From: Knoellia flava TL1
GTDB lineage: Bacteria; Actinomycetota; Actinomycetes; Actinomycetales; Dermatophilaceae
Assembly: GCF_000768675.1 (NCBI RefSeq)
Contig: NZ_AVPI01000004.1
Span: forward strand, 1 to 64,000
Reading direction: 5' to 3'
DNA length: 64,000 nucleotides
In this document: piece by piece, positions 1 to 64,000 of the stretch
How positions within the stretch are numbered: the first letter of the stretch is position 1
Layout: each line of letters opens with the position of its first letter
The notes under the pieces: model-generated
The model's database searches: none
The model's input: the letters and a program-made list of their open reading frames with translations, nothing else
What the model was told of the DNA's origin: nothing
Program-made: the position numbers and the translations under genes

Positions 1-459
1 GGCGGTGGCGAAGGCGCCGAGCGTCGTCGGCGAGGCGAGGCGCCCGACGCGGCCGAGCGGCTGGTCCTCGACCACCGCGAGGGGCCGGGTGTCCTGCAGT
101 CCCGCCGCGGCGGCGAGGGCCTCGGCGACCCCGGCGGCCGCGACGTCGGCGTTGGTGTGCGCGACGTAGAGGGCGATGTCGCCGACGACGAGGCCGGTGA
201 CGCTCGCCCCCTTGGCGCTCGTCGTCGCGACCGAGTGGACACCGCGCAGGAGGAGCGGGTGGTGTGTGACGAGGAGGTCGGCGTGGAGCTCGCGAGCCTC
301 GTCGATGACCGCGAGCGTCGGGTCGACGGCGAGGAGGGCACGCTCCACCGGCTGCTCCGGGTCGCCGGTCACGAGGCCGACCTGATCCCAGGACTGGGCG
401 GTGGCGGGCGGGTAGAGGCGGTCGAGGACGTCGACGACGTCCCGGAGGGTGGCGGTCAC
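1..459 (-). CDS. Nif3-like dinuclear metal center protein (3' part outside window)
   Basis: Translating the minus strand from GTG at 459 gives 153 residues of a Nif3/YbgI family protein, a hexameric cytosolic protein with a two-metal site and a poorly defined hydrolase role. The start resembles family N-termini (TLRDVVDVLDRLYPP, then QVGLVTGD). Metal-binding motifs LLVTHHPLLLRG (about residues 58-69) and VAHTNAD (about 101-107) are present. The gene leaves the window at base 1. The start codon lies one base beyond the 3' end of tRNA-Val on the same strand, so there is no room for an independent leader; the mRNA may be released by tRNA 3' processing. Family assignment is firm, biochemical function is not. 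Confidence 0.85.
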   Translation of the reverse strand, partial: MTATLRDVVDVLDRLYPPATAQSWDQVGLVTGDPEQPVERALLAVDPTLAVIDEARELHADLLVTHHPLLLRGVHSVATTSAKGASVTGLVVGDIALYVAHTNADVAAAGVAEALAAAAGLQDTRPLAVVEDQPLGRVGRLASPTTLGAFATA

Positions 460-460
460 G

Positions 461-533
461 TGGGCCCGGCCGGCCTCGAACCGACGACACCCGCGGTGTA
501 AACGCGGTGCTCTACCAACTGAGCTACAGGCCC
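461..533 (-). tRNA. tRNA-Val(TAC)
   Basis: A 73-nt cloverleaf can be folded on the minus strand. The acceptor GGGCCTG pairs with CGGGCCC with one G-T wobble, and the D arm reads GCTC...GAGC. The anticodon loop TTTACAC gives anticodon TAC (valine), the T stem is GTCGG/CCGGC with loop TTCGAGG, and the discriminator is A. CCA is not encoded. The gene is followed after one base by the start codon of the Nif3-like gene. Confidence 0.93.
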
Positions 534-611
534 CGACACGGCGCCCGGCCGTGTGCGGTCGCCCATTGTGTCAGGAGTCGGGACCGGGCCCGGCCCGGCC
601 CCGCGACTCGG

Positions 612-1085
612 TCAGGCTCGGGCGAGCGCGTCGTGGTAGCCGCTGAAGTCCCGACGCTCGCCGATAGCGGTGACGAGCGACCAGCGGATGACCCCGTCGG
701 GCCCGATGAGGAAGGTGCCGCGGCGGGCGACGCCCGCCTTCTCGTCGAAGACGCCGTAGGCGCGGGCGACCTCGCCGTGCGGCCAGAAGTCGGAGAGCAG
801 CGGGAAGAAGTAGGCGTCGCGGTCGGCGTAGGCCCGCAGCGAGAACATCGCGTCGCACGAGACGGTGAGGACCTGGACGTCCTCGGTGACGAAGGCGCCG
901 AGGTTGTCACGGATCTCGGTGAGCTCGCCGGTGCAGATGCCCGAGAAGGCCCACGGGAAGAAGACGAGGAGGACGTGGCGGTCACCGAGGTGGTCGGCCA
1001 GCGAGACGTCCTGGCCGTTCTGGTCACGCAGCGTGAACATCGGGGCCTGCTCCCCCACGGGAAGGCCGGTCAGCACGTCGTCCAT
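612..1085 (-). CDS. ahpE: AhpE-type peroxiredoxin
   Basis: A 157-residue thioredoxin-fold peroxiredoxin that reduces peroxides in the cytosol. The segment FFPWAFSGICTGEL (about residues 42-55) matches the peroxidatic-cysteine motif of the AhpE branch, with Cys51. The later RRGTFLIGPDGVIRW strand is typical of the family. The ATG at 1083-1085 starts a protein of normal family length; longer upstream frames run into the neighbouring gene. It lies next to the DUF3052 gene and aceE, as in Mycobacterium tuberculosis (Rv2238c-Rv2239c-aceE), which supports the AhpE assignment. Confidence 0.92.
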   Translation of the reverse strand: MDDVLTGLPVGEQAPMFTLRDQNGQDVSLADHLGDRHVLLVFFPWAFSGICTGELTEIRDNLGAFVTEDVQVLTVSCDAMFSLRAYADRDAYFFPLLSDFWPHGEVARAYGVFDEKAGVARRGTFLIGPDGVIRWSLVTAIGERRDFSGYHDALARA

Positions 1086-1110
1086 GACGAGCAGTCTGCC
1101 GCAGGAGGGG

Positions 1111-1551
1111 TCAGCGGCGTCCCTTGGGGGCGACGAGCTTGGTCGCCCGCCAGTCCGGTGACGCGTGGAAGGCGCCGGCGGTGTGGAGGCCAGCGGTGCC
1201 GGCCGCCTCGTCGATCTCGGACGGGTCGACCGCGCCGTTCTCGCGGTTCTTGGGGGTGAGCGCGACGACGAAGCCGCCCTCCTGGAGCACCCCGACGAGG
1301 TCGACGAGTGCGTCGGTGAGGTCGCCGTCGCCGGCCCGCCACCAGAGGAGGACTGCGTCGGTCTCGCCCGTGTAGTCGTCGTCCTCGAGGTCGGAACCGA
1401 TGACGTCCTCGACGGCAAACCGGAAGTCGTCGTCGACGTCCTCGTCCCAGCCGAGCTCCTGCACGATCTGCTCGGCGACGAAGCCGAGGCGTCCGACGGT
1501 GCCCGAGCCGTCGGACCCGGGTTCGGCGGCAGGTGCTGCGGGGGTGTTCAC
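1111..1551 (-). CDS. DUF3052 family protein
   Basis: A 146-residue acidic cytosolic protein with the features of the actinobacterial DUF3052 family: RLGFVAEQIVQELGWDEDVD near the N-terminus, then an acidic DLEDDDYTGETDAVLLWWR stretch and DLTDALVDLVGVLQEGG. The first ~18 residues are a low-complexity Ala/Pro/Gly leader. It shares strand and synteny with ahpE (26 bases downstream), as Rv2239c does in mycobacteria. The acidic fold with a conserved WW resembles a small binding domain, but no function is established. Confidence 0.85.
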   Translation of the reverse strand: MNTPAAPAAEPGSDGSGTVGRLGFVAEQIVQELGWDEDVDDDFRFAVEDVIGSDLEDDDYTGETDAVLLWWRAGDGDLTDALVDLVGVLQEGGFVVALTPKNRENGAVDPSEIDEAAGTAGLHTAGAFHASPDWRATKLVAPKGRR

Positions 1552-1557
1552 GGTCGG

Positions 1558-3294
1558 CTACCTCTCCTCGTGTGGTGGTGGGGGCTCTAGTTGACTAGGA
1601 ACCTCGGGCGTCGTGCAAGCGCTTCCCGAGATTTGCCGTGCGGCGCGCGACCTCGCTGCCTCGTCGCGCAGCAGGCCCGCCGCGGTGCCCGCCTCCAGGT
1701 GCTGGACCTGCACGGACACGGGTCCGGGCGTCGACACGAGGGTCACGGTCGCGAGGTCGAGGCGCCGGTCGAGAGGGCCCTGCGAGAGGGTGAGCGACTG
1801 GACGCGGGCGTGCGGCATGACCGAGACGCGCCGCCACAGCCGGCCGGTGCGGACCATGAGCGAGTGCGCGGACACGGCAAACCCGTTGCGGCGCCAGCCC
1901 AGCGGGTCGAGGGACCGGGCTCGCTCCGAGACCGTCGTCCAGCCGGGCTCGCCGCCCTCACCGAGCGCCGCCTGACGCAGGTCGTCGGCCGAGATGACGG
2001 GGTCGAGCAGCGCGAGCACCTCGAGCGCCTGGTCGAGCGTCCCCACGGGCAGGACGGTCGTGTCGTCACCACCGGCCTCGCCCGTCGGGTCGTGGCCGAT
2101 GCCCGCGACGTTGACGTTGACGCGCCACCACCCGAACGGGCGCCACCACAGCGGCTGCACCATGGCGACGGCCTGGATGCGGTGCAGGGGGATCGTCGTC
2201 GTGCGCTTGTCGGTGAGCCCGTGCTGGACCCGGGCGGCCGTGCCCGTGTCGCCGAGGCGGAAGTTGCCGTGCTTGAGCAGCTCACCCACGCGGTTGACCA
2301 CGATGCCGAACGCCAAGGGTCCGATGGCCGGCAGCGCGATCGCGGCACCCGTGAGGACCTCGAGCGACGACCCGTATGCCGCGAGCGCGAGGCTCGCTGC
2401 GACGAGCGCCACCGCGCCCAGGAAGATCGTGCCGCCGTGGAGGATCGTCGCGACGAAGAGCCGCGAGTTCGGGACGCGCAGCACCTCTCGACCCTCGTCG
2501 GGGTCGAGCAGGCCGGTCGACGGGACGGTCGCCGGTCGGCCGGTGGCGGGGTCGATGGCCGAGGGGACCGAGGCGGTGGCGGGGGTGCCGCTCGGCGTGG
2601 CGCCGCTCGGGTCGGTGCCGTCGACGCGCACCGCGGGGCGCACCTCGTCCCGGCGGCCCGCGAGCGCGATGAGCTCGCGGCGCACCTCGTCGGCGCGGCG
2701 GGCGCCGAGGAAGGCGAGCTTGAGGTGCGAGTCGCCGCCGCCCGCGGACTGGACGATGACCTGCGACAGGCCGGTGAGCTGGGCGAGCAACGGTCGGCTG
2801 ATCTCGATGGCCTGGACCCGCTCCAGCGGCACCTGCCGGTGCTCACGGAAGAGCCACCCCTTGCGCAGCTCGATCTGCCCGGCGGCCACCCGGAACTTCG
2901 CGAAGCGCCACGAGAGCCAGCCGACGAGACCGACGACGAGGAGCGCGAGCAGCAGGACGCCACTCGTCGCGAGCGGGTGGTCGAGCAGGAACCCGAGGCC
3001 GTCGCGGATGCCGCCCTCCGAGGGGTCCTCGGGCTCGCCGCCACCCATGCCGCGTAAGAGGTCGTCGACGAACTGCGTCGCGGCATAACCGATGACGGCG
3101 ATGCCGACGACGCCCCCGCGGACGAGCGGCGAGAGCGGGTGGAGGTGCTGCCACTCGTTGAGCGGGGTATTCGACCCCGGACGCGACTCCGGCACGACCT
3201 GACGGGGCAGCCCAGGGTTGGCCGCCGGCATACGCGGGTCCGGCGCCGGCATTCGCGGGTCCGACACCGGCATACGCGGATCCTGTTCGGTCAC
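1558..3294 (-). CDS. PH-domain membrane protein, YdbT-like (bPH2/DUF304 repeats)
   Basis: A 578-residue membrane protein. After an N-terminal segment with three 7-residue repeats (DPRMPxx, residues 4-24), two membrane segments lie around residues 45-65 and 95-115. A bPH2-type domain follows (FRVAAGQIELRKGWLFREHR, then PLERVQAIEI). A Pro/Ala/Ser linker leads to a second membrane pair, and two further bPH2-like segments follow (DTGTAARVQHGLTDKRTTTI and the C-terminal SAHSLMVRTGRLWRR). YdbT/YdbS pairs are widespread but functionally unclear; in Bacillus they affect resistance to some bacteriocins. The GTG start overlaps the upstream stop by four bases (GTGA), so the two genes are probably translationally coupled. 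Confidence 0.85.
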   Translation of the reverse strand: MTEQDPRMPVSDPRMPAPDPRMPAANPGLPRQVVPESRPGSNTPLNEWQHLHPLSPLVRGGVVGIAVIGYAATQFVDDLLRGMGGGEPEDPSEGGIRDGLGFLLDHPLATSGVLLLALLVVGLVGWLSWRFAKFRVAAGQIELRKGWLFREHRQVPLERVQAIEISRPLLAQLTGLSQVIVQSAGGGDSHLKLAFLGARRADEVRRELIALAGRRDEVRPAVRVDGTDPSGATPSGTPATASVPSAIDPATGRPATVPSTGLLDPDEGREVLRVPNSRLFVATILHGGTIFLGAVALVAASLALAAYGSSLEVLTGAAIALPAIGPLAFGIVVNRVGELLKHGNFRLGDTGTAARVQHGLTDKRTTTIPLHRIQAVAMVQPLWWRPFGWWRVNVNVAGIGHDPTGEAGGDDTTVLPVGTLDQALEVLALLDPVISADDLRQAALGEGGEPGWTTVSERARSLDPLGWRRNGFAVSAHSLMVRTGRLWRRVSVMPHARVQSLTLSQGPLDRRLDLATVTLVSTPGPVSVQVQHLEAGTAAGLLRDEAARSRAARQISGSACTTPEVPSQLEPPPPHEER

Positions 3295-3794
3295 AGGCCT
3301 GCTCGCTGCGCCTCGCCACGGGCCGCGAGACGACCACGGAGCGCCTCGGCCTCCTCCAGCGGAAGGCCCGGAAGGGTTCCGCCACTCTCGGGCGATGCGG
3401 TGTGGAACTCGCACGACGCGATCCCCCGGGAGCGCATGAGCGGCCCGGACTGGACGTCGATGTACTGGAGCCGGCCGTAGGGGATGCTCACGAGCGACCG
3501 GAAGACGCGGCCCTTGCGGATGACGATCTCGTCGGGGAGCTCGATCCACGAGATCGCCGACACCTGGCGGCCGATGAGCCAGACCCCCCACGCGAGGAGG
3601 GCGGCGACCACGACGGCGCCGATCCAGAACCACGGCCACAGGAGCACGGCCAGGACCACGAAGGCGAGGACGAACGGCACGAGCCACACCGACAGGGTGA
3701 TGAGCCGGACGGTGCGCAGCGCGGGGCTCACGGGGCGCCACGGCAGCTCGTCCCCGCGGAGGGTCACGGCGTCCGGGTCGAGCGCGGAGGTCAT
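3291..3794 (-). CDS. PH-domain membrane protein, YdbS-like
   Basis: A 167-residue protein with two hydrophobic segments (about residues 25-70) followed by one bPH2 domain, with SWIELPDEIVIRKGRVFRSL and SIPYGRLQYIDVQSGPLMR as the typical strand pattern. ATG at 3792-3794 is chosen because residues upstream of it are out of character. It overlaps the YdbT-like gene by GTGA, so the pair forms an operon and probably a membrane complex. The promoter must lie in the ~100 bases shared with the divergent aceE. Confidence 0.82.
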   Translation of the reverse strand: MTSALDPDAVTLRGDELPWRPVSPALRTVRLITLSVWLVPFVLAFVVLAVLLWPWFWIGAVVVAALLAWGVWLIGRQVSAISWIELPDEIVIRKGRVFRSLVSIPYGRLQYIDVQSGPLMRSRGIASCEFHTASPESGGTLPGLPLEEAEALRGRLAARGEAQRAGL

Positions 3795-3899
3795 GGCCAC
3801 AGCCTGCCAGCCGACCCGCGTGTGACGACGGCCACTCCCGAGTGACAGGATGGTCGGGACGACCTCTTGGTCGAATCCGCAAGCAGAAGGGACATCGTC

Positions 3900-6665
3900 G
3901 TGACGTTTCGCGAGGAAGCCGGCCCGATCCTCAATGGCCTCCCGAGCAGCCTCACCGACATCGACCCCGAGGAGACCTCGGAGTGGTTGGACTCGCTGGA
4001 CCAGGTGATCGACGAGGGTGGCCGGCAACGGGCGCGCTACCTCATGCTGCGCCTCCTCGAGCGCGCCCGCGAGAACCAGATCGGGGTCCCGTCACTCACC
4101 GCGACCGACTACGTCAACACCATCGACCAGGAGCAGGAGCCCTGGTTCCCCGGTGACGAGGAGGTCGAGCGCCAGTACCGCCGCTGGATCCGCTGGAACG
4201 CCGCGGTCATGGTGCACCGCGCCCAGCGCCCGGGCGTCGGAGTCGGCGGCCACATCTCGACCTACGCGTCGGCCGCGACCCTCTACGAGGTCGGCTTCAA
4301 CCACTTCTGGCGGGGCCAGGACCACCCCGGCGGCGGCGACCAGATCTTCTTCCAGGGCCACGCCTCCCCCGGTATGTACGCCCGCAGCTTCCTCGAGGGC
4401 CACCTCGGCGAGACCGACCTCGACGGCTTCCGCCAGGAGAAGAGCCACCTCGTCGACGGCCGCATCCGGGCCCTGTCGTCCTACCCGCACCCGCGGATGA
4501 TGCCGGACTACTGGCAGTTCCCGACGGTGTCGATGGGCATCGGCCCGATGAACGCGATCTACCAGGCGCAGTTCAACAAGTACCTCCACGGCCGTGGCAT
4601 CAAGGACACGAGCGACCAGCGCGTCTGGGCCTTCCTCGGCGATGGCGAGATGGACGAGCCGGAGGCGCGCGGTCTCCTGCAGCTCGCGGCATACGAGGAG
4701 CTCGACAACCTCACGTTCGTCGTCAACTGCAACCTGCAGCGGCTGGACGGCCCGGTCCGCGGCAACGGCAAGATCATCCAGGAGCTCGAGGCGTTCTTCC
4801 GGGGCGCCGGCTGGAACGTCGTCAAGGTCATCTGGGGCCGCGGCTGGGACCCGCTGCTCGCTGCCGACCGCGACCACGCGCTGCGGCACATCATGAACAC
4901 GACGACCGACGGCGACTACCAGACGTTCCGCGCCAACGACGGCGCCTACGTCCGCGAGCACTTCTTCGGCCGCGACCCGCGCACCCGCAAGATGGTCGAA
5001 GGCCTCACCGACGACCAGATCTGGCACGACCTCCAGCGCGGTGGCCACGACTACCGCAAGGTCTACGCCGGCTACCAGGCCGCGGTCCACCACACCGGGC
5101 AGCCGACGGTCATCCTCGCCCACACCATCAAGGGCTACTCGCTCGGCAAGGGCTTCGCCGGCCGCAACGCGACGCACCAGATGAAGAAGATGACGGTCGA
5201 CGACCTCAAGGGCTACCGCGACGTCCTGCGCCTGCCGATCACGGACGCGCAGATCGAGGAGAACCCCTACCAGCCGCCGTACTTCCACCCCGGCGAGAAC
5301 GACCCGACGCTGCAGTACATGCTCGAGCGTCGTCGCGCGCTGGGCGGACCGATCCCCGAGCGCCGCAGCAAGTACACCCAGATCTCGCTCCCGGGCGACG
5401 ACGCCTACAAGCAGGTCAAGAAGGGCTCGGGCAAGCAGACCATCGCGACGACGATGGCGTTCGTCCGGCTGCTCAAGGACCTCATGCGCGACAAGGAGTT
5501 CGGCAAGCGCATCGTGCCGATCATCCCCGACGAGGCCCGCACGTTCGGCATGGACAGCTTCTTCCCGACGCTGAAGATCTACAACCCGCACGGGCAGAAC
5601 TACACCCCGGTCGACCACGACCTCATGCTCAGCTACCGCGAGTCCGAGCAGGGCCAGATCCTCCACCTCGGCATCAACGAGGCCGGGTCGGTCGCCGCCT
5701 TCACCGCCGCCGCGACGAGCTACTCGACGCACGGCGAGCCGATGATCCCGATCTACATCTTCTACTCGATGTTCGGGTTCCAGCGCACCGGCGACTCCAT
5801 CTGGGCGGCCGCAGACCAGATGGCCCGCGGCTTCCTCATCGGTGCGACCGCGGGTCGCACGACGCTCACCGGTGAGGGCACGCAGCACGCCGACGGTCAC
5901 TCGCCGCTGCTCGCCTCGACCAACCCCGCCGTCGTCGCCTACGACCCGGCCTACGGCTACGAGATCGGGCACATCATGCGCGACGGTCTCGAGCGGATGT
6001 ACGGCGAGAGCCCCGAGGACCTCATCTACTACCTCACCGTCTACAACGAGCCGATCGTCCAGCCGGCCGAGCCCGAGGGCGTCGACACCGAGGGCATCCT
6101 GCGCGGCATGTACCTCCTCGAGAAGGCCGACACGTCGAGCTGGACCCACACCCCGGCGCGCGCGCAGCTGCTCGCGTCCGGCGTGGGCGTGCCGTGGGCG
6201 CTCGAGGCGCAGCGGCTCCTCGCCGACCACTGGGGCGTCGCGGCCGACGTCTGGTCGGTGACGTCCTGGGGAGAGCTCCGCCGCGACGGCCTGTCGTGCG
6301 ACGAGGAGGCCTTCCTCCACCCGGAGAACGAGGCCCGCGTCCCCTACGTCGCGCAGAAGCTCAAGAACGTCGAGGGCCCGGTGCTCGCGACCTCCGACTA
6401 CATGCGCGCCGTCCCCGACCAGATCGCCCAGTGGGTCCCCGGCGAGTTCCACTCGCTCGGCACCGACGGATTCGGCTTCGCCGACACCCGTCCGGCCGCG
6501 CGTCGGTTCTTCCACGTCGACGGCCCCTCGCTCGCGGTCCGCACCCTCCAGGTGCTCGCCGCGCGTGGAGAGGTCCCGGCCGACGTCCCCGGCAAGGCCG
6601 CCGAGAAGTACCAGCTCCTCGACGTTCGCGCCGGCACGAGCGGCAACGAGGGCGGCGACGCCTGA
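3900..6665 (+). CDS. aceE: Pyruvate dehydrogenase E1 component, homodimeric type
   Basis: A protein of about 921 residues, the usual length of AceE-type E1. It decarboxylates pyruvate with thiamine diphosphate (TPP) and passes the acetyl group to lipoyl-E2, feeding acetyl-CoA to the TCA cycle and the fatty-acid genes downstream. The TPP/Mg motif is visible ([12 protein letters not shown], then [17 protein letters not shown]), as is the central region [19 protein letters not shown] prefer GTG at 3900 because AGAAGGG sits 8 bases upstream; a TTG at 3867 would add 11 residues. No aceF or lpd is adjacent, as in other actinobacteria. A hairpin lies 18 bases after the stop. Confidence 0.96.
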
Positions 6666-6683
6666 CCCTCGCCCCACGGTCGC

Positions 6684-6717
6684 CTGCGCCCGTCACCCTC
6701 CGTGGTGGCGGGCGCAG
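6684..6717 (+). terminator. Hairpin after aceE
   Basis: Two 14-base arms (6684-6697 and 6704-6717) pair fully apart from one G-T wobble, with a 6-base loop, beginning 18 bases after the aceE stop; CTTCT follows. Likely transcription terminator or 3'-end stabiliser. Confidence 0.6.
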
Positions 6718-6763
6718 CCGCTTCTCGTATGCCGTGCCACGCCTTCCGTGCGCCCGTCACCGG

Positions 6764-6831
6764 CGAGCGAGCCACAGGTGGGAGAGCGAGCCACGCCTGG
6801 CTGCGTCGCTCACCACGATGTGGCTCGCTCG
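6764..6831. repeat. Inverted repeat between convergent aceE and response regulator
   Basis: The 13-mer CGAGCGAGCCACA (6764-6776) is repeated exactly in inverted orientation at 6819-6831, and a partial third copy (GAGCGAGCCACG) lies between them at about 6783-6794. It sits between two convergent transcription units, so a bidirectional terminator is plausible. The extra internal copy is unusual. There is no T-rich tract. Confidence 0.5.
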
Positions 6832-6875
6832 GGCTGCCTGACCCAAGCAGGGCGGGTATGCCGTCCGCTCGCCTC

Positions 6876-7499
6876 TCAGAGCCAGCCGCGGTCGCGGGCG
6901 TGGACGGCCGCCTCGCCTCGGGTCGACGTGCCCGTCTTGGCCATCGCCGAGGAGAGGTGGTTGCGAACCGTCCCCTCCGAGAGGTGGACGGCGCGCGCCA
7001 CGACGGCGATGGGCGCACCACCGAGCGTCGCCCGCAGGACGTCCTGCTCGCGCGGCGTGAGCGGGTTCGCGCCCTCGATGAGCGACTCGGCCGCCAGTGC
7101 GCCGTCGACGACCCGCTCCCCCGCGTGCACCCGCCGCACGGCGGCAGCGAGCTCGGAGGCGGGGGTGTCCTTCACGACGAAGCCGGCCGCACCCGCCTCG
7201 AGCGCCCGGCGGACGAACCCGGGGCGTCCGAACGTCGTCACGACGAGGGCCCGCGTCGGCAGGCCCGAGGCAGCGATGGCCCGGCACACCTCGATGCCGT
7301 CGAGGCCGGGCATCTCCACGTCGACGAGCGCGACGTCGACCTCGTGCTCGGGCAGCAGGGCGAGCACCTCGTCCCCACGCCCCGCCTCGGCGACGACGGT
7401 GAGGTCCGGCTCGAGGTCGAGCAGCGTGACGATCGCACCACGCACCAGCGCCTGGTCGTCGGCGACGAGGACCCGGATGACCGGTCCGACGTCGCTCAC
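6876..7499 (-). CDS. NarL/DesR-type response regulator
   Basis: A 207-residue response regulator. The receiver domain (residues 1-120) has the acidic pair in LVADDQ, the phosphoacceptor Asp in LVDVEMPGLDG, and KDTPASELAAAVRRV. A LuxR-type HTH follows (LTPREQDVLRATLGG..., SEGTVRNHLSSAMAKTG, about 145-190). GTG at 7497-7499 overlaps the stop of the kinase gene by four bases. Its partner is the upstream DesK-type kinase, and the likely target is the ABC-2 exporter operon in which it is encoded; the signal is unknown. Confidence 0.93.
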   Translation of the reverse strand: MSDVGPVIRVLVADDQALVRGAIVTLLDLEPDLTVVAEAGRGDEVLALLPEHEVDVALVDVEMPGLDGIEVCRAIAASGLPTRALVVTTFGRPGFVRRALEAGAAGFVVKDTPASELAAAVRRVHAGERVVDGALAAESLIEGANPLTPREQDVLRATLGGAPIAVVARAVHLSEGTVRNHLSSAMAKTGTSTRGEAAVHARDRGWL

Positions 7500-8593
7500 A
7501 GGGTCACCTCGAGCCTCGTGCCCGGGGCCGCGTCGGCCACTCGCAGCACTCCCCCCGCGGCGTCGACACGTTCGCGCACGCCGCGCAGCCCGTTGCCCTC
7601 GCGCAGCCCCGAAGGTCCCCGTCCGTCGTCCTCGACGGTGAGGGACGACGGGCCCAGGGCCACGCGGCATACGGAGGCTCCGCTGTGGCGCACGACGTTG
7701 GTGACCGCCTCGCGCAGCACCCAGGCGAGGACGACACGGTGGCGCGGGTCGACGACGGTGAGGTCCTCGGGCAGCTGCGCCGTGATCCCGGCGGCGGCGA
7801 GGACCCGTGCGGCAGAGGCGATCTCGTCGTCCAGCCGGGCGGAACGGATGCCGCCCACGGCGGCACGCACCTCGGCGAGCGCCTGCCGGCTCAGGGCGGC
7901 GACCTCGGCGATCTCGCGCCGCGCGCGCTCCGGGTCGGCGGCCACGAGCCGCTCGGCGACGTCGGCCTTGAGGCTCATCGCCGTGAGGGTGTGCCCGACG
8001 ACGTCGTGGACGTCGCGCGCGAGCCGGTCTCGTTCCGCCGACACGGTGAGCTCGGCGGCGAGCTCGTCGTGCAGGATGCTGCGCCGCTCGATGGTCCGCA
8101 CCACGGCGGTGACGACGGCGACGAGGATGACGATGCCGGGGAGGTACCACGTGTCCGCCAGCTCGCTCGAGACCGAGGTGAGCCACAGCGTGAGCCCGAC
8201 GACGACGACGGTGAGGCCCACGGCCGCCCACATCGGCAGGACGAACATCGCGAGCGCGACGAGGTAGGGCCCGCCGCCCACCGACGCCGAACCCACGAGC
8301 GCGTGGATCACGACGCAGATCGCGACGAGCACGCCGAGGTGGGCGAGTCCGCCACGGACCACCTCGCGCTCGGAGCGGGCACGGCCCATCGCCTGAAAGC
8401 CGTGCAGGTAGACGACCGCGAAGAGGACGAAGAGGGCGACCCCCGCGACCACCCGTGGGCGGCTCGCGCCGCTGTCGACCACGCCGGCGACGGGGAAGGC
8501 GAGGAAGACGAGCCAGACCCCGCCCATGACCCATCCCCAGCGCTGCCAGGGATGGGCCACGGGCGGGTTCGCCGCCGAGCCGGGGCCGGTCAC
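7496..8593 (-). CDS. DesK-type sensor histidine kinase
   Basis: A 365-residue membrane kinase with five to six hydrophobic segments in residues 20-170. HisKA_3 dimerisation follows, with the phospho-His in ERDRLARDVHDVVGHTLTAM. The C-terminal ATPase domain has the N box LREAVTNVVRHS and G motif VEDDGRGPSGLREGNGLRGV. I choose GTG at 8591-8593 because it overlaps the permease stop by GTGA, matching the other junctions of this four-gene operon; a longer start would run 60 bases into the permease gene. It pairs with the response regulator downstream. Confidence 0.92.
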   Translation of the reverse strand: MTGPGSAANPPVAHPWQRWGWVMGGVWLVFLAFPVAGVVDSGASRPRVVAGVALFVLFAVVYLHGFQAMGRARSEREVVRGGLAHLGVLVAICVVIHALVGSASVGGGPYLVALAMFVLPMWAAVGLTVVVVGLTLWLTSVSSELADTWYLPGIVILVAVVTAVVRTIERRSILHDELAAELTVSAERDRLARDVHDVVGHTLTAMSLKADVAERLVAADPERARREIAEVAALSRQALAEVRAAVGGIRSARLDDEIASAARVLAAAGITAQLPEDLTVVDPRHRVVLAWVLREAVTNVVRHSGASVCRVALGPSSLTVEDDGRGPSGLREGNGLRGVRERVDAAGGVLRVADAAPGTRLEVTL

Positions 8594-9375
8594 TGCCGTC
8601 CGCGGCTGCGTCGCACGAGCCAGGTCGCGAGCACCGCGAGAATCGTCGTCCACGCCGCCACGTTAGCCACCGACATCCACAGCGCCTCGGAGGCGAGGTT
8701 CCCGTCGGCATCGATGACCGAGCCCTCGGTGAGCGGGTAGCGGGCGAGCGACACGTAGCCGTAGAGGGGGGTGAACCGGGCGACGTCGAGCAGCACCCCG
8801 CTCAGCGGGAAGAAGATGTTGCCGAGGAAGCCCAGGACGACGAGCGAGCCGGACGCCGCCGAGACCGCCGCCTCCGACCGGAACGCCAGCCCGAAGACGA
8901 GCCCGTAGAGGGCGAAGAGCAGGGCCCCGACGACGAGGATGACCGCGCTGCCCAGCCACGCGCCGGGCGTGCCCTCGGCACCGGTGAGGAGCCCGAGGAC
9001 GTAGACGACGAGGATCGGCAGGGCCGCGACGGCCAGCGCGACGAGCGCCTTGGTGGCGACGTAGGTGCTGTCGCGCAGCGGCGTGAGCCCGAGCTGGCGG
9101 CCCCACCCCTGCATCCGCTCGACCGCGGCCGAGCCGCCGATGCCGACGGTCGCGGTCACCGCGCCGTAGGCGGCCATCGAGATCATCACGTAGAGGGCGA
9201 CGTTGCCGTTGCCCGCGCGCTCCTGCGAGTAGCCCGCGCTCGCGCCGAAGAGGAGGTACATGAAGCCGGGGAGCCCGACGACGAAGAACATCGCCACGAC
9301 GTTGCGCAGCGTCCGCCGCAGCTCGATCCGTGCGTATGCCGTCCGCTCGCCTCGCGTGGTCGTCATGGCGCTCAT
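8590..9375 (-). CDS. ABC-2 type transporter permease
   Basis: A 261-residue integral membrane protein with six predicted helices: about residues 25-45, 60-85, 110-130, 140-165, 170-190 and 235-255. FFPLSGVLLDVARFTPLYGYVSL-type sequence before the last helix is typical of ABC-2 permeases of the DrrB/NatB type. ATG at 9373-9375 overlaps the ATPase stop (ATGA). It forms an exporter with the upstream ATPase; the substrate (drug, lipid or peptide) cannot be told. The linked DesK/DesR system suggests envelope stress or antibiotic sensing. Confidence 0.9.
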   Translation of the reverse strand: MSAMTTTRGERTAYARIELRRTLRNVVAMFFVVGLPGFMYLLFGASAGYSQERAGNGNVALYVMISMAAYGAVTATVGIGGSAAVERMQGWGRQLGLTPLRDSTYVATKALVALAVAALPILVVYVLGLLTGAEGTPGAWLGSAVILVVGALLFALYGLVFGLAFRSEAAVSAASGSLVVLGFLGNIFFPLSGVLLDVARFTPLYGYVSLARYPLTEGSVIDADGNLASEALWMSVANVAAWTTILAVLATWLVRRSRGRQ

Positions 9376-10334
9376 GCCGCTGCTCCTTCGGTGGCGGGGG
9401 TCGTGGACCCGGTCGACGGGGTCGACCCGGTGAGGGTGAGGAAGGCCGACTCCAGCGAGCCGGTGGTGATCTCGACGTCCCTGGCGTCGAGCGTGGTGAG
9501 GAGGATGCGTGCGACGGCGTCGGAGTCCGCCGTCGTCACGGTGAGCCGGTCGCCGTCGACGCGCACGTCGTGCACGACGGCGAGGGCGCGCAGCTCGGTG
9601 GCCGCGGGGCCGACCACCTCGGGGGCGAGCCGCGCGGCGACCGTGCGGCCGAGCGCCGTGGAGCGGATGACGTCCGCGGGCCCGTCGGCGACGACCCGGC
9701 CACCCGCGACGAGGACGATCCGGCTGGCGAAGTCGTCGGCCTCCTCGAGGTAGTGCGTGGCGAAGACGACGGTGCGGCCCTGTGCGGCCTCGGCGTGCAT
9801 CGCGTCCCAGAAGGCGCGGCGGGCGGCGACGTCCATGCCGGCCGTCGGCTCGTCGAGGACGAGCAGCTCGGGGTCGGGCAGGAGGGCGAGCGCGAAGCGG
9901 AGACGCTGCTGCTCGCCGCCGGAGCAGAGCGAGACGCGGCGCCCGGCGATCGCCGTCAGGCTCGCGCGGCGCAGGACGTCCTCGACCGGGACGTGGACGG
10001 CATACGTGCTCGCGACGAGCTCGACGGTCTCGCGCACCGTGAGGTCGCGAAGGAGCCCGCCGGTCTGGAGGACGGCCGCGATGCGGCCGGCGCGCACGGC
10101 CTCGCGCGGCGACCCGCCGAGGACCCTGACCTCGCCGGAGGTGGGTGTCGTGAGACCGAGGAGCAGGTCGAGGGTCGTCGTCTTGCCGGCACCGTTGGGT
10201 CCGAGCAGGGCGACGACCTCGCCGGTCGCGATCGTGAGGTCGATCCCCCGGACCGCGCGGACGGTGCCCGCGCGGCCGGGGAACGACTTGGTGATGGCCG
10301 TCAGCTCGACGGCCGGGTGCTGTGGTGAGGTCAT
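9372..10334 (-). CDS. ABC-2 transporter ATP-binding protein
   Basis: A 320-residue nucleotide-binding subunit and the first gene of the exporter operon. Walker A is LLGPNGAGKTTT (about residues 43-54), the signature is CSGGEQQR, Walker B is LLVLDEPTAGMD and the switch His is in FATHYLEEAD. The C-terminal ~90 residues are the regulatory extension of DrrA/NatA-type ATPases. Four genes (ATPase, permease, kinase, regulator) are linked by four-base overlaps and read leftward. Confidence 0.94.
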   Translation of the reverse strand: MTSPQHPAVELTAITKSFPGRAGTVRAVRGIDLTIATGEVVALLGPNGAGKTTTLDLLLGLTTPTSGEVRVLGGSPREAVRAGRIAAVLQTGGLLRDLTVRETVELVASTYAVHVPVEDVLRRASLTAIAGRRVSLCSGGEQQRLRFALALLPDPELLVLDEPTAGMDVAARRAFWDAMHAEAAQGRTVVFATHYLEEADDFASRIVLVAGGRVVADGPADVIRSTALGRTVAARLAPEVVGPAATELRALAVVHDVRVDGDRLTVTTADSDAVARILLTTLDARDVEITTGSLESAFLTLTGSTPSTGSTTPATEGAAA

Positions 10335-10410
10335 GCATCAAGGCTCCGCCGCGGACCGGTGTCGGTGACAGTGCCGGACGCCACGACCTCGCCGTGACAT
10401 CTGTCAGGGG

Positions 10411-11538
10411 TCAGCGGGCGAGGAACTCCGAGCGGGCAGCGACGCAGATGTCGGGCTGGTCGCAGAAGACGCCGTCGACGCCGGCCTCGAAGTACCTCGT
10501 GACCTCGTCACCCATGCGGCCGTGCGTGGCCGGGTCGGTGCCGACGCGGTAGTCGACCGGGAGGAACTGGTTCTCGGCGCGGAAGGTCCACGGCGTGACG
10601 TCGAGCCCGACCCGGTGCGCGTCGGTGACGAGCGAGGTCGGCGTGCCGAGGGTGCCGTCGCTGCGGCGCGGGATGACCCGGCTCTTCTCGACGCCGAGAC
10701 CGTCGACGTCCTTGACGAGCTGCTTGAGGCTCGCCGGTGCGATGAGGTCGGTGTAGGTGCGCGGGTCACCCTGGGCCTCGAGGTCGTAGGGCCGGCCGCT
10801 CGCGCTCACGAGGAAGACGAGGTTGGCCTTGTAGCCGAGCTCGTCGTCGAGCCGGACGAGAGGGGTGAGCTCGAAGCTCTGCACCCAGACGGCGGCGTTG
10901 GGCCGGTTGAGCCCGAACGCCTCGAGCTCCTCGAGCAGGGCGACCTCGGGGTCGAAGCCCGCATCGTGGAGGAAGGTCGAGTGCTTGATCTCGGGGATGA
11001 CTCCGATCGTGCGGCCGGTCTCGGCGCTCAGCTGCTCGCGCAGCGCGAGCACCTCACTCAGCGTCGGCACCTCGAACCGGCCGTCGTAGCTCGCGCTCTC
11101 GGTGCGGACTGCCGGGATCCGCTCCTCGGCCCGCAGCGTCTTGAGCTCGGCGAGAGTGAAGTCCTCCACCCACCAGCCGGTCGTCGCCCTGCCGTCGAGC
11201 ATCTTGGTCACGCGACGACCGGCGAACTCAGGGTGCGCGGCGACGTCGGTCGTGCCACCGATCTCGGGCTCGTGGCGGTCGACGAGGACGCCGTCCTTCG
11301 TCATGACGAGGTCCGGCTCGATGTAGTCCGCGCCCTGCTGCACGGCGAGCCGGTAAGCGGCGAGGGTGTGCTCGGGGCGATAGCCGGACGCGCCGCGGTG
11401 GGCGTGCACGAGGGGCTCGGTGAGCTTCGCCCGCCCGTTCGACGACGGGGGTGCGTCGGCTCCGGCGGGAGCCGTCACCGCGACGGACGTGAGGGCCACA
11501 CCGGCCGCGAGGACTACGGAGATCAGAGGTCTCATCAT
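10411..11538 (-). CDS. glpQ: Secreted glycerophosphodiester phosphodiesterase
   Basis: A 375-residue exported enzyme that hydrolyses glycerophosphodiesters to glycerol-3-phosphate and alcohols. The N-terminus MMRPLISVVLAAGVALTSVA is a Sec signal peptide with a probable cut after APAGA. Catalytic motifs are clear: HAHRGASGYRPEHTLAAY (the usual PENT is PEHT), EPDLVMTKDGVLVDRHE and VIPEIKH. The C-terminal GVDGVFCDQPD is typical. Length and layout match periplasmic GlpQ rather than cytosolic UgpQ. It is transcribed divergently from argG. Confidence 0.92.
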   Translation of the reverse strand: MMRPLISVVLAAGVALTSVAVTAPAGADAPPSSNGRAKLTEPLVHAHRGASGYRPEHTLAAYRLAVQQGADYIEPDLVMTKDGVLVDRHEPEIGGTTDVAAHPEFAGRRVTKMLDGRATTGWWVEDFTLAELKTLRAEERIPAVRTESASYDGRFEVPTLSEVLALREQLSAETGRTIGVIPEIKHSTFLHDAGFDPEVALLEELEAFGLNRPNAAVWVQSFELTPLVRLDDELGYKANLVFLVSASGRPYDLEAQGDPRTYTDLIAPASLKQLVKDVDGLGVEKSRVIPRRSDGTLGTPTSLVTDAHRVGLDVTPWTFRAENQFLPVDYRVGTDPATHGRMGDEVTRYFEAGVDGVFCDQPDICVAARSEFLAR

Positions 11539-11636
11539 GTCCGCCAACGTAGGGCGGTTCGGGTGATGCCGCCTGTCGAGGACGTGGACGACAGGTGACC
11601 GGGGCACGTCCGGCGAACGACGGCATACGAAGGGAT

Positions 11637-13099
<1,463 letters not shown>

Positions 13100-13106
13100 C
13101 CCGTTT

Positions 13107-13169
13107 CGACTGATTGCCCTTTCGGGACGTCCCACGCCAGCGAGGATGTCCGGGAAGGGCAATGAGTCG
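13107..13169. repeat. Intergenic hairpin repeat, family 1, copy 1
   Basis: Arms of 26 bases (13107-13132 and 13144-13169) pair with two true mismatches and two G-T wobbles. The ends read CGACTGATTGC and GCAATGAGTCG, shared with the elements at 17361 and 50901. It starts 7 bases after the argG stop and probably acts as a 3'-end hairpin or terminator. Confidence 0.75.
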
Positions 13170-13190
13170 CGGACGGACGGGAGATCGACC

Positions 13191-13460
13191 ATGGACAACC
13201 GACGGATCCTCGAGCGCGTTGTCGCGACGCTCGGCGTGCTGGGGCTCATCGGCGTGCTGCCGTTCTACGTCGCCTCCGGGCTGGCCGCCCCGCTCTGGGC
13301 CGTCGTGCTCCTGCTCGCCTTCTGGCTCGTGCTGCTCGTCCTCGCGATCCGGTGGTTCACCCGGCGCCCGTGGTGGGTCCTGGCCATGCCGTTCGTCGCC
13401 GCAGCCGTGTGGTGGCTGACGATGACGCTCGGGGAGTCGCTCCTCGGATGGCAGGCCTGA
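13191..13460 (+). CDS. Small membrane protein
   Basis: An 89-residue protein starting with ATG at 13191, preceded by GGGAG at a good distance. Three hydrophobic segments (about residues 12-32, 36-54 and 62-80) with basic connecting residues (RWFTRRPWW) mark it as a small integral membrane protein. I do not recognise a family. It lies on the same strand as argG but is separated from it by the hairpin repeat, so it probably has its own transcript. Confidence 0.7.
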   Translation: MDNRRILERVVATLGVLGLIGVLPFYVASGLAAPLWAVVLLLAFWLVLLVLAIRWFTRRPWWVLAMPFVAAAVWWLTMTLGESLLGWQA

Positions 13461-13537
13461 GCTCGCGCGACGTGACACGACGCGAAGGTCACGGGACGGT
13501 ATACGCGTTGTGCACGGCATACAAATAGACTGCCGAC

Positions 13538-14743
13538 GTGGCCACGACGCGAACGCGCCCCTCGGCGGCGACCCGACGACGGGTCGAGCGCGCAGCCGGC
13601 GATCTGGGCGCCGCCGCCGTCCAGCAGATGGAGAGCTCGCACGAGTGGTACCGCGCGCTCCCGCCCGAGGACCGGTCGTGGGTCGGCCTCGTCGCGCAGG
13701 CCGGCATCCGCTCGTTCATCGAGTGGTTCACCGGCAGCCAGGACCAGGCCCACGTCACCGCCGATGTCTTCGGCACGGCGCCGCGTGAGCTGACCCGCTC
13801 GATCAGCCTCGGCCAGACCCTCGACCTCGTCCGCACCGTCGTCGAGGTCGTCGAGCGCGAGTCGATGGGGCTGGCCGCCGGCGACGACGAGGTCAAGGTC
13901 CGCGAGGCCGTCCTTCTCTACTCGCGCGAGATCGCCTTCTCCGCGGCGGAGGTCTATGCCCACGCCGCCGAGGCGCGTGGCGCGTGGGACGCCCGGCTCG
14001 AGGCGCTCGTCGTCGACGCCGTCATCCGTGGCGAGGCCGACGACTCCATGCAGTCGCGCGCCTCCGCCCTCGGCTGGGGCACGACGAGCGACGTGTGCGT
14101 CATCGTCGGGTCCACCCCGAGCACGGGTGCCGCACAGGTGGTGGACCTGCTCCACCGTGGCGCGAAGCGGGTCGGCGTCGAGGTGCTCGTCGCCATCCAC
14201 GGCCGGCGCGTCGTCTGCATCGCGGGCCGGGTCTCGGACGCGCTCGAGACCGCCTCCCACCTCGGGAGCCACTTCGGTGACGGCCCGATCGTCGTCGGTC
14301 CCGTCGTCCCCCACCTGTATGCCGCGGGGCGCAGCGCGCGGGCCGCGCTCTCGGGCCACACGGCAGCCCCGGCCTGGCCCACCGCGCCCCGGCCGGTGCG
14401 CAGCGACGACCTCCTCGCCGAGCGCGCACTGCTCGGCGACCTGCCGGCCCGGGCCTCGCTCGTCTCGCGGGTCTATGCGCCGCTGTCGGCGAGCGGCGGT
14501 GGCAACCTCCTCGAGACCGCGGCGGCCTACCTCGACGGCGGGCTCGGGCTCGAGGGCACGGCACGCACCCTCTTCGTCCACCCCAACACGGTCCGCTACC
14601 GCCTCGCCAAGATCGCCGACACCATCGGCTACGACCTCACCGACCCGCACGACGCGCAGACCGTGCGGCTCGCCCTCGCCTACGGGCGGGTAGCCCCCGA
14701 GCCCGCGACGCGCGTCACCCGGCCCTCCGCCCGGGCGTTGTAG
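13538..14743 (+). CDS. fasR: PucR-family transcriptional activator of fatty-acid synthesis
   Basis: A 401-residue regulator. The N-terminal half contains EWYRALPPEDRSWVGLVAQAG and SLGQTLDLVRTVVEVVE, as in FasR of Mycobacterium and Streptomyces. The C-terminal PucR helix-turn-helix is LEGTARTLFVHPNTVRYRLAK (about residues 345-365). FasR senses long-chain acyl-CoA and activates the fab operon. Its place directly upstream of fabD, facing the same way, fits. GTG at 13538 has no clear ribosome-binding site; GGCATACAAAT 15-25 bases upstream could supply a -10 box for a near-leaderless mRNA. Confidence 0.92.
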   Translation: MATTRTRPSAATRRRVERAAGDLGAAAVQQMESSHEWYRALPPEDRSWVGLVAQAGIRSFIEWFTGSQDQAHVTADVFGTAPRELTRSISLGQTLDLVRTVVEVVERESMGLAAGDDEVKVREAVLLYSREIAFSAAEVYAHAAEARGAWDARLEALVVDAVIRGEADDSMQSRASALGWGTTSDVCVIVGSTPSTGAAQVVDLLHRGAKRVGVEVLVAIHGRRVVCIAGRVSDALETASHLGSHFGDGPIVVGPVVPHLYAAGRSARAALSGHTAAPAWPTAPRPVRSDDLLAERALLGDLPARASLVSRVYAPLSASGGGNLLETAAAYLDGGLGLEGTARTLFVHPNTVRYRLAKIADTIGYDLTDPHDAQTVRLALAYGRVAPEPATRVTRPSARAL

Positions 14744-14753
14744 GAACCCTACA
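14739..14753. promoter_or_regulatory. Inverted repeat upstream of fabD, candidate FasR operator
   Basis: TGTAGGAACCCTACA is a perfect 6-base inverted repeat with a 3-base spacer. It overlaps the fasR stop codon and lies about 70 bases before fabD, where FasR is expected to bind. Assigning it to FasR is inference from position; I do not match it to a published consensus. Confidence 0.4.
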
Positions 14754-14821
14754 GAAGTCTGCGGTGAGGTTCGTCTCCGCCGCTCGCGCCGAGCGGGCCC
14801 CCGGACGGACACGCTGAAGGG

Positions 14822-16000
14822 GTGCTCGTGATCGTCTGCCCTGGACAGGGCTCCCAGACCCCCGGCTTCCTCTCCCCCTGGCTCGCCATCCCCGGCGTGC
14901 GCGAACGGCTCGGCTGGCTCTCGGCCGTCGCCGGCATGGACCTCGTCACGCACGGCACCGAGTCCGACGAGGAGACCATCAAGGACACGGCCGTCGCCCA
15001 GCCGCTCATCGTGGCGTCGGGGCTCGTGTCGCTCCTCGCGCTCTTCGAGCACCCGGCCGACGGCTTCCGCCTCGTCGGCGCGGGCGCCGGGCACTCGGTC
15101 GGTGAGATCACGGCCGCCGCTGCCGGGGGCGTCATCTCCGCCGAGCAGGCCATGGTGTTCGTCCGCGAGCGCGGTCGCGCGATGGCCGAGGCCAGCGCCG
15201 TCACCCCGACCGGCATGAGCGCCGTCATGGGCGGCGACCCCGACGACGTCACCGCGACGATCGAGCGCCACGGACTCACCCCCGCCAACATCAACGGCGC
15301 CGGCCAGGTCGTCGCCGCAGGGACGATGGAGCAGCTCGCGGCCCTCGCCGCCGAGCCGCCCGCCAAGGCCCGGGTCATCCCGCTCAAGGTCGCCGGCGCG
15401 TTCCACACGCAGCACATGGCGCCCGCCGTCGACGTCCTCGCCGGCTACGCCAAGGCGATGTCGACCCACGACGCGCGGGTGCCGCTCGTCTCCAACCGCG
15501 ACGGCGCCGTCGTCCACAGCGGCCGCGAGGTCCTCGGCCGCCTCGTCAGCCAGGTGAGCAACCCGGTGCGCTGGGACCTCACGATGGAGACGTTCAAGGA
15601 GCTCGGCGTCACGGGCATCATCGAGATCCCGCCGGCCGGAACCCTCGCCGGTCTCGCGAAGCGCGTCCTCAAGGACGTCGAGATCCTCGCGCTCAAGAGC
15701 CCGGACGACCTCGAGCAGGCCCACCGCATGGTCAAGGAGCACGGCAAGTCCTCGGGCGTGGCCCAGGACCCGACGTGGCGCCTCGTCATCAGCCCCGCCA
15801 AGGGCATGGTGTCGTTCACCCACAGCGAGGTCGGCACCGCGGTCGAGGCGGGCAGCGTCGTCGCCACCGTCGGCACCCTGCGCGACACCTATGAGGTCGT
15901 CGCCCCGCACGGGGGCCGCGTCGTCGAGTGGCTCGTGGAGGACGGCGACCCCGTCTCCCCCGGCCAGCCCGTCCTCCGCCTGCACCCGCAGGAGGGCTGA
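14822..16000 (+). CDS. fabD: Malonyl-CoA:ACP transacylase with C-terminal biotinyl-like domain
   Basis: Residues 1-310 are a normal FabD, which moves malonyl from CoA to ACP: oxyanion-hole PGQGSQ (residues 7-12), nucleophile Ser92 in GHSVGE, and His195 in GAFHTQHM. The protein then continues for about 80 residues. From residue 319 this tail has the pattern of a biotinyl/lipoyl domain (VISPAKGMVSF...VGTAVEAGSVVATV...YEVVAPHGGRVVEWLVEDGD). Where the modified Lys of EAMKM should be, it has Arg354 (GTLRD), so it should not be modified. GTG at 14822 fits homologues; GTG at 14828 is better spaced from GAAGGGG. The fabH start follows two bases after the stop codon. Confidence 0.93.
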   Translation: MLVIVCPGQGSQTPGFLSPWLAIPGVRERLGWLSAVAGMDLVTHGTESDEETIKDTAVAQPLIVASGLVSLLALFEHPADGFRLVGAGAGHSVGEITAAAAGGVISAEQAMVFVRERGRAMAEASAVTPTGMSAVMGGDPDDVTATIERHGLTPANINGAGQVVAAGTMEQLAALAAEPPAKARVIPLKVAGAFHTQHMAPAVDVLAGYAKAMSTHDARVPLVSNRDGAVVHSGREVLGRLVSQVSNPVRWDLTMETFKELGVTGIIEIPPAGTLAGLAKRVLKDVEILALKSPDDLEQAHRMVKEHGKSSGVAQDPTWRLVISPAKGMVSFTHSEVGTAVEAGSVVATVGTLRDTYEVVAPHGGRVVEWLVEDGDPVSPGQPVLRLHPQEG

Positions 16001-16001
16001 C

Positions 16002-17003
16002 GTGTCCGGCAGCATCACCCCCTCCACGGGGGCGGCCCACGCCCGCATCGTCGGCGTCGGCGCCTACCGTCCGCGCCGCGTCGTGCCGAACTCCGAGATC
16101 GTCGACGCCATCGACTCCTCGGACGAGTGGATCCAGGAGCGCTCGGGCATCAAGACCCGCCACTTCGCCGGTGAGGGCGAGAGCATCATCGACATGTCCG
16201 AGGCCGCCACGCGCGACGCCCTCGACATGGCCGGCATGGAGGCCGGCGAGATCGACGCGGTCGTCCTCGCCACCGTCTCGCACCCCTACCAGACCCCGGC
16301 TGCCGCACCGGCCCTCGCCGACCGCATGGGCATGGGCAAGCCGGTCGCCTTCGACATCTCGGCCGCCTGCGCGGGCTACTGCCACGGCATCGCGATCGCC
16401 AGCGACATGGTCCGCGGTGGCAGCGCCCGCAACGTCGCCGTCATCGGCGTCGAGCGGCTCTCGGACTTCACCAGCCGCACCGACCGCGGGACCGCCTTCA
16501 TCTTCGGTGACGGCGCCGGCTCCGCCATCGTCACCGCGGCGGACTCGCCCGGCATCGGCCCGACCGTTTGGGGCTCCGAGGGCGACAAGTGGGACGTCAT
16601 CGCCCAGAACGAGAGCTGGATCGACGTCCACGAGCAGAAGCTCGACTGGCCGACGATCGGCATGCAGGGCCAGAGCGTCTTCCGCTGGGCCGTCTGGAGC
16701 ATGGCGCCCGTGGCCCAGCAGGCGCTCGACGCCGCGGGGGTCACCGTCGACCAGCTCGACGCCTTCATCCCGCACCAGGCCAACGTCCGCATCATCGACG
16801 CGATGTGCAAGCAGCTCAAGGTGCCCGACCACGTCGCCGTCGCGCGCGACATCGTCGACTCGGCCAACACCTCGGCGGCGTCGGTTCCCCTCGCCACCGA
16901 GCGCCTCCTGCGCGAGGGCCTCGCCCCGCGTGGCGGCCTCGCGCTCCAGATCGGCTTCGGCGCCGGCCTCTCGTATGCCGCGCAGGTCGTGACGCTCCCC
17001 TAG
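16002..17003 (+). CDS. fabH: 3-oxoacyl-ACP synthase III
   Basis: A 333-residue condensing enzyme that starts fatty-acid synthesis from an acyl-CoA and malonyl-ACP. The catalytic triad is visible: Cys123 in SAACAGY, His in PHQANVRI and Asn in SANTSAASVP. The GTG start at 16002 follows one base after the fabD stop and uses GGAGGG inside the end of fabD as its ribosome-binding site. Branched primers would be expected in this lineage, but specificity cannot be read from the sequence. Confidence 0.96.
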   Translation: MSGSITPSTGAAHARIVGVGAYRPRRVVPNSEIVDAIDSSDEWIQERSGIKTRHFAGEGESIIDMSEAATRDALDMAGMEAGEIDAVVLATVSHPYQTPAAAPALADRMGMGKPVAFDISAACAGYCHGIAIASDMVRGGSARNVAVIGVERLSDFTSRTDRGTAFIFGDGAGSAIVTAADSPGIGPTVWGSEGDKWDVIAQNESWIDVHEQKLDWPTIGMQGQSVFRWAVWSMAPVAQQALDAAGVTVDQLDAFIPHQANVRIIDAMCKQLKVPDHVAVARDIVDSANTSAASVPLATERLLREGLAPRGGLALQIGFGAGLSYAAQVVTLP

Positions 17004-17103
17004 GGACTCCCGCGGTCCACGGGTCACCTCGGACCACAGCACCACCCGCACCACCCCACCAGAGAGTCCGCACCCGGCGGACCGAACGACAAAGGAGCAG
17101 GAC

Positions 17104-17352
17104 ATGGCTCAGAGCGAGCAGGAGATCCTCGCGGGTCTCGCGGAGATCGTCAACGAAGAGACCGGCCTCGACCCCGAGAGCGTCCAGAGCGACAAGGCCT
17201 TCACCGACGACCTCGACATCGACTCGCTGTCGATGATGACGATCGTCGTCAACGCCGAGGAGAAGTTCGGCGTGCGCATCCCCGACGACGAGGTCAAGAA
17301 CCTGCGCACCGTCGGCGACGCCGTCTCGTTCATCCAGTCCAACCAGAGCTGA
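17104..17352 (+). CDS. acpP: Acyl carrier protein
   Basis: An 82-residue ACP carrying acyl intermediates on phosphopantetheine. The attachment serine lies in DLDIDSLSMM (about Ser41). It is preceded by a strong site (AAAGGAG, 6 bases before ATG) and a 100-base gap after fabH, so it may be expressed more strongly than its neighbours. A perfect hairpin repeat starts 8 bases after the stop and could help set this stoichiometry. Confidence 0.97.
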   Translation: MAQSEQEILAGLAEIVNEETGLDPESVQSDKAFTDDLDIDSLSMMTIVVNAEEKFGVRIPDDEVKNLRTVGDAVSFIQSNQS

Positions 17353-17360
17353 TCCCCTCT

Positions 17361-17433
17361 CGACCTATTGCGCTTTCGTGCCGGTCCAGGGGCGGTTCAC
17401 CGCCCGCAGGACGCACGAAAGCGCAATAGGTCG
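17361..17433. repeat. Intergenic hairpin repeat, family 1, copy 2
   Basis: Arms 17361-17381 and 17413-17433 form a perfect 21-bp inverted repeat with ends CGACCTATTGC and GCAATAGGTCG. The 31-base loop has its own small hairpin (GGGCGG ttca CCGCCC). It lies 8 bases after acpP and 31 bases before fabF. Likely RNA-level role: partial termination or protection of the acpP message. Confidence 0.8.
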
Positions 17434-17464
17434 GGACCAGTCCCACGCCAAGGAGTCATCGAAC

Positions 17465-18709
17465 ATGAGCACCGAACGTCGCGTCGTCGTCACCGGACTC
17501 GGAGCCACCACACCCCTCGGTGGGACGATCACCGAGACGTGGGACGCCATCCTCGCCGGCACCCCCGGCGCGCGGCCGCTCGCGCAGGACTGGGTCGAGC
17601 AGTACGAGCTCCCCGTCACCTTCGCCGCCACGATCCACACCTCGCCCGAGGAGGTGCTCACCAAGGTCGAGTGCCGCCGGATGGACCCGAGCGCGCAGTA
17701 CGCCATGGTGGCCTCGCGCGAGGCCTGGGCCGACGCAGGAAGCCCCGAGGTCGACCCCGAGCGCTTCATGGTCGCCATCGGCACCGGCATCGGCGGCGTC
17801 CACACCCTCCTGACCCAGTGGGACAACCTGCGGGAAAAGGGCGTTCGACGGGTCTTCCCCCTCGCCGTCCCAATGCTCATGCCCAACACGAGCAGCGGCA
17901 ACGTCTCCCTCGCCCTCGGTGCGCGTGCAGGCGCGCACACCGCGGTGTCGGCGTGCGCGTCCGGCGCCGAGTCGATGGGCCTGGCCGTCGACCAGATCCT
18001 GTCCGGTCGCGCCGACATCGTCATCGCCGGCGGCACCGAGGCCGCCATCCACCCGCTGCCCTTCGCCGGGTTCGCCCAGATGCAGGCTCTCTCGACCCGC
18101 AACGACGACCCGGCCCACGCCTCCCGGCCCTACGACACGGGTCGCGACGGCTTCGTCATGGGTGAGGGTGCGGCCGTCATCGTGCTCGAGTCCGAGGAGC
18201 ACGCCAAGGCGCGCGGTGCCCGGATCTACGCCGAGCTCGCTCCCGCCGGCATGTCCTCGGACGCGCACCACATCACCGCCCCCGAGCCCGAGGGCGCGGG
18301 AGCGTCCCGCGCCATGCGAGAGGCCGTGCAGCGCGCGGGCATCACGCCCGCGGACATCGTCCACATCAACGCCCACGCCACCTCGACCCCCGTCGGCGAC
18401 GTCGCGGAGGCCAACGCCATCCGCCGCGCCTTCGGTGACGCCACCGACGGCATGTGCGTCAGCGGCACGAAGTCGATGACCGGCCACCTCTTGGGTGCCG
18501 CCGGTGCCCTCGAGGCGCTCTTCACGATCCTCTCCGTGCACCACCGGATCGCCCCCGCCACGATCAACATCGAGAACCTCGACCCCGAGATCTCGCTTGA
18601 CGTCGTGCGCGGCGAGCACCGCAAGCTCCCCGAGGGCGACATCGCGGCGCTCAACAACTCGTTCGGCTTCGGTGGCCACAACGTCGCCCTCGCGGTGAAG
18701 AGCCTCTGA
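17465..18709 (+). CDS. fabF: 3-oxoacyl-ACP synthase II (KasA/FabF type)
   Basis: A 414-residue elongating ketosynthase. The Cys-His-His set is present: Cys164 in VSACASG, His in INAHATSTPVGD and His in NSFGFGGHN; the conserved Lys is in GTKSMTGH. ATG at 17465 is chosen because sequence upstream belongs to the hairpin repeat. It overlaps accD by one base. In mycobacteria two such genes (kasA, kasB) occupy this place; here there is one. Confidence 0.96.
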   Translation: MSTERRVVVTGLGATTPLGGTITETWDAILAGTPGARPLAQDWVEQYELPVTFAATIHTSPEEVLTKVECRRMDPSAQYAMVASREAWADAGSPEVDPERFMVAIGTGIGGVHTLLTQWDNLREKGVRRVFPLAVPMLMPNTSSGNVSLALGARAGAHTAVSACASGAESMGLAVDQILSGRADIVIAGGTEAAIHPLPFAGFAQMQALSTRNDDPAHASRPYDTGRDGFVMGEGAAVIVLESEEHAKARGARIYAELAPAGMSSDAHHITAPEPEGAGASRAMREAVQRAGITPADIVHINAHATSTPVGDVAEANAIRRAFGDATDGMCVSGTKSMTGHLLGAAGALEALFTILSVHHRIAPATINIENLDPEISLDVVRGEHRKLPEGDIAALNNSFGFGGHNVALAVKSL

Positions 18710-20157
18710 TGGCGCACCAGCCCAACGAGGCGTCCGCCACCGCGTCGGCCGCCACCAAGCCCAAGCCCGACCGCGCCACGGACCCTCGCAACCCGCGCCT
18801 GCGACTCGCCGCCTTCTTCGACGAGGGCTCGCTCGAGCTCATCACCCCCGAGGACGACTCCGGCATGCTCGCCGCCGTCGGCACTTGCCAGGGCACCCGC
18901 GTCGCCGCCTTCTGCTCCGACGCCACGATCATGGGCGGCGCGATGGGCGTCGCCGGCTGCAAGGTGATCCTCGAGGCCTACGAGCGGGCGCTCGCGGACG
19001 GCATACCGGTCGTCGGCATCTGGCACTCCGGGGGCGCACGCCTTCCCGAGGGTGTCGTGAGCCTGCACGCGGTCGGCGAGGTCTTCGCGATCATGACCCG
19101 CGCGTCCGGCAAGGTCCCGCAGATCTCGGTCGTCATCGGCGCTGCTGCGGGCGGCGCGGCCTACGGACCTGCCCTCACCGACATCGTCGTGCTCGCGCCC
19201 GACGGCCGCATCTTCGTCACCGGCCCCGACGTCGTCCGCTCCGTCACCGGCGAGGCCGTCGACGCGCTGCGCCTCGGCGGCCCCGAGCCGCACGGCCGTC
19301 GCAGCGGCGTCGTCCACGTCGTCACCGAGTCGACCGAGGAGGCCTACGAGCGCGGGCGCCAGCTCTGCTCCCTCCTTGCCGACCAGGGCACGCTCGACGC
19401 GACGGGCATCGAGGACATCGACCTCGAGGAGACCTTCCCCGAGTCGGCCAAGCGCGCCTACGACGTGCACCCCGTCGTCGACAACGTCCTCGACAAGGGT
19501 GCCGACTCCGTCGAGCTGCACCCGCGCTGGGCTCCGAACATCGTCACCCAGCTCGGTCGCTTCGGCGGCCGCACGGTCGGTGTCATCGCCAACAACCCCA
19601 TGCGTCTCGGTGGCTGTCTGGACTCCCCCAGCGCCGAGAAGGCGGCCCGCTTCGTGCGCATGTGCGACGCGTTCGGTGTGCCGCTCATCGTCCTCGTCGA
19701 CGTGCCGGGCTACCTCCCCGGCGTGGGCCAGGAGTGGGACGGGGTCGTGCGCCGTGGCGCCAAGCTGCTCCACGCCTTCGCCGAGGCCACGGTCCCGCGC
19801 GTCACCCTCGTCACCCGCAAGACCTACGGCGGTGCCTACATCGCGATGAACTCGCGCTCGCTCGGGGCGACCAAGGTCTTCGCGTGGCCGACCGCCCACG
19901 TCGCCGTCATGGGCTCGGTCGCCGCGATCCGCATCCTGCACCGCCGCCGGCTCGCCGAGGTCGACGACGCCGAGCGCGCGGCGGTCGAGCAGGAGCTCGC
20001 GGAGGAGCACGACCGCCTCAGTGGCGGCCTGCCCCGTGCCGTGGAGATCGGCGTCGTCGACGAGATCGTCGAGCCGACCGCGACCCGGTCCGCCCTCGCC
20101 AGGGCCATCGCCGAGGCGCCCCAGCGGCGCGGTCAGCACGGCAACATCCCCCTCTAG
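18709..20157 (+). CDS. accD: Acyl-CoA carboxylase beta subunit (AccD6-like)
   Basis: A 482-residue carboxyltransferase subunit that makes malonyl-CoA, giving the fab operon its own extender supply. N- and C-terminal carboxyltransferase lobes are visible: WHSGGARLPEGVVSLHAVGEVFA and GAAAGGAAYGPALTD, then VDVPGYLPGVGQEWDGVVRRGAKLL and RKTYGGAYIAMNSRSLGA. The start ATG overlaps the fabF stop by one base. The biotinylated alpha subunit is not in this window. Position as the last gene of the fab operon matches accD6 of Mycobacterium. Confidence 0.93.
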   Translation: MAHQPNEASATASAATKPKPDRATDPRNPRLRLAAFFDEGSLELITPEDDSGMLAAVGTCQGTRVAAFCSDATIMGGAMGVAGCKVILEAYERALADGIPVVGIWHSGGARLPEGVVSLHAVGEVFAIMTRASGKVPQISVVIGAAAGGAAYGPALTDIVVLAPDGRIFVTGPDVVRSVTGEAVDALRLGGPEPHGRRSGVVHVVTESTEEAYERGRQLCSLLADQGTLDATGIEDIDLEETFPESAKRAYDVHPVVDNVLDKGADSVELHPRWAPNIVTQLGRFGGRTVGVIANNPMRLGGCLDSPSAEKAARFVRMCDAFGVPLIVLVDVPGYLPGVGQEWDGVVRRGAKLLHAFAEATVPRVTLVTRKTYGGAYIAMNSRSLGATKVFAWPTAHVAVMGSVAAIRILHRRRLAEVDDAERAAVEQELAEEHDRLSGGLPRAVEIGVVDEIVEPTATRSALARAIAEAPQRRGQHGNIPL

Positions 20158-20163
20158 CCGCCT

Positions 20164-20244
20164 CAGCTTTTGCTCCGCATGCGGGAACGTTGAGGGTCCG
20201 GAGGGAACATTTCCCTCCGGACCCTCGAGGTTTCCTCCGCATGG
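20164..20244. repeat. Intergenic hairpin repeat, family 2, copy 1
   Basis: A 16-bp perfect stem (20192-20207 with 20211-20226, sequence GAGGGTCCGGAGGGAA, loop CAT) sits inside imperfect outer arms. The flank CTTTTGCTCC.CATG is shared with the copy at 55687. It lies just after accD and before the end of the convergent DUF3145 gene, fitting a bidirectional terminator. Confidence 0.75.
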
Positions 20245-20256
20245 TGCCGGACACAG

Positions 20257-20295
20257 CACGAGGCCCGCTCCCCCTGTACCGGAGCGGGCCTCGTG
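20257..20295. terminator. Bidirectional terminator hairpin
   Basis: Perfect 15-base arms CACGAGGCCCGCTCC (20257-20271) and its complement (20281-20295) with a 9-base loop, placed 24 bases beyond the end of the minus-strand DUF3145 gene. With the adjacent family-2 element this makes a double hairpin between two convergent units. Confidence 0.65.
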
Positions 20296-20318
20296 ACGTG
20301 TGCGGGTTGTCGGCCGGC

Positions 20319-20834
20319 CTATCCGACCTGGTGGAGCCAGCGCACGGACGCCCCGTCACCGGCATACCGGAAGGGTTCGAGCTCGGCGTCCCACTCGGTG
20401 CCGAGGACCTCCTCGAGCATCTCCTCGATCGCGTCGGGTGAGCCCTGCGCGAGCATGAGGATCTCCTTGAGCCGCTCCTCGCCGACGACGGCGTCGCCAC
20501 TCGCGGACGTCGTCGCGTGGTGGATGCCCAGGCTCGGCGTGTAGGACCAGCGCGAGCCGTCGCAGCCGGCGCTCGGGTCCTCGGTGACCTCGTAGCGGAC
20601 GCCCTGCCAGCCGCGCAGCGTCGAGGCGATGTGCGCGCCCGTCCCCTGCTCGCCGATCCACGACCACTCGCCGCGGCGCAGCCCTGGCGCGATCGGCTGC
20701 TCGGTCCAGTCGATGACCACACGGGAGCCCGTGGCCTTCTCGAGTGCCCAGGTGATGTGCGGGCACAGCGCTGCCGGGGCCGAGTGGATGAACACCACTC
20801 CCCGGGTCGACACACGTCGCGTCGCGACAGACAT
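20319..20834 (-). CDS. DUF3145 family protein
   Basis: A 171-residue actinobacterial protein of the DUF3145 family: TRGVVFIHSAPAALCPHITWALE at the N-terminus, then VIDWTEQPIAPGLRRGEWSW and EPFRYAGDGASVRWLHQVG at the C-terminus. ATG at 20832-20834 follows AAGGAGG at a good distance. It lies next to the fab operon in several actinobacteria, suggesting a link to lipid metabolism, but no function is known. It is convergent to accD. Confidence 0.88.
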   Translation of the reverse strand: MSVATRRVSTRGVVFIHSAPAALCPHITWALEKATGSRVVIDWTEQPIAPGLRRGEWSWIGEQGTGAHIASTLRGWQGVRYEVTEDPSAGCDGSRWSYTPSLGIHHATTSASGDAVVGEERLKEILMLAQGSPDAIEEMLEEVLGTEWDAELEPFRYAGDGASVRWLHQVG

Positions 20835-21190
20835 CCTGGCCTCCTTGGTGTGCAAGGGACGTCTTCCCCAACGCCGTCGCACGTGGTCCGGAGGCAACAG
20901 ATCTGTATGCCGGCCAGCTCGCTGTGAGGGCGCCCGCGGCGCCGCTGTTTGTCGCCTCACGAGCGAACTCGTGAACCGTGGGCCACATCATGCCGCATGA
21001 ACCCCAGTCGCACCACCACGAACACGCGTCACGATGTGAGACGGCTCGAGAATGCCCCGAGAGCCGCGAGCGAACCTTATAGTCCTTTCGAGTCATTTGG
21101 TGGTTCTGAGTTGCCTACGGTACGACCCACCTTGACTATGGGCGTGCCTGACCCGTTCGGGTCACCCCCTCCAACCTAGGAGCGCCCTCG
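20835..21190. other. Intergenic region, no gene seen
   Basis: About 355 bases between divergent genes, visibly richer in A+T than the surroundings. Nothing coding is convincing on either strand. A TATAGT (21077-21082) and a TTGACT (21132-21137) may be parts of the promoter for the secreted protein at 21191, but they do not form a clean pair. One GTATGCC word lies at about 20905. Confidence 0.4.
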
Positions 21191-22369
21191 ATGGGATCCC
21201 GCCACGTCGCCCGCCCGGCTCTCGCCGCGCTGGCCGCAACAGTCACCAGTCTCGGGTGCGTCGTCGCCCTGACAGCCACGCCGGCGAACGCCGTCAAGAG
21301 CAGGAAGCCCGCACCCGCGCTCACGTCCACCACGATGCCGACGTATCCGACCAGCATCGTCGGGGTGAGCCCCCAGGCGATGGAGAAGCCCAACGATTCA
21401 GGCCGCACTATTCGCAGCCTCACCCTCGACAACGGCAGGTTCTTCGTCGGCTACGGCGACTACCTCGAGAACGGCGGGCCAACGAAGGTGACCACGTTCG
21501 ACCCCGCGACGCGCACCTTCGCCGAGACGGGGCTCACCGCGCCCACCGAGGAGGTCACGACCTTCCGCCGGATCAACGGCAAGCTCTATGCGCCGTGGAC
21601 CGACCCGACCGGATCGGCCACCGCCAACCAGGGCTTCTCGACCAACGCGAGCGGGACCTGGACGAACGAGTTCAAGGCTCCCGCCGAGCACGTCTACGAC
21701 GTTGCTTCGCTCAACGGCACCGACCTGTGGATGGTCGGTTCTGCCAAGAACGTCGTCAGTGGCAAGGGCGGTGCAGCGGCGTACCGATCCACCGATCGCG
21801 GCGCGACGTGGACGTTGGTTGCCGCCGACACGTCGAACGTCGAAACGGGCTACGAGCGCTATTACTGGGCGGCCGCCATCAACGGGAAGATGTACCTACA
21901 AGCGCACAACGTTGCGGAAGGGGCGCCGCTGCGTATCTTCAATGGGACCTCGTGGTCGACCCTGTCCCTCAACCCCTGCAACACCGTGGAGTCACGGGCT
22001 GTCGAGGTCTTCAAAGGCAACATCATCTGCACCAACTACGGGCGCGGAGTGGTCGCCTTCGACGGCAAGACCGCGACCACCGTTCTCAACACCGACGGCT
22101 GGAACGTTCTTGACTTCGACATCCCGGGCGATGGCTACATCTACGCCCTCTCTCGCGCCGGCGTCTACCGCAGCGCGGACGGCCTCAGCTGGCAGGGCCT
22201 GACCACCGTGCCCGAATACGCCTGGTCGATCGGCGTCCACAACGGCACGATCTACCTCGGCGAGCGTCTCAACGCCACCATCCGCAAGGTCGACGGGCTC
22301 AACACCAACGCGGTGCCGGCGCCCTCCACCACGTCGACGACCTGCAAGGGCAAGTCGAAGAGCTGCTGA
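21191..22369 (+). CDS. Secreted protein with BNR-like repeats, function unknown
   Basis: A 392-residue exported protein. The N-terminus has arginines, a hydrophobic core and a cut site after TPANA (about residue 34). The mature part looks like a beta-propeller of short repeats, some with the Asp-box pattern of sialidase-like proteins: YRSTDRGATWTLV and YRSADGLSWQGL, plus FNGTSWSTL and FDGKTATTV. A single Cys pair (NPCNTV and IICTNY) and a Lys/Ser/Cys-rich tail are present. No catalytic set is recognisable. AGGAG lies 9 bases before ATG. Codon use is less GC-biased than in neighbours, and a strong terminator follows, so it is an isolated, possibly acquired gene. Confidence 0.75.
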   Translation: MGSRHVARPALAALAATVTSLGCVVALTATPANAVKSRKPAPALTSTTMPTYPTSIVGVSPQAMEKPNDSGRTIRSLTLDNGRFFVGYGDYLENGGPTKVTTFDPATRTFAETGLTAPTEEVTTFRRINGKLYAPWTDPTGSATANQGFSTNASGTWTNEFKAPAEHVYDVASLNGTDLWMVGSAKNVVSGKGGAAAYRSTDRGATWTLVAADTSNVETGYERYYWAAAINGKMYLQAHNVAEGAPLRIFNGTSWSTLSLNPCNTVESRAVEVFKGNIICTNYGRGVVAFDGKTATTVLNTDGWNVLDFDIPGDGYIYALSRAGVYRSADGLSWQGLTTVPEYAWSIGVHNGTIYLGERLNATIRKVDGLNTNAVPAPSTTSTTCKGKSKSC

Positions 22370-22377
22370 CGCGATGA

Positions 22378-22415
22378 CAGGAGGGGCCGGTCCGGCATCG
22401 GACCGGCCCCTCCTG
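22378..22415 (+). terminator. Strong intrinsic-type terminator hairpin
   Basis: Perfect 17-base arms (22378-22394 and 22399-22415, CAGGAGGGGCCGGTCCG and complement) with a GCAT loop, 9 bases after the secreted protein's stop. There is no long T tract, as usual in high-GC actinobacteria. It may also stop transcription of the minus-strand tRNA next to it. Confidence 0.75.
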
Positions 22416-22426
22416 CGTGGCCGGGG

Positions 22427-22500
22427 TGGGGCGGCTGGGGCTTGAACCCAGGACCGACGGATTATGAGTCCGCTGCTCTGACCGACTGAGCTACCGCCCC
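22427..22500 (-). tRNA. tRNA with CAT anticodon (elongator Met or Ile2)
   Basis: A 74-nt cloverleaf on the minus strand: acceptor GGGGCGG/CCGCCCC, D arm GCTC/GAGC, anticodon loop CTCATAA, T stem CTGGG/CCCAG and discriminator A. The CAT anticodon and CTCATAA loop occur both in elongator tRNA-Met and in tRNA-Ile2, whose C is modified to lysidine; I cannot separate them from sequence alone. It is not an initiator tRNA, because the three G-C pairs of the initiator anticodon stem are missing and the first acceptor pair is a normal G-C. Confidence 0.9.
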
Positions 22501-22636
22501 GTGAAGCGGAGCCGAGCCTACCCGCGGGTGCGGAGCGGCCGGCATACGCCGTCGACAGCCCGGACTGCGTTGCGAATCGGTGTCGCATCGGCCCAGTCGT
22601 GCGTGGCGGACGGCACATGGCGGTAGGTTTCGCCCC

Positions 22637-23377
<741 letters not shown>

Positions 23378-23402
23378 TGTCAGACCCACACAGGAGGAAA
23401 CA

Positions 23403-24260
23403 ATGAAGGTTCGTCAGATCGGCGCGGTTCTCGCGGCTTCGGTGCTCACGCTCGGTCTCGCCGCCTGCGGCGACAGCGCCAACGACTCGGACTCGGGCTC
23501 CGGTGGCGACGCCAGCGGCGGCACCGGCAAGGCCGTGAAGATCGGCATCAAGTTCGACCAGCCCGGCCTCGGCCTCAAGCAGGGCGAGGACTACACCGGC
23601 CTCGACGTCGACGTCGCGAAGTACGTCGCCAAGGAGCTCGGCAGCGGCGAGGGTGACATCACGTGGGTGCAGGCGCCCTCCGCCCAGCGCGAGACCCTCA
23701 TCTCGACCGGCCAGGTCGACATGATCTTCGCGACCTACTCGATCACCGACAAGCGCAAGGAGACCGTCTCCTTCGCCGGTCCGTACTTCATTGCCGGCCA
23801 GGACCTCCTCGTCCGCGGTGACGACAGCTCGATCACCGGCCCCGAGACGCTCACCGGCAAGAAGCTCTGCTCGGTCACCGGCTCCACCTCTGCCCAGAAG
23901 GTCAAGGACAAGTACCCCGGCGTCCAGCTCCAGGAGTTCGGCACCTACTCCGAGTGCGTCGCGGCCCTCGTCTCCAAGGGCGTCGACGCCCTGACGACGG
24001 ACAACACGATCCTCGCCGGCTACGCCTCGCAGGAGCAGTACAAGGGCAAGCTCAAGGTCGTCGGCAAGACCTTCTCCGAAGAGCGCTACGGCGTCGGCAT
24101 CAAGAAGGGCGACACCGCCCTCTGCGAGAAGATCAACACGGCGCTCACCAAGATGGTCGACTCCGGCGACTGGCAGAAGGCCGTCGACGCCAACCTCGGC
24201 CCGGCCGGCTTCAAGGTCGACACCGCGGTGAACCCGCCGAAGCCGGACGCCTGCTCCTGA
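23403..24260 (+). CDS. gluB: Glutamate-binding lipoprotein
   Basis: A 285-residue substrate-binding protein anchored by lipid; the lipobox is LAAC at residues 19-22, followed by a Ser/Gly/Asp linker. Signature stretches of the polar amino-acid binding family are present: YTGLDVDVAKYVAKELG and ISTGQVDMIFATYSITDKRKE. Residues GKKLCSVTGSTSAQ match glutamate binders. A very good AGGAGG lies 7 bases before ATG. A perfect long hairpin separates it from the permease genes, consistent with the binding protein being made in excess. Confidence 0.92.
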   Translation: MKVRQIGAVLAASVLTLGLAACGDSANDSDSGSGGDASGGTGKAVKIGIKFDQPGLGLKQGEDYTGLDVDVAKYVAKELGSGEGDITWVQAPSAQRETLISTGQVDMIFATYSITDKRKETVSFAGPYFIAGQDLLVRGDDSSITGPETLTGKKLCSVTGSTSAQKVKDKYPGVQLQEFGTYSECVAALVSKGVDALTTDNTILAGYASQEQYKGKLKVVGKTFSEERYGVGIKKGDTALCEKINTALTKMVDSGDWQKAVDANLGPAGFKVDTAVNPPKPDACS

Positions 24261-24281
24261 TCCGCTCCACGACCACGGCGT

Positions 24282-24325
24282 CTCGGGTATGCCGTCCGCT
24301 CACCCGGGCGGACGGCATACCCGAG
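24282..24325 (+). terminator. Perfect 18-bp hairpin between gluB and gluC
   Basis: Arms 24282-24299 and 24308-24325 are exact complements (CTCGGGTATGCCGTCCGC) around an 8-base loop. It is probably an attenuating or mRNA-stabilising hairpin that raises gluB over gluC-gluD. Each arm carries one copy of the abundant GTATGCC word in its extended form GTATGCCGTCCGC. Confidence 0.75.
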
Positions 24326-24359
24326 TGCCGGAACGACCACGGCAAGGAAAGGTCTCTGC

Positions 24360-25025
24360 ATGGGTGAGATCCTCAGCAACTACGACGTGCTCGCCGCGTT
24401 CTGGGGCACCATCAAGCTGTCGCTCCTCGGGACGTTCGGGGCGCTGGTGCTCGGCACCATCGTCGCCGTCCTGCGGCTCTCCCCCGTGCGGGTCTTCCAG
24501 TGGATCGGCTCCTGGTACGTCAACACCTTCCGCAACACCCCGCTGACCCTGCTCATGGTCTTCAGCATCCTCGGGCTGACCTTCATCCTCGGTCTCCAGC
24601 TCAACACCCAGGACCTCAACAGCAACGCCTTTCGCTGGGCCGCGGTGATGCTCGCCGTCTACCACGGCGCCTTCATCTGCGAGGCACTGCGCTCGGGCGT
24701 CAACACGGTGCCGGCGGGACAGGCGGAGGCGGCCCGCGCGATCGGGCTCACCTTCGGCCAGAGCATGCAGCACGTGCTGCTGCCGCAGGCGTTCCGCGGC
24801 TCGATCGCCCCCATCGGGTCGACGATCATCGCCCTCATCAAGAACAGCACCGTGGCCGCCGTCATCGGTGGCGGGGAGGCGGCCAACCTCATGTCGACCG
24901 TCATCGAGAACGAGGGCAGCCGGTTCAGCGTGTTCCTCGTCTTCGCGATCGGCTTCGTCATCCTCACCCTGCCCCTCGGACTGTTCTTCACGAGCATGTC
25001 GCGGCGTCTGGCGGTGAAGCGATGA
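24360..25025 (+). CDS. gluC: Glutamate ABC transporter permease 1
   Basis: A 221-residue permease with five helices (about residues 15-40, 60-80, 85-105, 145-170 and 190-210). The coupling motif region EAARAIGLTFGQSMQHVLLPQAFRGSIAP fits the EAA loop of the HisM family (about residues 120-148), and the N-terminal GTIKLSLLGTFGA is typical. AAGGAAAGG precedes ATG. It ends in ATGA, shared with gluD. Confidence 0.92.
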   Translation: MGEILSNYDVLAAFWGTIKLSLLGTFGALVLGTIVAVLRLSPVRVFQWIGSWYVNTFRNTPLTLLMVFSILGLTFILGLQLNTQDLNSNAFRWAAVMLAVYHGAFICEALRSGVNTVPAGQAEAARAIGLTFGQSMQHVLLPQAFRGSIAPIGSTIIALIKNSTVAAVIGGGEAANLMSTVIENEGSRFSVFLVFAIGFVILTLPLGLFFTSMSRRLAVKR

Positions 25026-25909
25026 GCGCCCAGTCCGTCCTCTTCGACGCCCCGGGCCCCAAGGCCCGTCGCCGGCACGCGATCCTCGCGGTCGTCGGCG
25101 CCGTGCTCGCGGTGGTGGCGCTCTACGTCGTCGTCCGCAAGATGCAGACGGCCAACCAGCTCCAGGGCTACATGTGGGAGCCGTTCCTCACCGACCGGTC
25201 GGTGTGGCGCGACTACCTGCTCAAGGGCCTCTGGGGCACGATCAAGGCCGCGCTCATCTCGATCGTCTTCGCCGCGGTCTTCGGCCTGGTCTTCGGCGTC
25301 GGCCGGCTCTCCACCATCCGCCCCGTGCGGTGGGTGTGCAGCGTCGTCGTCGAGTTCTTCCGGGCCGTCCCGGTGCTCATCATGATGATCTTTGCGTTCG
25401 GCGTCTACACCCGCAACGGCGTCTTCGCCAACGACCTCAACCCCCTCGCGGCGGTCGTCACGGCGCTCACGCTCTACAACGGCGCGGTCATCGCGGAACT
25501 GGTTCGTTCCGGTGTCCACTCCCTCCCCAAGGGTCAGGGCGAGGCCGGCCTCGCCGTCGGCCTGACGACCGGCCAGGTGCTGCGCTCGATCCAGCTCCCG
25601 CAGGCCCTCACCGCCATGCTGCCGGCGCTCATCGGCCAGTTCGTCACGATCCTCAAGGACTCGGCGCTCGGCACGGCGATCACCTACACCGAGTTGCTCA
25701 CGTGGTCCAAGACTCTGGGGTCCGCGTTCACCAACACGGTGCCGGCCTACATCGTCGCGGCGATCCTCTTCATCACGATGAACTACCTGCTCTCCCGCCT
25801 CGCGGTGACGGTGGAGAAGCGGCTCAACCGCCGGGGCAAGACCGCCGGCGGCGCGGTCGCCGCGGCACCGCTTCCGGGAGGCGCACCAGCGGACGCAACC
25901 CCGGCGTAG
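25022..25909 (+). CDS. gluD: Glutamate ABC transporter permease 2
   Basis: A 295-residue permease; residues 1-60 form an N-terminal extension with one helix, then the HisM-like core follows. The EAA loop is QGEAGLAVGLTTGQVLRSIQLPQALTAMLPAL. The C-terminus is a basic then Ala/Pro-rich tail. It overlaps gluC by four bases. A perfect GC hairpin follows 27 bases after the stop and ends the operon. Confidence 0.92.
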   Translation: MSAQSVLFDAPGPKARRRHAILAVVGAVLAVVALYVVVRKMQTANQLQGYMWEPFLTDRSVWRDYLLKGLWGTIKAALISIVFAAVFGLVFGVGRLSTIRPVRWVCSVVVEFFRAVPVLIMMIFAFGVYTRNGVFANDLNPLAAVVTALTLYNGAVIAELVRSGVHSLPKGQGEAGLAVGLTTGQVLRSIQLPQALTAMLPALIGQFVTILKDSALGTAITYTELLTWSKTLGSAFTNTVPAYIVAAILFITMNYLLSRLAVTVEKRLNRRGKTAGGAVAAAPLPGGAPADATPA

Positions 25910-25936
25910 TCGCGACCTCCGAATGCGAGCGTGAAG

Positions 25937-25975
25937 CGTGCACCGGGCCCGGCGACTGTCGCCGGGCCCGGTGCA
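25937..25975 (+). terminator. Terminator of the glu operon
   Basis: Perfect 18-base arms GTGCACCGGGCCCGGCGA (25937-25954) and complement (25958-25975) with a 3-base loop, then GTTTG. It also lies downstream of the convergent phosphatase gene. Confidence 0.8.
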
Positions 25976-26025
25976 CGTTTGCCACATCGGGCGGGAAAGG
26001 TGTGACTGGCCGGACGGGCGGAGGG

Positions 26026-27342
26026 TCAGGACAGTCGCGCGCTGGCGCGGCCCGGGTCAGCTCCCGAGACCGTCGTCCGATCCCGGCCATGGCCTCCGTA
26101 CCAGTCGAGAACGAGGATCGTGGCGTCGTCCTTGAGGTTGTGTCCCGTGGCGTCGAGGACGCGGTCGGCCATGTGTCGAGCTGCCTCGCGCGGATGCAGG
26201 TCGTGGGTCTCACCGATGACCGCCGTGAGGTCGAGGCCGGCCGCGTTGCGGTCGAGCATGCCGTCGGTGACGACGACGAGCCGGTCGCCGGGCTCAAGGG
26301 CGACCCGCGTGCTCCGGTAGCGGGTGCCCGGGAAGAGACCGATCGGCAGGTCCGGCGGCAGGTCGACGACCTCGACGCGGCCATTGCGTGCGAGGTAGGG
26401 CGGGACGTGGCCGGCATTGACGAGGTCGAGCGTGCCGGTCTCGAGGTCCAGTCGACCGCCCACCCCGGTGACGTAGTCGTCGGCACCGCGGGCGTCGGAG
26501 TGCTCGACCAGGGCGGTGTTCGTGGCGGCCATCTGCTCGAGGAGCGACGCCCCACGCCGGCGGGCACCCCGCAGGGCGCCCACGCTCAGCGACGCCGTGA
26601 GGGCCGCACCCACCCCATGACCCATGGCGTCGGTGACGGACAGGTGGAGGTGGTCGCGGGCCAGGCTGTAGTCGAAGCTGTCACCGGCGATGTCGCTCGC
26701 CGGCTCGAGCCAGGCGGACAGGGTGAAGGCTCCGGCCTCGCACGTGCGCGACGCGGGCAGGAGCCGCTGCTGGATCTCGGCGGACAGGCTCGCGGGACGG
26801 CTGCGCTGGCCCCACTCAAACAGGTCGGTGTGGCGGCGGTTGGCGATGACGACGAAGCCGAGGAAGTGCGCCAGCTGCCCCGCTGCCGAACGGGTGTCCT
26901 CGTCGGGCTCCTTCGGCAGGAGCATCTCGAGCACCCCGATGACCTCGCCCCGCTCCGTGATCGGCGCGAGGAGCGTCCACAGACGTGCGGCCGTGCCCGA
27001 GTCAGAGGCACCGGGCGCGACCACCTGGATGGTCTGCGTGCGCACGGCCTGCTCGCCATGTCCTCCGTCGAAGGGGAGTGTGGTGGCGCGCTCCTCGTCG
27101 GCCTGACGTTGGTGGGCGGCCAGCGAGGGGGCGCTGCCCGGCTCCGCGTCCTCCTCGAGCGGGGCGTGGGCGAGCCGGACGAGGGCCCGTCCAGACAGGT
27201 CGGCGATGAGGAACGACACCTCGGTGGCACCGAAGGCCTCGCCGAGCTCACGGGCCACGGACTGGACTGCCTCCACGGGCGAGACCGCCTCCGCGGCCTC
27301 GAGCAACCTGCCCAGCCTTCCGGACATCAACACGTCAGACAC
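26026..27342 (-). CDS. GAF-PP2C (RsbU/SpoIIE-type) phosphatase
   Basis: A protein of about 438 residues. A GAF-like sensor domain occupies residues 20-175 (FGATEVSFLIADLSGRALVRL). A SpoIIE/RsbU-type PP2C phosphatase domain follows, with metal-binding Asp residues in DIAGDSFDY, SVTDAMGHGVGAAL and VVTDGMLDR. Such proteins dephosphorylate anti-sigma-factor antagonists and release stress sigma factors. I choose GTG at 27342 because TATGCT lies 6 bases upstream, suggesting a leaderless mRNA; GTG at 27384 would add 14 residues. No anti-sigma partner is next to it. Confidence 0.85.
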   Translation of the reverse strand: MSDVLMSGRLGRLLEAAEAVSPVEAVQSVARELGEAFGATEVSFLIADLSGRALVRLAHAPLEEDAEPGSAPSLAAHQRQADEERATTLPFDGGHGEQAVRTQTIQVVAPGASDSGTAARLWTLLAPITERGEVIGVLEMLLPKEPDEDTRSAAGQLAHFLGFVVIANRRHTDLFEWGQRSRPASLSAEIQQRLLPASRTCEAGAFTLSAWLEPASDIAGDSFDYSLARDHLHLSVTDAMGHGVGAALTASLSVGALRGARRRGASLLEQMAATNTALVEHSDARGADDYVTGVGGRLDLETGTLDLVNAGHVPPYLARNGRVEVVDLPPDLPIGLFPGTRYRSTRVALEPGDRLVVVTDGMLDRNAAGLDLTAVIGETHDLHPREAARHMADRVLDATGHNLKDDATILVLDWYGGHGRDRTTVSGADPGRASARLS

Positions 27343-27460
27343 CCGGGCAGCATAAAGGCCCGAGACGCTCCGTCTGCCGGTCACGGCCCTTGCGAGTTCG
27401 GGATGCGACCGCGTAGGGGTGTCCGCGATCGCGCCGCACGGCCCAGCGCGAGAAACGCAT

Positions 27461-27490
27461 CAGCCGGACCCACTCACGCGGGTCCGGCTG
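27461..27490 (-). terminator. Terminator hairpin after tRNA-Asn
   Basis: Perfect 11-base arms CAGCCGGACCC (27461-27471) and complement (27480-27490), 8-base loop, about 28 bases beyond the tRNA 3' end on its strand, followed in that direction by ATGCGTTTCT. Confidence 0.6.
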
Positions 27491-27518
27491 GGGTGGATGT
27501 CGGTCGACATCCGCGATG

Positions 27519-27591
27519 CTCCCCCGGTTGGACTCGAACCAACAACCTGCCGATTAACAGTCGGCTGCTCTGCCAATTGAGCTACAGGGGA
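27519..27591 (-). tRNA. tRNA-Asn(GTT)
   Basis: A 73-nt cloverleaf on the minus strand: acceptor TCCCCTG/CGGGGGA with one wobble, D arm GCTC/GAGC, anticodon loop CTGTTAA giving GTT (asparagine), T stem GTTGG/CCAAC, discriminator G as expected for Asn. CCA is not encoded. Confidence 0.95.
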
Positions 27592-27712
27592 ATGCAATGC
27601 ATCGGTGCTGACACCGGTGCGCGGCCACCCGGGGGCGGCGCGCTGCGCAACGATAGCAAAGGGAGGGGCCAGTCACGAAAACGGCTCCCCCACCCCGCCG
27701 CTGGGGTCGGGA

Positions 27713-28231
27713 TCAGTCGAGCCCGACCTGCTCACGGAGCCGGCCGAGGGCGGCCGCGGTCTGCTCGCGCACCCCCGGGTCGCTCGACCTCACGCCCCGT
27801 CCGAGGATCGTCTGGCCGAGCAGCGCCTGCGTCTCCAGGTCCTTGCGGACGACGACCCGGGCGCGCCGCTTGTCGCCGAGGTCGACCTCGTCGGAGAGCA
27901 CGACGCTCGCCTGGACCCGCTCGCGGAAGACCTGCGGGAACGTCGAGGGCAGCTGGATCTGCCACACCGTCGCGGGCGCGCGGTCGACCCACTGCACGGT
28001 GAGCCGGCGCGTCTGGTCGTCCCACGAGCCGGTGTCGACCATGTGCCACGGACGCTCGATGACCACGGAACCGTCGCGGACGGCATACACGTGGGTCGTG
28101 GTGGCGACGACCCACGACCCTGAGCGCTCGTCCTGCGCGACGCTGAGCACCTCGCGCCCCCGCTCGCCGAGCGCCCCCGCGACCTCGGCCGGCACCTCGG
28201 GCCCGCGGCGGCCGAGCCGAGGGAGCCTCAC
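27713..28231 (-). CDS. Conserved hypothetical protein coupled to dnaG
   Basis: A 172-residue soluble protein whose GTG start overlaps the dnaG stop by four bases. Its sequence looks like a short beta-rich domain (SGSWVVATTTHVYAVRDGSVV, then RLTVQWVDRAPATVWQIQLP), a region with a charged VRKDLETQALLGQTILGRGVR, and a C-terminal helix. There is no signal peptide or membrane helix. I do not recognise its function; the coupling to dnaG says only that the two are co-translated. Confidence 0.75.
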   Translation of the reverse strand: MRLPRLGRRGPEVPAEVAGALGERGREVLSVAQDERSGSWVVATTTHVYAVRDGSVVIERPWHMVDTGSWDDQTRRLTVQWVDRAPATVWQIQLPSTFPQVFRERVQASVVLSDEVDLGDKRRARVVVRKDLETQALLGQTILGRGVRSSDPGVREQTAAALGRLREQVGLD

Positions 28232-30177
28232 GTCACGAGCCGATCGCGCAGCCGGGCCCGGCTCATCTCGAGCTCGATGAGCTTGCGGGAACGTTCACGG
28301 ATGGCCTCCGGTTCCGGGTCGGGTGAGTTCTGCAGGCGGCGGATCGCGGCGGTCTCGTCGGCGATCTGGCGGCTCAGGCCGGCGTCGTGGACGCCGATGA
28401 CGAGCGAGTCGAGGTAGCGCTGGGGCGGCAGGCCCGTCGTCGGGTCGACCTTTGTGGGCAGCGGCGCGACGCTCAGCTCGGCGAGCAGCCCGCGCACGGC
28501 GAGCGGCCCGGCCTCGGCGACGGCCGCAGTCCAGCCGGCGGTCGAGAGCTGGGAGGCGCGCGCCGCGACGGCCCGCACCCCGTCGAAGATCGCCGCGTGC
28601 GCGGGGGCGGTGAACGCCACCGACGGGAGGGCGTCGATCGTCTCGGTGCTGAACCGCGTGGGGTACTGCAGCAGGGCTTGGAGGAGCTGACGCTCGGTGT
28701 TGACGACGGGGTCGCGCAGGTTGGGCGCGGGCATCGCCGCGGCATCTTCGCGCGCGTCGGGCTCGGGCACGTCGTCGGTGGACGCGGGCGTGCGGTCCCC
28801 CGGCCGGCCCGGCGCGCCGGACGACGCGTCCCGGGCGGCGATGCGCCCGGCGCGCTGGACCTCGCTGCGGACCTGCTCGACCTCGACGCCGAGCATGCCG
28901 GCGACCGTCCGCATGTACTCGGGCCGCAGCGACGAGTCGCGGATCGAGTTGATGATGGGTGCGACCGCACGCATCGCCTGGACACGCCCCTCGGCGGTCT
29001 CGAGATCGAAGCGGCGGATCGTCGTGCGCACCGCGAACTCGAACATCGGCACGGCGTCGTCGACGAGCGCCTTGACCGCCTCGTCGCCCTTGGCGAGGCG
29101 CAGGTCGCACGGGTCCATGCCGTCGGGTGCGACGGCGACGAACGACTGCGAGGCCCAGCGCTGGTCCTCGCCGAAGGCCTTCATCGCGGCCTTCTGTCCG
29201 GCGGCGTCGCCGTCGAAGGTGAAGACGACCTTGGCCGGCGCCCCGTCGGTCTCGTCGCGCATGATGCGCCGCAGGATCTTGATGTGGTCGACACCGAACG
29301 CGGTGCCGCACGTCGCGACCGCCCCCTCGACGCCGGAGAGCTGCGCGGCCATGACGTCGGTGTAGCCCTCGACGATGACGGCCCGCCGCTCGGTCGCGAT
29401 CGACTTCTTCGCGGCGTCGAGGCCGTAGAGGACCATCGACTTCTTGTAGATGGGGGTCTCCGAGGTGTTGAGGTACTTCGCGGCGATGCGGTCGTCGTCG
29501 AGGAGGCGCCGGGCGCCGAACCCGACGGTGTCGCCGATGACGTCGCGGATCGGCCAGACGAGCCGTCCGCGGAAGCGGTCGTAGAGGCCGCGGCTCCCCC
29601 GGCCGGACAGCCCCGCGGTGACCATCTCGTCCTCGGTGAACCCCTTCTCACGCAGGTGGCGGGTGAGCTCCTCGCCGCCGCGTGGGGCGAAGCCGACGCC
29701 GAAGCGCTCGGCGACCTTGCTGTCGAACCCGCGGTCGCGCATGAAGTCGCGGCCGGGTCGCGCATCGGGCCGCCCGATGAGGACCGAGGCGTAGAACTCC
29801 TCGGCGACGCGGTGCGCCTCGATGAGCCGCGAGCGCCGCCCCAGGCCACCCTCGGCGCGCGGCCCTCCACCCTCCTCGTAGCGCAGCTCCATCCCGATCT
29901 TGGCCGCCAGCCGCTCGACCGACTCGGCGAAGGTGAGGTGCTCCACCTTCTGGACGAAGGAGATGACGTCCCCGCCCTCGCCGCAGCCGAAGCAGTGGTA
30001 GGCGCCGACGGCCGGGCGCACGGTGAACGACGGGGTCTTCTCGTCGTGGAACGGGCACAGGCCCTTGAGCGAGCCGACACCGGCCGGACGGAGCGTCACG
30101 TGGTCACGCACGACGTCCTCGATGGAGGAGCGTTCCTTGACGGACTGCACGTCGTCTGCGTTGATCCGCCCCGCCAC
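28228..30177 (-). CDS. dnaG: DNA primase
   Basis: A protein of about 649 residues that makes RNA primers at the replication fork. The N-terminal zinc finger is CPFHDEKTPSFTV...HCFGCGEGGD (about residues 41-67). The catalytic core has ERFGVGFAPRGG and the TOPRIM motifs VIVEGYTDVMAAQ and FTFDGDAAGQKAA. The C-terminal helicase-binding region follows a variable linker (about 450-490). GTG at 30177 is chosen because GGAGG lies 5-6 bases upstream; GTG at 30183 would add two residues. Confidence 0.96.
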   Translation of the reverse strand: MAGRINADDVQSVKERSSIEDVVRDHVTLRPAGVGSLKGLCPFHDEKTPSFTVRPAVGAYHCFGCGEGGDVISFVQKVEHLTFAESVERLAAKIGMELRYEEGGGPRAEGGLGRRSRLIEAHRVAEEFYASVLIGRPDARPGRDFMRDRGFDSKVAERFGVGFAPRGGEELTRHLREKGFTEDEMVTAGLSGRGSRGLYDRFRGRLVWPIRDVIGDTVGFGARRLLDDDRIAAKYLNTSETPIYKKSMVLYGLDAAKKSIATERRAVIVEGYTDVMAAQLSGVEGAVATCGTAFGVDHIKILRRIMRDETDGAPAKVVFTFDGDAAGQKAAMKAFGEDQRWASQSFVAVAPDGMDPCDLRLAKGDEAVKALVDDAVPMFEFAVRTTIRRFDLETAEGRVQAMRAVAPIINSIRDSSLRPEYMRTVAGMLGVEVEQVRSEVQRAGRIAARDASSGAPGRPGDRTPASTDDVPEPDAREDAAAMPAPNLRDPVVNTERQLLQALLQYPTRFSTETIDALPSVAFTAPAHAAIFDGVRAVAARASQLSTAGWTAAVAEAGPLAVRGLLAELSVAPLPTKVDPTTGLPPQRYLDSLVIGVHDAGLSRQIADETAAIRRLQNSPDPEPEAIRERSRKLIELEMSRARLRDRLVT

Positions 30178-30369
30178 GCGCACCTCCGGTCCTCGTCCGC
30201 TCCTGTGAGGGCTTCAGTATGCCGTCTGCCCACCCGGGCGCGCGGGCGCCCTTCCCCAGGGCGGAGCCGTGTCCACACGGGGCACGGTGGTGCGACCGCA
30301 CCGGAATCGCAGCGGTTTCGCAGCGACGCGGCCGAGGGTGGCGCGCCCGCCCCGGACCGACCGCGGCGG

Positions 30370-30840
30370 GCGCCGCTGGACCACACGCACTACGGCGACG
30401 GCAGCTTCCCGGCGTTCGCCGGGGTCATCGGCTGGCAGGAGGTCAACGACCCTGTCGACCGCGCCCGCTTCGTCAACGCCGTCGTGCTCAGGAACAAGCA
30501 GACCGGCAAGAAGCTCGCCTTCGTCAGCACCCACCTCATCTCGGGCGCGTGGAACGGCAAGCACCCGAACCGGCAGGGTCGCTGGCTCCGTCACCTCGAC
30601 GTCCTCGAGTCCGAGATCACCCGCCTGCGCCGGCTGCACAAAGCGCCGGTGGTCGTCGGTGACTTCAACCGACGCCGCGCCGAGAACCTGTCCGGGCTGC
30701 GGATCCTCGACGTCAAGGACGTCGCCGGCTACACGATCGACGAGATCTACGTCCCCGACAACGCCGTGGCCACGAAGTCCCACCAGGTCCAGACGTTCGG
30801 CTCCGACCACCACGCCTACAAGGCGCGCGTCGACTGGTGA
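30370..30840 (+). pseudogene. Remnant of an endonuclease/exonuclease/phosphatase-fold protein
   Basis: The open frame ending at 30840 encodes the C-terminal half of this hydrolase fold: FVNAVVLRNKQTGKKLAFVSTHLI, the metal site VVVGDFNRR, TIDEIYV and the catalytic SDHHAYKARVDW. The N-terminal strands and their metal ligands are missing. In this frame there is no ATG, GTG or TTG start that I can find near the beginning of homology; the first usable codon is GTG at 30484, inside a core strand. I read it as a truncated gene rather than a real short enzyme. Confidence 0.65.
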
Positions 30841-30950
30841 CCCCGCCGCTGGACGCGGTGTGAAGAAAACGTCGGGTGGGATGTCGTATCCGTGCGACCC
30901 CGTTCGTGGAGAGGATGACCCTCCCCCCCTCGAAGCACAAGGACACCACC

Positions 30951-31508
30951 ATGCGCACCCTCATCGTCTCCGAGTTCATCTCCCTCGACGGTGTCGTCGA
31001 CTCCCCCGGGGGCGGCGACCACCCCCACGCCGGCTGGACCTTCAAGGACGTCGAGTTCGACGAGGCGGCCTACGAGATCAAGGGCCGCGAGCAGGCCGAC
31101 GCCGGGTGCCTCCTGCTCGGCCGCCAGACCTATGACGAGTTCGCTCCCGTCTGGCCCACGATGGACGAGTTCGCCGACTACAACGCGATGCCGAAGTGCG
31201 TCGTGTCGAGCACCCTCACCGACCCGGAGTGGCACAACACCACCGTCCTGCGCAGCCTCGACGACGTCGCCGCGCTCAAGGAGTCGGACGAGCCGGGCAC
31301 GATCCTCGTCCACGCGAGCCCCACGCTCGCGCAGGGTCTGGCGGCGGCCGGGCTCGTCGACCGCTACCACCTGCTCGTCTTCCCCGTCCTCCTCGGCAGC
31401 GGTAAGCGTCTCTTCGCGACCGACGCCGCAAAGGCGCGGCTCACGCTCAGCGAGCACGCGGCATACGGCAACGGGGTCCAGCTCAACGTTCTCGACGTCG
31501 TGCGTTGA
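30951..31508 (+). CDS. Dihydrofolate reductase-like (RibD C-terminal domain) protein
   Basis: A 185-residue single-domain protein of the RibD-C/YwjB group: MRTLIVSEFISLDGVVDSPGG at the N-terminus, GCLLLGRQTYDEFAPVWP, and the nucleotide-binding end GTILVHASPTLAQGLAAAGLVDRYHLLVFPVLLGSGKRLF. Such proteins use NAD(P)H, but most have unknown substrates. AAGGA lies 8 bases before ATG at 30951; no longer start is needed. It is convergent with dgt, 12 bases apart. Confidence 0.88.
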   Translation: MRTLIVSEFISLDGVVDSPGGGDHPHAGWTFKDVEFDEAAYEIKGREQADAGCLLLGRQTYDEFAPVWPTMDEFADYNAMPKCVVSSTLTDPEWHNTTVLRSLDDVAALKESDEPGTILVHASPTLAQGLAAAGLVDRYHLLVFPVLLGSGKRLFATDAAKARLTLSEHAAYGNGVQLNVLDVVR

Positions 31509-31520
31509 GACGGCGAGCGC

Positions 31521-32753
31521 TCAGCACCAGCGGCGGTGCAGCTCGAGCGCGCGGACGTCGGTGAGGGAGGCGACCTGGTCGACGACGACACGCAGTGCTG
31601 ACCCGTCGTCGGCTGCGGCCTCGTAATCGGCCAGCAGGTCGGCGTCGAGGCGGGAGGGGTCCTCCCGGTAGGCCTCGACGAGATCGGCGATGACGGCCCG
31701 CTCCCCCGCCATGAGCTCGACGCGCTCGGCGACGTTCATGACGAAGTGCGCAGCGACCGCCTTGAGCACGGCGCACTCCGCGCGCGTCCCGACGGGCACG
31801 ACGAGGTCGGCCTCGTGGCGCACGAGCGCACCGGAACCGTGCCGATCGCGTGTCGCCTTCTCCACCGAGTGGACGAAGCGGCCGATGATGCGCGAGGTCA
31901 TGTCCTTGAGCCCTGCGAGGTCACCGCGACTGCCCTCGTATGCCGTCGGCACCGTGCCCGTGGCGAGCAGCCGTTCCAGCGCGCAGCCGAGCTCGTCGCG
32001 GTCGAGGTCGACGGCGTAGGAGGCGGTGGCGACCTCGAGGACGACGTCCACGTCGGTGGCGTCGCGCAGCCGGCGCGGGTCGAGCCGACCGGAGGCGATG
32101 GCGTCCTCGACGTCGTGGACCGAGTAGGCGACGTCGTCGGACCAGTCCATGACCTCGGCCTCGAAGGCACGGCGGCCCTCGACCGCTCCTTGACGGAACC
32201 ACGCGAAGACGGGCAGGTCGTCTGCGTAGACCCCGAACTTCGGCGGGGGCGAGGGCCCCTCGCCGCGGGCCCACGGGTACTTCGTCGTCGCGTCGAGGCT
32301 GGCCCGGGTGAGGTTGAGCCCGGCCGGGCGGCCGTCCGCGTGGAAGCGCTTGGGTTCGAGCCGGGTGAGGATCCGCAGGGTCTGGGCGTTGCCCTCGAAC
32401 CCGCCGATGCCGGCCGCGACCTCGTTGAGCGCGGTCTCGCCGTTGTGGCCGAACGGTGGGTGGCCGAGGTCGTGGGCGAGGCAGGCCGTGTCGACGACGT
32501 CGGCGTCGCAGCCCAGTGCCCCGCCGAACTCGCGGCCGATCTGGGCGACCTCGAGGCTGTGGGTGAGCCGGTTGCGGACGAAGTCGTCGCTGCCCGGCTG
32601 GAGCACCTGGGTCTTGGCGGACAGCCGGCGCAGCGAGGCCGAGTGCACGAGCCGGGCGCGGTCCCGGGCGAAGTCGTCGCGGTCGGCTCGCTTGTGCGCG
32701 GGGTCCTCCGCGACCCAGCGCTCACGGTCCCGCGCGGTGTACGTCACTCGCAC
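31521..32753 (-). CDS. dgt: Deoxyguanosinetriphosphate triphosphohydrolase-like protein
   Basis: A 410-residue HD-domain dNTPase that splits dNTPs into nucleoside and triphosphate. The HD metal site is split in the normal way: LTHSLEVAQIGRE, AHDLGHPPFGHNGE (about residues 92-105) and SDDVAYSVHDVEDAI. The C-terminal dGTPase_assoc region is complete. The start is GTG at 32753 or the GTG two codons later. CTAGTGT ends one base before the first GTG, so the mRNA may be leaderless. It is often linked with dnaG in actinobacteria, as here. Confidence 0.92.
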   Translation of the reverse strand: MRVTYTARDRERWVAEDPAHKRADRDDFARDRARLVHSASLRRLSAKTQVLQPGSDDFVRNRLTHSLEVAQIGREFGGALGCDADVVDTACLAHDLGHPPFGHNGETALNEVAAGIGGFEGNAQTLRILTRLEPKRFHADGRPAGLNLTRASLDATTKYPWARGEGPSPPPKFGVYADDLPVFAWFRQGAVEGRRAFEAEVMDWSDDVAYSVHDVEDAIASGRLDPRRLRDATDVDVVLEVATASYAVDLDRDELGCALERLLATGTVPTAYEGSRGDLAGLKDMTSRIIGRFVHSVEKATRDRHGSGALVRHEADLVVPVGTRAECAVLKAVAAHFVMNVAERVELMAGERAVIADLVEAYREDPSRLDADLLADYEAAADDGSALRVVVDQVASLTDVRALELHRRWC

Positions 32754-32840
32754 GACACTAGAGGGTGGCCAGTCGCACGCTTAGGGTTGCACCCGGCGCG
32801 GGACAGCAGTCCCCCACGACGCAGAGGCAAAGGACCAGAG

Positions 32841-33566
32841 GTGACGGTGCAGGGACGACTCGCGCGACAGGTGGCTGCCGCCGTGGCCGTCGCGCTGATC
32901 GCCGCCGGGTGCTCCGGAGGCGGCGACGGGGGCGGGTCCGACGACGGCACCGGCACGAGCGACACGCCACGGGAGGCGAAGCCCGCGGACACCACCGGCC
33001 CGATCAAGGACGCGGCGCTGGCGGCCGGGTCGGTCGCCGTGACGCGCACGGTCCGTCCGGGCGACGCTGGCGACCGGATCACGCAGGAGGAGATCGAGGT
33101 CGAGCTCACCGAGCCGCCTTCGGGACGGGTGCTCCACGTCGGCGAGGAGATCTGGACCCTCGACGTCGTCGATGGCATCGGCTACCTCAAGGACCAGAGC
33201 GAGAGGAAGTCGGCGAACCGCTGGCAGCGCCTGTCGGCGGCCGAAACGACCGAGCGGCTCGAGGATGTCACGCTCGACGGCCTGCTCGGCGTCATCGACT
33301 GGGCCTCGAGGATCACGAAGACCGAGAAGGCCACCGTGGCCGGCACTGCGGCGACCTGCCACTCGCTCACCCTGGGGCCGGGTGCCACCGCCGGCGATGG
33401 CGACGGGCCGACCCCCCAGTCCGCGCGGATCTGCGTCGACGGTGACCGCCGGCCGCTCGAGCTCGTCGTCACGGCCGACGACGAGGTGACGACGTCGACC
33501 TTCACGTCGTGGGGACTCGCGGTCGAGGCATTGGCCCCACCGCCGGCCCTCGTCGACGGCGACTGA
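32841..33566 (+). CDS. Lipoprotein, LppX/LprG-like or unknown
   Basis: A 241-residue lipoprotein: signal VAAAVAVALIAAGC with the lipid-bearing Cys near residue 20, then a Gly/Asp/Ser linker. The mature part has alternating strands with EIEVELTEPPSGRVLHVGEEIWTLDVVDGIGYLK and ends in TADDEVTTSTFTSWGLAV. This resembles the LolA/LprG-type fold, where an open beta-sheet binds lipid, but the similarity is weak. AAAGGA precedes the GTG start at 32841. No operon partner is evident. Confidence 0.75.
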   Translation: MTVQGRLARQVAAAVAVALIAAGCSGGGDGGGSDDGTGTSDTPREAKPADTTGPIKDAALAAGSVAVTRTVRPGDAGDRITQEEIEVELTEPPSGRVLHVGEEIWTLDVVDGIGYLKDQSERKSANRWQRLSAAETTERLEDVTLDGLLGVIDWASRITKTEKATVAGTAATCHSLTLGPGATAGDGDGPTPQSARICVDGDRRPLELVVTADDEVTTSTFTSWGLAVEALAPPPALVDGD

Positions 33567-33575
33567 GCCGACCGC

Positions 33576-34250
33576 CTACGAGTCCGACGACTGCGTGCCT
33601 CGGGCTGCCTCCGCGGCGGCAGCCGCACGCTCCACCCACTTCGGCACCGTGCCGTAGCGCTGGCTCGGGATGAGCCGCCCGTGGGCGCTGTCGTCGATGA
33701 GCTGGGCCAGCCTGCTCTCGCGCGTCTCCTCGCGCTTGGCGCTGACCACCCAGTTCTCGGCGACCCGACGGTAGGACTCCGTCGCGGCCTCCCAGAACGC
33801 CGCGGCTGCGGGGTCGGCGAGCAGGCGGGCCCGCTGCCCCTCGTCCAGCTGGAGCCGCGTCTCGTAGGAGTAGCCGCTGTCCCCGGGTCGGCGGCGCTCG
33901 AACGCCGCGAGCCCTGCGGGGCGCATGAGACCAGCCGCGGTGAGCCGCTCGACGTGGGCGATGTTGGCCGCGCTCCAGACGCTCGACGGCTTGCGCGGCG
34001 TCCACCGCTGACGGCGCGAGTCGTCGTCGATCCGCTGCGACACGCTGTCGATCCACCCGAAGCAGAGCGCCACGGGCACAGCCTCCTCCCAGGTGAGGCC
34101 GCGGTCGGTGACGTGCTTCTTGTGCAGCCCCATCCACAGCTCGGTCGCGGTCTCGTGGTGCTCCTCGAGCCAGGCCCGGAACTCCGACGCGTCACGGAAG
34201 AAGAGCGCCGGGCGCGCGGCGGAACCACCCGGCATACCGATGTCAGGCAT
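33576..34250 (-). CDS. YdeI/OmpD-associated family protein
   Basis: A 224-residue cytosolic protein of the YdhG/YdeI type: ALFFRDASEFRAWLEEHHETATELWMGLHKKH, then LTWEEAVPVALCFGWIDSVSQRIDDDS and the R-rich WTPRKPSSVWSAANIAHVERL. The C-terminus has the Bacteriocin-protection-like SAKREETRESRLAQLIDDSA motif. Function is not established. ATG at 34250 lacks a clear ribosome-binding site. It is convergent with the lipoprotein gene (9 bases apart). Confidence 0.85.
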   Translation of the reverse strand: MPDIGMPGGSAARPALFFRDASEFRAWLEEHHETATELWMGLHKKHVTDRGLTWEEAVPVALCFGWIDSVSQRIDDDSRRQRWTPRKPSSVWSAANIAHVERLTAAGLMRPAGLAAFERRRPGDSGYSYETRLQLDEGQRARLLADPAAAAFWEAATESYRRVAENWVVSAKREETRESRLAQLIDDSAHGRLIPSQRYGTVPKWVERAAAAAEAARGTQSSDS

Positions 34251-34306
34251 GGGTAGGAGTTTCGCAGCGGGAACCGACAGATGCACCGCGCGGCGCGTCG
34301 ACCCGT

Positions 34307-34312
34307 AGGCTC
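34307..34312 (+). promoter_or_regulatory. Candidate -10 box of the kinase gene
   Basis: TAGGCT at 34307-34312, a common actinobacterial -10 form, lies about 45 bases before the TTG start at 34358, leaving a leader of roughly 38 bases with AAGGAGG. No good -35 is visible. Confidence 0.35.
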
Positions 34313-34357
34313 GTGAGGCCGACCGACCGAAAGCCACGCCGTGCAAGGAGGACCTCG

Positions 34358-35965
34358 TTGACTGTGCCGGAGACGCTCGTGGCCGGGCGCTACCGCCTCG
34401 ACCGGGTCATCGCCACCGGCGGGATGGGTGTCGTGTGGGAGGGGTTCGACGAACGCCTCCAGCGGCGCGTGGCGGTCAAGCTGCTGCACACGCTCTCCGG
34501 GGTGCCGGAGGCGGAGGCGCAGCTCGCCAAGGACCGCGCCATGCGCGAGGCACGCATCACCGCCCGGTTGCACCACCCGCACGCCGTCACGGTCTTCGAC
34601 GTCGTCGAGCACGAGGGCCGGCCGTGCCTCGTCATGGAGCTGATCCCGTCGACCCCGCTGTCGGCGAGGCTCAAGGAGCTGGGACCGCTGCCCGTCGCGA
34701 CCGTGGCACGGGTGGGGCACGAGGTCGCCACGGCGCTGGCCGCCGCGCACGACCTCGGCATCGTCCACCGTGACGTCAAGCCCGGCAACATCCTCCTCAC
34801 CGCCGACGGCGCTTCGCACATCAGCGACTTCGGGATCTCGCACGCCCTCGGCGACGCGACACTGACCCGGACCGGGTTGCTGCACGGCACGCCGGCCTAT
34901 CTCGCGCCGGAGGCGGCCCGCGGCGAGGAGGCGTCCTACCCTGCCGACGTCTTCTCGCTGGGCTCGACGCTGTTCGCTGCGCTCGAGGGCGCGCCGCCGT
35001 TCGGCTCCGACGAGAACTCGATCGCGCTGCTGCACAAGGTCGCTGCCGCCGATGTCCCCGCGCCGACGAACGCCGGGCCGCTCACCGGGTTCCTCCTCGA
35101 CATGCTCTCGCCGGATCCGGCCGCCCGCCCCACGATGCGCGAGGTCGCCGACCGCCTCGCCCGGCTGCCCGAGGAGGAGGACCTCGACCGGGCGATGCCG
35201 CCCGTGGCGCCGACCGCGGTCCTGCCCCGGCACGACGAGCACGGCGAGCGCGACGACGTCCTGCCGTGGTTCCCACCGGACCCTGACGATGGGGACGCCC
35301 ACGACGGGCCGGGAGCCCCGGGATCGTCGGGAGCGTCGGGAGCGCCCAGCGGAGCGGCCGACCGGGAGCCTCGGCGACGCGGCCGGGCCCTGCTGCTCCT
35401 GGGCGCAGCCGCGGTGGCCGTGGCCGTGCTGGTGGCCGCGCTCACCGGCAACCTCCCGGGCGGCTCCGACGCCGGCGAGGCGCGCGACACCTCGCCGAGC
35501 ACCGCGCCGAGCACCTCGGCCACATCGGACACGCCCTCACGCTCGACCACGCCGTCACCCACCGCGTCGTCGCCGTCGCAGACCCCGACCAGCCGGCCGA
35601 CCCCGTCGACGTCGTCGCCCAGCGCCTCGCCACCGGCGAGCCGGCCGCAGCAGCTCTCCTCGGCGATCTCGAGCTACTACGCCCTGCTGCCGGACGACAC
35701 CGATGCGGCGTGGTCGCGCCTCACGGCGGGATACCAGCGCAGTCCCAGCGGCGGCCGCGACTCCTTCGAGTCCTTCTGGGGCCGCATCGACGACGTCCGC
35801 GTGAGCGACGTCAGGGCGCGGCCACCGGACGAGGTCGAGGCCACCCTGCGCTACACCTACGAGAACGGCCGGGTCGACGTCGAGCGCACGCGGTTCCGGC
35901 TCGTCGACGAGGACGGGGTGCTCAAGATCGCCGGCTCCGAGGTCCTCTCCAGCGGTCCGGGCTGA
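34358..35965 (+). CDS. Membrane-anchored Ser/Thr protein kinase
   Basis: A 535-residue Pkn-type kinase. Kinase domain residues 10-270: glycine loop ATGGMGVVW, VAVKLL (Lys41), HRDVKPGNILL (catalytic Asp139), DFGISHALGD and GTPAYLAPE. One membrane helix is at about 344-363, followed by a Ser/Thr/Pro linker (about 375-430). A ~100-residue external domain ends the protein (SSAISSYYALLPDDTDAAWSRLT...YTYENGRVDVERTRFRLVDEDG), resembling an NTF2-like fold rather than PASTA repeats. I choose the TTG at 34358 because AAGGAGG sits 6 bases upstream. The substrate is unknown. Confidence 0.92.
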   Translation: MTVPETLVAGRYRLDRVIATGGMGVVWEGFDERLQRRVAVKLLHTLSGVPEAEAQLAKDRAMREARITARLHHPHAVTVFDVVEHEGRPCLVMELIPSTPLSARLKELGPLPVATVARVGHEVATALAAAHDLGIVHRDVKPGNILLTADGASHISDFGISHALGDATLTRTGLLHGTPAYLAPEAARGEEASYPADVFSLGSTLFAALEGAPPFGSDENSIALLHKVAAADVPAPTNAGPLTGFLLDMLSPDPAARPTMREVADRLARLPEEEDLDRAMPPVAPTAVLPRHDEHGERDDVLPWFPPDPDDGDAHDGPGAPGSSGASGAPSGAADREPRRRGRALLLLGAAAVAVAVLVAALTGNLPGGSDAGEARDTSPSTAPSTSATSDTPSRSTTPSPTASSPSQTPTSRPTPSTSSPSASPPASRPQQLSSAISSYYALLPDDTDAAWSRLTAGYQRSPSGGRDSFESFWGRIDDVRVSDVRARPPDEVEATLRYTYENGRVDVERTRFRLVDEDGVLKIAGSEVLSSGPG

Positions 35966-36052
35966 CCCACGCGCGTGGGCGCTCGCGCCCGCGACACGAA
36001 GCGCGTATGCCGTCCGCGCGCCGCCGCGCACCGCGCGCCGCGTGCTTGCCGG

Positions 36053-37267
36053 TCAGCCGCCCGAGACCGACAGCTCCGCGTGCGCGATCTGCGCCCGCTG
36101 CGCCTCGTCGAGGTCGCGCGAGCGCAACCAGTTCTCGGGCAGCGCGACCACCCGCGGCGAGCCTGCCCGGCCGCGCTGGCCCTCGGCCGGCTCCCCCGGC
36201 CACGGCGCGTCGAGGTCCATGGTCCCGATGAGGTCGTCGAGCGCCTGGAGGCTGTCGACGAGGGCGAGCTGGTTGCGTACCGTCGAGCCCGCCGGGAAGC
36301 CCTTGAGGTACCACGCGATGTGCTTGCGGATGTCGCGGCATCCGCGCAGCTCGTCGCCGTCGTAGAAGTCGACGAGGTAGGCCGCGTGCCGGCGCAGCGT
36401 CTCGGTGACCTCGCGCAGCCCGGGCTGGACGCGTGCCGTCGTGCCGGCGAACGCGGCCGCGAGGTCGGTGAAGAGCCACGGCCGGCCGAGGCAGCCGCGG
36501 CCGACGACGACGCCGTCGCAACCGGTCTCGGCGACCATGCGCAGCGCGTCCTCGGCCGACCAGATGTCGCCGTTGCCGAGGACCGGCACAGTCGTCACGG
36601 CCTCCTTGAGCCGGGCGATGGCCGACCAGTCGGCCTGGCCGGAGTAGGCCTGCGAGGCGGTCCGACCGTGCAGCGCGACCGCGGCGGCGCCCTCGCCCTC
36701 CGCGATCCTCCCGGCGTCGAGGTAGGTGATGTGGTCCGCGTCGATGCCGATGCGCATCTTGACCGTGACCGGCACGTCGTAGGGGCTCGCCTCGCGGACG
36801 ACGTTGCTGACGATCCCCCGGAAGAGCTCGGTCTTCCACGGCAGCGCCGCACCGCCACCCTTGCGCGTCACCTTGGGGACCGGGCAGCCGAAGTTGAGGT
36901 CGATGTGGTCGGCGAGGTCCTCGGTGACGAGCATGCGCGCGGCGAGGCCGGCCGTCGCCGGGTCGACCGAGTAGAGCTGGACCGAGCGCGGGTGCTCCTC
37001 GGGTCCGTGGCTGATGAGCCGCATCGTCTCGGGGGTGCGCTCGACGAGGGCGCGGGAGGTCACCATCTCGTTGACGTAGAGGCTCGTCGCACCGCTCGCC
37101 CCGCCCGCGGCGGCACCGGCGGAGCCGTACTCGCGGCACAGTCGCCGGAAGGCGCGGTTGGTGATGCCCGCCATCGGCGCGAGCACGACGGGTGACTCGA
37201 TCGTGTGGCGCCCGATCTGCAACGGTGGCAGGACGGGCGACGTGGTGGACTCGGCTGGAGCAGTCAT
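36053..37267 (-). CDS. dus: tRNA-dihydrouridine synthase
   Basis: A 404-residue FMN enzyme that reduces uridines in tRNA D loops. TIM-barrel motifs are present: VVLAPMAGITNRAFRRLCREYG, LNFGCPVPKVTRKGGGAALPW with the catalytic Cys, TVKMRIGID, VALHGRTASQAYSG, VPVLGNGDIWS and GVVVGRGCLGRPW. An Ala/Gly insertion after REYG (about residues 50-59) is a local oddity. ATG at 37267 is chosen; the start region is only 34 bases from the divergent sulfurtransferase start. Confidence 0.94.
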   Translation of the reverse strand: MTAPAESTTSPVLPPLQIGRHTIESPVVLAPMAGITNRAFRRLCREYGSAGAAAGGASGATSLYVNEMVTSRALVERTPETMRLISHGPEEHPRSVQLYSVDPATAGLAARMLVTEDLADHIDLNFGCPVPKVTRKGGGAALPWKTELFRGIVSNVVREASPYDVPVTVKMRIGIDADHITYLDAGRIAEGEGAAAVALHGRTASQAYSGQADWSAIARLKEAVTTVPVLGNGDIWSAEDALRMVAETGCDGVVVGRGCLGRPWLFTDLAAAFAGTTARVQPGLREVTETLRRHAAYLVDFYDGDELRGCRDIRKHIAWYLKGFPAGSTVRNQLALVDSLQALDDLIGTMDLDAPWPGEPAEGQRGRAGSPRVVALPENWLRSRDLDEAQRAQIAHAELSVSGG

Positions 37268-37301
37268 GACCCAGCGATTCTCCCACTGGTTGACTGGCGC
37301 C

Positions 37302-38138
37302 ATGTCCACGCTCCTCACCCCTGCACAGCTCGCAGCCGCCATGGAGGCCGGCGAGGTGCGGGTGCTCGACGTCCAGTACTCGCTCGCCGGTGACGGACCG
37401 ACCCTGTATGCCGTGGCGCACCTTCCCGGGGTCCCGCACCTCGACCTCGACGCGGTCCTGGCCGGGCCGCCCGGCGCCGGCGGGCGTCATCCCCTGCCCG
37501 ACCCGGAAGTCCTCGAAGCCGGGCTGCGCGCGGTCGGGCTGCGCGAGGGCGAGACGGTCGTCGTCTACGACCAGCAGACGTCGCTGGCCTCGGCCCGCGC
37601 GTGGTGGGTGCTGCGGTGGGCCGGCGTGGCCGACGTCCGCGTTCTCGACGGCGGCCTCGCCGCGTGGCGGGCGGAGGGCCTGCCGGTGTCCACCGAGGTC
37701 CCCGAGCCCGAGGAGGGCGACGTCGTCGTGCGTCCCGGTTCGGTGCCGGTGCTCGACGCCGACGGGGCGGCCCGCGTGGCGCGCGAGGGCGTCCTCCTCG
37801 ACTCGCGGGCCGGCGAACGGTTCCGCGGCGAGACCGAGCCGATCGACGCCGTCGCCGGTCACGTCCCCGGCGCCCGCAACGCCCCGATGGGCGAGCAGCT
37901 CGCGCCCGACGGCCGCTTCCGCTCGGCCGACGAACTCCGTTCCTACTTCGCGCAGCTGGGAGCCACGGCCGGCGCCGAGGTGGGGACGACCTGCGGCTCG
38001 GGCGTGACAGCGGCCCACACGGCCCTGGCCCTGCACCTCGCCGGGGTCGACGCCACGCCCTACATCGGGTCGTGGAGCCACTGGATCACCGACCCCACGC
38101 GGCCCGTGGCGACGGGGTCAGGGAGCGATCGCGACTGA
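37302..38138 (+). CDS. Thiosulfate sulfurtransferase (two rhodanese domains)
   Basis: A 278-residue rhodanese with an inactive N-terminal domain (VLDVQYSLAGDGPTLYAVAHLPGVPHLDLD...VVYDQQTSLASARAWWVLRW) and an active C-terminal domain with Cys231 in the loop TTCGSGVTA. The loop CGSGVT is of the 3-mercaptopyruvate type (CGSGVTA), so SseA-like activity is possible. Its last 21 bases overlap the 3' end of the convergent sigma-factor fusion gene. ATG at 37302 has no strong ribosome-binding site. Confidence 0.92.
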   Translation: MSTLLTPAQLAAAMEAGEVRVLDVQYSLAGDGPTLYAVAHLPGVPHLDLDAVLAGPPGAGGRHPLPDPEVLEAGLRAVGLREGETVVVYDQQTSLASARAWWVLRWAGVADVRVLDGGLAAWRAEGLPVSTEVPEPEEGDVVVRPGSVPVLDADGAARVAREGVLLDSRAGERFRGETEPIDAVAGHVPGARNAPMGEQLAPDGRFRSADELRSYFAQLGATAGAEVGTTCGSGVTAAHTALALHLAGVDATPYIGSWSHWITDPTRPVATGSGSDRD

Positions 38139-39830
38139 GACGGCGGCCGTTCCGGGCGCGCTGCCCCCACGACCGGGCAGGGTGGAGACCCTGACGAGGG
38201 ATCCGGTGGAGGCGTTCCACGACAGGAGGTGGGTCGTCCTCCAGCGGACGAGCACCTGGTCGTTGTAGGCCCAGCCGAGAACCTCGCAGCACCCGACGGA
38301 GACGCCTTCGCTCAACGGCGCAACGAGGAGCCGGGGGGCGCTTCCGTCCGTGGCCTCAACGGAGCCTTCGTCAGTGGCGGTGCCCTCGCCGGGTAGGGCG
38401 AGCACTCCCTGGAAGAGTCGCTCGGGGCGGCGCTGGTTCGCCGCGAGCGCTGCGTCGCGCCCGAGGAAACCGCCGGTCGCGACCCGTCCGGATGGGCTCG
38501 TCAGGGTCGTCCCCCACGTGCCGCTGAGGACGCCCGGCCCCCCGCGGGTCGCCTGGTTGGACCCGTTGACGTCGAACGTGTGGACGCGCACCTCGTCCCC
38601 AGCCTCCACGGTGACCCGGTGCGGACCCAGGTGCGACGACTGCGACAGGCGGGTCACCTGTCCGGTCCTCCGGTCGATGCGCCAGCGTGCCGTCTCCGAC
38701 CAGGCGATGACTGACGTCGGTGTCCAGCCGCCGTGGTCGAGGTACCTGTCCGCCACCGGATGGGTGCGCACCTCCCCCGAGTAGGCGTCGAGCACGACGA
38801 CCCTCCCCGGCTGCAGGAAGAGGACGTGACGTCGGTCCTCGGCGACCGCGGTGACCTCGAGCGGCGGGCTGGCCCGACCCGCCTCGTCGACGTTGGGGAC
38901 GAGCGGCAGCGTGTCGACGACGACGAACTGGTCCTCGAGCGTGGGACGCACGAGCACCGCCCGGAAACCGTCGGACTCGTGCCGCAGAAGGACCGCTCGC
39001 ACGGGTGCGCTGCTCGGGCCGAGCTCGCTCAGGGTGCGCATCCGGGTGCGCGGGCCGAAGGACAGCACCTCGGGCAGGGCGAGCTGCCCCCGGGTGAGGT
39101 CGTCGACGGTCGGCAGCAAGGAGACCTGCTCCTCGCTCGGGCCGACCTGGGCCACCGTGCCGAGCAGCGCGAACGCCGAGCCGTCCCACCGCGACGTCGC
39201 GCTCGCACCCGATGCCGAGGGTGTCGCCGAGGGTGCGGGGGCGACCGACCGACCGGAGCCGTCGGGCAGGGCGATGACCGCTCCGACGAGGACGGCACCC
39301 GCGGCGACCGTCCCGGCCCACCGGCGCCAGGCGTGCCGACGCCGGCCCAGGGCACCGAGCCGGGCCCGGTCGACGTAGTCCCGGTCCGGCACCGGCGAGG
39401 CGGCGTCGAGCAGGTCGTCGCGGGTCACGGCCGGCAGCTGTCGCCGCAGCGACGCCACCGACAGGCCCAGCACCTCGGCCGCCTCGACCTCTCCCCGCTC
39501 CTCGTAGCGAAGGAGGACGGCCACGGCGCGCTGCCGCCGGGTGAGCGCGGCGAGCCCGGGCGGCAGGTCCGGCCCCGACCCCGACCCCTCGCGCCGACGG
39601 ACGCGCCGCACCGTCGCCGCGCGGTAGGCCTCGCGTCGCACGAACGTGTCGGGGTCGTCGTCCCGCATCCGCCGCCACCGCAGCAGCAGCGCGCCGAAGG
39701 CGTCCTGCGTGACCTCGTCGGCGAGGGCGAGGTCGCCGCAGACCAGATAGGCCGCGCGCAGCAGCTGCTCCTGCCGGGCGCGGACGTAGTCGGCGAACTC
39801 GTCGCCGGCCTCGCGTGGTGGGCCGCTCAC
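38118..39830 (-). CDS. SigE-family sigma factor fused to a membrane helix and extracellular domain
   Basis: A 570-residue protein in three parts. Residues 8-80 are a sigma region 2 of the SigE family (EFADYVRARQEQLLRAAYLVCGD, then DEVTQDAFGALLLRW). Residues 92-140 are a region 4 with helix-turn-helix (RRQRAVAVLLRYE, AAEVLGLSVASLRRQL). After a linker a single helix crosses the membrane (about 172-188). The remaining ~370 residues, beginning with a Pro/Ser/Thr linker, look like an external beta-propeller (VLFLQPGRVVVLDAYSGEVRTH, WRIDRRTGQVTRL). Start chosen at GTG 39830, next to GGGAGG; the exact start is uncertain. In many relatives the sigma factor and membrane protein are separate genes. Confidence 0.8.
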   Translation of the reverse strand: MSGPPREAGDEFADYVRARQEQLLRAAYLVCGDLALADEVTQDAFGALLLRWRRMRDDDPDTFVRREAYRAATVRRVRRREGSGSGPDLPPGLAALTRRQRAVAVLLRYEERGEVEAAEVLGLSVASLRRQLPAVTRDDLLDAASPVPDRDYVDRARLGALGRRRHAWRRWAGTVAAGAVLVGAVIALPDGSGRSVAPAPSATPSASGASATSRWDGSAFALLGTVAQVGPSEEQVSLLPTVDDLTRGQLALPEVLSFGPRTRMRTLSELGPSSAPVRAVLLRHESDGFRAVLVRPTLEDQFVVVDTLPLVPNVDEAGRASPPLEVTAVAEDRRHVLFLQPGRVVVLDAYSGEVRTHPVADRYLDHGGWTPTSVIAWSETARWRIDRRTGQVTRLSQSSHLGPHRVTVEAGDEVRVHTFDVNGSNQATRGGPGVLSGTWGTTLTSPSGRVATGGFLGRDAALAANQRRPERLFQGVLALPGEGTATDEGSVEATDGSAPRLLVAPLSEGVSVGCCEVLGWAYNDQVLVRWRTTHLLSWNASTGSLVRVSTLPGRGGSAPGTAAVSVAIAP

Positions 39831-39893
39831 CCTCCCACTGTCCAACGCCCGAGGCCAAGCGCAAAGAGGCGGCGGGCACACGGCATACGAAAA

Positions 39894-39917
39894 CCCCCCG
39901 ACCATCCGGTCGGGGGG
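39894..39917 (-). terminator. Intrinsic terminator of the cold-shock gene
   Basis: Perfect 10-base arms CCCCCCGACC (39894-39903) and complement (39908-39917) with a 4-base loop, followed on the minus strand by TTTTCG. It lies 37 bases after the csp stop. Confidence 0.85.
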
Positions 39918-39953
39918 CTTCGGCGAGAGCGGAGTCTCGAAGGTGGTCCTGGG

Positions 39954-40157
39954 TCAGAGACCCTTGACCTTCTCGGCCTGCGGACCCTTGGGGCCCTGCG
40001 TGACGTCGAACTCGACCTTCTGGCCCTCGGTGAGCTCGCGGTAGCCGCTGCTCTCGATCGCCGAGTAGTGGACGAAGACGTCAGCGCCGCCACCGTCCTG
40101 CTCGATGAAGCCGAAGCCCTTTTCGCTGTTGAACCACTTCACGGTGCCGGTTGCCAC
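39954..40157 (-). CDS. cspA: Cold-shock protein
   Basis: A 67-residue single cold-shock domain that binds single-stranded RNA and DNA. RNP1 is KGFGFIEQD (residues 13-21) and RNP2 is VFVHYSAI (27-34). The start is GTG at 40157 ([14 protein letters not shown]). A clear terminator follows. The ~130 bases before the next gene give room for a structured 5' leader, as is common for csp genes, but I cannot define it. Confidence 0.96.
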
Positions 40158-40293
40158 TGGTGTTGCCTATCTGTGTGTTGCGAGCGCTCCCGTATGGAGA
40201 ACTCAGGTGCCGCCTGAAAGGCAACATGGACAACGGTATCAGCGCATCCACGTCGGCGCCCCATCGCGCAGCAAGTCGGGTCGGTCGGCGAGG

Positions 40294-40953
40294 TCAGGAG
40301 GACGCGCGCCGCAGCAGCTCGCCGAAGTCGGTGACGTCGCCGAACCGGTCGGTGAAGCCGGCCTCGCGCTGCTCCCCCTCGGCCGGCAGGAAGCCGGACC
40401 GCCCCGCCGCCGCACCCGCCGCCGACCCGAGGAGGGCCGCGACGAGCTCGGCCGCCGCGCGGTCGACCCGGCGGTCGAGGCCGGGCGTGCCGAAGTCGTC
40501 GGTCGCGGCCATGACGCCGGTCGGGACGACCGAGGCGTGCAGGTAGGAGAAGAGCGGACGCATCGCATGGTCGAGCATGAGCGAGTGCCGCGACGAGCCA
40601 CCGGTGGCGGCGACGAGGACCGGCTTGCCGTCGAGCGCGTCGACGTCGAGGTTGTCGAAGAACGCCTTGAACAGCCCGCTGTAGGAGCCGGAGAAGACCG
40701 GGGAGACGGCGACGAGAGCATCGGCCGAGATGACCTTCTCGATGGCCGCGGCCAGCTCCCCGCTCGGGAAGCGGGTGAGCATCTGGTCGGTGATGAGCCG
40801 GGCCAGCGGGCGCAGCTCGACGACCTCGACCACGGCCTCCTCACCGTGGGCGGTGACGTGGCGCGCCACGGCCTCGGTGAGGCGGTCGGTGAGCAGCCGG
40901 GTCGAGCTGGGCTCGGACAGCCCGGCCGTCACCGCGACGATGCGACGCGTCAT
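40294..40953 (-). CDS. NADPH-dependent FMN reductase
   Basis: A 219-residue flavodoxin-fold reductase of the CE1759 type: TAGLSEPSSTRLLTDRLTEA (FMN phosphate loop), then SPVFSGSYSGLFKAFFDNLD and VLVAATGGSSRHSLMLDHAMRPLFSYL. It lies one base after the luciferase-like monooxygenase gene and probably supplies it with reduced FMN. ATG at 40953. Confidence 0.9.
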   Translation of the reverse strand: MTRRIVAVTAGLSEPSSTRLLTDRLTEAVARHVTAHGEEAVVEVVELRPLARLITDQMLTRFPSGELAAAIEKVISADALVAVSPVFSGSYSGLFKAFFDNLDVDALDGKPVLVAATGGSSRHSLMLDHAMRPLFSYLHASVVPTGVMAATDDFGTPGLDRRVDRAAAELVAALLGSAAGAAAGRSGFLPAEGEQREAGFTDRFGDVTDFGELLRRASS

Positions 40954-40954
40954 G

Positions 40955-42052
40955 TCAGACCTCCACAGGGGTGCCGTCGAGCGCGACGAGGCGCTCGGCG
41001 TGACGGGGTGCCGTGGCGGGCACGTGGGCAGGGCGGCGCGCGTCGGCGATCCGACGCAGCTCCGGGACGACCTCGCCGCCGAGGAGCTCGATCTGCTCGA
41101 GGACCGTCGTGAGCGGCAGACCGGCGTGGTCCATGAGGAAGAGCTGGCGCTGGTAGTCGCCGACGTGGTCGGCCATCGTGGCGTAGCGCTCGATGACCTG
41201 CTGCGGGGAGCCGACGGTGAGCGGGGTCTCGCGGGTGAACTCCTCGAGCGAGGGCCCGTGACCGTAGACCGGCGCGTTGTCGAAGTAGGGGCGGAACTCG
41301 CGCACCGCGTCCTGGCTGTTCCTGTGCATGAAGACCTGGCCGCCGAGGCCGACGATCGCCTGGTCGTGCTTGCCGTGGCCGTGGTGCTGGTAGCGGCGGC
41401 GGTAGAGGTTGACCATCTGCTTCGTGTGCGACAGCGGCCAGAAGATGTTGTTGTGGAAGAAGCCGTCACCGTAGTAGGCGGCCTGCTCCGCGATCTCGGG
41501 GCTGCGGATCGAGCCGTGCCAGACGAACGGAGGTATGCCGTCGAGCGGTCGGGGCGTCGAGGTGAACCCCTGGAGGGGCGTGCGGAACTTGCCCTGCCAG
41601 GTCACGGCCTCCTCGCGCCACAGGCGGTGCAGCAGTGCGTAGTTCTCGATGGCGAGGTCGAGGCCGTCACGGATGTCCTTGCCGAACCACGGGTAGACGG
41701 GGCCGGTGTTGCCGCGGCCCATCATGAGGTCCATCCGACCGTCGGCCAGGTGCTGGAGGTAGGCGTAGTCCTCCGCGAGGCGCACGGGGTCGTTCGTGGT
41801 GATGAGGGTCGTGCTCGTCGAGAGGACGACGCGCTCGGTCACGGCCGCGAGGTGAGCCAGGAGCACCGGCGGGTTGGCAGGAGCGGCGAACGGCGGGTTG
41901 TGGTGCTCACCGGTCGCGACGACGTCGAGGCCCACCTCCTCGGCCTTCTTCGCGATGGCCACCGTGGCCTTGATGCGCTCGTTCTCCGAGGGCGTCCTGC
42001 CGGTGGTCGGGTCCATCGTGACGTCCCCGACGGTGAAGATGCCGAACTCCAT
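40955..42052 (-). CDS. LLM-class FMN-dependent oxidoreductase (CE1758 family)
   Basis: A 365-residue luciferase-like TIM-barrel monooxygenase: MEFGIFTVGDVTMDPTTGRT start, EVGLDVVATGEHHNPPFAAP, STTLITTNDPVRLAEDYAYLQHLADGRMDLMMGRGN. It works with the FMN reductase downstream (two-gene operon). AAGGAG lies 6 bases before ATG at 42052. Upstream, a short AT-rich stretch (about 42068-42095, with TTAGTTGACGATTCATC on the plus strand) is out of keeping with the local GC content and is the likely promoter/operator. The substrate is unknown. Confidence 0.9.
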   Translation of the reverse strand: MEFGIFTVGDVTMDPTTGRTPSENERIKATVAIAKKAEEVGLDVVATGEHHNPPFAAPANPPVLLAHLAAVTERVVLSTSTTLITTNDPVRLAEDYAYLQHLADGRMDLMMGRGNTGPVYPWFGKDIRDGLDLAIENYALLHRLWREEAVTWQGKFRTPLQGFTSTPRPLDGIPPFVWHGSIRSPEIAEQAAYYGDGFFHNNIFWPLSHTKQMVNLYRRRYQHHGHGKHDQAIVGLGGQVFMHRNSQDAVREFRPYFDNAPVYGHGPSLEEFTRETPLTVGSPQQVIERYATMADHVGDYQRQLFLMDHAGLPLTTVLEQIELLGGEVVPELRRIADARRPAHVPATAPRHAERLVALDGTPVEV

Positions 42053-42178
42053 GCCATTCGCTCCTTCGACTGATTAGTTGACGATTCATCTACCTGAACG
42101 GGAGCAGCCTCGCCGACATTCCCGCGCGCACACGCGGGCGGCCCGCTCCGCGCGCACCGGCCGCGGGTGAGCAGCACG

Positions 42179-43534
42179 TCAGTCCGCGGCGGCACCCGCG
42201 GAGGAGCCTGCGGACGGGTCGGGGTGGCGATCGACTGCACCGACGCGCAGCCGCGCGATCCGGCGCCCGTCCATCTCGAGGACGGTGAGGGTGCGCCCGT
42301 CGACCGTGACGCTGTCGCCGACGACGGGAATGTCCTGGAGGTGCTCGAGGACGAGGCCCGCGACGGTCGAGAAGCGCTCGACAGCGACCTCGGTCCCGGT
42401 GAGATCGGCGTAGTCGGCGAGGTGCATGCCGCCGTCGATCTCGGTCGTCGCGTCGAGGGGCAGCTCCCCCGTGGGCGGCTGGGAGGCGTCCGGGCCGTCG
42501 CCCTCCGGGTCGTACTCGTCACGGATGTCGCCGACGAGCTCCTCGACGATGTCCTCGAGGGTGACGATGCCGTCGGTGCCGCCGTACTCGTCGACGACGA
42601 GTGCCATGTGCACGCCCTCGCGCATCCGCGTCAGGGCCGCGAGCACGCGGCCACTGCTCGGCAGCACGGTGATCTCGCGGACGAGCGGGGCGATGGTGGC
42701 CTCGCCCGTCTCGGAGTCGTCGGCCGAGAGGATGTCACGCACGTGGACGAAGCCGACGATGTCGTCGACCGAGTGGCGACGGGTCACCGGGAAGCGCGAG
42801 TGCGGGGTGCGGGCGATGACCTCGCGGGCCTGCGCCAGCGTCGCCGAGGCGTCGAGGAAGTCGACCTCGCCACGGGGCCGCATGACCTCCTTGAGGTTGC
42901 GGTCGGTTGCGGCGAAGACGTCCTGGAGGATCTGCCGCTCGTCGGCCTCGAGGTCCTTGTGGTGGCCGACGAGGTGGCGCAGCTCCTCCTCGCTCATCTC
43001 GTCGCCCGCGGCGTCGGGGTTGCCACCGAGGAGGCGGACGACGGCGTTGGTCGAGCGCGACAGCAGCCAGATGACCGGCTTCATGAGCGTCGCGAAGCGG
43101 GACAGCGGCGGCGCCACGGCGAGCGCGATGGCGGGAGCCCGCTGGAGCGCGAGTCGCTTCGGCACGAGCTCACCGAAGACGAGCGAGAGGTAGGCGATGA
43201 CGAGCGTCATGAGGACGAGCGCGACCGACCCGGCCGCGCCCTCGGGCACCCCGGCCCGCTCCAGCAGAGGGGCCACATCGGGCGCGATCGTCGTCGCGCC
43301 GTAGGCCGCCGAGAGGAAGCCGGCCACGGTGACGCCGATCTGGACCGCGGCGAGGAAGGTGTTGGGGTCGCGCGCCAGCCGAGCGACCCTGGCGCCGCGG
43401 GCGCCGCTGCGCTCCATGGCGCCGAGCTGGGTCTCACGCAGGGAGACCAGCGCCAGCTCGGTCGCGGCGAAGATCCCCCCGACGAGGACGAAGAGCAGCA
43501 CGAGCCCGAAGGCGAGTGCGGTGTCCTGGTTCAC
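42179..43534 (-). CDS. CNNM/CBS-domain membrane protein (CorC/HlyC-type)
   Basis: A 451-residue protein in the usual order. A DUF21/CNNM membrane domain with three to four helices (residues 5-170) contains FAATELALVSLRETQ and FGELVPKRLALQ. Two CBS domains follow (about 200-330, with RFPVTRRHSVDDIVGFVHVRDIL and MALVVDEYGGTDGIVTLEDIVEELVG). A CorC/HlyC domain ends it (about 360-440). Relatives export magnesium or other cations. AGGAGG lies 6 bases before GTG at 43534. Confidence 0.93.
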   Translation of the reverse strand: MNQDTALAFGLVLLFVLVGGIFAATELALVSLRETQLGAMERSGARGARVARLARDPNTFLAAVQIGVTVAGFLSAAYGATTIAPDVAPLLERAGVPEGAAGSVALVLMTLVIAYLSLVFGELVPKRLALQRAPAIALAVAPPLSRFATLMKPVIWLLSRSTNAVVRLLGGNPDAAGDEMSEEELRHLVGHHKDLEADERQILQDVFAATDRNLKEVMRPRGEVDFLDASATLAQAREVIARTPHSRFPVTRRHSVDDIVGFVHVRDILSADDSETGEATIAPLVREITVLPSSGRVLAALTRMREGVHMALVVDEYGGTDGIVTLEDIVEELVGDIRDEYDPEGDGPDASQPPTGELPLDATTEIDGGMHLADYADLTGTEVAVERFSTVAGLVLEHLQDIPVVGDSVTVDGRTLTVLEMDGRRIARLRVGAVDRHPDPSAGSSAGAAAD

Positions 43535-43634
43535 CGGAACCTCCTCGCGACGTGCTCACGGAGGTTCCGGCCGGTACTTCGAGGGCGATCCATGCGCACA
43601 TCCTACGGAGACGGCTGGACGTTCCCTGAAAGCG

Positions 43635-44531
43635 TCAGCCGTCCTCGGCGTCCACTGCAGCGACCGTGGCCCGGGCTGCGTCGAGCCGCGACTGGGCGTC
43701 GACGACCGCGCGCCGTGCGGCGCGAGCCGCCTTCTCGGCCTCGTCGAGGGACGCCTGCGCTGCGGACATCTCGGCCTGCGCCTCGGCGAGCTCGGTCGCG
43801 GCCCGTCGCTGCTCCTTCTCGCGGGCGCGCGCCCTCGCCTTGGCCTCCTTGGCCTCGGCGACCGCACGGGCGAGCTCCTCCTCGGTGAGCTCGTCCCCGT
43901 CGTCGGCCTCTTCGTCGTCGGCCTCGCCAGCCTCCTCCGTCGAGGTCCCCGACAGGATCGCCCCGCCCGGCAGCACCGAGACGACCGAGCCCGAGCTCGT
44001 CACTCCGACCGCACCCGAGAGGTCGACCTCGCCGAACCCGCTGTAGCTCAGCGCCCGGGTCAGCTGCCCGGAGGCCAGGGCGTCCGAGGCGCTCTCGTCG
44101 GCGAGCGCCGCGATCGCCGAGGCGCGCACCTCCTCGCGCGCCGCCGCCGAGAGGCTCGCGCCCTCACCGTCCGCGGCGCCCGCCACCGCCTCGACGTATG
44201 CCGTGAGCGCGGCGTCACGCTCCCCCCTCACCGACGTGAGGGTCGCCGTGTCGAGCCGGGACTGGGCGGCACGCATCCGAGCCCCCAGCCCGACCAGGTC
44301 CGCGAGCGCGGACGAGTCCCCCCGTGGGACGAGGTTCATCGCCCACGCAGGCAGGGTGGGCTTGCGCAGGGCCAGCACCGCCTTCGAGGCGGCCGGACCG
44401 GCAGCCGCCTTCACCTCGGTGGCCAGCGCCTTGCGCGACGCGACGAAGTCGGCGAGCGGGACGGCATACAGGCGTCTGGCGGCGTCGGCGACGGCCTGCT
44501 CGACGACGCCCTCGTCGCCGGTGTCAGCCAT
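43635..44531 (-). CDS. Conserved coiled-coil protein, function unknown
   Basis: A 298-residue cytosolic protein. The N-terminal part has RRLYAVPLADFVASRKALATE and ALRKPTLPAWAMNLV, a pattern I have seen in uncharacterised actinobacterial proteins. Residues about 195-220 are very acidic (EEAGEADDEEADDGDELTEEE). The last 80 residues are an Ala/Glu/Arg-rich coiled coil. No catalytic motif is visible. ATG at 44531. It stands alone between the CNNM and MFS genes. Confidence 0.75.
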   Translation of the reverse strand: MADTGDEGVVEQAVADAARRLYAVPLADFVASRKALATEVKAAAGPAASKAVLALRKPTLPAWAMNLVPRGDSSALADLVGLGARMRAAQSRLDTATLTSVRGERDAALTAYVEAVAGAADGEGASLSAAAREEVRASAIAALADESASDALASGQLTRALSYSGFGEVDLSGAVGVTSSGSVVSVLPGGAILSGTSTEEAGEADDEEADDGDELTEEELARAVAEAKEAKARARAREKEQRRAATELAEAQAEMSAAQASLDEAEKAARAARRAVVDAQSRLDAARATVAAVDAEDG

Positions 44532-44565
44532 GCGCCGACGATAACCGGCGAGAAGGGCAACGGCG

Positions 44566-45819
44566 TCAGGAGCGCGAGGGTTCGGGCACGCGCGCCGGGC
44601 CTGCGTCGGCGACGAGGTGCCAGACCCACATGAGGCAGCCGAGGACGACGAGGACGAGGCTCGCGACGGCCAGCGTCGTCACAGAGCCGGTGACGAGCGG
44701 GGTGAGGAGGGCGGCGACGACGGCGTTGGTCGCGAGCGGCATGACCCCCGCGACCGAGGCGGCCGCACCACGCACGTGCGGGAAGAGGTCGAGCAGGGCG
44801 ACCTGGATCGTCGGGAAGGCCGTGCCCGTGCCGACGGCGATGAGGCTCGGCCCGACCACGGCCCACGGCAGCTCGGGTCCGAACGCGATGGCCAGGCCGA
44901 CGTTGAGGACGGCGGCGAGGACCGACACGGCGAAGGACCACGTGATGAGCCTTCGGGTGTCCACCCGGCCGGCCGCGCGACCGCTCACCCACGAGCCGAC
45001 GATGACGCCGCTGATCATCGGGACGAAGAACTGCCAGAAGTCGCCCTCGCCCTTGCCGAGGAGGTCGACGACGAAGATCGCGGCACCGCCGATGTAGATG
45101 AACTGCCCGGCGAAGACGAGGGTGATGGCCCAGCCCATGCGCTCGAACTGGCCGTCGCGCGCGACGCGCACGAGGTCGCGCAGCATCGGCGCGAGCCGCA
45201 GCGGCCGACGACGCTCGCGCGGGTGGGTCTCGGGGACGACGACGAGGACGACGCCGGCGAGGACGAGGGCGAAGGCGCCGATGAACCAGAAGATCGTCGG
45301 CCACGGACCGAGCCCGAGGAGGAGACCCCCGATGATCGGCGCCACCGCTGGGGCGAGGCCGAAGATCATCATGACGCGGCTCATGACCCGCTGCGCCTCG
45401 GCGCCGTCGAAGAGGTCGCGGATGATCGTGCGGCCGATGATCGTCGAGCCACCCGCCGAGAGCCCCTGGAGGACGCGGAAGAAGAGGAGCACGCCGAGGT
45501 TGGGCGACAGGGCGCAGCCGATGCTCGCCAGCGTGTAGGACGCGAGCGCGCCGATGACGACGGGCTTGCGTCCGACGGCGTCCGAGAGCGGTCCGTGGAA
45601 CGGCGTCATGACCGCGAAGGCCAGCATGTAGGTGCTGACGACGAGCTGCATCTCGTCGATGCCGACCCCGAACTCGCCGCGCATCTGGGCGAACGCCGGG
45701 AAGGGCGTGTCGATCGAGAACGGTCCGAGCATCGCCATGCCGGCGAGGACGAGCGTGAGGAGCAGCCCGGCGTTGCGGCGTGAGGTTGCTTCCGTGGGCG
45801 CGGCCCCGCCCCTCACCAC
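44566..45819 (-). CDS. Bcr/CflA-type drug:proton antiporter (MFS)
   Basis: A 417-residue major facilitator with 12 helices. Signature regions of the Bcr/CflA drug exporters are present: MAMLGPFSIDTPFPAFAQM in helix 1, FHGPLSDAVGRKPVVIGAL (loop 2-3 motif A) and RVLQGLSAGGSTIIGRTIIRDLF. The C-terminal half is complete. GTG start at 45819. It is followed (33 bases) by the coiled-coil gene on the same strand. Confidence 0.9.
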   Translation of the reverse strand: MVRGGAAPTEATSRRNAGLLLTLVLAGMAMLGPFSIDTPFPAFAQMRGEFGVGIDEMQLVVSTYMLAFAVMTPFHGPLSDAVGRKPVVIGALASYTLASIGCALSPNLGVLLFFRVLQGLSAGGSTIIGRTIIRDLFDGAEAQRVMSRVMMIFGLAPAVAPIIGGLLLGLGPWPTIFWFIGAFALVLAGVVLVVVPETHPRERRRPLRLAPMLRDLVRVARDGQFERMGWAITLVFAGQFIYIGGAAIFVVDLLGKGEGDFWQFFVPMISGVIVGSWVSGRAAGRVDTRRLITWSFAVSVLAAVLNVGLAIAFGPELPWAVVGPSLIAVGTGTAFPTIQVALLDLFPHVRGAAASVAGVMPLATNAVVAALLTPLVTGSVTTLAVASLVLVVLGCLMWVWHLVADAGPARVPEPSRS

Positions 45820-45849
45820 GTCAGGCGCCGACCCGGCGCGGCGACCGCA

Positions 45850-47244
<1,395 letters not shown>

Positions 47245-47352
47245 GCGCGCAAGGATACGGTCCGCGGGGAAGCGTTCCCGCACCGGTTTGGGCGCCGGCG
47301 GTCGCCAGGCGCGCGACCTTCGCGTCGTGCCGCTCCCGTAGGCTCTGCGCTC

Positions 47353-47634
47353 GTGCCCAGCCTTCGCGAGTCCCTCGAGAACGCGAGCGCGCCCGCCCTG
47401 CGGACGATCGCCTCGCTCCCCCGCGCCGTCCCCTTCCTCGTCATCCTCGGCCTCATGGTCGCCGGGGCGCTCATCCCGGGCTGGGGCTGGGTCCTCCTCG
47501 CGCTCGTCACGCTCTTCCTCGCGTGGCTGCTCGTCCTCGGCTGGCCGCGGCTCACCGCTCCCGAGCGGCTCATGCGGATCGCCGTCGTCGCCATCGCCGT
47601 CGCCATCACGATCACGCAGGCCATCCCGCGCTGA
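47353..47634 (+). CDS. Small membrane protein
   Basis: A 93-residue protein with three hydrophobic segments (about residues 25-45, 48-66 and 74-90) and a short polar N-terminus. GTG at 47353 has no ribosome-binding site, but TAGGCT lies 8 bases upstream (47339-47344), so it is probably leaderless. Similar small proteins lie next to glyS in other actinobacteria as far as I recall; function unknown. It ends 11 bases before the Zur boxes of znuA. Confidence 0.65.
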
Positions 47635-47645
47635 GAGACGCTGTT

Positions 47646-47682
47646 TGACAATCATTCTCATCTGAGTTGAGAATGATTGTCA
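47646..47682 (+). promoter_or_regulatory. Double Zur box and promoter of znuA
   Basis: Two 15-mers, TGACAATCATTCTCA (47646-47660) and TGAGAATGATTGTCA (47668-47682), each match the Zur pattern TGAnAATnATTnTCA and are exact reverse complements, 7 bases apart. TTGACA (47645-47650) is a consensus -35 inside the first box; GAGAAT (47669-47674), 18 bases on, can be the -10 inside the second. The second box ends at the A of the start codon. Confidence 0.85.
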
Positions 47683-48638
47683 TGAAGCGACCCCTCGCCG
47701 CCCTGCCCCTGCTCGGCCTGCTCGCCCTCACCGGCTGCGGCTCGGGCTCGAGCGCCAACGCCTCGGGGGCGTCCGGCTCGGACGACGCGGTCGCCGTCAC
47801 CGCCGCCTTCTACCCCCTCGCGTATGCCGTGGAGCGCGTCGGTGGGGACCGCGTCAGCGTCGCGAACCTCACCAAGCCGGGCGCGGAGCCGCACGACGTC
47901 GAGCTCACCCCGAAGGACGTCGCCGGCCTCGCGAAGGCCGACCTCGTCGTCGTCGAGAAGGGCTTCCAGCCGGCTGTCGACGAGGCCGTCGAGAGGGTCG
48001 ACGGCGAGAAGGCGCTCGACGTCTCCACCGCGGTCGACCTCTCCATCGAGGCGAGCGAGGACGGGCACGACCACGGCGGCGAGGAGCACGCCGAGGAGCC
48101 GAGCCCGACCGGCGGCGCGATCGACCCCCACTTCTGGCTCGACCCCACCCGCTATGCGAAGGCGGCCGGGGCGATCGCCGACCGGCTGTCCGAGGTCGAC
48201 CCGGACGGCGCGACGGCATACAAGGAGAACGCGGACGCGTTCGTCGCGGAGCTGACCACGCTCGACGAGGAGTTCCGGACGGGTCTGGCGAGCTGCGCCA
48301 ACCGCGACCTCGTCACCGGACACGTCGCCTTCGCCTACCTCGCGGACCGCTACGACTTCCACCAGTCAGGCATCGCCGGCCTCTCCCCCGACGCCGAGCC
48401 CAACGCCGCTGCCATGAAGGAGATCGTCGAGCACGTGCGCGAGCACAAGGTGACGACGATCTATGCCGAGACGCTCGTCGGCCGCGACCTCGCCGACACC
48501 ATCGCCAAGGAGACGGGCGCGACCGTCGCCGTCCTCGACCCGATCGAAGGGCTGAGCGACGCGTCGGCGGGCAGCAACTACCTTGAGGTCATGCGCTCCA
48601 ACCTCGCCACGCTCAAGAAGGGCCAGGGCTGCCGATGA
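47682..48638 (+). CDS. znuA: Zinc ABC transporter substrate-binding lipoprotein
   Basis: A 318-residue cluster A-I metal-binding protein; the lipobox is LTGC near residue 19. Zinc ligands are His in PHDVELTPKDV, His in IDPHFWLDP and His in TGHVAFAYLADRY, plus an acidic residue near the C-terminus. The flexible His/Glu loop (DGHDHGGEEHAEE, about residues 126-138) is typical of zinc rather than manganese binders. ATG at 47682 overlaps the second Zur box and would give a leaderless mRNA; an ATG 15 bases upstream would put the operator inside the gene. Confidence 0.93.
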   Translation: MKRPLAALPLLGLLALTGCGSGSSANASGASGSDDAVAVTAAFYPLAYAVERVGGDRVSVANLTKPGAEPHDVELTPKDVAGLAKADLVVVEKGFQPAVDEAVERVDGEKALDVSTAVDLSIEASEDGHDHGGEEHAEEPSPTGGAIDPHFWLDPTRYAKAAGAIADRLSEVDPDGATAYKENADAFVAELTTLDEEFRTGLASCANRDLVTGHVAFAYLADRYDFHQSGIAGLSPDAEPNAAAMKEIVEHVREHKVTTIYAETLVGRDLADTIAKETGATVAVLDPIEGLSDASAGSNYLEVMRSNLATLKKGQGCR

Positions 48639-49447
48639 GCGAGGGCGCCCTCATCTCCCTGCGGTCGGCCTCCTTCGGCTACGCCGACCGCAAGGTGGTG
48701 GACGGCGTCTCGCTCGACCAGGGGCCGGGCGAGGTCATCGCGCTCCTCGGCCCGAACGGCTCGGGCAAGACGACGCTCGTCAAGGGCCTGCTCGGCCTCT
48801 CCGAGCACCTCGGCGGCGAGGTGAGCCTCTTCGGCACGCCGCTCGACCGGTTCCGTGAGCGGCCTCGCATCGGCTACGTCCCGCAGCGCCACTCGCTGTC
48901 GACGTCGGTGCGGGCGACCGTCCGCGAGATCGTCGAGGTCGGCCGACTGCCGCTGCGCCCCTGGTGGCGTCCATCCGGAACCGAGGACGCCCGGCTCGTC
49001 GACGAGGCCCTCGACGCCGTGGGCCTGCGCGACCGCGAGCGTGAGGACGTCGCCGCCCTGAGCGGAGGACAGCAGCGCCGCGTCCTCATCGCCCGGGCAC
49101 TCGTCGCCCAGCCGGACGTGCTCGTCATGGACGAGCCGACGGCCGGCGTCGACATCGACAACCAGCGGGTGCTCGCGGAGGTCCTCGGGCGCCTCGCTGC
49201 GCGCGGCACCTCGATGCTCGTCGTCACCCACGAGCTCGCCGCCCTGCGCGACGTCGTCACCCGCATCGTCTGCATGGACGGCGGGCACGTCGACTTCGAC
49301 GGCAGTCCCAGCGCCTACGCCCGCGGTCACCGCGGTCACGAGCTCGGCGACGGCCACCACCACGAGTCGCCGTCCCACGACCACCCCGCCCCGGGCATCG
49401 CGGCGATCCTCACCGACCCGCTGCCGCCGAGGGAGGTCCAGCCGTGA
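48635..49447 (+). CDS. znuC: Zinc ABC transporter ATPase
   Basis: A 270-residue ATPase: Walker A LLGPNGSGKTTL, signature LSGGQQRRVLIARA, Walker B VLVMDEPTAGVD and switch VVTHELAAL. An added C-terminal tail is His-rich (GHRGHELGDGHHHE and SPSHDHP, about residues 230-250). The start overlaps znuA by four bases (ATGA). Confidence 0.94.
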   Translation: MSEGALISLRSASFGYADRKVVDGVSLDQGPGEVIALLGPNGSGKTTLVKGLLGLSEHLGGEVSLFGTPLDRFRERPRIGYVPQRHSLSTSVRATVREIVEVGRLPLRPWWRPSGTEDARLVDEALDAVGLRDREREDVAALSGGQQRRVLIARALVAQPDVLVMDEPTAGVDIDNQRVLAEVLGRLAARGTSMLVVTHELAALRDVVTRIVCMDGGHVDFDGSPSAYARGHRGHELGDGHHHESPSHDHPAPGIAAILTDPLPPREVQP

Positions 49448-50454
49448 GCGACCTCCTCGCCCTCGACTTCATGCGCCAGGCCCTGGTCGCCGCCGTGCTC
49501 GTCGGCCTCGCCGCCCCCCTCGTCGGCGCGTTCCTCGTCCAGCGCCGGATGTCGCTCATCGGCGACGGCATCGGGCACGTGGCCCTCGCCGGCGTCGCGG
49601 TCGGCATCCTCACCGGCTCGATGCCCGTCCTCACCGCACTCGTCGCCGCGGTCGCCGCGGCCGTCGGGGTCGAGCTCATCCGCGCGGCCGGCCGCACGAG
49701 CGGTGACATCGCGCTCGCCGTGATGTTCTACGGCGGCATCGCGCTCGGTGTCGTCCTCATCTCGAAGTCGAGCGCGACCTCACCCGCCAACCTCACCGGC
49801 TACCTCTTCGGCGCCATCCTCACGACGAGCACGAGTGACATCGTCGTCTTCGCCGCGCTGGCCGTCGTCGTCGCCGCGGTGACATGGGTGCTGCGCCAGC
49901 GCTTCTTCGCGGTGGCCAACGACGAGGAGTTCGCCCGTGCGGTCGGACTGCCGGTCATGGGCTACAACATCGCACTGTCGGTGCTCACCGCCGTGACCGT
50001 CGTCGTGTCGATGCGGGTCGTCGGCCTCCTGCTCATCACCGCGCTCATGATCATCCCCAACGCGACGGCCCAGCTCGTCTCGCGCAGCTTCCGCAGCAGC
50101 CTGCTCTGGGCGTCGTTGCTCGGGGTGCTGGCCAGCGTCGGCGGGGTCGTCTCGTCGTTCTATGCCGAGACCCCGTCGGGCGGGACGATTGTGCTGCTCG
50201 CCATCGCCGCCTTCCTCGTCGTGAGCGTCGTCTCCGGCGCCGTGGCCCGGGCGCGGCGGGCCGCGCACGAGCGGGCCGAGCGGCACGACCACGAGCACGG
50301 GCCCGCCTGCGGCCACCCGGCGATCCCGCACGACGGCCACGTCGACTACCTCCACGACGGGCACCGTCACGCCCCGCACCGCGACCACTACGACGAGCAC
50401 GAGGCACACGCCCGGCACGACGGGCACGACGAGCACGAGGAGGTCGTGCGATGA
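49444..50454 (+). CDS. znuB: Zinc ABC transporter permease with His-rich tail
   Basis: A 336-residue ABC-3 permease with eight or nine helices in residues 10-270 (QRRMSLIGDGIGHVALAGVA and FYGGIALGVVLISKS are family motifs). The last ~60 residues form a cytosolic tail with about 16 His among Asp/Glu/Gly (for instance DGHVDYLHDGHRHAPHRDHY). Such tails bind zinc, but their purpose in permeases is not settled. Overlaps znuC (GTGA) and zur (ATGA). Confidence 0.93.
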   Translation: MSDLLALDFMRQALVAAVLVGLAAPLVGAFLVQRRMSLIGDGIGHVALAGVAVGILTGSMPVLTALVAAVAAAVGVELIRAAGRTSGDIALAVMFYGGIALGVVLISKSSATSPANLTGYLFGAILTTSTSDIVVFAALAVVVAAVTWVLRQRFFAVANDEEFARAVGLPVMGYNIALSVLTAVTVVVSMRVVGLLLITALMIIPNATAQLVSRSFRSSLLWASLLGVLASVGGVVSSFYAETPSGGTIVLLAIAAFLVVSVVSGAVARARRAAHERAERHDHEHGPACGHPAIPHDGHVDYLHDGHRHAPHRDHYDEHEAHARHDGHDEHEEVVR

Positions 50455-50891
50455 GCCCAGCGCACACCGAAACCGCAGCCGGGACAGCGGCCGGGACCGC
50501 GGCCGGGACCGCAGCCCGCCGGCCCACTCGACAGCGGGCGGCACTGGCCGACCTCATGTCGACCACGACCGAGTTCCTCTCGGCCCAGGACCTCCACGGC
50601 CGCCTCCAGCAGCGCGGCGAGTCGGTCGGGCTCGCGACGGTCTACCGCAACCTCCAGGCGATGGCCGCCGACGGCGACGTCGACGTCCTGCGCACCGACG
50701 ACGGCGAGTGCGTCTACCGCTCGTGCGGCACCGACGCCCACCACCACCACCTCGTGTGTCGCGAGTGCGGCCGCACCGTCGAGGTCGAGGGTCCGGCGGT
50801 CGAGAAGTGGGCGGCCGAGGTCGCTCGGCAGAACGGCTTCAGCGACGTCACCCACACCATCGAGCTCTTCGGGACCTGCACCTCCCACTGA
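50451..50891 (+). CDS. zur: Zinc uptake regulator, Fur family
   Basis: A 146-residue Fur-family repressor as last gene of the zinc operon. The winged helix includes SAQDLHGRLQQRGESVGLATVYRNLQAMA. The metal sites are in AHHHHLVCRECGRTVEVEGP and near HTIELFGTCTSH; the structural zinc site keeps the CREC pair, but the second Cys pair of classical Fur is reduced to one Cys (GTC). The N-terminus (residues 9-22) contains repeated GTAA units encoded by 12-base tandem repeats. Linked to a double Zur box, it probably represses its own operon. Confidence 0.9.
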   Translation: MSPAHTETAAGTAAGTAAGTAARRPTRQRAALADLMSTTTEFLSAQDLHGRLQQRGESVGLATVYRNLQAMAADGDVDVLRTDDGECVYRSCGTDAHHHHLVCRECGRTVEVEGPAVEKWAAEVARQNGFSDVTHTIELFGTCTSH

Positions 50892-50900
50892 CCCCCACCC

Positions 50901-50965
50901 CGACTGATTGCGACTTCGCAGAGTTGTCAGCCCAGCGAACGGCTCTGCGAAGTCGCAACGAGTCG
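50901..50965. repeat. Intergenic hairpin repeat, family 1, copy 3
   Basis: Arms 50901-50923 and 50943-50965 pair with two mismatches; the ends read CGACTGATTGC and GCAACGAGTCG. It begins 9 bases after the zur stop, the same distance from a stop codon as the other two copies. Confidence 0.78.
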
Positions 50966-51054
50966 GAGGCCTGCCACGCCGGTCGAGCCCTCAGCCATCG
51001 CGACGGGAGTAGCGTCCGAGGCGTCCCAGACCTGGACGTCGGGAGGTGCTCGTC

Positions 51055-51516
51055 GTGACGTCGTTCTTCCTGAGCGGCCCCGGAGGCCCGGAGGTCACGG
51101 CCCTCGGGTCGACGTACGTCACCAAGACGGACGGCACCGCGGTGGGCGGCGCCTACTCCCTCATGGAGGAGACCTTCTGGTCCGACTCGACCCCGCTCCA
51201 CACACACGTCGCAGCCGAGGAGTCCTTCTACGTCCTCGACGGCGACGTCGAGCTGCACGTCGCCGGGCGGACCAGCACCGCGGGACCGGGCGCGTTCATC
51301 ACGGTTCCCCGCGGAGTTGTGCACGGACTACGGCGTCTCGGCACGTCCCCCGTCCGGATGCTCACGATCATCTCCCCGCCGGGTTTCGAGCAGATCTTTG
51401 CCGAGGTCGCCGAGCGCGGCGAGGAGGCTCTCCTGGCCGACCCCGAGGCCCTTGTCGCGCTGGCGGAGCAGCACGGCACCGTCATCGTCGGCGACTATCC
51501 GGACCGGTCGAGGTAG
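51055..51516 (+). CDS. Cupin-domain protein
   Basis: A 153-residue single-cupin protein. Motif 1 is TPLHTHVAAEESFYVLDGDVELHV (His-His-Glu ligands) and motif 2 is GAFITVPRGVVHGLRRLG. The C-terminal ~45 residues are helical. I choose GTG at 51055, 8 bases after GGGAGG, rather than GTG at 51046. It is isolated between the zinc operon and the convergent uppS. Metal and substrate are unknown. Confidence 0.85.
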   Translation: MTSFFLSGPGGPEVTALGSTYVTKTDGTAVGGAYSLMEETFWSDSTPLHTHVAAEESFYVLDGDVELHVAGRTSTAGPGAFITVPRGVVHGLRRLGTSPVRMLTIISPPGFEQIFAEVAERGEEALLADPEALVALAEQHGTVIVGDYPDRSR

Positions 51517-51557
51517 CAGGACATGACGGGGACGGCGCGCCCGTGCGGCGTGTCGTG

Positions 51558-52367
51558 CTATCTCGACTCGGTCGAGGTCTCGTCCGGGCCGGTCGGCGTG
51601 GCGGCCGAGTCGACGGCGCCGCCGTAGCGGCGGTCGCGGTCGGCGTAGATCTCGATGGCCCGCCACAGGTCGCGCCGGTCGAAGTCGGGCCACAGCGTGT
51701 CGAGGAAGACCATCTCTGCGTAGGCGCTCTGCCACAGCAGGAAGTTGCTCGTGCGCTGCTCCCCTGAGCTCCGGACGAAGAGGTCGACGTCGGGCATGCC
51801 GGGCTCCGGCAGGTAGCGCGCGAGCGCCTTCTCGTCGACGTTGCGGGGCTTCAGCCGGCCGCGAGCCACGTCCTCGGCCATCGCCCGGGCGGCATCGCCG
51901 AGCTCGGCCCGCCCGCCGTAGTTGACGCAGAAGTAGAGGGTGAGACCGGTGTTGTGCTGGGTGAGCTCCTGGGCGACCTCGAGCTCCTTGATGACCGAGC
52001 TCCACAGCCGCGGGCGCCGACCGACCCAGCGCATCCGGACCCCCCAGTCGTGCAGCTGGTCGCGGCGGCGGCGGATGACGTCCCGGTTGAAGCCCATGAG
52101 GAAGCGGACCTCCTCGGGCGAGCGCCGCCAGTTCTCCGTCGAGAAGGCATAGGCCGACAGGTGCGTCACGCCCGCCTCGATCGCCCCCGCGACGACGTCG
52201 AGCAGGGCGCCCTCGCCGGCCTCGTGACCCTTGGTGCGCGGCAACCCGCGCTGGTTGGCCCAGCGACCGTTGCCGTCCATGACGATGGCGACGTGACCGG
52301 GAACCTGCTGCGCCGGGATGGACGGGGCTTGCGCGCCGCTCGGGTGCGGGAAGGGACGGCTCGTCAC
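51558..52367 (-). CDS. uppS: Isoprenyl (undecaprenyl/decaprenyl-type) diphosphate synthase
   Basis: A 269-residue cis-prenyltransferase that makes the lipid carrier for cell-wall synthesis. Motifs in order: [17 protein letters not shown] (catalytic Asp in the first region), [51 protein letters not shown] and WPDF. The GTG start overlaps the recO stop by four bases, a common actinobacterial pair. Confidence 0.95.
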
Positions 52368-53089
52368 CGCTCCACCATACGGAGCGAGCGCACCCCGCGT
52401 TCGAGGTGCCACTGGAGGAACGCGGTCGTCAGCCCGCTGCCCTCGCGGCGGTGCCTGAGCTTGGAACCGTCGGCGATCATCCAGTCGCCGGCGAGCAGCG
52501 CAGCGAGCAACCGGAGCGTCTCCGGCGCCGGGGCGCTCGAGCCGGGCGGACGGCATACGGAGCAGACGGCGCCACCGGAGACGACGTGGAACGCGCGGTG
52601 CGGACCCTCGGCGCCGCACTTCGCGCAGTCGTGGAAGCTCGGCGCCCAGCCGGCGATCGCGAGCGCGCGCAGGAGGTAGGCATCGAGGACGAGGTTGGGG
52701 TCGTGCTCCTTGCCGGCGAGCGAACGCAGCGCGCCGGTGACGAGGAGGTACTGCTGGAGGGCCGGCTCGCGCTCCTCGGTGAGCCGGTCGCAGGTCTCGA
52801 GGACGGCGTTGGCCGCGGTCCACGCGTCGTAGTCGCGGGCGCAGACGTCGCCCCACGACTCGAGCGTCTCGGCCTGGGTCACCGTGTCGAGGTTGCGCCC
52901 CTCGTAGCACTGGAGGTCGACGAGCATCCCCGGCTCGAGCCGGGCGCCGAAGCGCGACTTCGTGCGGCGCACGCCCTTGCCGACCGTGCGGACCTTGCCG
53001 AGGCTGCGCGTGAGGACCGTGATGATGCGGTCCGCCTCACCCAGCTTGTGGGTGCGCAGAACGATCCCCTGGTCACGGTAGAGCGGCAC
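52364..53089 (-). CDS. recO: DNA repair protein RecO
   Basis: A 241-residue mediator that loads RecA on SSB-coated DNA with RecR. The N-terminal OB fold starts [25 protein letters not shown]; a C-terminal zinc site has CAKC...CSVC (about residues 165-190). GTG at 53089 has GACAAT 5 bases before it and no ribosome-binding site, suggesting a leaderless message. uppS is translationally coupled downstream. Confidence 0.93.
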
Positions 53090-53157
53090 ACCCCATTGTC
53101 CCCCGAGCCTCCGACAATCCCCGTATGCCGTGCCGCCCGGAGGCCTACGGTGTCGCC

Positions 53158-53828
53158 ATGAGCGACCGCGAACCGTTCTTCGAACCGCGTCGGCCCCCGG
53201 GCGACGAGCCGAGCGCGCCTCGACGTTTCGTCAACCACCCGTGGATGCCACCACTCAACGTCGTCCCGGCACTTCTCGCGGCGGACCTGGAGGTCGTCGC
53301 CACCGAGGCGGTCGTGGCCAGGGTGGCGGAAGTCCGCGTCTACGACCGCGGGATGCTCATCGGATCGAGGCATGGCTCCACCCGGACTCGGCGGTTGCCG
53401 TCCTCGAGTCGTTCGGCATGCCCGACGAGCCGCGGGTCGGCCTGCTCCTAGGTGACGGCACCCGACTCGGCGCCGGCGACCCCGGCACTTCCCCGGACGT
53501 CGCACCGGACCTCCCCGGCGATGGCGGACCGCCGCTCTACGTCCAGAACGGCGGCGGTGCGGGCGAACTGCGCGTCCAACAGTCGTGGTGGGTCTCACCG
53601 GTCCCGGAGGGAGATGCCGAGCTCGTGCTCGAGTGGGAGGCCGTGGGTGTGCCGGAGACCTTCGTGCCACTCGACCTCGCCTCGATCCGCGCTGCGGCAT
53701 CGCGGGCCCGTGAGCTGTGGCCGCTCCCCGACGCCCACGGTGAGGAGTTCACGTGGGTCGGCTACGCGCCCTGGGCGGGGACCGCATACACGCCTCCGCA
53801 GGGTCCTGCCACCGGAGGTGAGGGGTAG
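53158..53828 (+). pseudogene. Frameshifted hypothetical gene
   Basis: ATG at 53158 opens a frame encoding FEPRRPPGDEPSAPRRFVNHPWMPPLNVVPALL and RVYDRGMLI. It becomes nonsense near 53365, while a second frame offers IEAWLHPDSAVAVLESFGMPDEPRVGLLLGDGTRLG and runs well to 53828 (WVSPVPEGDAELVLEWEAVGVPETFVPLDL, WVGYAPWAGTAYTPP). Joining them needs a one-base shift at about 53363-53368. The whole would be about 223 residues, a family I know only as hypothetical in actinobacteria. It is either a recent pseudogene or a sequence error. Confidence 0.7.
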
Positions 53829-53912
53829 CGCTCCCCATGTACGCGTGACGCCCGCACTTCTAGGTTCGGGTCCGGCAGCAGCCGACCGACACGCGAGCGA
53901 GGGGACACGACC

Positions 53913-54932
53913 ATGTGCGAGCAGCACCACGAGCAGGGACCGGACGAGGCGTTCGCGGAGACGCCCGACGTGGGAAGACGGGCGCTCGTGCGCGGCGCCG
54001 GCGGGATGCTGCTGGGCGGTGGCCTCGTCGTCGCGGGCGCCGGCGCCGCGCAGGCCGCCACGTCGCAGAACGGCTGGCCGGCGAGCAGCAGCCCGAGCGC
54101 GATCGGCATCACCGGTCTGACGGTCGCGGGCCACGCCTTCCCGTCGGGGGTACGGGGTGGACAGGTCCACACGATCCTCGGCTACGTCGCCCGCCGCTTC
54201 CACAACGAGGTCGAGGCCCTCGTGACTCCCGGCAACTGGGGCTACAACTACCGCGTCATCTCCGGCAGCACGAGCCTGTCGAACCACGCCTCCGGCACCG
54301 CCATCGACGTCAACGCCCCGCGGCACCCGCTCGGTGCGTCCGGCACGTTCAGCTCGACCCAGGTGAGCCGGATCCGCTCGATCCTCAGCTCCTGCAACGG
54401 TGTCGTGCGCTGGGGTGGCGACTACTCGGGCCGCAAGGACGAGATGCACTTCGAGATCAACGTCCGTCCCGGCGACTCTCGCATCGCACCGCTCGTCGCG
54501 AAGATCGGTGGGTCGCCCGACCCCGCGCCGACGATCACGTGGTCGACGGTGCGCTCCGGCGCCACCGGCTTCCGGGTCACCGTGGTCCAGCACCTGCTGC
54601 GCGCCCGTGGCCAGTCGCTCACCGTCGACGGCGTCTTCGGGTCGGTCACCGCGAGCAAGGTCAAGGCGTTCCAGTCCTCCCGCGGTCTCTACGCCGACGG
54701 GATCGTCGGTCCGAAGACATGGGCCGCACTCGTCGTCACCGTGCAGAACGGCTCGACCGGGCAGGCGGTCGTCGCCGCGCAGAAGGCGCTCACGGCGCGC
54801 GGCTACTCGCTCACCGCCGACGGTGTCTTCGGGTCCGTGTCGGTGAGCAAGGCGAAGGCGTTCCAGACGAGCCGCGGGCTCGTCGCCGACGGCATCATCG
54901 GCCCGCGCACCTGGGCCAAGCTGACGATCTGA
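53913..54932 (+). CDS. Secreted M15 D-Ala-D-Ala carboxypeptidase with two peptidoglycan-binding domains
   Basis: A 339-residue exported enzyme. The N-terminus GRRALVRGAGGMLLGGGLVVAG has the twin-arginine pattern, with a cut near AQA. An M15_4 (VanY-type) peptidase domain follows, with zinc motif SLSNHASGTAIDVNAPRH and catalytic DEMHFEI (about residues 65-205). Two PG_binding_1 repeats end the protein (LTVDGVFGSVTASKVKAFQ and LTADGVFGSVSVSKAKAFQ), each about 60 residues. ATG at 53913. Likely role: trimming peptidoglycan peptides outside the membrane. Confidence 0.92.
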   Translation: MCEQHHEQGPDEAFAETPDVGRRALVRGAGGMLLGGGLVVAGAGAAQAATSQNGWPASSSPSAIGITGLTVAGHAFPSGVRGGQVHTILGYVARRFHNEVEALVTPGNWGYNYRVISGSTSLSNHASGTAIDVNAPRHPLGASGTFSSTQVSRIRSILSSCNGVVRWGGDYSGRKDEMHFEINVRPGDSRIAPLVAKIGGSPDPAPTITWSTVRSGATGFRVTVVQHLLRARGQSLTVDGVFGSVTASKVKAFQSSRGLYADGIVGPKTWAALVVTVQNGSTGQAVVAAQKALTARGYSLTADGVFGSVSVSKAKAFQTSRGLVADGIIGPRTWAKLTI

Positions 54933-54977
54933 CGCACGACGCTGCGTGTTCCGGCGCGCCGACCCTTCCGCCGGGGC

Positions 54978-54993
54978 TAGAACAGGTGTTCGA
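54978..54993 (+). promoter_or_regulatory. LexA (SOS) box upstream of alkB
   Basis: TAGAACAGGTGTTCGA contains the GAACnnnnGTTC core of the actinobacterial LexA box, with flanking T and CGA as in mycobacterial and Streptomyces sites. It lies 20 bases before the alkB start. GCTAGT at 54999-55004 may be the -10 of a leaderless mRNA. Confidence 0.75.
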
Positions 54994-55013
54994 TCTGCGC
55001 TAGTCTCGGTGGC

Positions 55014-55637
55014 ATGGACGCGGTCCTGCAGCACTCGCTCTTCGACACCGGGGACTCCATCGAGCTCGGTCCGGTGGCGCCCACGCGCACCGTCCTCGAC
55101 CGCGGCGCCTGGGTCGACTACCAGCCGGCGTGGCTGGCCGGCGCCGACCTGCTCTTCGACGCCCTCCACCACGACGTCCCGTGGAAGGCCGAGCGACGCG
55201 AGATGTACGAACGCGTCGTCGACGTCCCCCGCCTCCTCAAGTTCTACGAGGAGGGCGAACCGCTCCCCCACCCTGTCCTCGCGCAGGCGCGAAATGCGCT
55301 GTCGCACAGGTATGCCGGCGAGCTGGGTGAGCCCTTCGTCTCCGCCGGGATGTGCCTCTACCGCGACGGCCGCGACTCGGTCGCGTGGCACGGCGACCGG
55401 ATCGGCCGGGCCCGCGACATGGACACGATGGTCGCGATCCTCTCGGTCGGCTCGGCCCGCTCGCTCATGCTCCGGCCCCGCGGTGGCGGCGCCTCGATCG
55501 GCTTCTCACTCGGGCACGGCGACCTCGTCGTCATGGGCGGGTCGTGCCAGCGAACCTGGGACCACGCGATCCCCAAGACGAGCAAGCCCGTCGGACCCCG
55601 GATCTCGATCCAGTTCAGGCCCCGCGGCATCCGCTGA
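55014..55637 (+). CDS. alkB: AlkB-like 2-oxoglutarate/Fe(II) dioxygenase
   Basis: A 207-residue DNA/RNA alkylation-repair dioxygenase of the short bacterial type. Iron ligands are His and Asp in AWHGDRIG and His in TWDHAIPK; the 2-oxoglutarate Arg is in RISIQFRPRG. Unlike E. coli AlkB, it has an LFDTGDSIELGPVAPTRTVLD N-terminus. Just upstream sits a LexA box, so induction by DNA damage is expected. A family-2 hairpin separates it from the convergent leuA. Confidence 0.92.
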   Translation: MDAVLQHSLFDTGDSIELGPVAPTRTVLDRGAWVDYQPAWLAGADLLFDALHHDVPWKAERREMYERVVDVPRLLKFYEEGEPLPHPVLAQARNALSHRYAGELGEPFVSAGMCLYRDGRDSVAWHGDRIGRARDMDTMVAILSVGSARSLMLRPRGGGASIGFSLGHGDLVVMGGSCQRTWDHAIPKTSKPVGPRISIQFRPRGIR

Positions 55638-55686
55638 CGGCAACCGCAGAGAATCCCGCCCTGGGCTGCGGACGGCATACCCACCG

Positions 55687-55763
55687 CTTTTGCTCCCCAT
55701 GAGGGAAGGTTCGGGGTCCGGAGGGAACATTCCCCTCCGGACCCCGAAGGTTCCCTCCGGTCG
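55687..55763. repeat. Intergenic hairpin repeat, family 2, copy 2
   Basis: A 15-bp perfect stem (55711-55725 with 55733-55747, TCGGGGTCCGGAGGG) plus outer GAGGGAA/TTCCCTC arms. It shares CTTTTGCTCC.CAT and GGGTCCGGAGGGAACATT with the copy at 20164. It lies between convergent alkB and leuA, fitting a bidirectional terminator. Confidence 0.75.
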
Positions 55764-55783
55764 TGCCGCTGAGCCGCTCGGCG

Positions 55784-57541
<1,758 letters not shown>

Positions 57542-57544
57542 CTA

Positions 57545-57614
57545 CTCGTCGAAGTGCTCAGCCGGGGCACAGCGAGCTCCGCGACGAGGAGGGCCGATGT
57601 CTAGGCCTCGCCGC
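57545..57614 (-). promoter_or_regulatory. Competing hairpins between the leader peptide and leuA
   Basis: On the minus strand, GCGGCGAGG at the end of the leader ORF (57606-57614) can pair with CCTCGTCGC (57581-57589, one wobble). The same CTCGTCG (57582-57588) can pair instead with CGACGAG (57545-57551), just before the leuA ribosome-binding site. The two structures exclude each other, as in attenuators. There is no T-rich terminator, so the readout is unclear. Confidence 0.5.
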
Positions 57615-57645
57615 GGCAGAGAAGGAGGAGTCGCGTGGAACGCAC
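57601..57645 (-). CDS. leuL: Leucine leader peptide of leuA
   Basis: A 14-residue ORF, VRSTRLLLLCRGEA, with four Leu codons in a row (CTC CTC CTT CTC) 71 bases upstream of leuA on the same strand. Ribosome stalling at these codons during leucine shortage would change folding of the following RNA. The start GTG has no ribosome-binding site, and CATACT lies about 9 bases before it, so the leader may be leaderless. Similar leader peptides are known before actinobacterial leuA genes. Confidence 0.75.
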   Translation of the reverse strand: MRSTRLLLLCRGEA

Positions 57646-57778
57646 GAGACCAGAGTATGCCGTCCGCCCACCGCCGCGACCTGTCCGGTCCGCACTCTGG
57701 TCACCGCACGCCTCTTGCGTCCGCAGCCGTGGGGGCCAGGGCGTCACCGTGCCGGACGCACGCAGTCGTGCGGCGGAG

Positions 57779-58546
57779 TCAGCCGCGGCAGCGGACCGAG
57801 AGGCAGGTGACGCAGCCCTCGAGCTTCTCGAACTCGCTGATGTCGACGGTGACGACGTCGAGCCCACGGCCGCGCAGGAGGTCGGCCGTCCGCGGCGCGC
57901 TGGCGGCCATGAGGACCGTCGACTCGTCGAGCAGCACGACGTGCGCACCACCCTCCTCCGGCATCCCCTCGTAGGTCGGGAACGCTCCGGGCCAGTCGAC
58001 GACCGGGTCCCAGCCGATGACGGTGCCGTCTGGAAGCGCGGTCACCGCGGACTTGAGGTGCAGCGCACGTTCGACGGTGACCGCCTGGGTCCGCATGCCG
58101 ACGGTGGCGAAGTGCCCCGCGAGCTGCTGGATCCCCGCACCGTTCGTGCGGCCGCCGAGCCCCACGTATGCCGTGTCGCCGACCTTGAGGACGTCTCCAC
58201 CGTCGAGCGTTCCGGGGTCGGTGATCCGCTCGACTCGGTAGCCGAGGTCGCGGACGACGCCCTCGACCGCGGCCACCTCTGGTTTGCGCTCTGCCGCACC
58301 GGGATTCGTGAGCACGGCCAGGTCGCCGGCGACGACGACGGCGTCCTCGATGAACACGGCGTCGGGGCAGTCGTCGGCGGCGGGGACCTCGACGGTCTCC
58401 CAGCCCGCGGAACGCAAGCACCCGGCATACGCCTCCCACTGCTCCCGCGCGAGGTCGAGGTCGATGACCGACTTCTCGAGGTGGGTGACGAGCCCGTCGG
58501 CGAGGCGCGGACCGGGACGGCGGACGAGGGCGGTACGACGGGTCAC
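57779..58546 (-). CDS. ddaH: Dimethylarginine dimethylaminohydrolase
   Basis: A 255-residue pentein-fold enzyme that hydrolyses N-methylated arginines to citrulline, or acts as a related amidinohydrolase. Substrate-binding and catalytic motifs: DAVFIEDAVVVAGDLAVLTNPG, GTLDGGDVLKVGDTAYVG, ALHLKSAVTALPDG (catalytic His) and EGCVTCLSVR, with Cys248 the expected nucleophile. Start GTG at 58546. It stands alone; no arginine deiminase pathway genes are adjacent. Confidence 0.9.
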   Translation of the reverse strand: MTRRTALVRRPGPRLADGLVTHLEKSVIDLDLAREQWEAYAGCLRSAGWETVEVPAADDCPDAVFIEDAVVVAGDLAVLTNPGAAERKPEVAAVEGVVRDLGYRVERITDPGTLDGGDVLKVGDTAYVGLGGRTNGAGIQQLAGHFATVGMRTQAVTVERALHLKSAVTALPDGTVIGWDPVVDWPGAFPTYEGMPEEGGAHVVLLDESTVLMAASAPRTADLLRGRGLDVVTVDISEFEKLEGCVTCLSVRCRG

Positions 58547-58565
58547 GGGGCGACCCTACGTGCGC

Positions 58566-58751
58566 TCAGACGGACTGCGGCGCCGGGTCCGGGAACCGGT
58601 CGTCGAACTCCTCGATGGTGCGTGTGCCCGGAATCGGTGACCCGAGGAGCCAGAGGACCGACAGGGTCCCGCCGACAGCGGCGAGGCCATCGTCGGACCG
58701 ATGCCGACCCACTCGCCGAGCAGGCCGACTGCCGCACCACCGCCACCCCCG
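58566..58751 (-). pseudogene. Decayed C-terminal fragment of an MFS transporter
   Basis: The minus strand encodes GAAVGLLGEWVGIGPTM, like the eleventh helix region of an MFS carrier. After a frameshift near 58685 it continues LAAVGGTLSVLWLLGSPIPGTRTIEEFDD, a last helix and tail ending at TGA 58566. No start or earlier helices remain. It is a remnant of a deleted transporter between ddaH and the GNAT gene. Confidence 0.6.
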
Positions 58752-58795
58752 TAAATCCCATGACAGCCACCCGCGGCCTCGGGCACGCTCACCCT

Positions 58796-59701
58796 ATGGA
58801 CCTCAAGCCCCTGCCCGACGGGCTCGTCGCGCGTCCCCACGTCCTCGACGACGCGCAGGCGGTGTGCGACCTCGTCGCCGCGACCGAGGTCGTCGACGCC
58901 GGCGCGGCGGCCATCGAGGTCGAGGACATCCAGGGCGACTGGGCGCGCAGCAGCTTCGACCTCGCCACCGAGAGCATCGGCCTCTGGGACGGCGACCGGC
59001 TCGTCGCCGCCGCCGAGGTGTTCAAGGGCCGCCGGGCGGACGGCGGCGTGCACCCCGAGCACCGCGGCCGCGGGCTGGGCACGTGGCTCGCCGACTGGGT
59101 CGAGGACTGTGCGCGGTCGAGCGGCTCGACGCTCGTCGGGCAGACGGTCCCCTCCCCGAGCAACGCCGAGGACTTCTTCCGCGCCCGTGGCTACCGCGAG
59201 GGCTGGACGTCGTGGGTGCTCCAGCTGCCGTCGGGCACCGCGATCGAGCCCCAGTCCTTGCCGACGGGCTACTCGCTGCGCGAGTTCGCGGGCGGCGAGG
59301 ACGGCAGGATCGCCTTCCGGCTCATCGACGACGCCTTCAGCGAGTGGCCGGGCCGCGACCCCGCGACCTACGACGACTGGGCGCCGCGCGGGCCGCTGCG
59401 GCCGGGCTTCCAGCCGTGGCAGATCCGCTTCGTCACGGACCCGGACGGCACCGACGTCGGCGTCTGCTACACGATCCACGCCGGCGACACCGGCTACGTC
59501 GACGCGATCGCGGTCCGCCGCGACCAGCGCGGGCTCGGCCTCGCCCGCGCGCTGCTCGCGGACGCGTTCTCCCGCGCGCGACAGCACGGAGCCACCGTCA
59601 GCGAGCTCTCCACCGACTCACGCACCGGCGCCCTCGGGCTCTACGAGCACGTCGGCATGCACGTCACGCAGACGTGGCGGCACTGGATGACCGACCTCTG
59701 A
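58796..59701 (+). CDS. Tandem GNAT N-acetyltransferase (MshD-like architecture)
   Basis: A 301-residue protein with two GNAT domains. The first (residues 1-145) has acetyl-CoA motif GVHPEHRGRGLGTWLADWVE. The second (about 160-300) has AIAVRRDQRGLGLARALLADAFSRA and ends GLYEHVGMHVTQTWRHWM. The layout resembles mycothiol synthase MshD, but the residues before the second motif differ, so the substrate is open. ATG at 58796 lies right after the MFS remnant. Confidence 0.85.
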   Translation: MDLKPLPDGLVARPHVLDDAQAVCDLVAATEVVDAGAAAIEVEDIQGDWARSSFDLATESIGLWDGDRLVAAAEVFKGRRADGGVHPEHRGRGLGTWLADWVEDCARSSGSTLVGQTVPSPSNAEDFFRARGYREGWTSWVLQLPSGTAIEPQSLPTGYSLREFAGGEDGRIAFRLIDDAFSEWPGRDPATYDDWAPRGPLRPGFQPWQIRFVTDPDGTDVGVCYTIHAGDTGYVDAIAVRRDQRGLGLARALLADAFSRARQHGATVSELSTDSRTGALGLYEHVGMHVTQTWRHWMTDL

Positions 59702-59712
59702 CCCGCTGCCGT

Positions 59713-63465
<3,753 letters not shown>

Positions 63466-63635
63466 GGGTGATTCGGCGCGGACGCCGCTCCTTCGTTCGT
63501 TCTCGTCAGTTACGTGTGCGGCGTGTATGCCGTGTGGTTCAGGTCAGCGTGCAACCTGTCCACCATGCCGAAGGTGACCCTGCGGTCGCAAACTGGACGT
63601 GACGGCGAGAACGTGCCTATGGAGCCCGGGGAGGC

Positions 63636-64000
63636 TCAGAAACCCAGTCGCTGCAGCTGCTTCGGGTCGCGCTGCCAGTCCTTGGCGATCTTGACGTGGA
63701 GGTCGAGGTGGATGCGCTGGCCGAGCAGCTTCTCGATGCCCTGTCGGGCCGTGGCTCCGACGTCGCGCAGCCGTGAGCCGCCGCGCCCGATGATGATCGC
63801 CTTCTGCGACGACCGCTCGACGAAGACGTTGACCCGCACGTCCATGAGGGGCTTGCCCTCGGGCCGGTCGGCGCGCGGGACCATCTCCTCGACGACGACC
63901 GCGATGGAGTGCGGCAGCTCGTCGCGCACACCCTCGAGCGCGGCCTCGCGCACGAGCTCGGCGATCATGACCACCTCGGGCTCGTCGGTGAGGACGTCGT
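63636..64000 (-). CDS. era: GTPase Era, C-terminal part
   Basis: The last 120 residues of Era, a GTPase that helps 16S rRNA maturation and 30S assembly. The KH domain is visible: EVVMIAELVREAALEGVRDELPHSIAVVVEE, then ERSSQKAIIIGRGGSRLRDVGATARQGIEKLLG and the end VKIAKDWQRDPKQLQRLGF. The gene continues beyond the right edge. It may lie just upstream of recO-type genes in other actinobacteria, but here recO is 11 kb away. Confidence 0.94.
   Translation of the reverse strand, partial: DVLTDEPEVVMIAELVREAALEGVRDELPHSIAVVVEEMVPRADRPEGKPLMDVRVNVFVERSSQKAIIIGRGGSRLRDVGATARQGIEKLLGQRIHLDLHVKIAKDWQRDPKQLQRLGF

Follow-up and report, generated by a model that had tools for sequence, protein, structure and literature searches.

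The window, the stretch of 64,000 nucleotides of Knoellia flava TL1 that we analysed, carries a fab operon whose fabD gene encodes a transacylase, central to bacterial fatty-acid synthesis, with an additional C-terminal domain. The features of the locus are as follows.

13538..14743, + strand: upstream regulator (FasR-like), from the ORF list
14822..16000, + strand: fabD open reading frame, 392 amino acids, GTG start
14822..15736, + strand: FabD (malonyl-CoA:ACP transacylase) catalytic unit, residues 1-305
15737..15772, + strand: FabD linker, residues 306-317
15773..16000, + strand: lysine-less biotinyl/lipoyl-type (BCCP-like) domain, residues 318-392 and the stop codon
15881..15883, + strand: codon of Arg354 at the biotinyl-lysine position, from the alignment to 1o78
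16002..17003, + strand: fabH, starting 1 nt past the fabD stop
17104..17352, + strand: acpP, acyl carrier protein of 82 amino acids, from the translation
17378..18709, + strand: fabF, from the ORF list and the operon comparison, start approximate
18709..20157, + strand: accD, acyl-CoA carboxylase carboxyltransferase (PF01039, 387.1 bits, 482 residues)

The names FasR-like (13538..14743), FabH, acpP and fabF are putative, and we take accD to be AccD6-like. A homologue of the regulator was found upstream of fabD in most of the class-level loci compared. The original prediction placed an acyl-CoA carboxylase two genes after fabD; accD is in fact the fourth gene past fabD, with fabH, acpP and fabF between them, and the operon in the window ends with it. 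The only carboxylase subunit found at the fab operon is this carboxyltransferase. A strong Shine-Dalgarno-like sequence for fabH (AGGAGGG, 15990-15996) lies within the last codons of the fabD tail. Because fabH starts 1 nt past the fabD stop, the two genes constrain each other's sequence at this junction.

The catalytic unit of FabD contains an acyl-transferase domain with the MCAT fold. Residues Q9, S92, R117, H195 and Q244, whose roles we assume from the Gln, Ser, Arg, His and Gln of E. coli FabD, are all present and were invariant in 67 sequences. FabD scored 172.4 bits against the NCBIfam equivalog model TIGR00128, below its cut-off of 260.9, and tied with the mdcH model (172.7 bits, cut-off 297.9), so that the name FabD rests on the operon and the fold. 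The protein is apparently a normal malonyl-CoA:ACP transacylase with an extra C-terminal domain. The linker between the two parts varies in length and sequence across homologues, and residues 311-320 had a mean pLDDT of only 59 in the full-length AlphaFold model, suggesting that it is probably flexible. The closest known enzymes are the solved FabDs, such as that in PDB 1nm2, presumably from Streptomyces coelicolor; among the best 60 of 109 matches to the tailed-family profile, no solved FabD aligned past position 309.

We set the start of the C-terminal domain at T318 (15773). The codon of W319 lies at 15776, and the span of 15776 to 16000 given for the domain in the original prediction was correct. 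The tail scored 33.2 bits against PF00364 (E 4.7e-8, curated cut-off 22.1), and the corresponding match inside the full-length FabD scored 29.8 bits. AlphaFold predicted a barrel-sandwich fold with high confidence; the full-length model has strands at residues 320-323, 328-332, 346-351, 356-360, 365-370 and 383-388, and the tail modelled alone had a pLDDT of 95.0. The best-ranked matches of the tail were BCCP biotinyl domains. In a sequence search of the PDB, R354, which sits between the strands 346-351 and 356-360, aligned with the lysine of AMKM in the transcarboxylase 1.3S chain (1o78). Thus, a biotinyl/lipoyl-like domain does follow an apparently complete FabD unit, and Arg354 occupies the position of the modified lysine, as had been proposed. 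The tail has the same barrel, two-half hammerhead and modification-site turn as the BCCP biotinyl domains of E. coli (1bdo/4hr7) and Pyrococcus (2d5d; PF00364), and we infer that it derives from a BCCP. It differs from them in that it is fused to FabD, or encoded beside it, rather than being part of a carboxylase, and in that it lacks a modifiable hairpin lysine, for which we took MKM and DK as the motifs of biotinyl and lipoyl carriers. Chance resemblance was ruled out by the PF00364 score, the predicted fold and the recurrence in distant relatives, and an annotation artefact by the tail being in frame with FabD in fused relatives. Five other fused tails were searched against PF00364; that of L075 exceeded the cut-off (31.5 bits), whereas those of L019, L035, L037 and L091 remained below it (17.1-20.6 bits).

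Among 104 distinct fused proteins, the residue at position 354 was Arg in 83, Ala in 3, Gln in 2, and Gly and Ser in 1 each. Lysine occurred in none, nor was an MK motif found at the site in any of them. The remaining 14 proteins, all deep relatives with a shortened hairpin, had a gap at this column. Eighty of the loci had been gathered by matching peptide baits, among them EWLVEDGD, a stretch of the tail that was present in 73 of the 80; the tail rate of these loci and the conservation of this stretch are therefore not evidence. In the 24 distinct fused proteins outside the bait-found loci, position 354 was a gap in 14, Arg in 4, Ala in 3, Gln in 2, Ser in 1 and Lys in none. Given the bait bias, a conserved Arg at 354 is demonstrated mainly for the near group.

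We mapped the fusion at three taxonomic levels. Of 296 genomes sampled across the phylum, 258 had a FabD match and at least 19 a fused tail, indicating that the fusion recurs in distant relatives. A class sample of 197 genomes gave 179 FabD matches; 150 rows were listed and tallied, of which 77 were tailed, 72 tail-less and one ambiguous. In the family sample, FabD was matched in 143 of 149 genomes (54 tailed, 89 tail-less). Among the named genera with a tailed FabD are Knoellia, Janibacter, Ornithinimicrobium, Kytococcus, Jiangella, Nocardioides, Embleya, Catenulispora and Pseudokineococcus. Three further records (L067, L071 and L099), titled Bifidobacterium breve and Rubrivirga, have FabDs 64-67% identical to that of the window; L067 and L099 grouped with Actinomycetota rows in the tree, from which L071 was omitted as a near copy, and all three are probably mislabelled metagenome bins.

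A domain of similar type also exists in a reading frame of its own between fabD and fabH (L118-L125, L127, L195, L196 and L235), suggesting that it is an ancient partner of FabD, present as a fusion in some lineages. These stand-alone domains have no hairpin lysine either, and no lysine-bearing intermediate was found. Of four checked against PF00364, those of L119, L121 and L122 exceeded the cut-off and that of L125 did not. The stand-alone domains scored 23-53 bits against the tail profile, and that of L235 58 bits with a profile including the stand-alone forms. Other biotinyl-type domains reach up to about 49 bits with the tail profile, and because the two ranges overlap, the kinship of the stand-alone forms rests on their position. 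When 20 additional loci from other families in the phylum were examined, only L235 had the domain beside fabD. The arrangement differs in L126 (G240), which has a related biotinyl-like domain on the upstream side of fabD, together with a weak second one that overlaps the region of fabH.

A scan for remnants covered 44 loci, some being repeats of one genome. The 6 tailed loci scored 62-84 bits, whereas no remnant was detected in the 38 tail-less loci, the first three matches listed for each locus scoring at most -0.2 bits. The possibility, raised at the outset, that the tail is random in homologues or was lost by frameshift was thus not borne out, since the tail is non-random where it occurs and no remnant of it was detected in the scanned loci that lack it.

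The presence of the tail was compared with that of accD. In the family sample, an AccD orthologue (at least 73% identity) was present in 51 of the 54 tailed genomes but in none of the 89 tail-less genomes, for which the best matches listed were at most 48% identical. The tailed genomes without a detected orthologue were G316, G378, which is 68% complete, and G364 (L155), whose AccD match was only 46%. The plain contingency p of 1e-35 for this table ignores shared ancestry, and we do not count it as evidence.

In the class sample the association was looser. Of the 77 tailed rows, accD was within 8 kb in 61, elsewhere or on another contig in 5, and absent in 11. In five of these 11, judged by coordinates, accD would run off the contig (G492, G497, G572, G503 and G522); the tail without accD looks genuine in G457, G552 and G610, as it does in G204, one of the 5 with accD elsewhere or on another contig; the other three are G476, G482 and G491. 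A tail without AccD6 was found in Phytoactinopolyspora halophila (L090), in G204 and G610 (L181 and L214) and probably in G552. L090 and L210 (G457) have the same FabD match values and both keep the tail, and a genome-wide search of G457 at E 1e-125 gave no AccD match. In the deep tailed loci L128-L137 and L190-L194, an AccD match was absent from the 4.5-9.2 kb read, and that in L189 was of 27% only. Among the 72 tail-less rows, accD was adjacent in 27, elsewhere in one and absent in 44, so that the association outside the family is one-way at best. A tail-less example is L185 of family f6, which we take to be a mycobacterial-type fab operon with accD6: an AccD6-type gene (62% identity) is also close downstream of fabD, but FabD is untailed and no fabH match was found in the stretch read. 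In family f81, the three genomes read are all tail-less; accD is intact in G485 (L207), has two reported in-frame stops in G451 (L208), and gave no match in G470 (L209). These genomes suggest that the tail may be lost first, with accD decaying stepwise afterwards.

Joint change of tail and accD was tested on trees. On the FabD core tree (141 rows), the tail required 5 changes and accD 8; 3 pairs changed the same way, 1 the opposite way and 1 showed no difference (p 0.625). Since tail loss could bias the FabD tree itself, we used a tree of FabF and FabH, which comprises the 118 of 141 rows for which both of these genes had been read. Twenty of the 23 dropped rows had no accD state; those with both states were L105 (both present), L167 (neither) and L185 (accD without tail), the last being against co-change. 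L195 and L196 were scored as lacking accD since their homologue is only 44-46% identical. On this tree, the tail changed 15 times and accD 16 times. Of 11 independent pairs on supported branches, an average of 8.4 had both changing in the same direction, 1.0 had them changing in opposite directions and 1.6 showed no difference, with a median p of 0.039 (0.0215-0.109). Some added loci had been picked after their tail and accD states were seen, exceptions included. A more careful tree of 47 rows, picked after the 118-row tree was seen, gave 10 tail changes and 9 accD changes; tail and accD agreed in 45 of 46 rows (all but L155), and 4.9 of 5 pairs changed the same way (p 0.0625).

FabF and FabH rejected a single tail-less clade (p 2e-80), which argues that plain linkage through the intervening genes did not carry the joint change. 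Within genus g209, this tree pairs L152, which has both tail and accD, with L165, which has neither, as sisters with 100/100 support. On the FabD core, the tail needs 3 changes in the 47-row set, with tailed and tail-less forms largely separate. Neither g243 (p 0.42) nor g209 (p 0.24) was rejected as a genus grouping by the FabD tree, and the rejection of an Intrasporangium-like set was marginal (p 0.042). We read the discrepancy between the trees as weak resolution or faster change of FabD after tail loss; the switch might alternatively reflect transfer, either of fabD alleles or of both ends of the operon.

Taken together, a BCCP-like barrel attached to a user of malonyl-CoA and lost together with a carboxyltransferase in the family is read most simply as a docking domain. 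The tail may be a BCCP mimic that docks on the AccD6-type acetyl-CoA carboxylase and keeps FabD by the source of malonyl-CoA, a reading that we favour tentatively, as quite possible if short of probable. The docking, the partner surface and the channelling are what we infer; the evidence behind the reading is the family sample and the trees, and the conservation of the EWLVEDGD stretch plays no part in it. The tethered, lysine-less barrel would dock on the carboxyltransferase or on the biotin carboxylase/BCCP subunit, and the docked tail would hold FabD close to where its substrate is made. Where a deep tailed lineage has no AccD6 in the operon, the tail would need another partner, or the carboxylase would be encoded elsewhere. 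The docking to a carboxylase that was originally proposed thus agrees with the way tail and AccD appear and vanish together in the family, whereas outside it there are many exceptions. To our knowledge, direct hand-over of malonyl-CoA from acetyl-CoA carboxylase to FabD is not a settled matter in bacteria. In the excerpted account of PMC4064979, ACCase 6 was reconstituted from AccA3 and AccD6, while ACCase 5 needs AccE5 as well; since AccA3 and AccD6 suffice there, it seems improbable that the tail serves as an essential small subunit.

The same co-occurrence data would also fit if, within acetyl-CoA carboxylase, the tail competed with the true BCCP or helped to assemble it, the malonyl-CoA supply then being set by the level of FabD with no channelling. 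Plant BADC, a lysine-less BCCP relative in acetyl-CoA carboxylase, is a precedent; it has 25-30% identity with BCCP, lacks the AMKL motif, and is described in the excerpt of PMC11926652 as an inhibitor and assembly glue. The FabD tail is, as BADC-type proteins are by definition, a BCCP relative without the biotinylation motif, and we liken the two by description and not by sequence. BADCs, however, are separate plastid polypeptides unlinked to FabD, whereas in tailed genomes the domain is covalently part of FabD, and a pure regulator needs no fusion. We consider such regulation unlikely.

A tail that binds ACP, FabH or FabF rather than the carboxylase would account for the stand-alone versions directly between fabD and fabH, for the presence of fabH and fabF behind tailed fabD wherever enough downstream DNA was read, and for the absence of AccD6 from the operon in the deep tailed lineages. 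Tail-less relatives in the family nevertheless retain fabH and fabF in place while accD is gone, which makes such a scaffold improbable. We think it no better a prospect that the barrel acts within FabD, stabilising it, covering its active site or driving dimerisation. The covalent fusion in 104 distinct proteins and the separation of the tailed and tail-less cores on the FabD tree fit such a role, but the low-confidence linker, the stand-alone forms and the existence of tail-less FabDs at 75-77% identity to that of the window speak against it, and it leaves the co-loss of accD unexplained.

It is very improbable that the tail is a neutral remnant of an old gene fusion retained by chance. It is missing in 89 of 143 family genomes, with no detectable remnant in the loci scanned, and in 11 of 12 comparisons its dN/dS was higher than the core's, by a method that is crude at this G+C content (0.25-0.84 for the tail and 0.24-0.35 for the core against eight more distant relatives). 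Against the four nearest relatives, however, dN/dS was 0.05-0.23 for the tail and 0.05-0.11 for the core; the tail is less constrained than the core, yet constrained in this comparison. Moreover, outside the bait-found loci, all 24 distinct fused proteins retain R320 and P325, and 23 of them retain Q382. That the tail is a decoy for biotin ligase or lipoyl transferase, the competition for BirA or LipB suggested originally, is hardly credible, as fold resemblance alone speaks for it and the 104 fused proteins have neither a lysine nor an MK motif at the site, 14 of them lacking the hairpin residues entirely.

Returning to the docking reading, its wider form is that a dead BCCP mimic on or beside FabD forms a producer-consumer metabolon with the AccD6-type carboxylase where type II fatty-acid synthesis begins, the adaptor being dropped where AccD6 is dropped; we regard this as conceivable but doubtful. 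Among the open-licence PMC papers listed in our searches, none described a tailed FabD, and since PF00364 detects the domain of the window, automatic annotation may well flag it. A recurrent tail that is lost together with one carboxyltransferase in the family is a concrete and testable candidate for an adaptor, and L152 and L165 provide a natural tail-plus and tail-minus pair inside one genus that is usable for testing. The exception formed by L090 and G457 could reveal other functions of the tail. If the docking reading is true, it would extend the non-biotinylated BCCP relatives, such as plant BADC, to bacteria.
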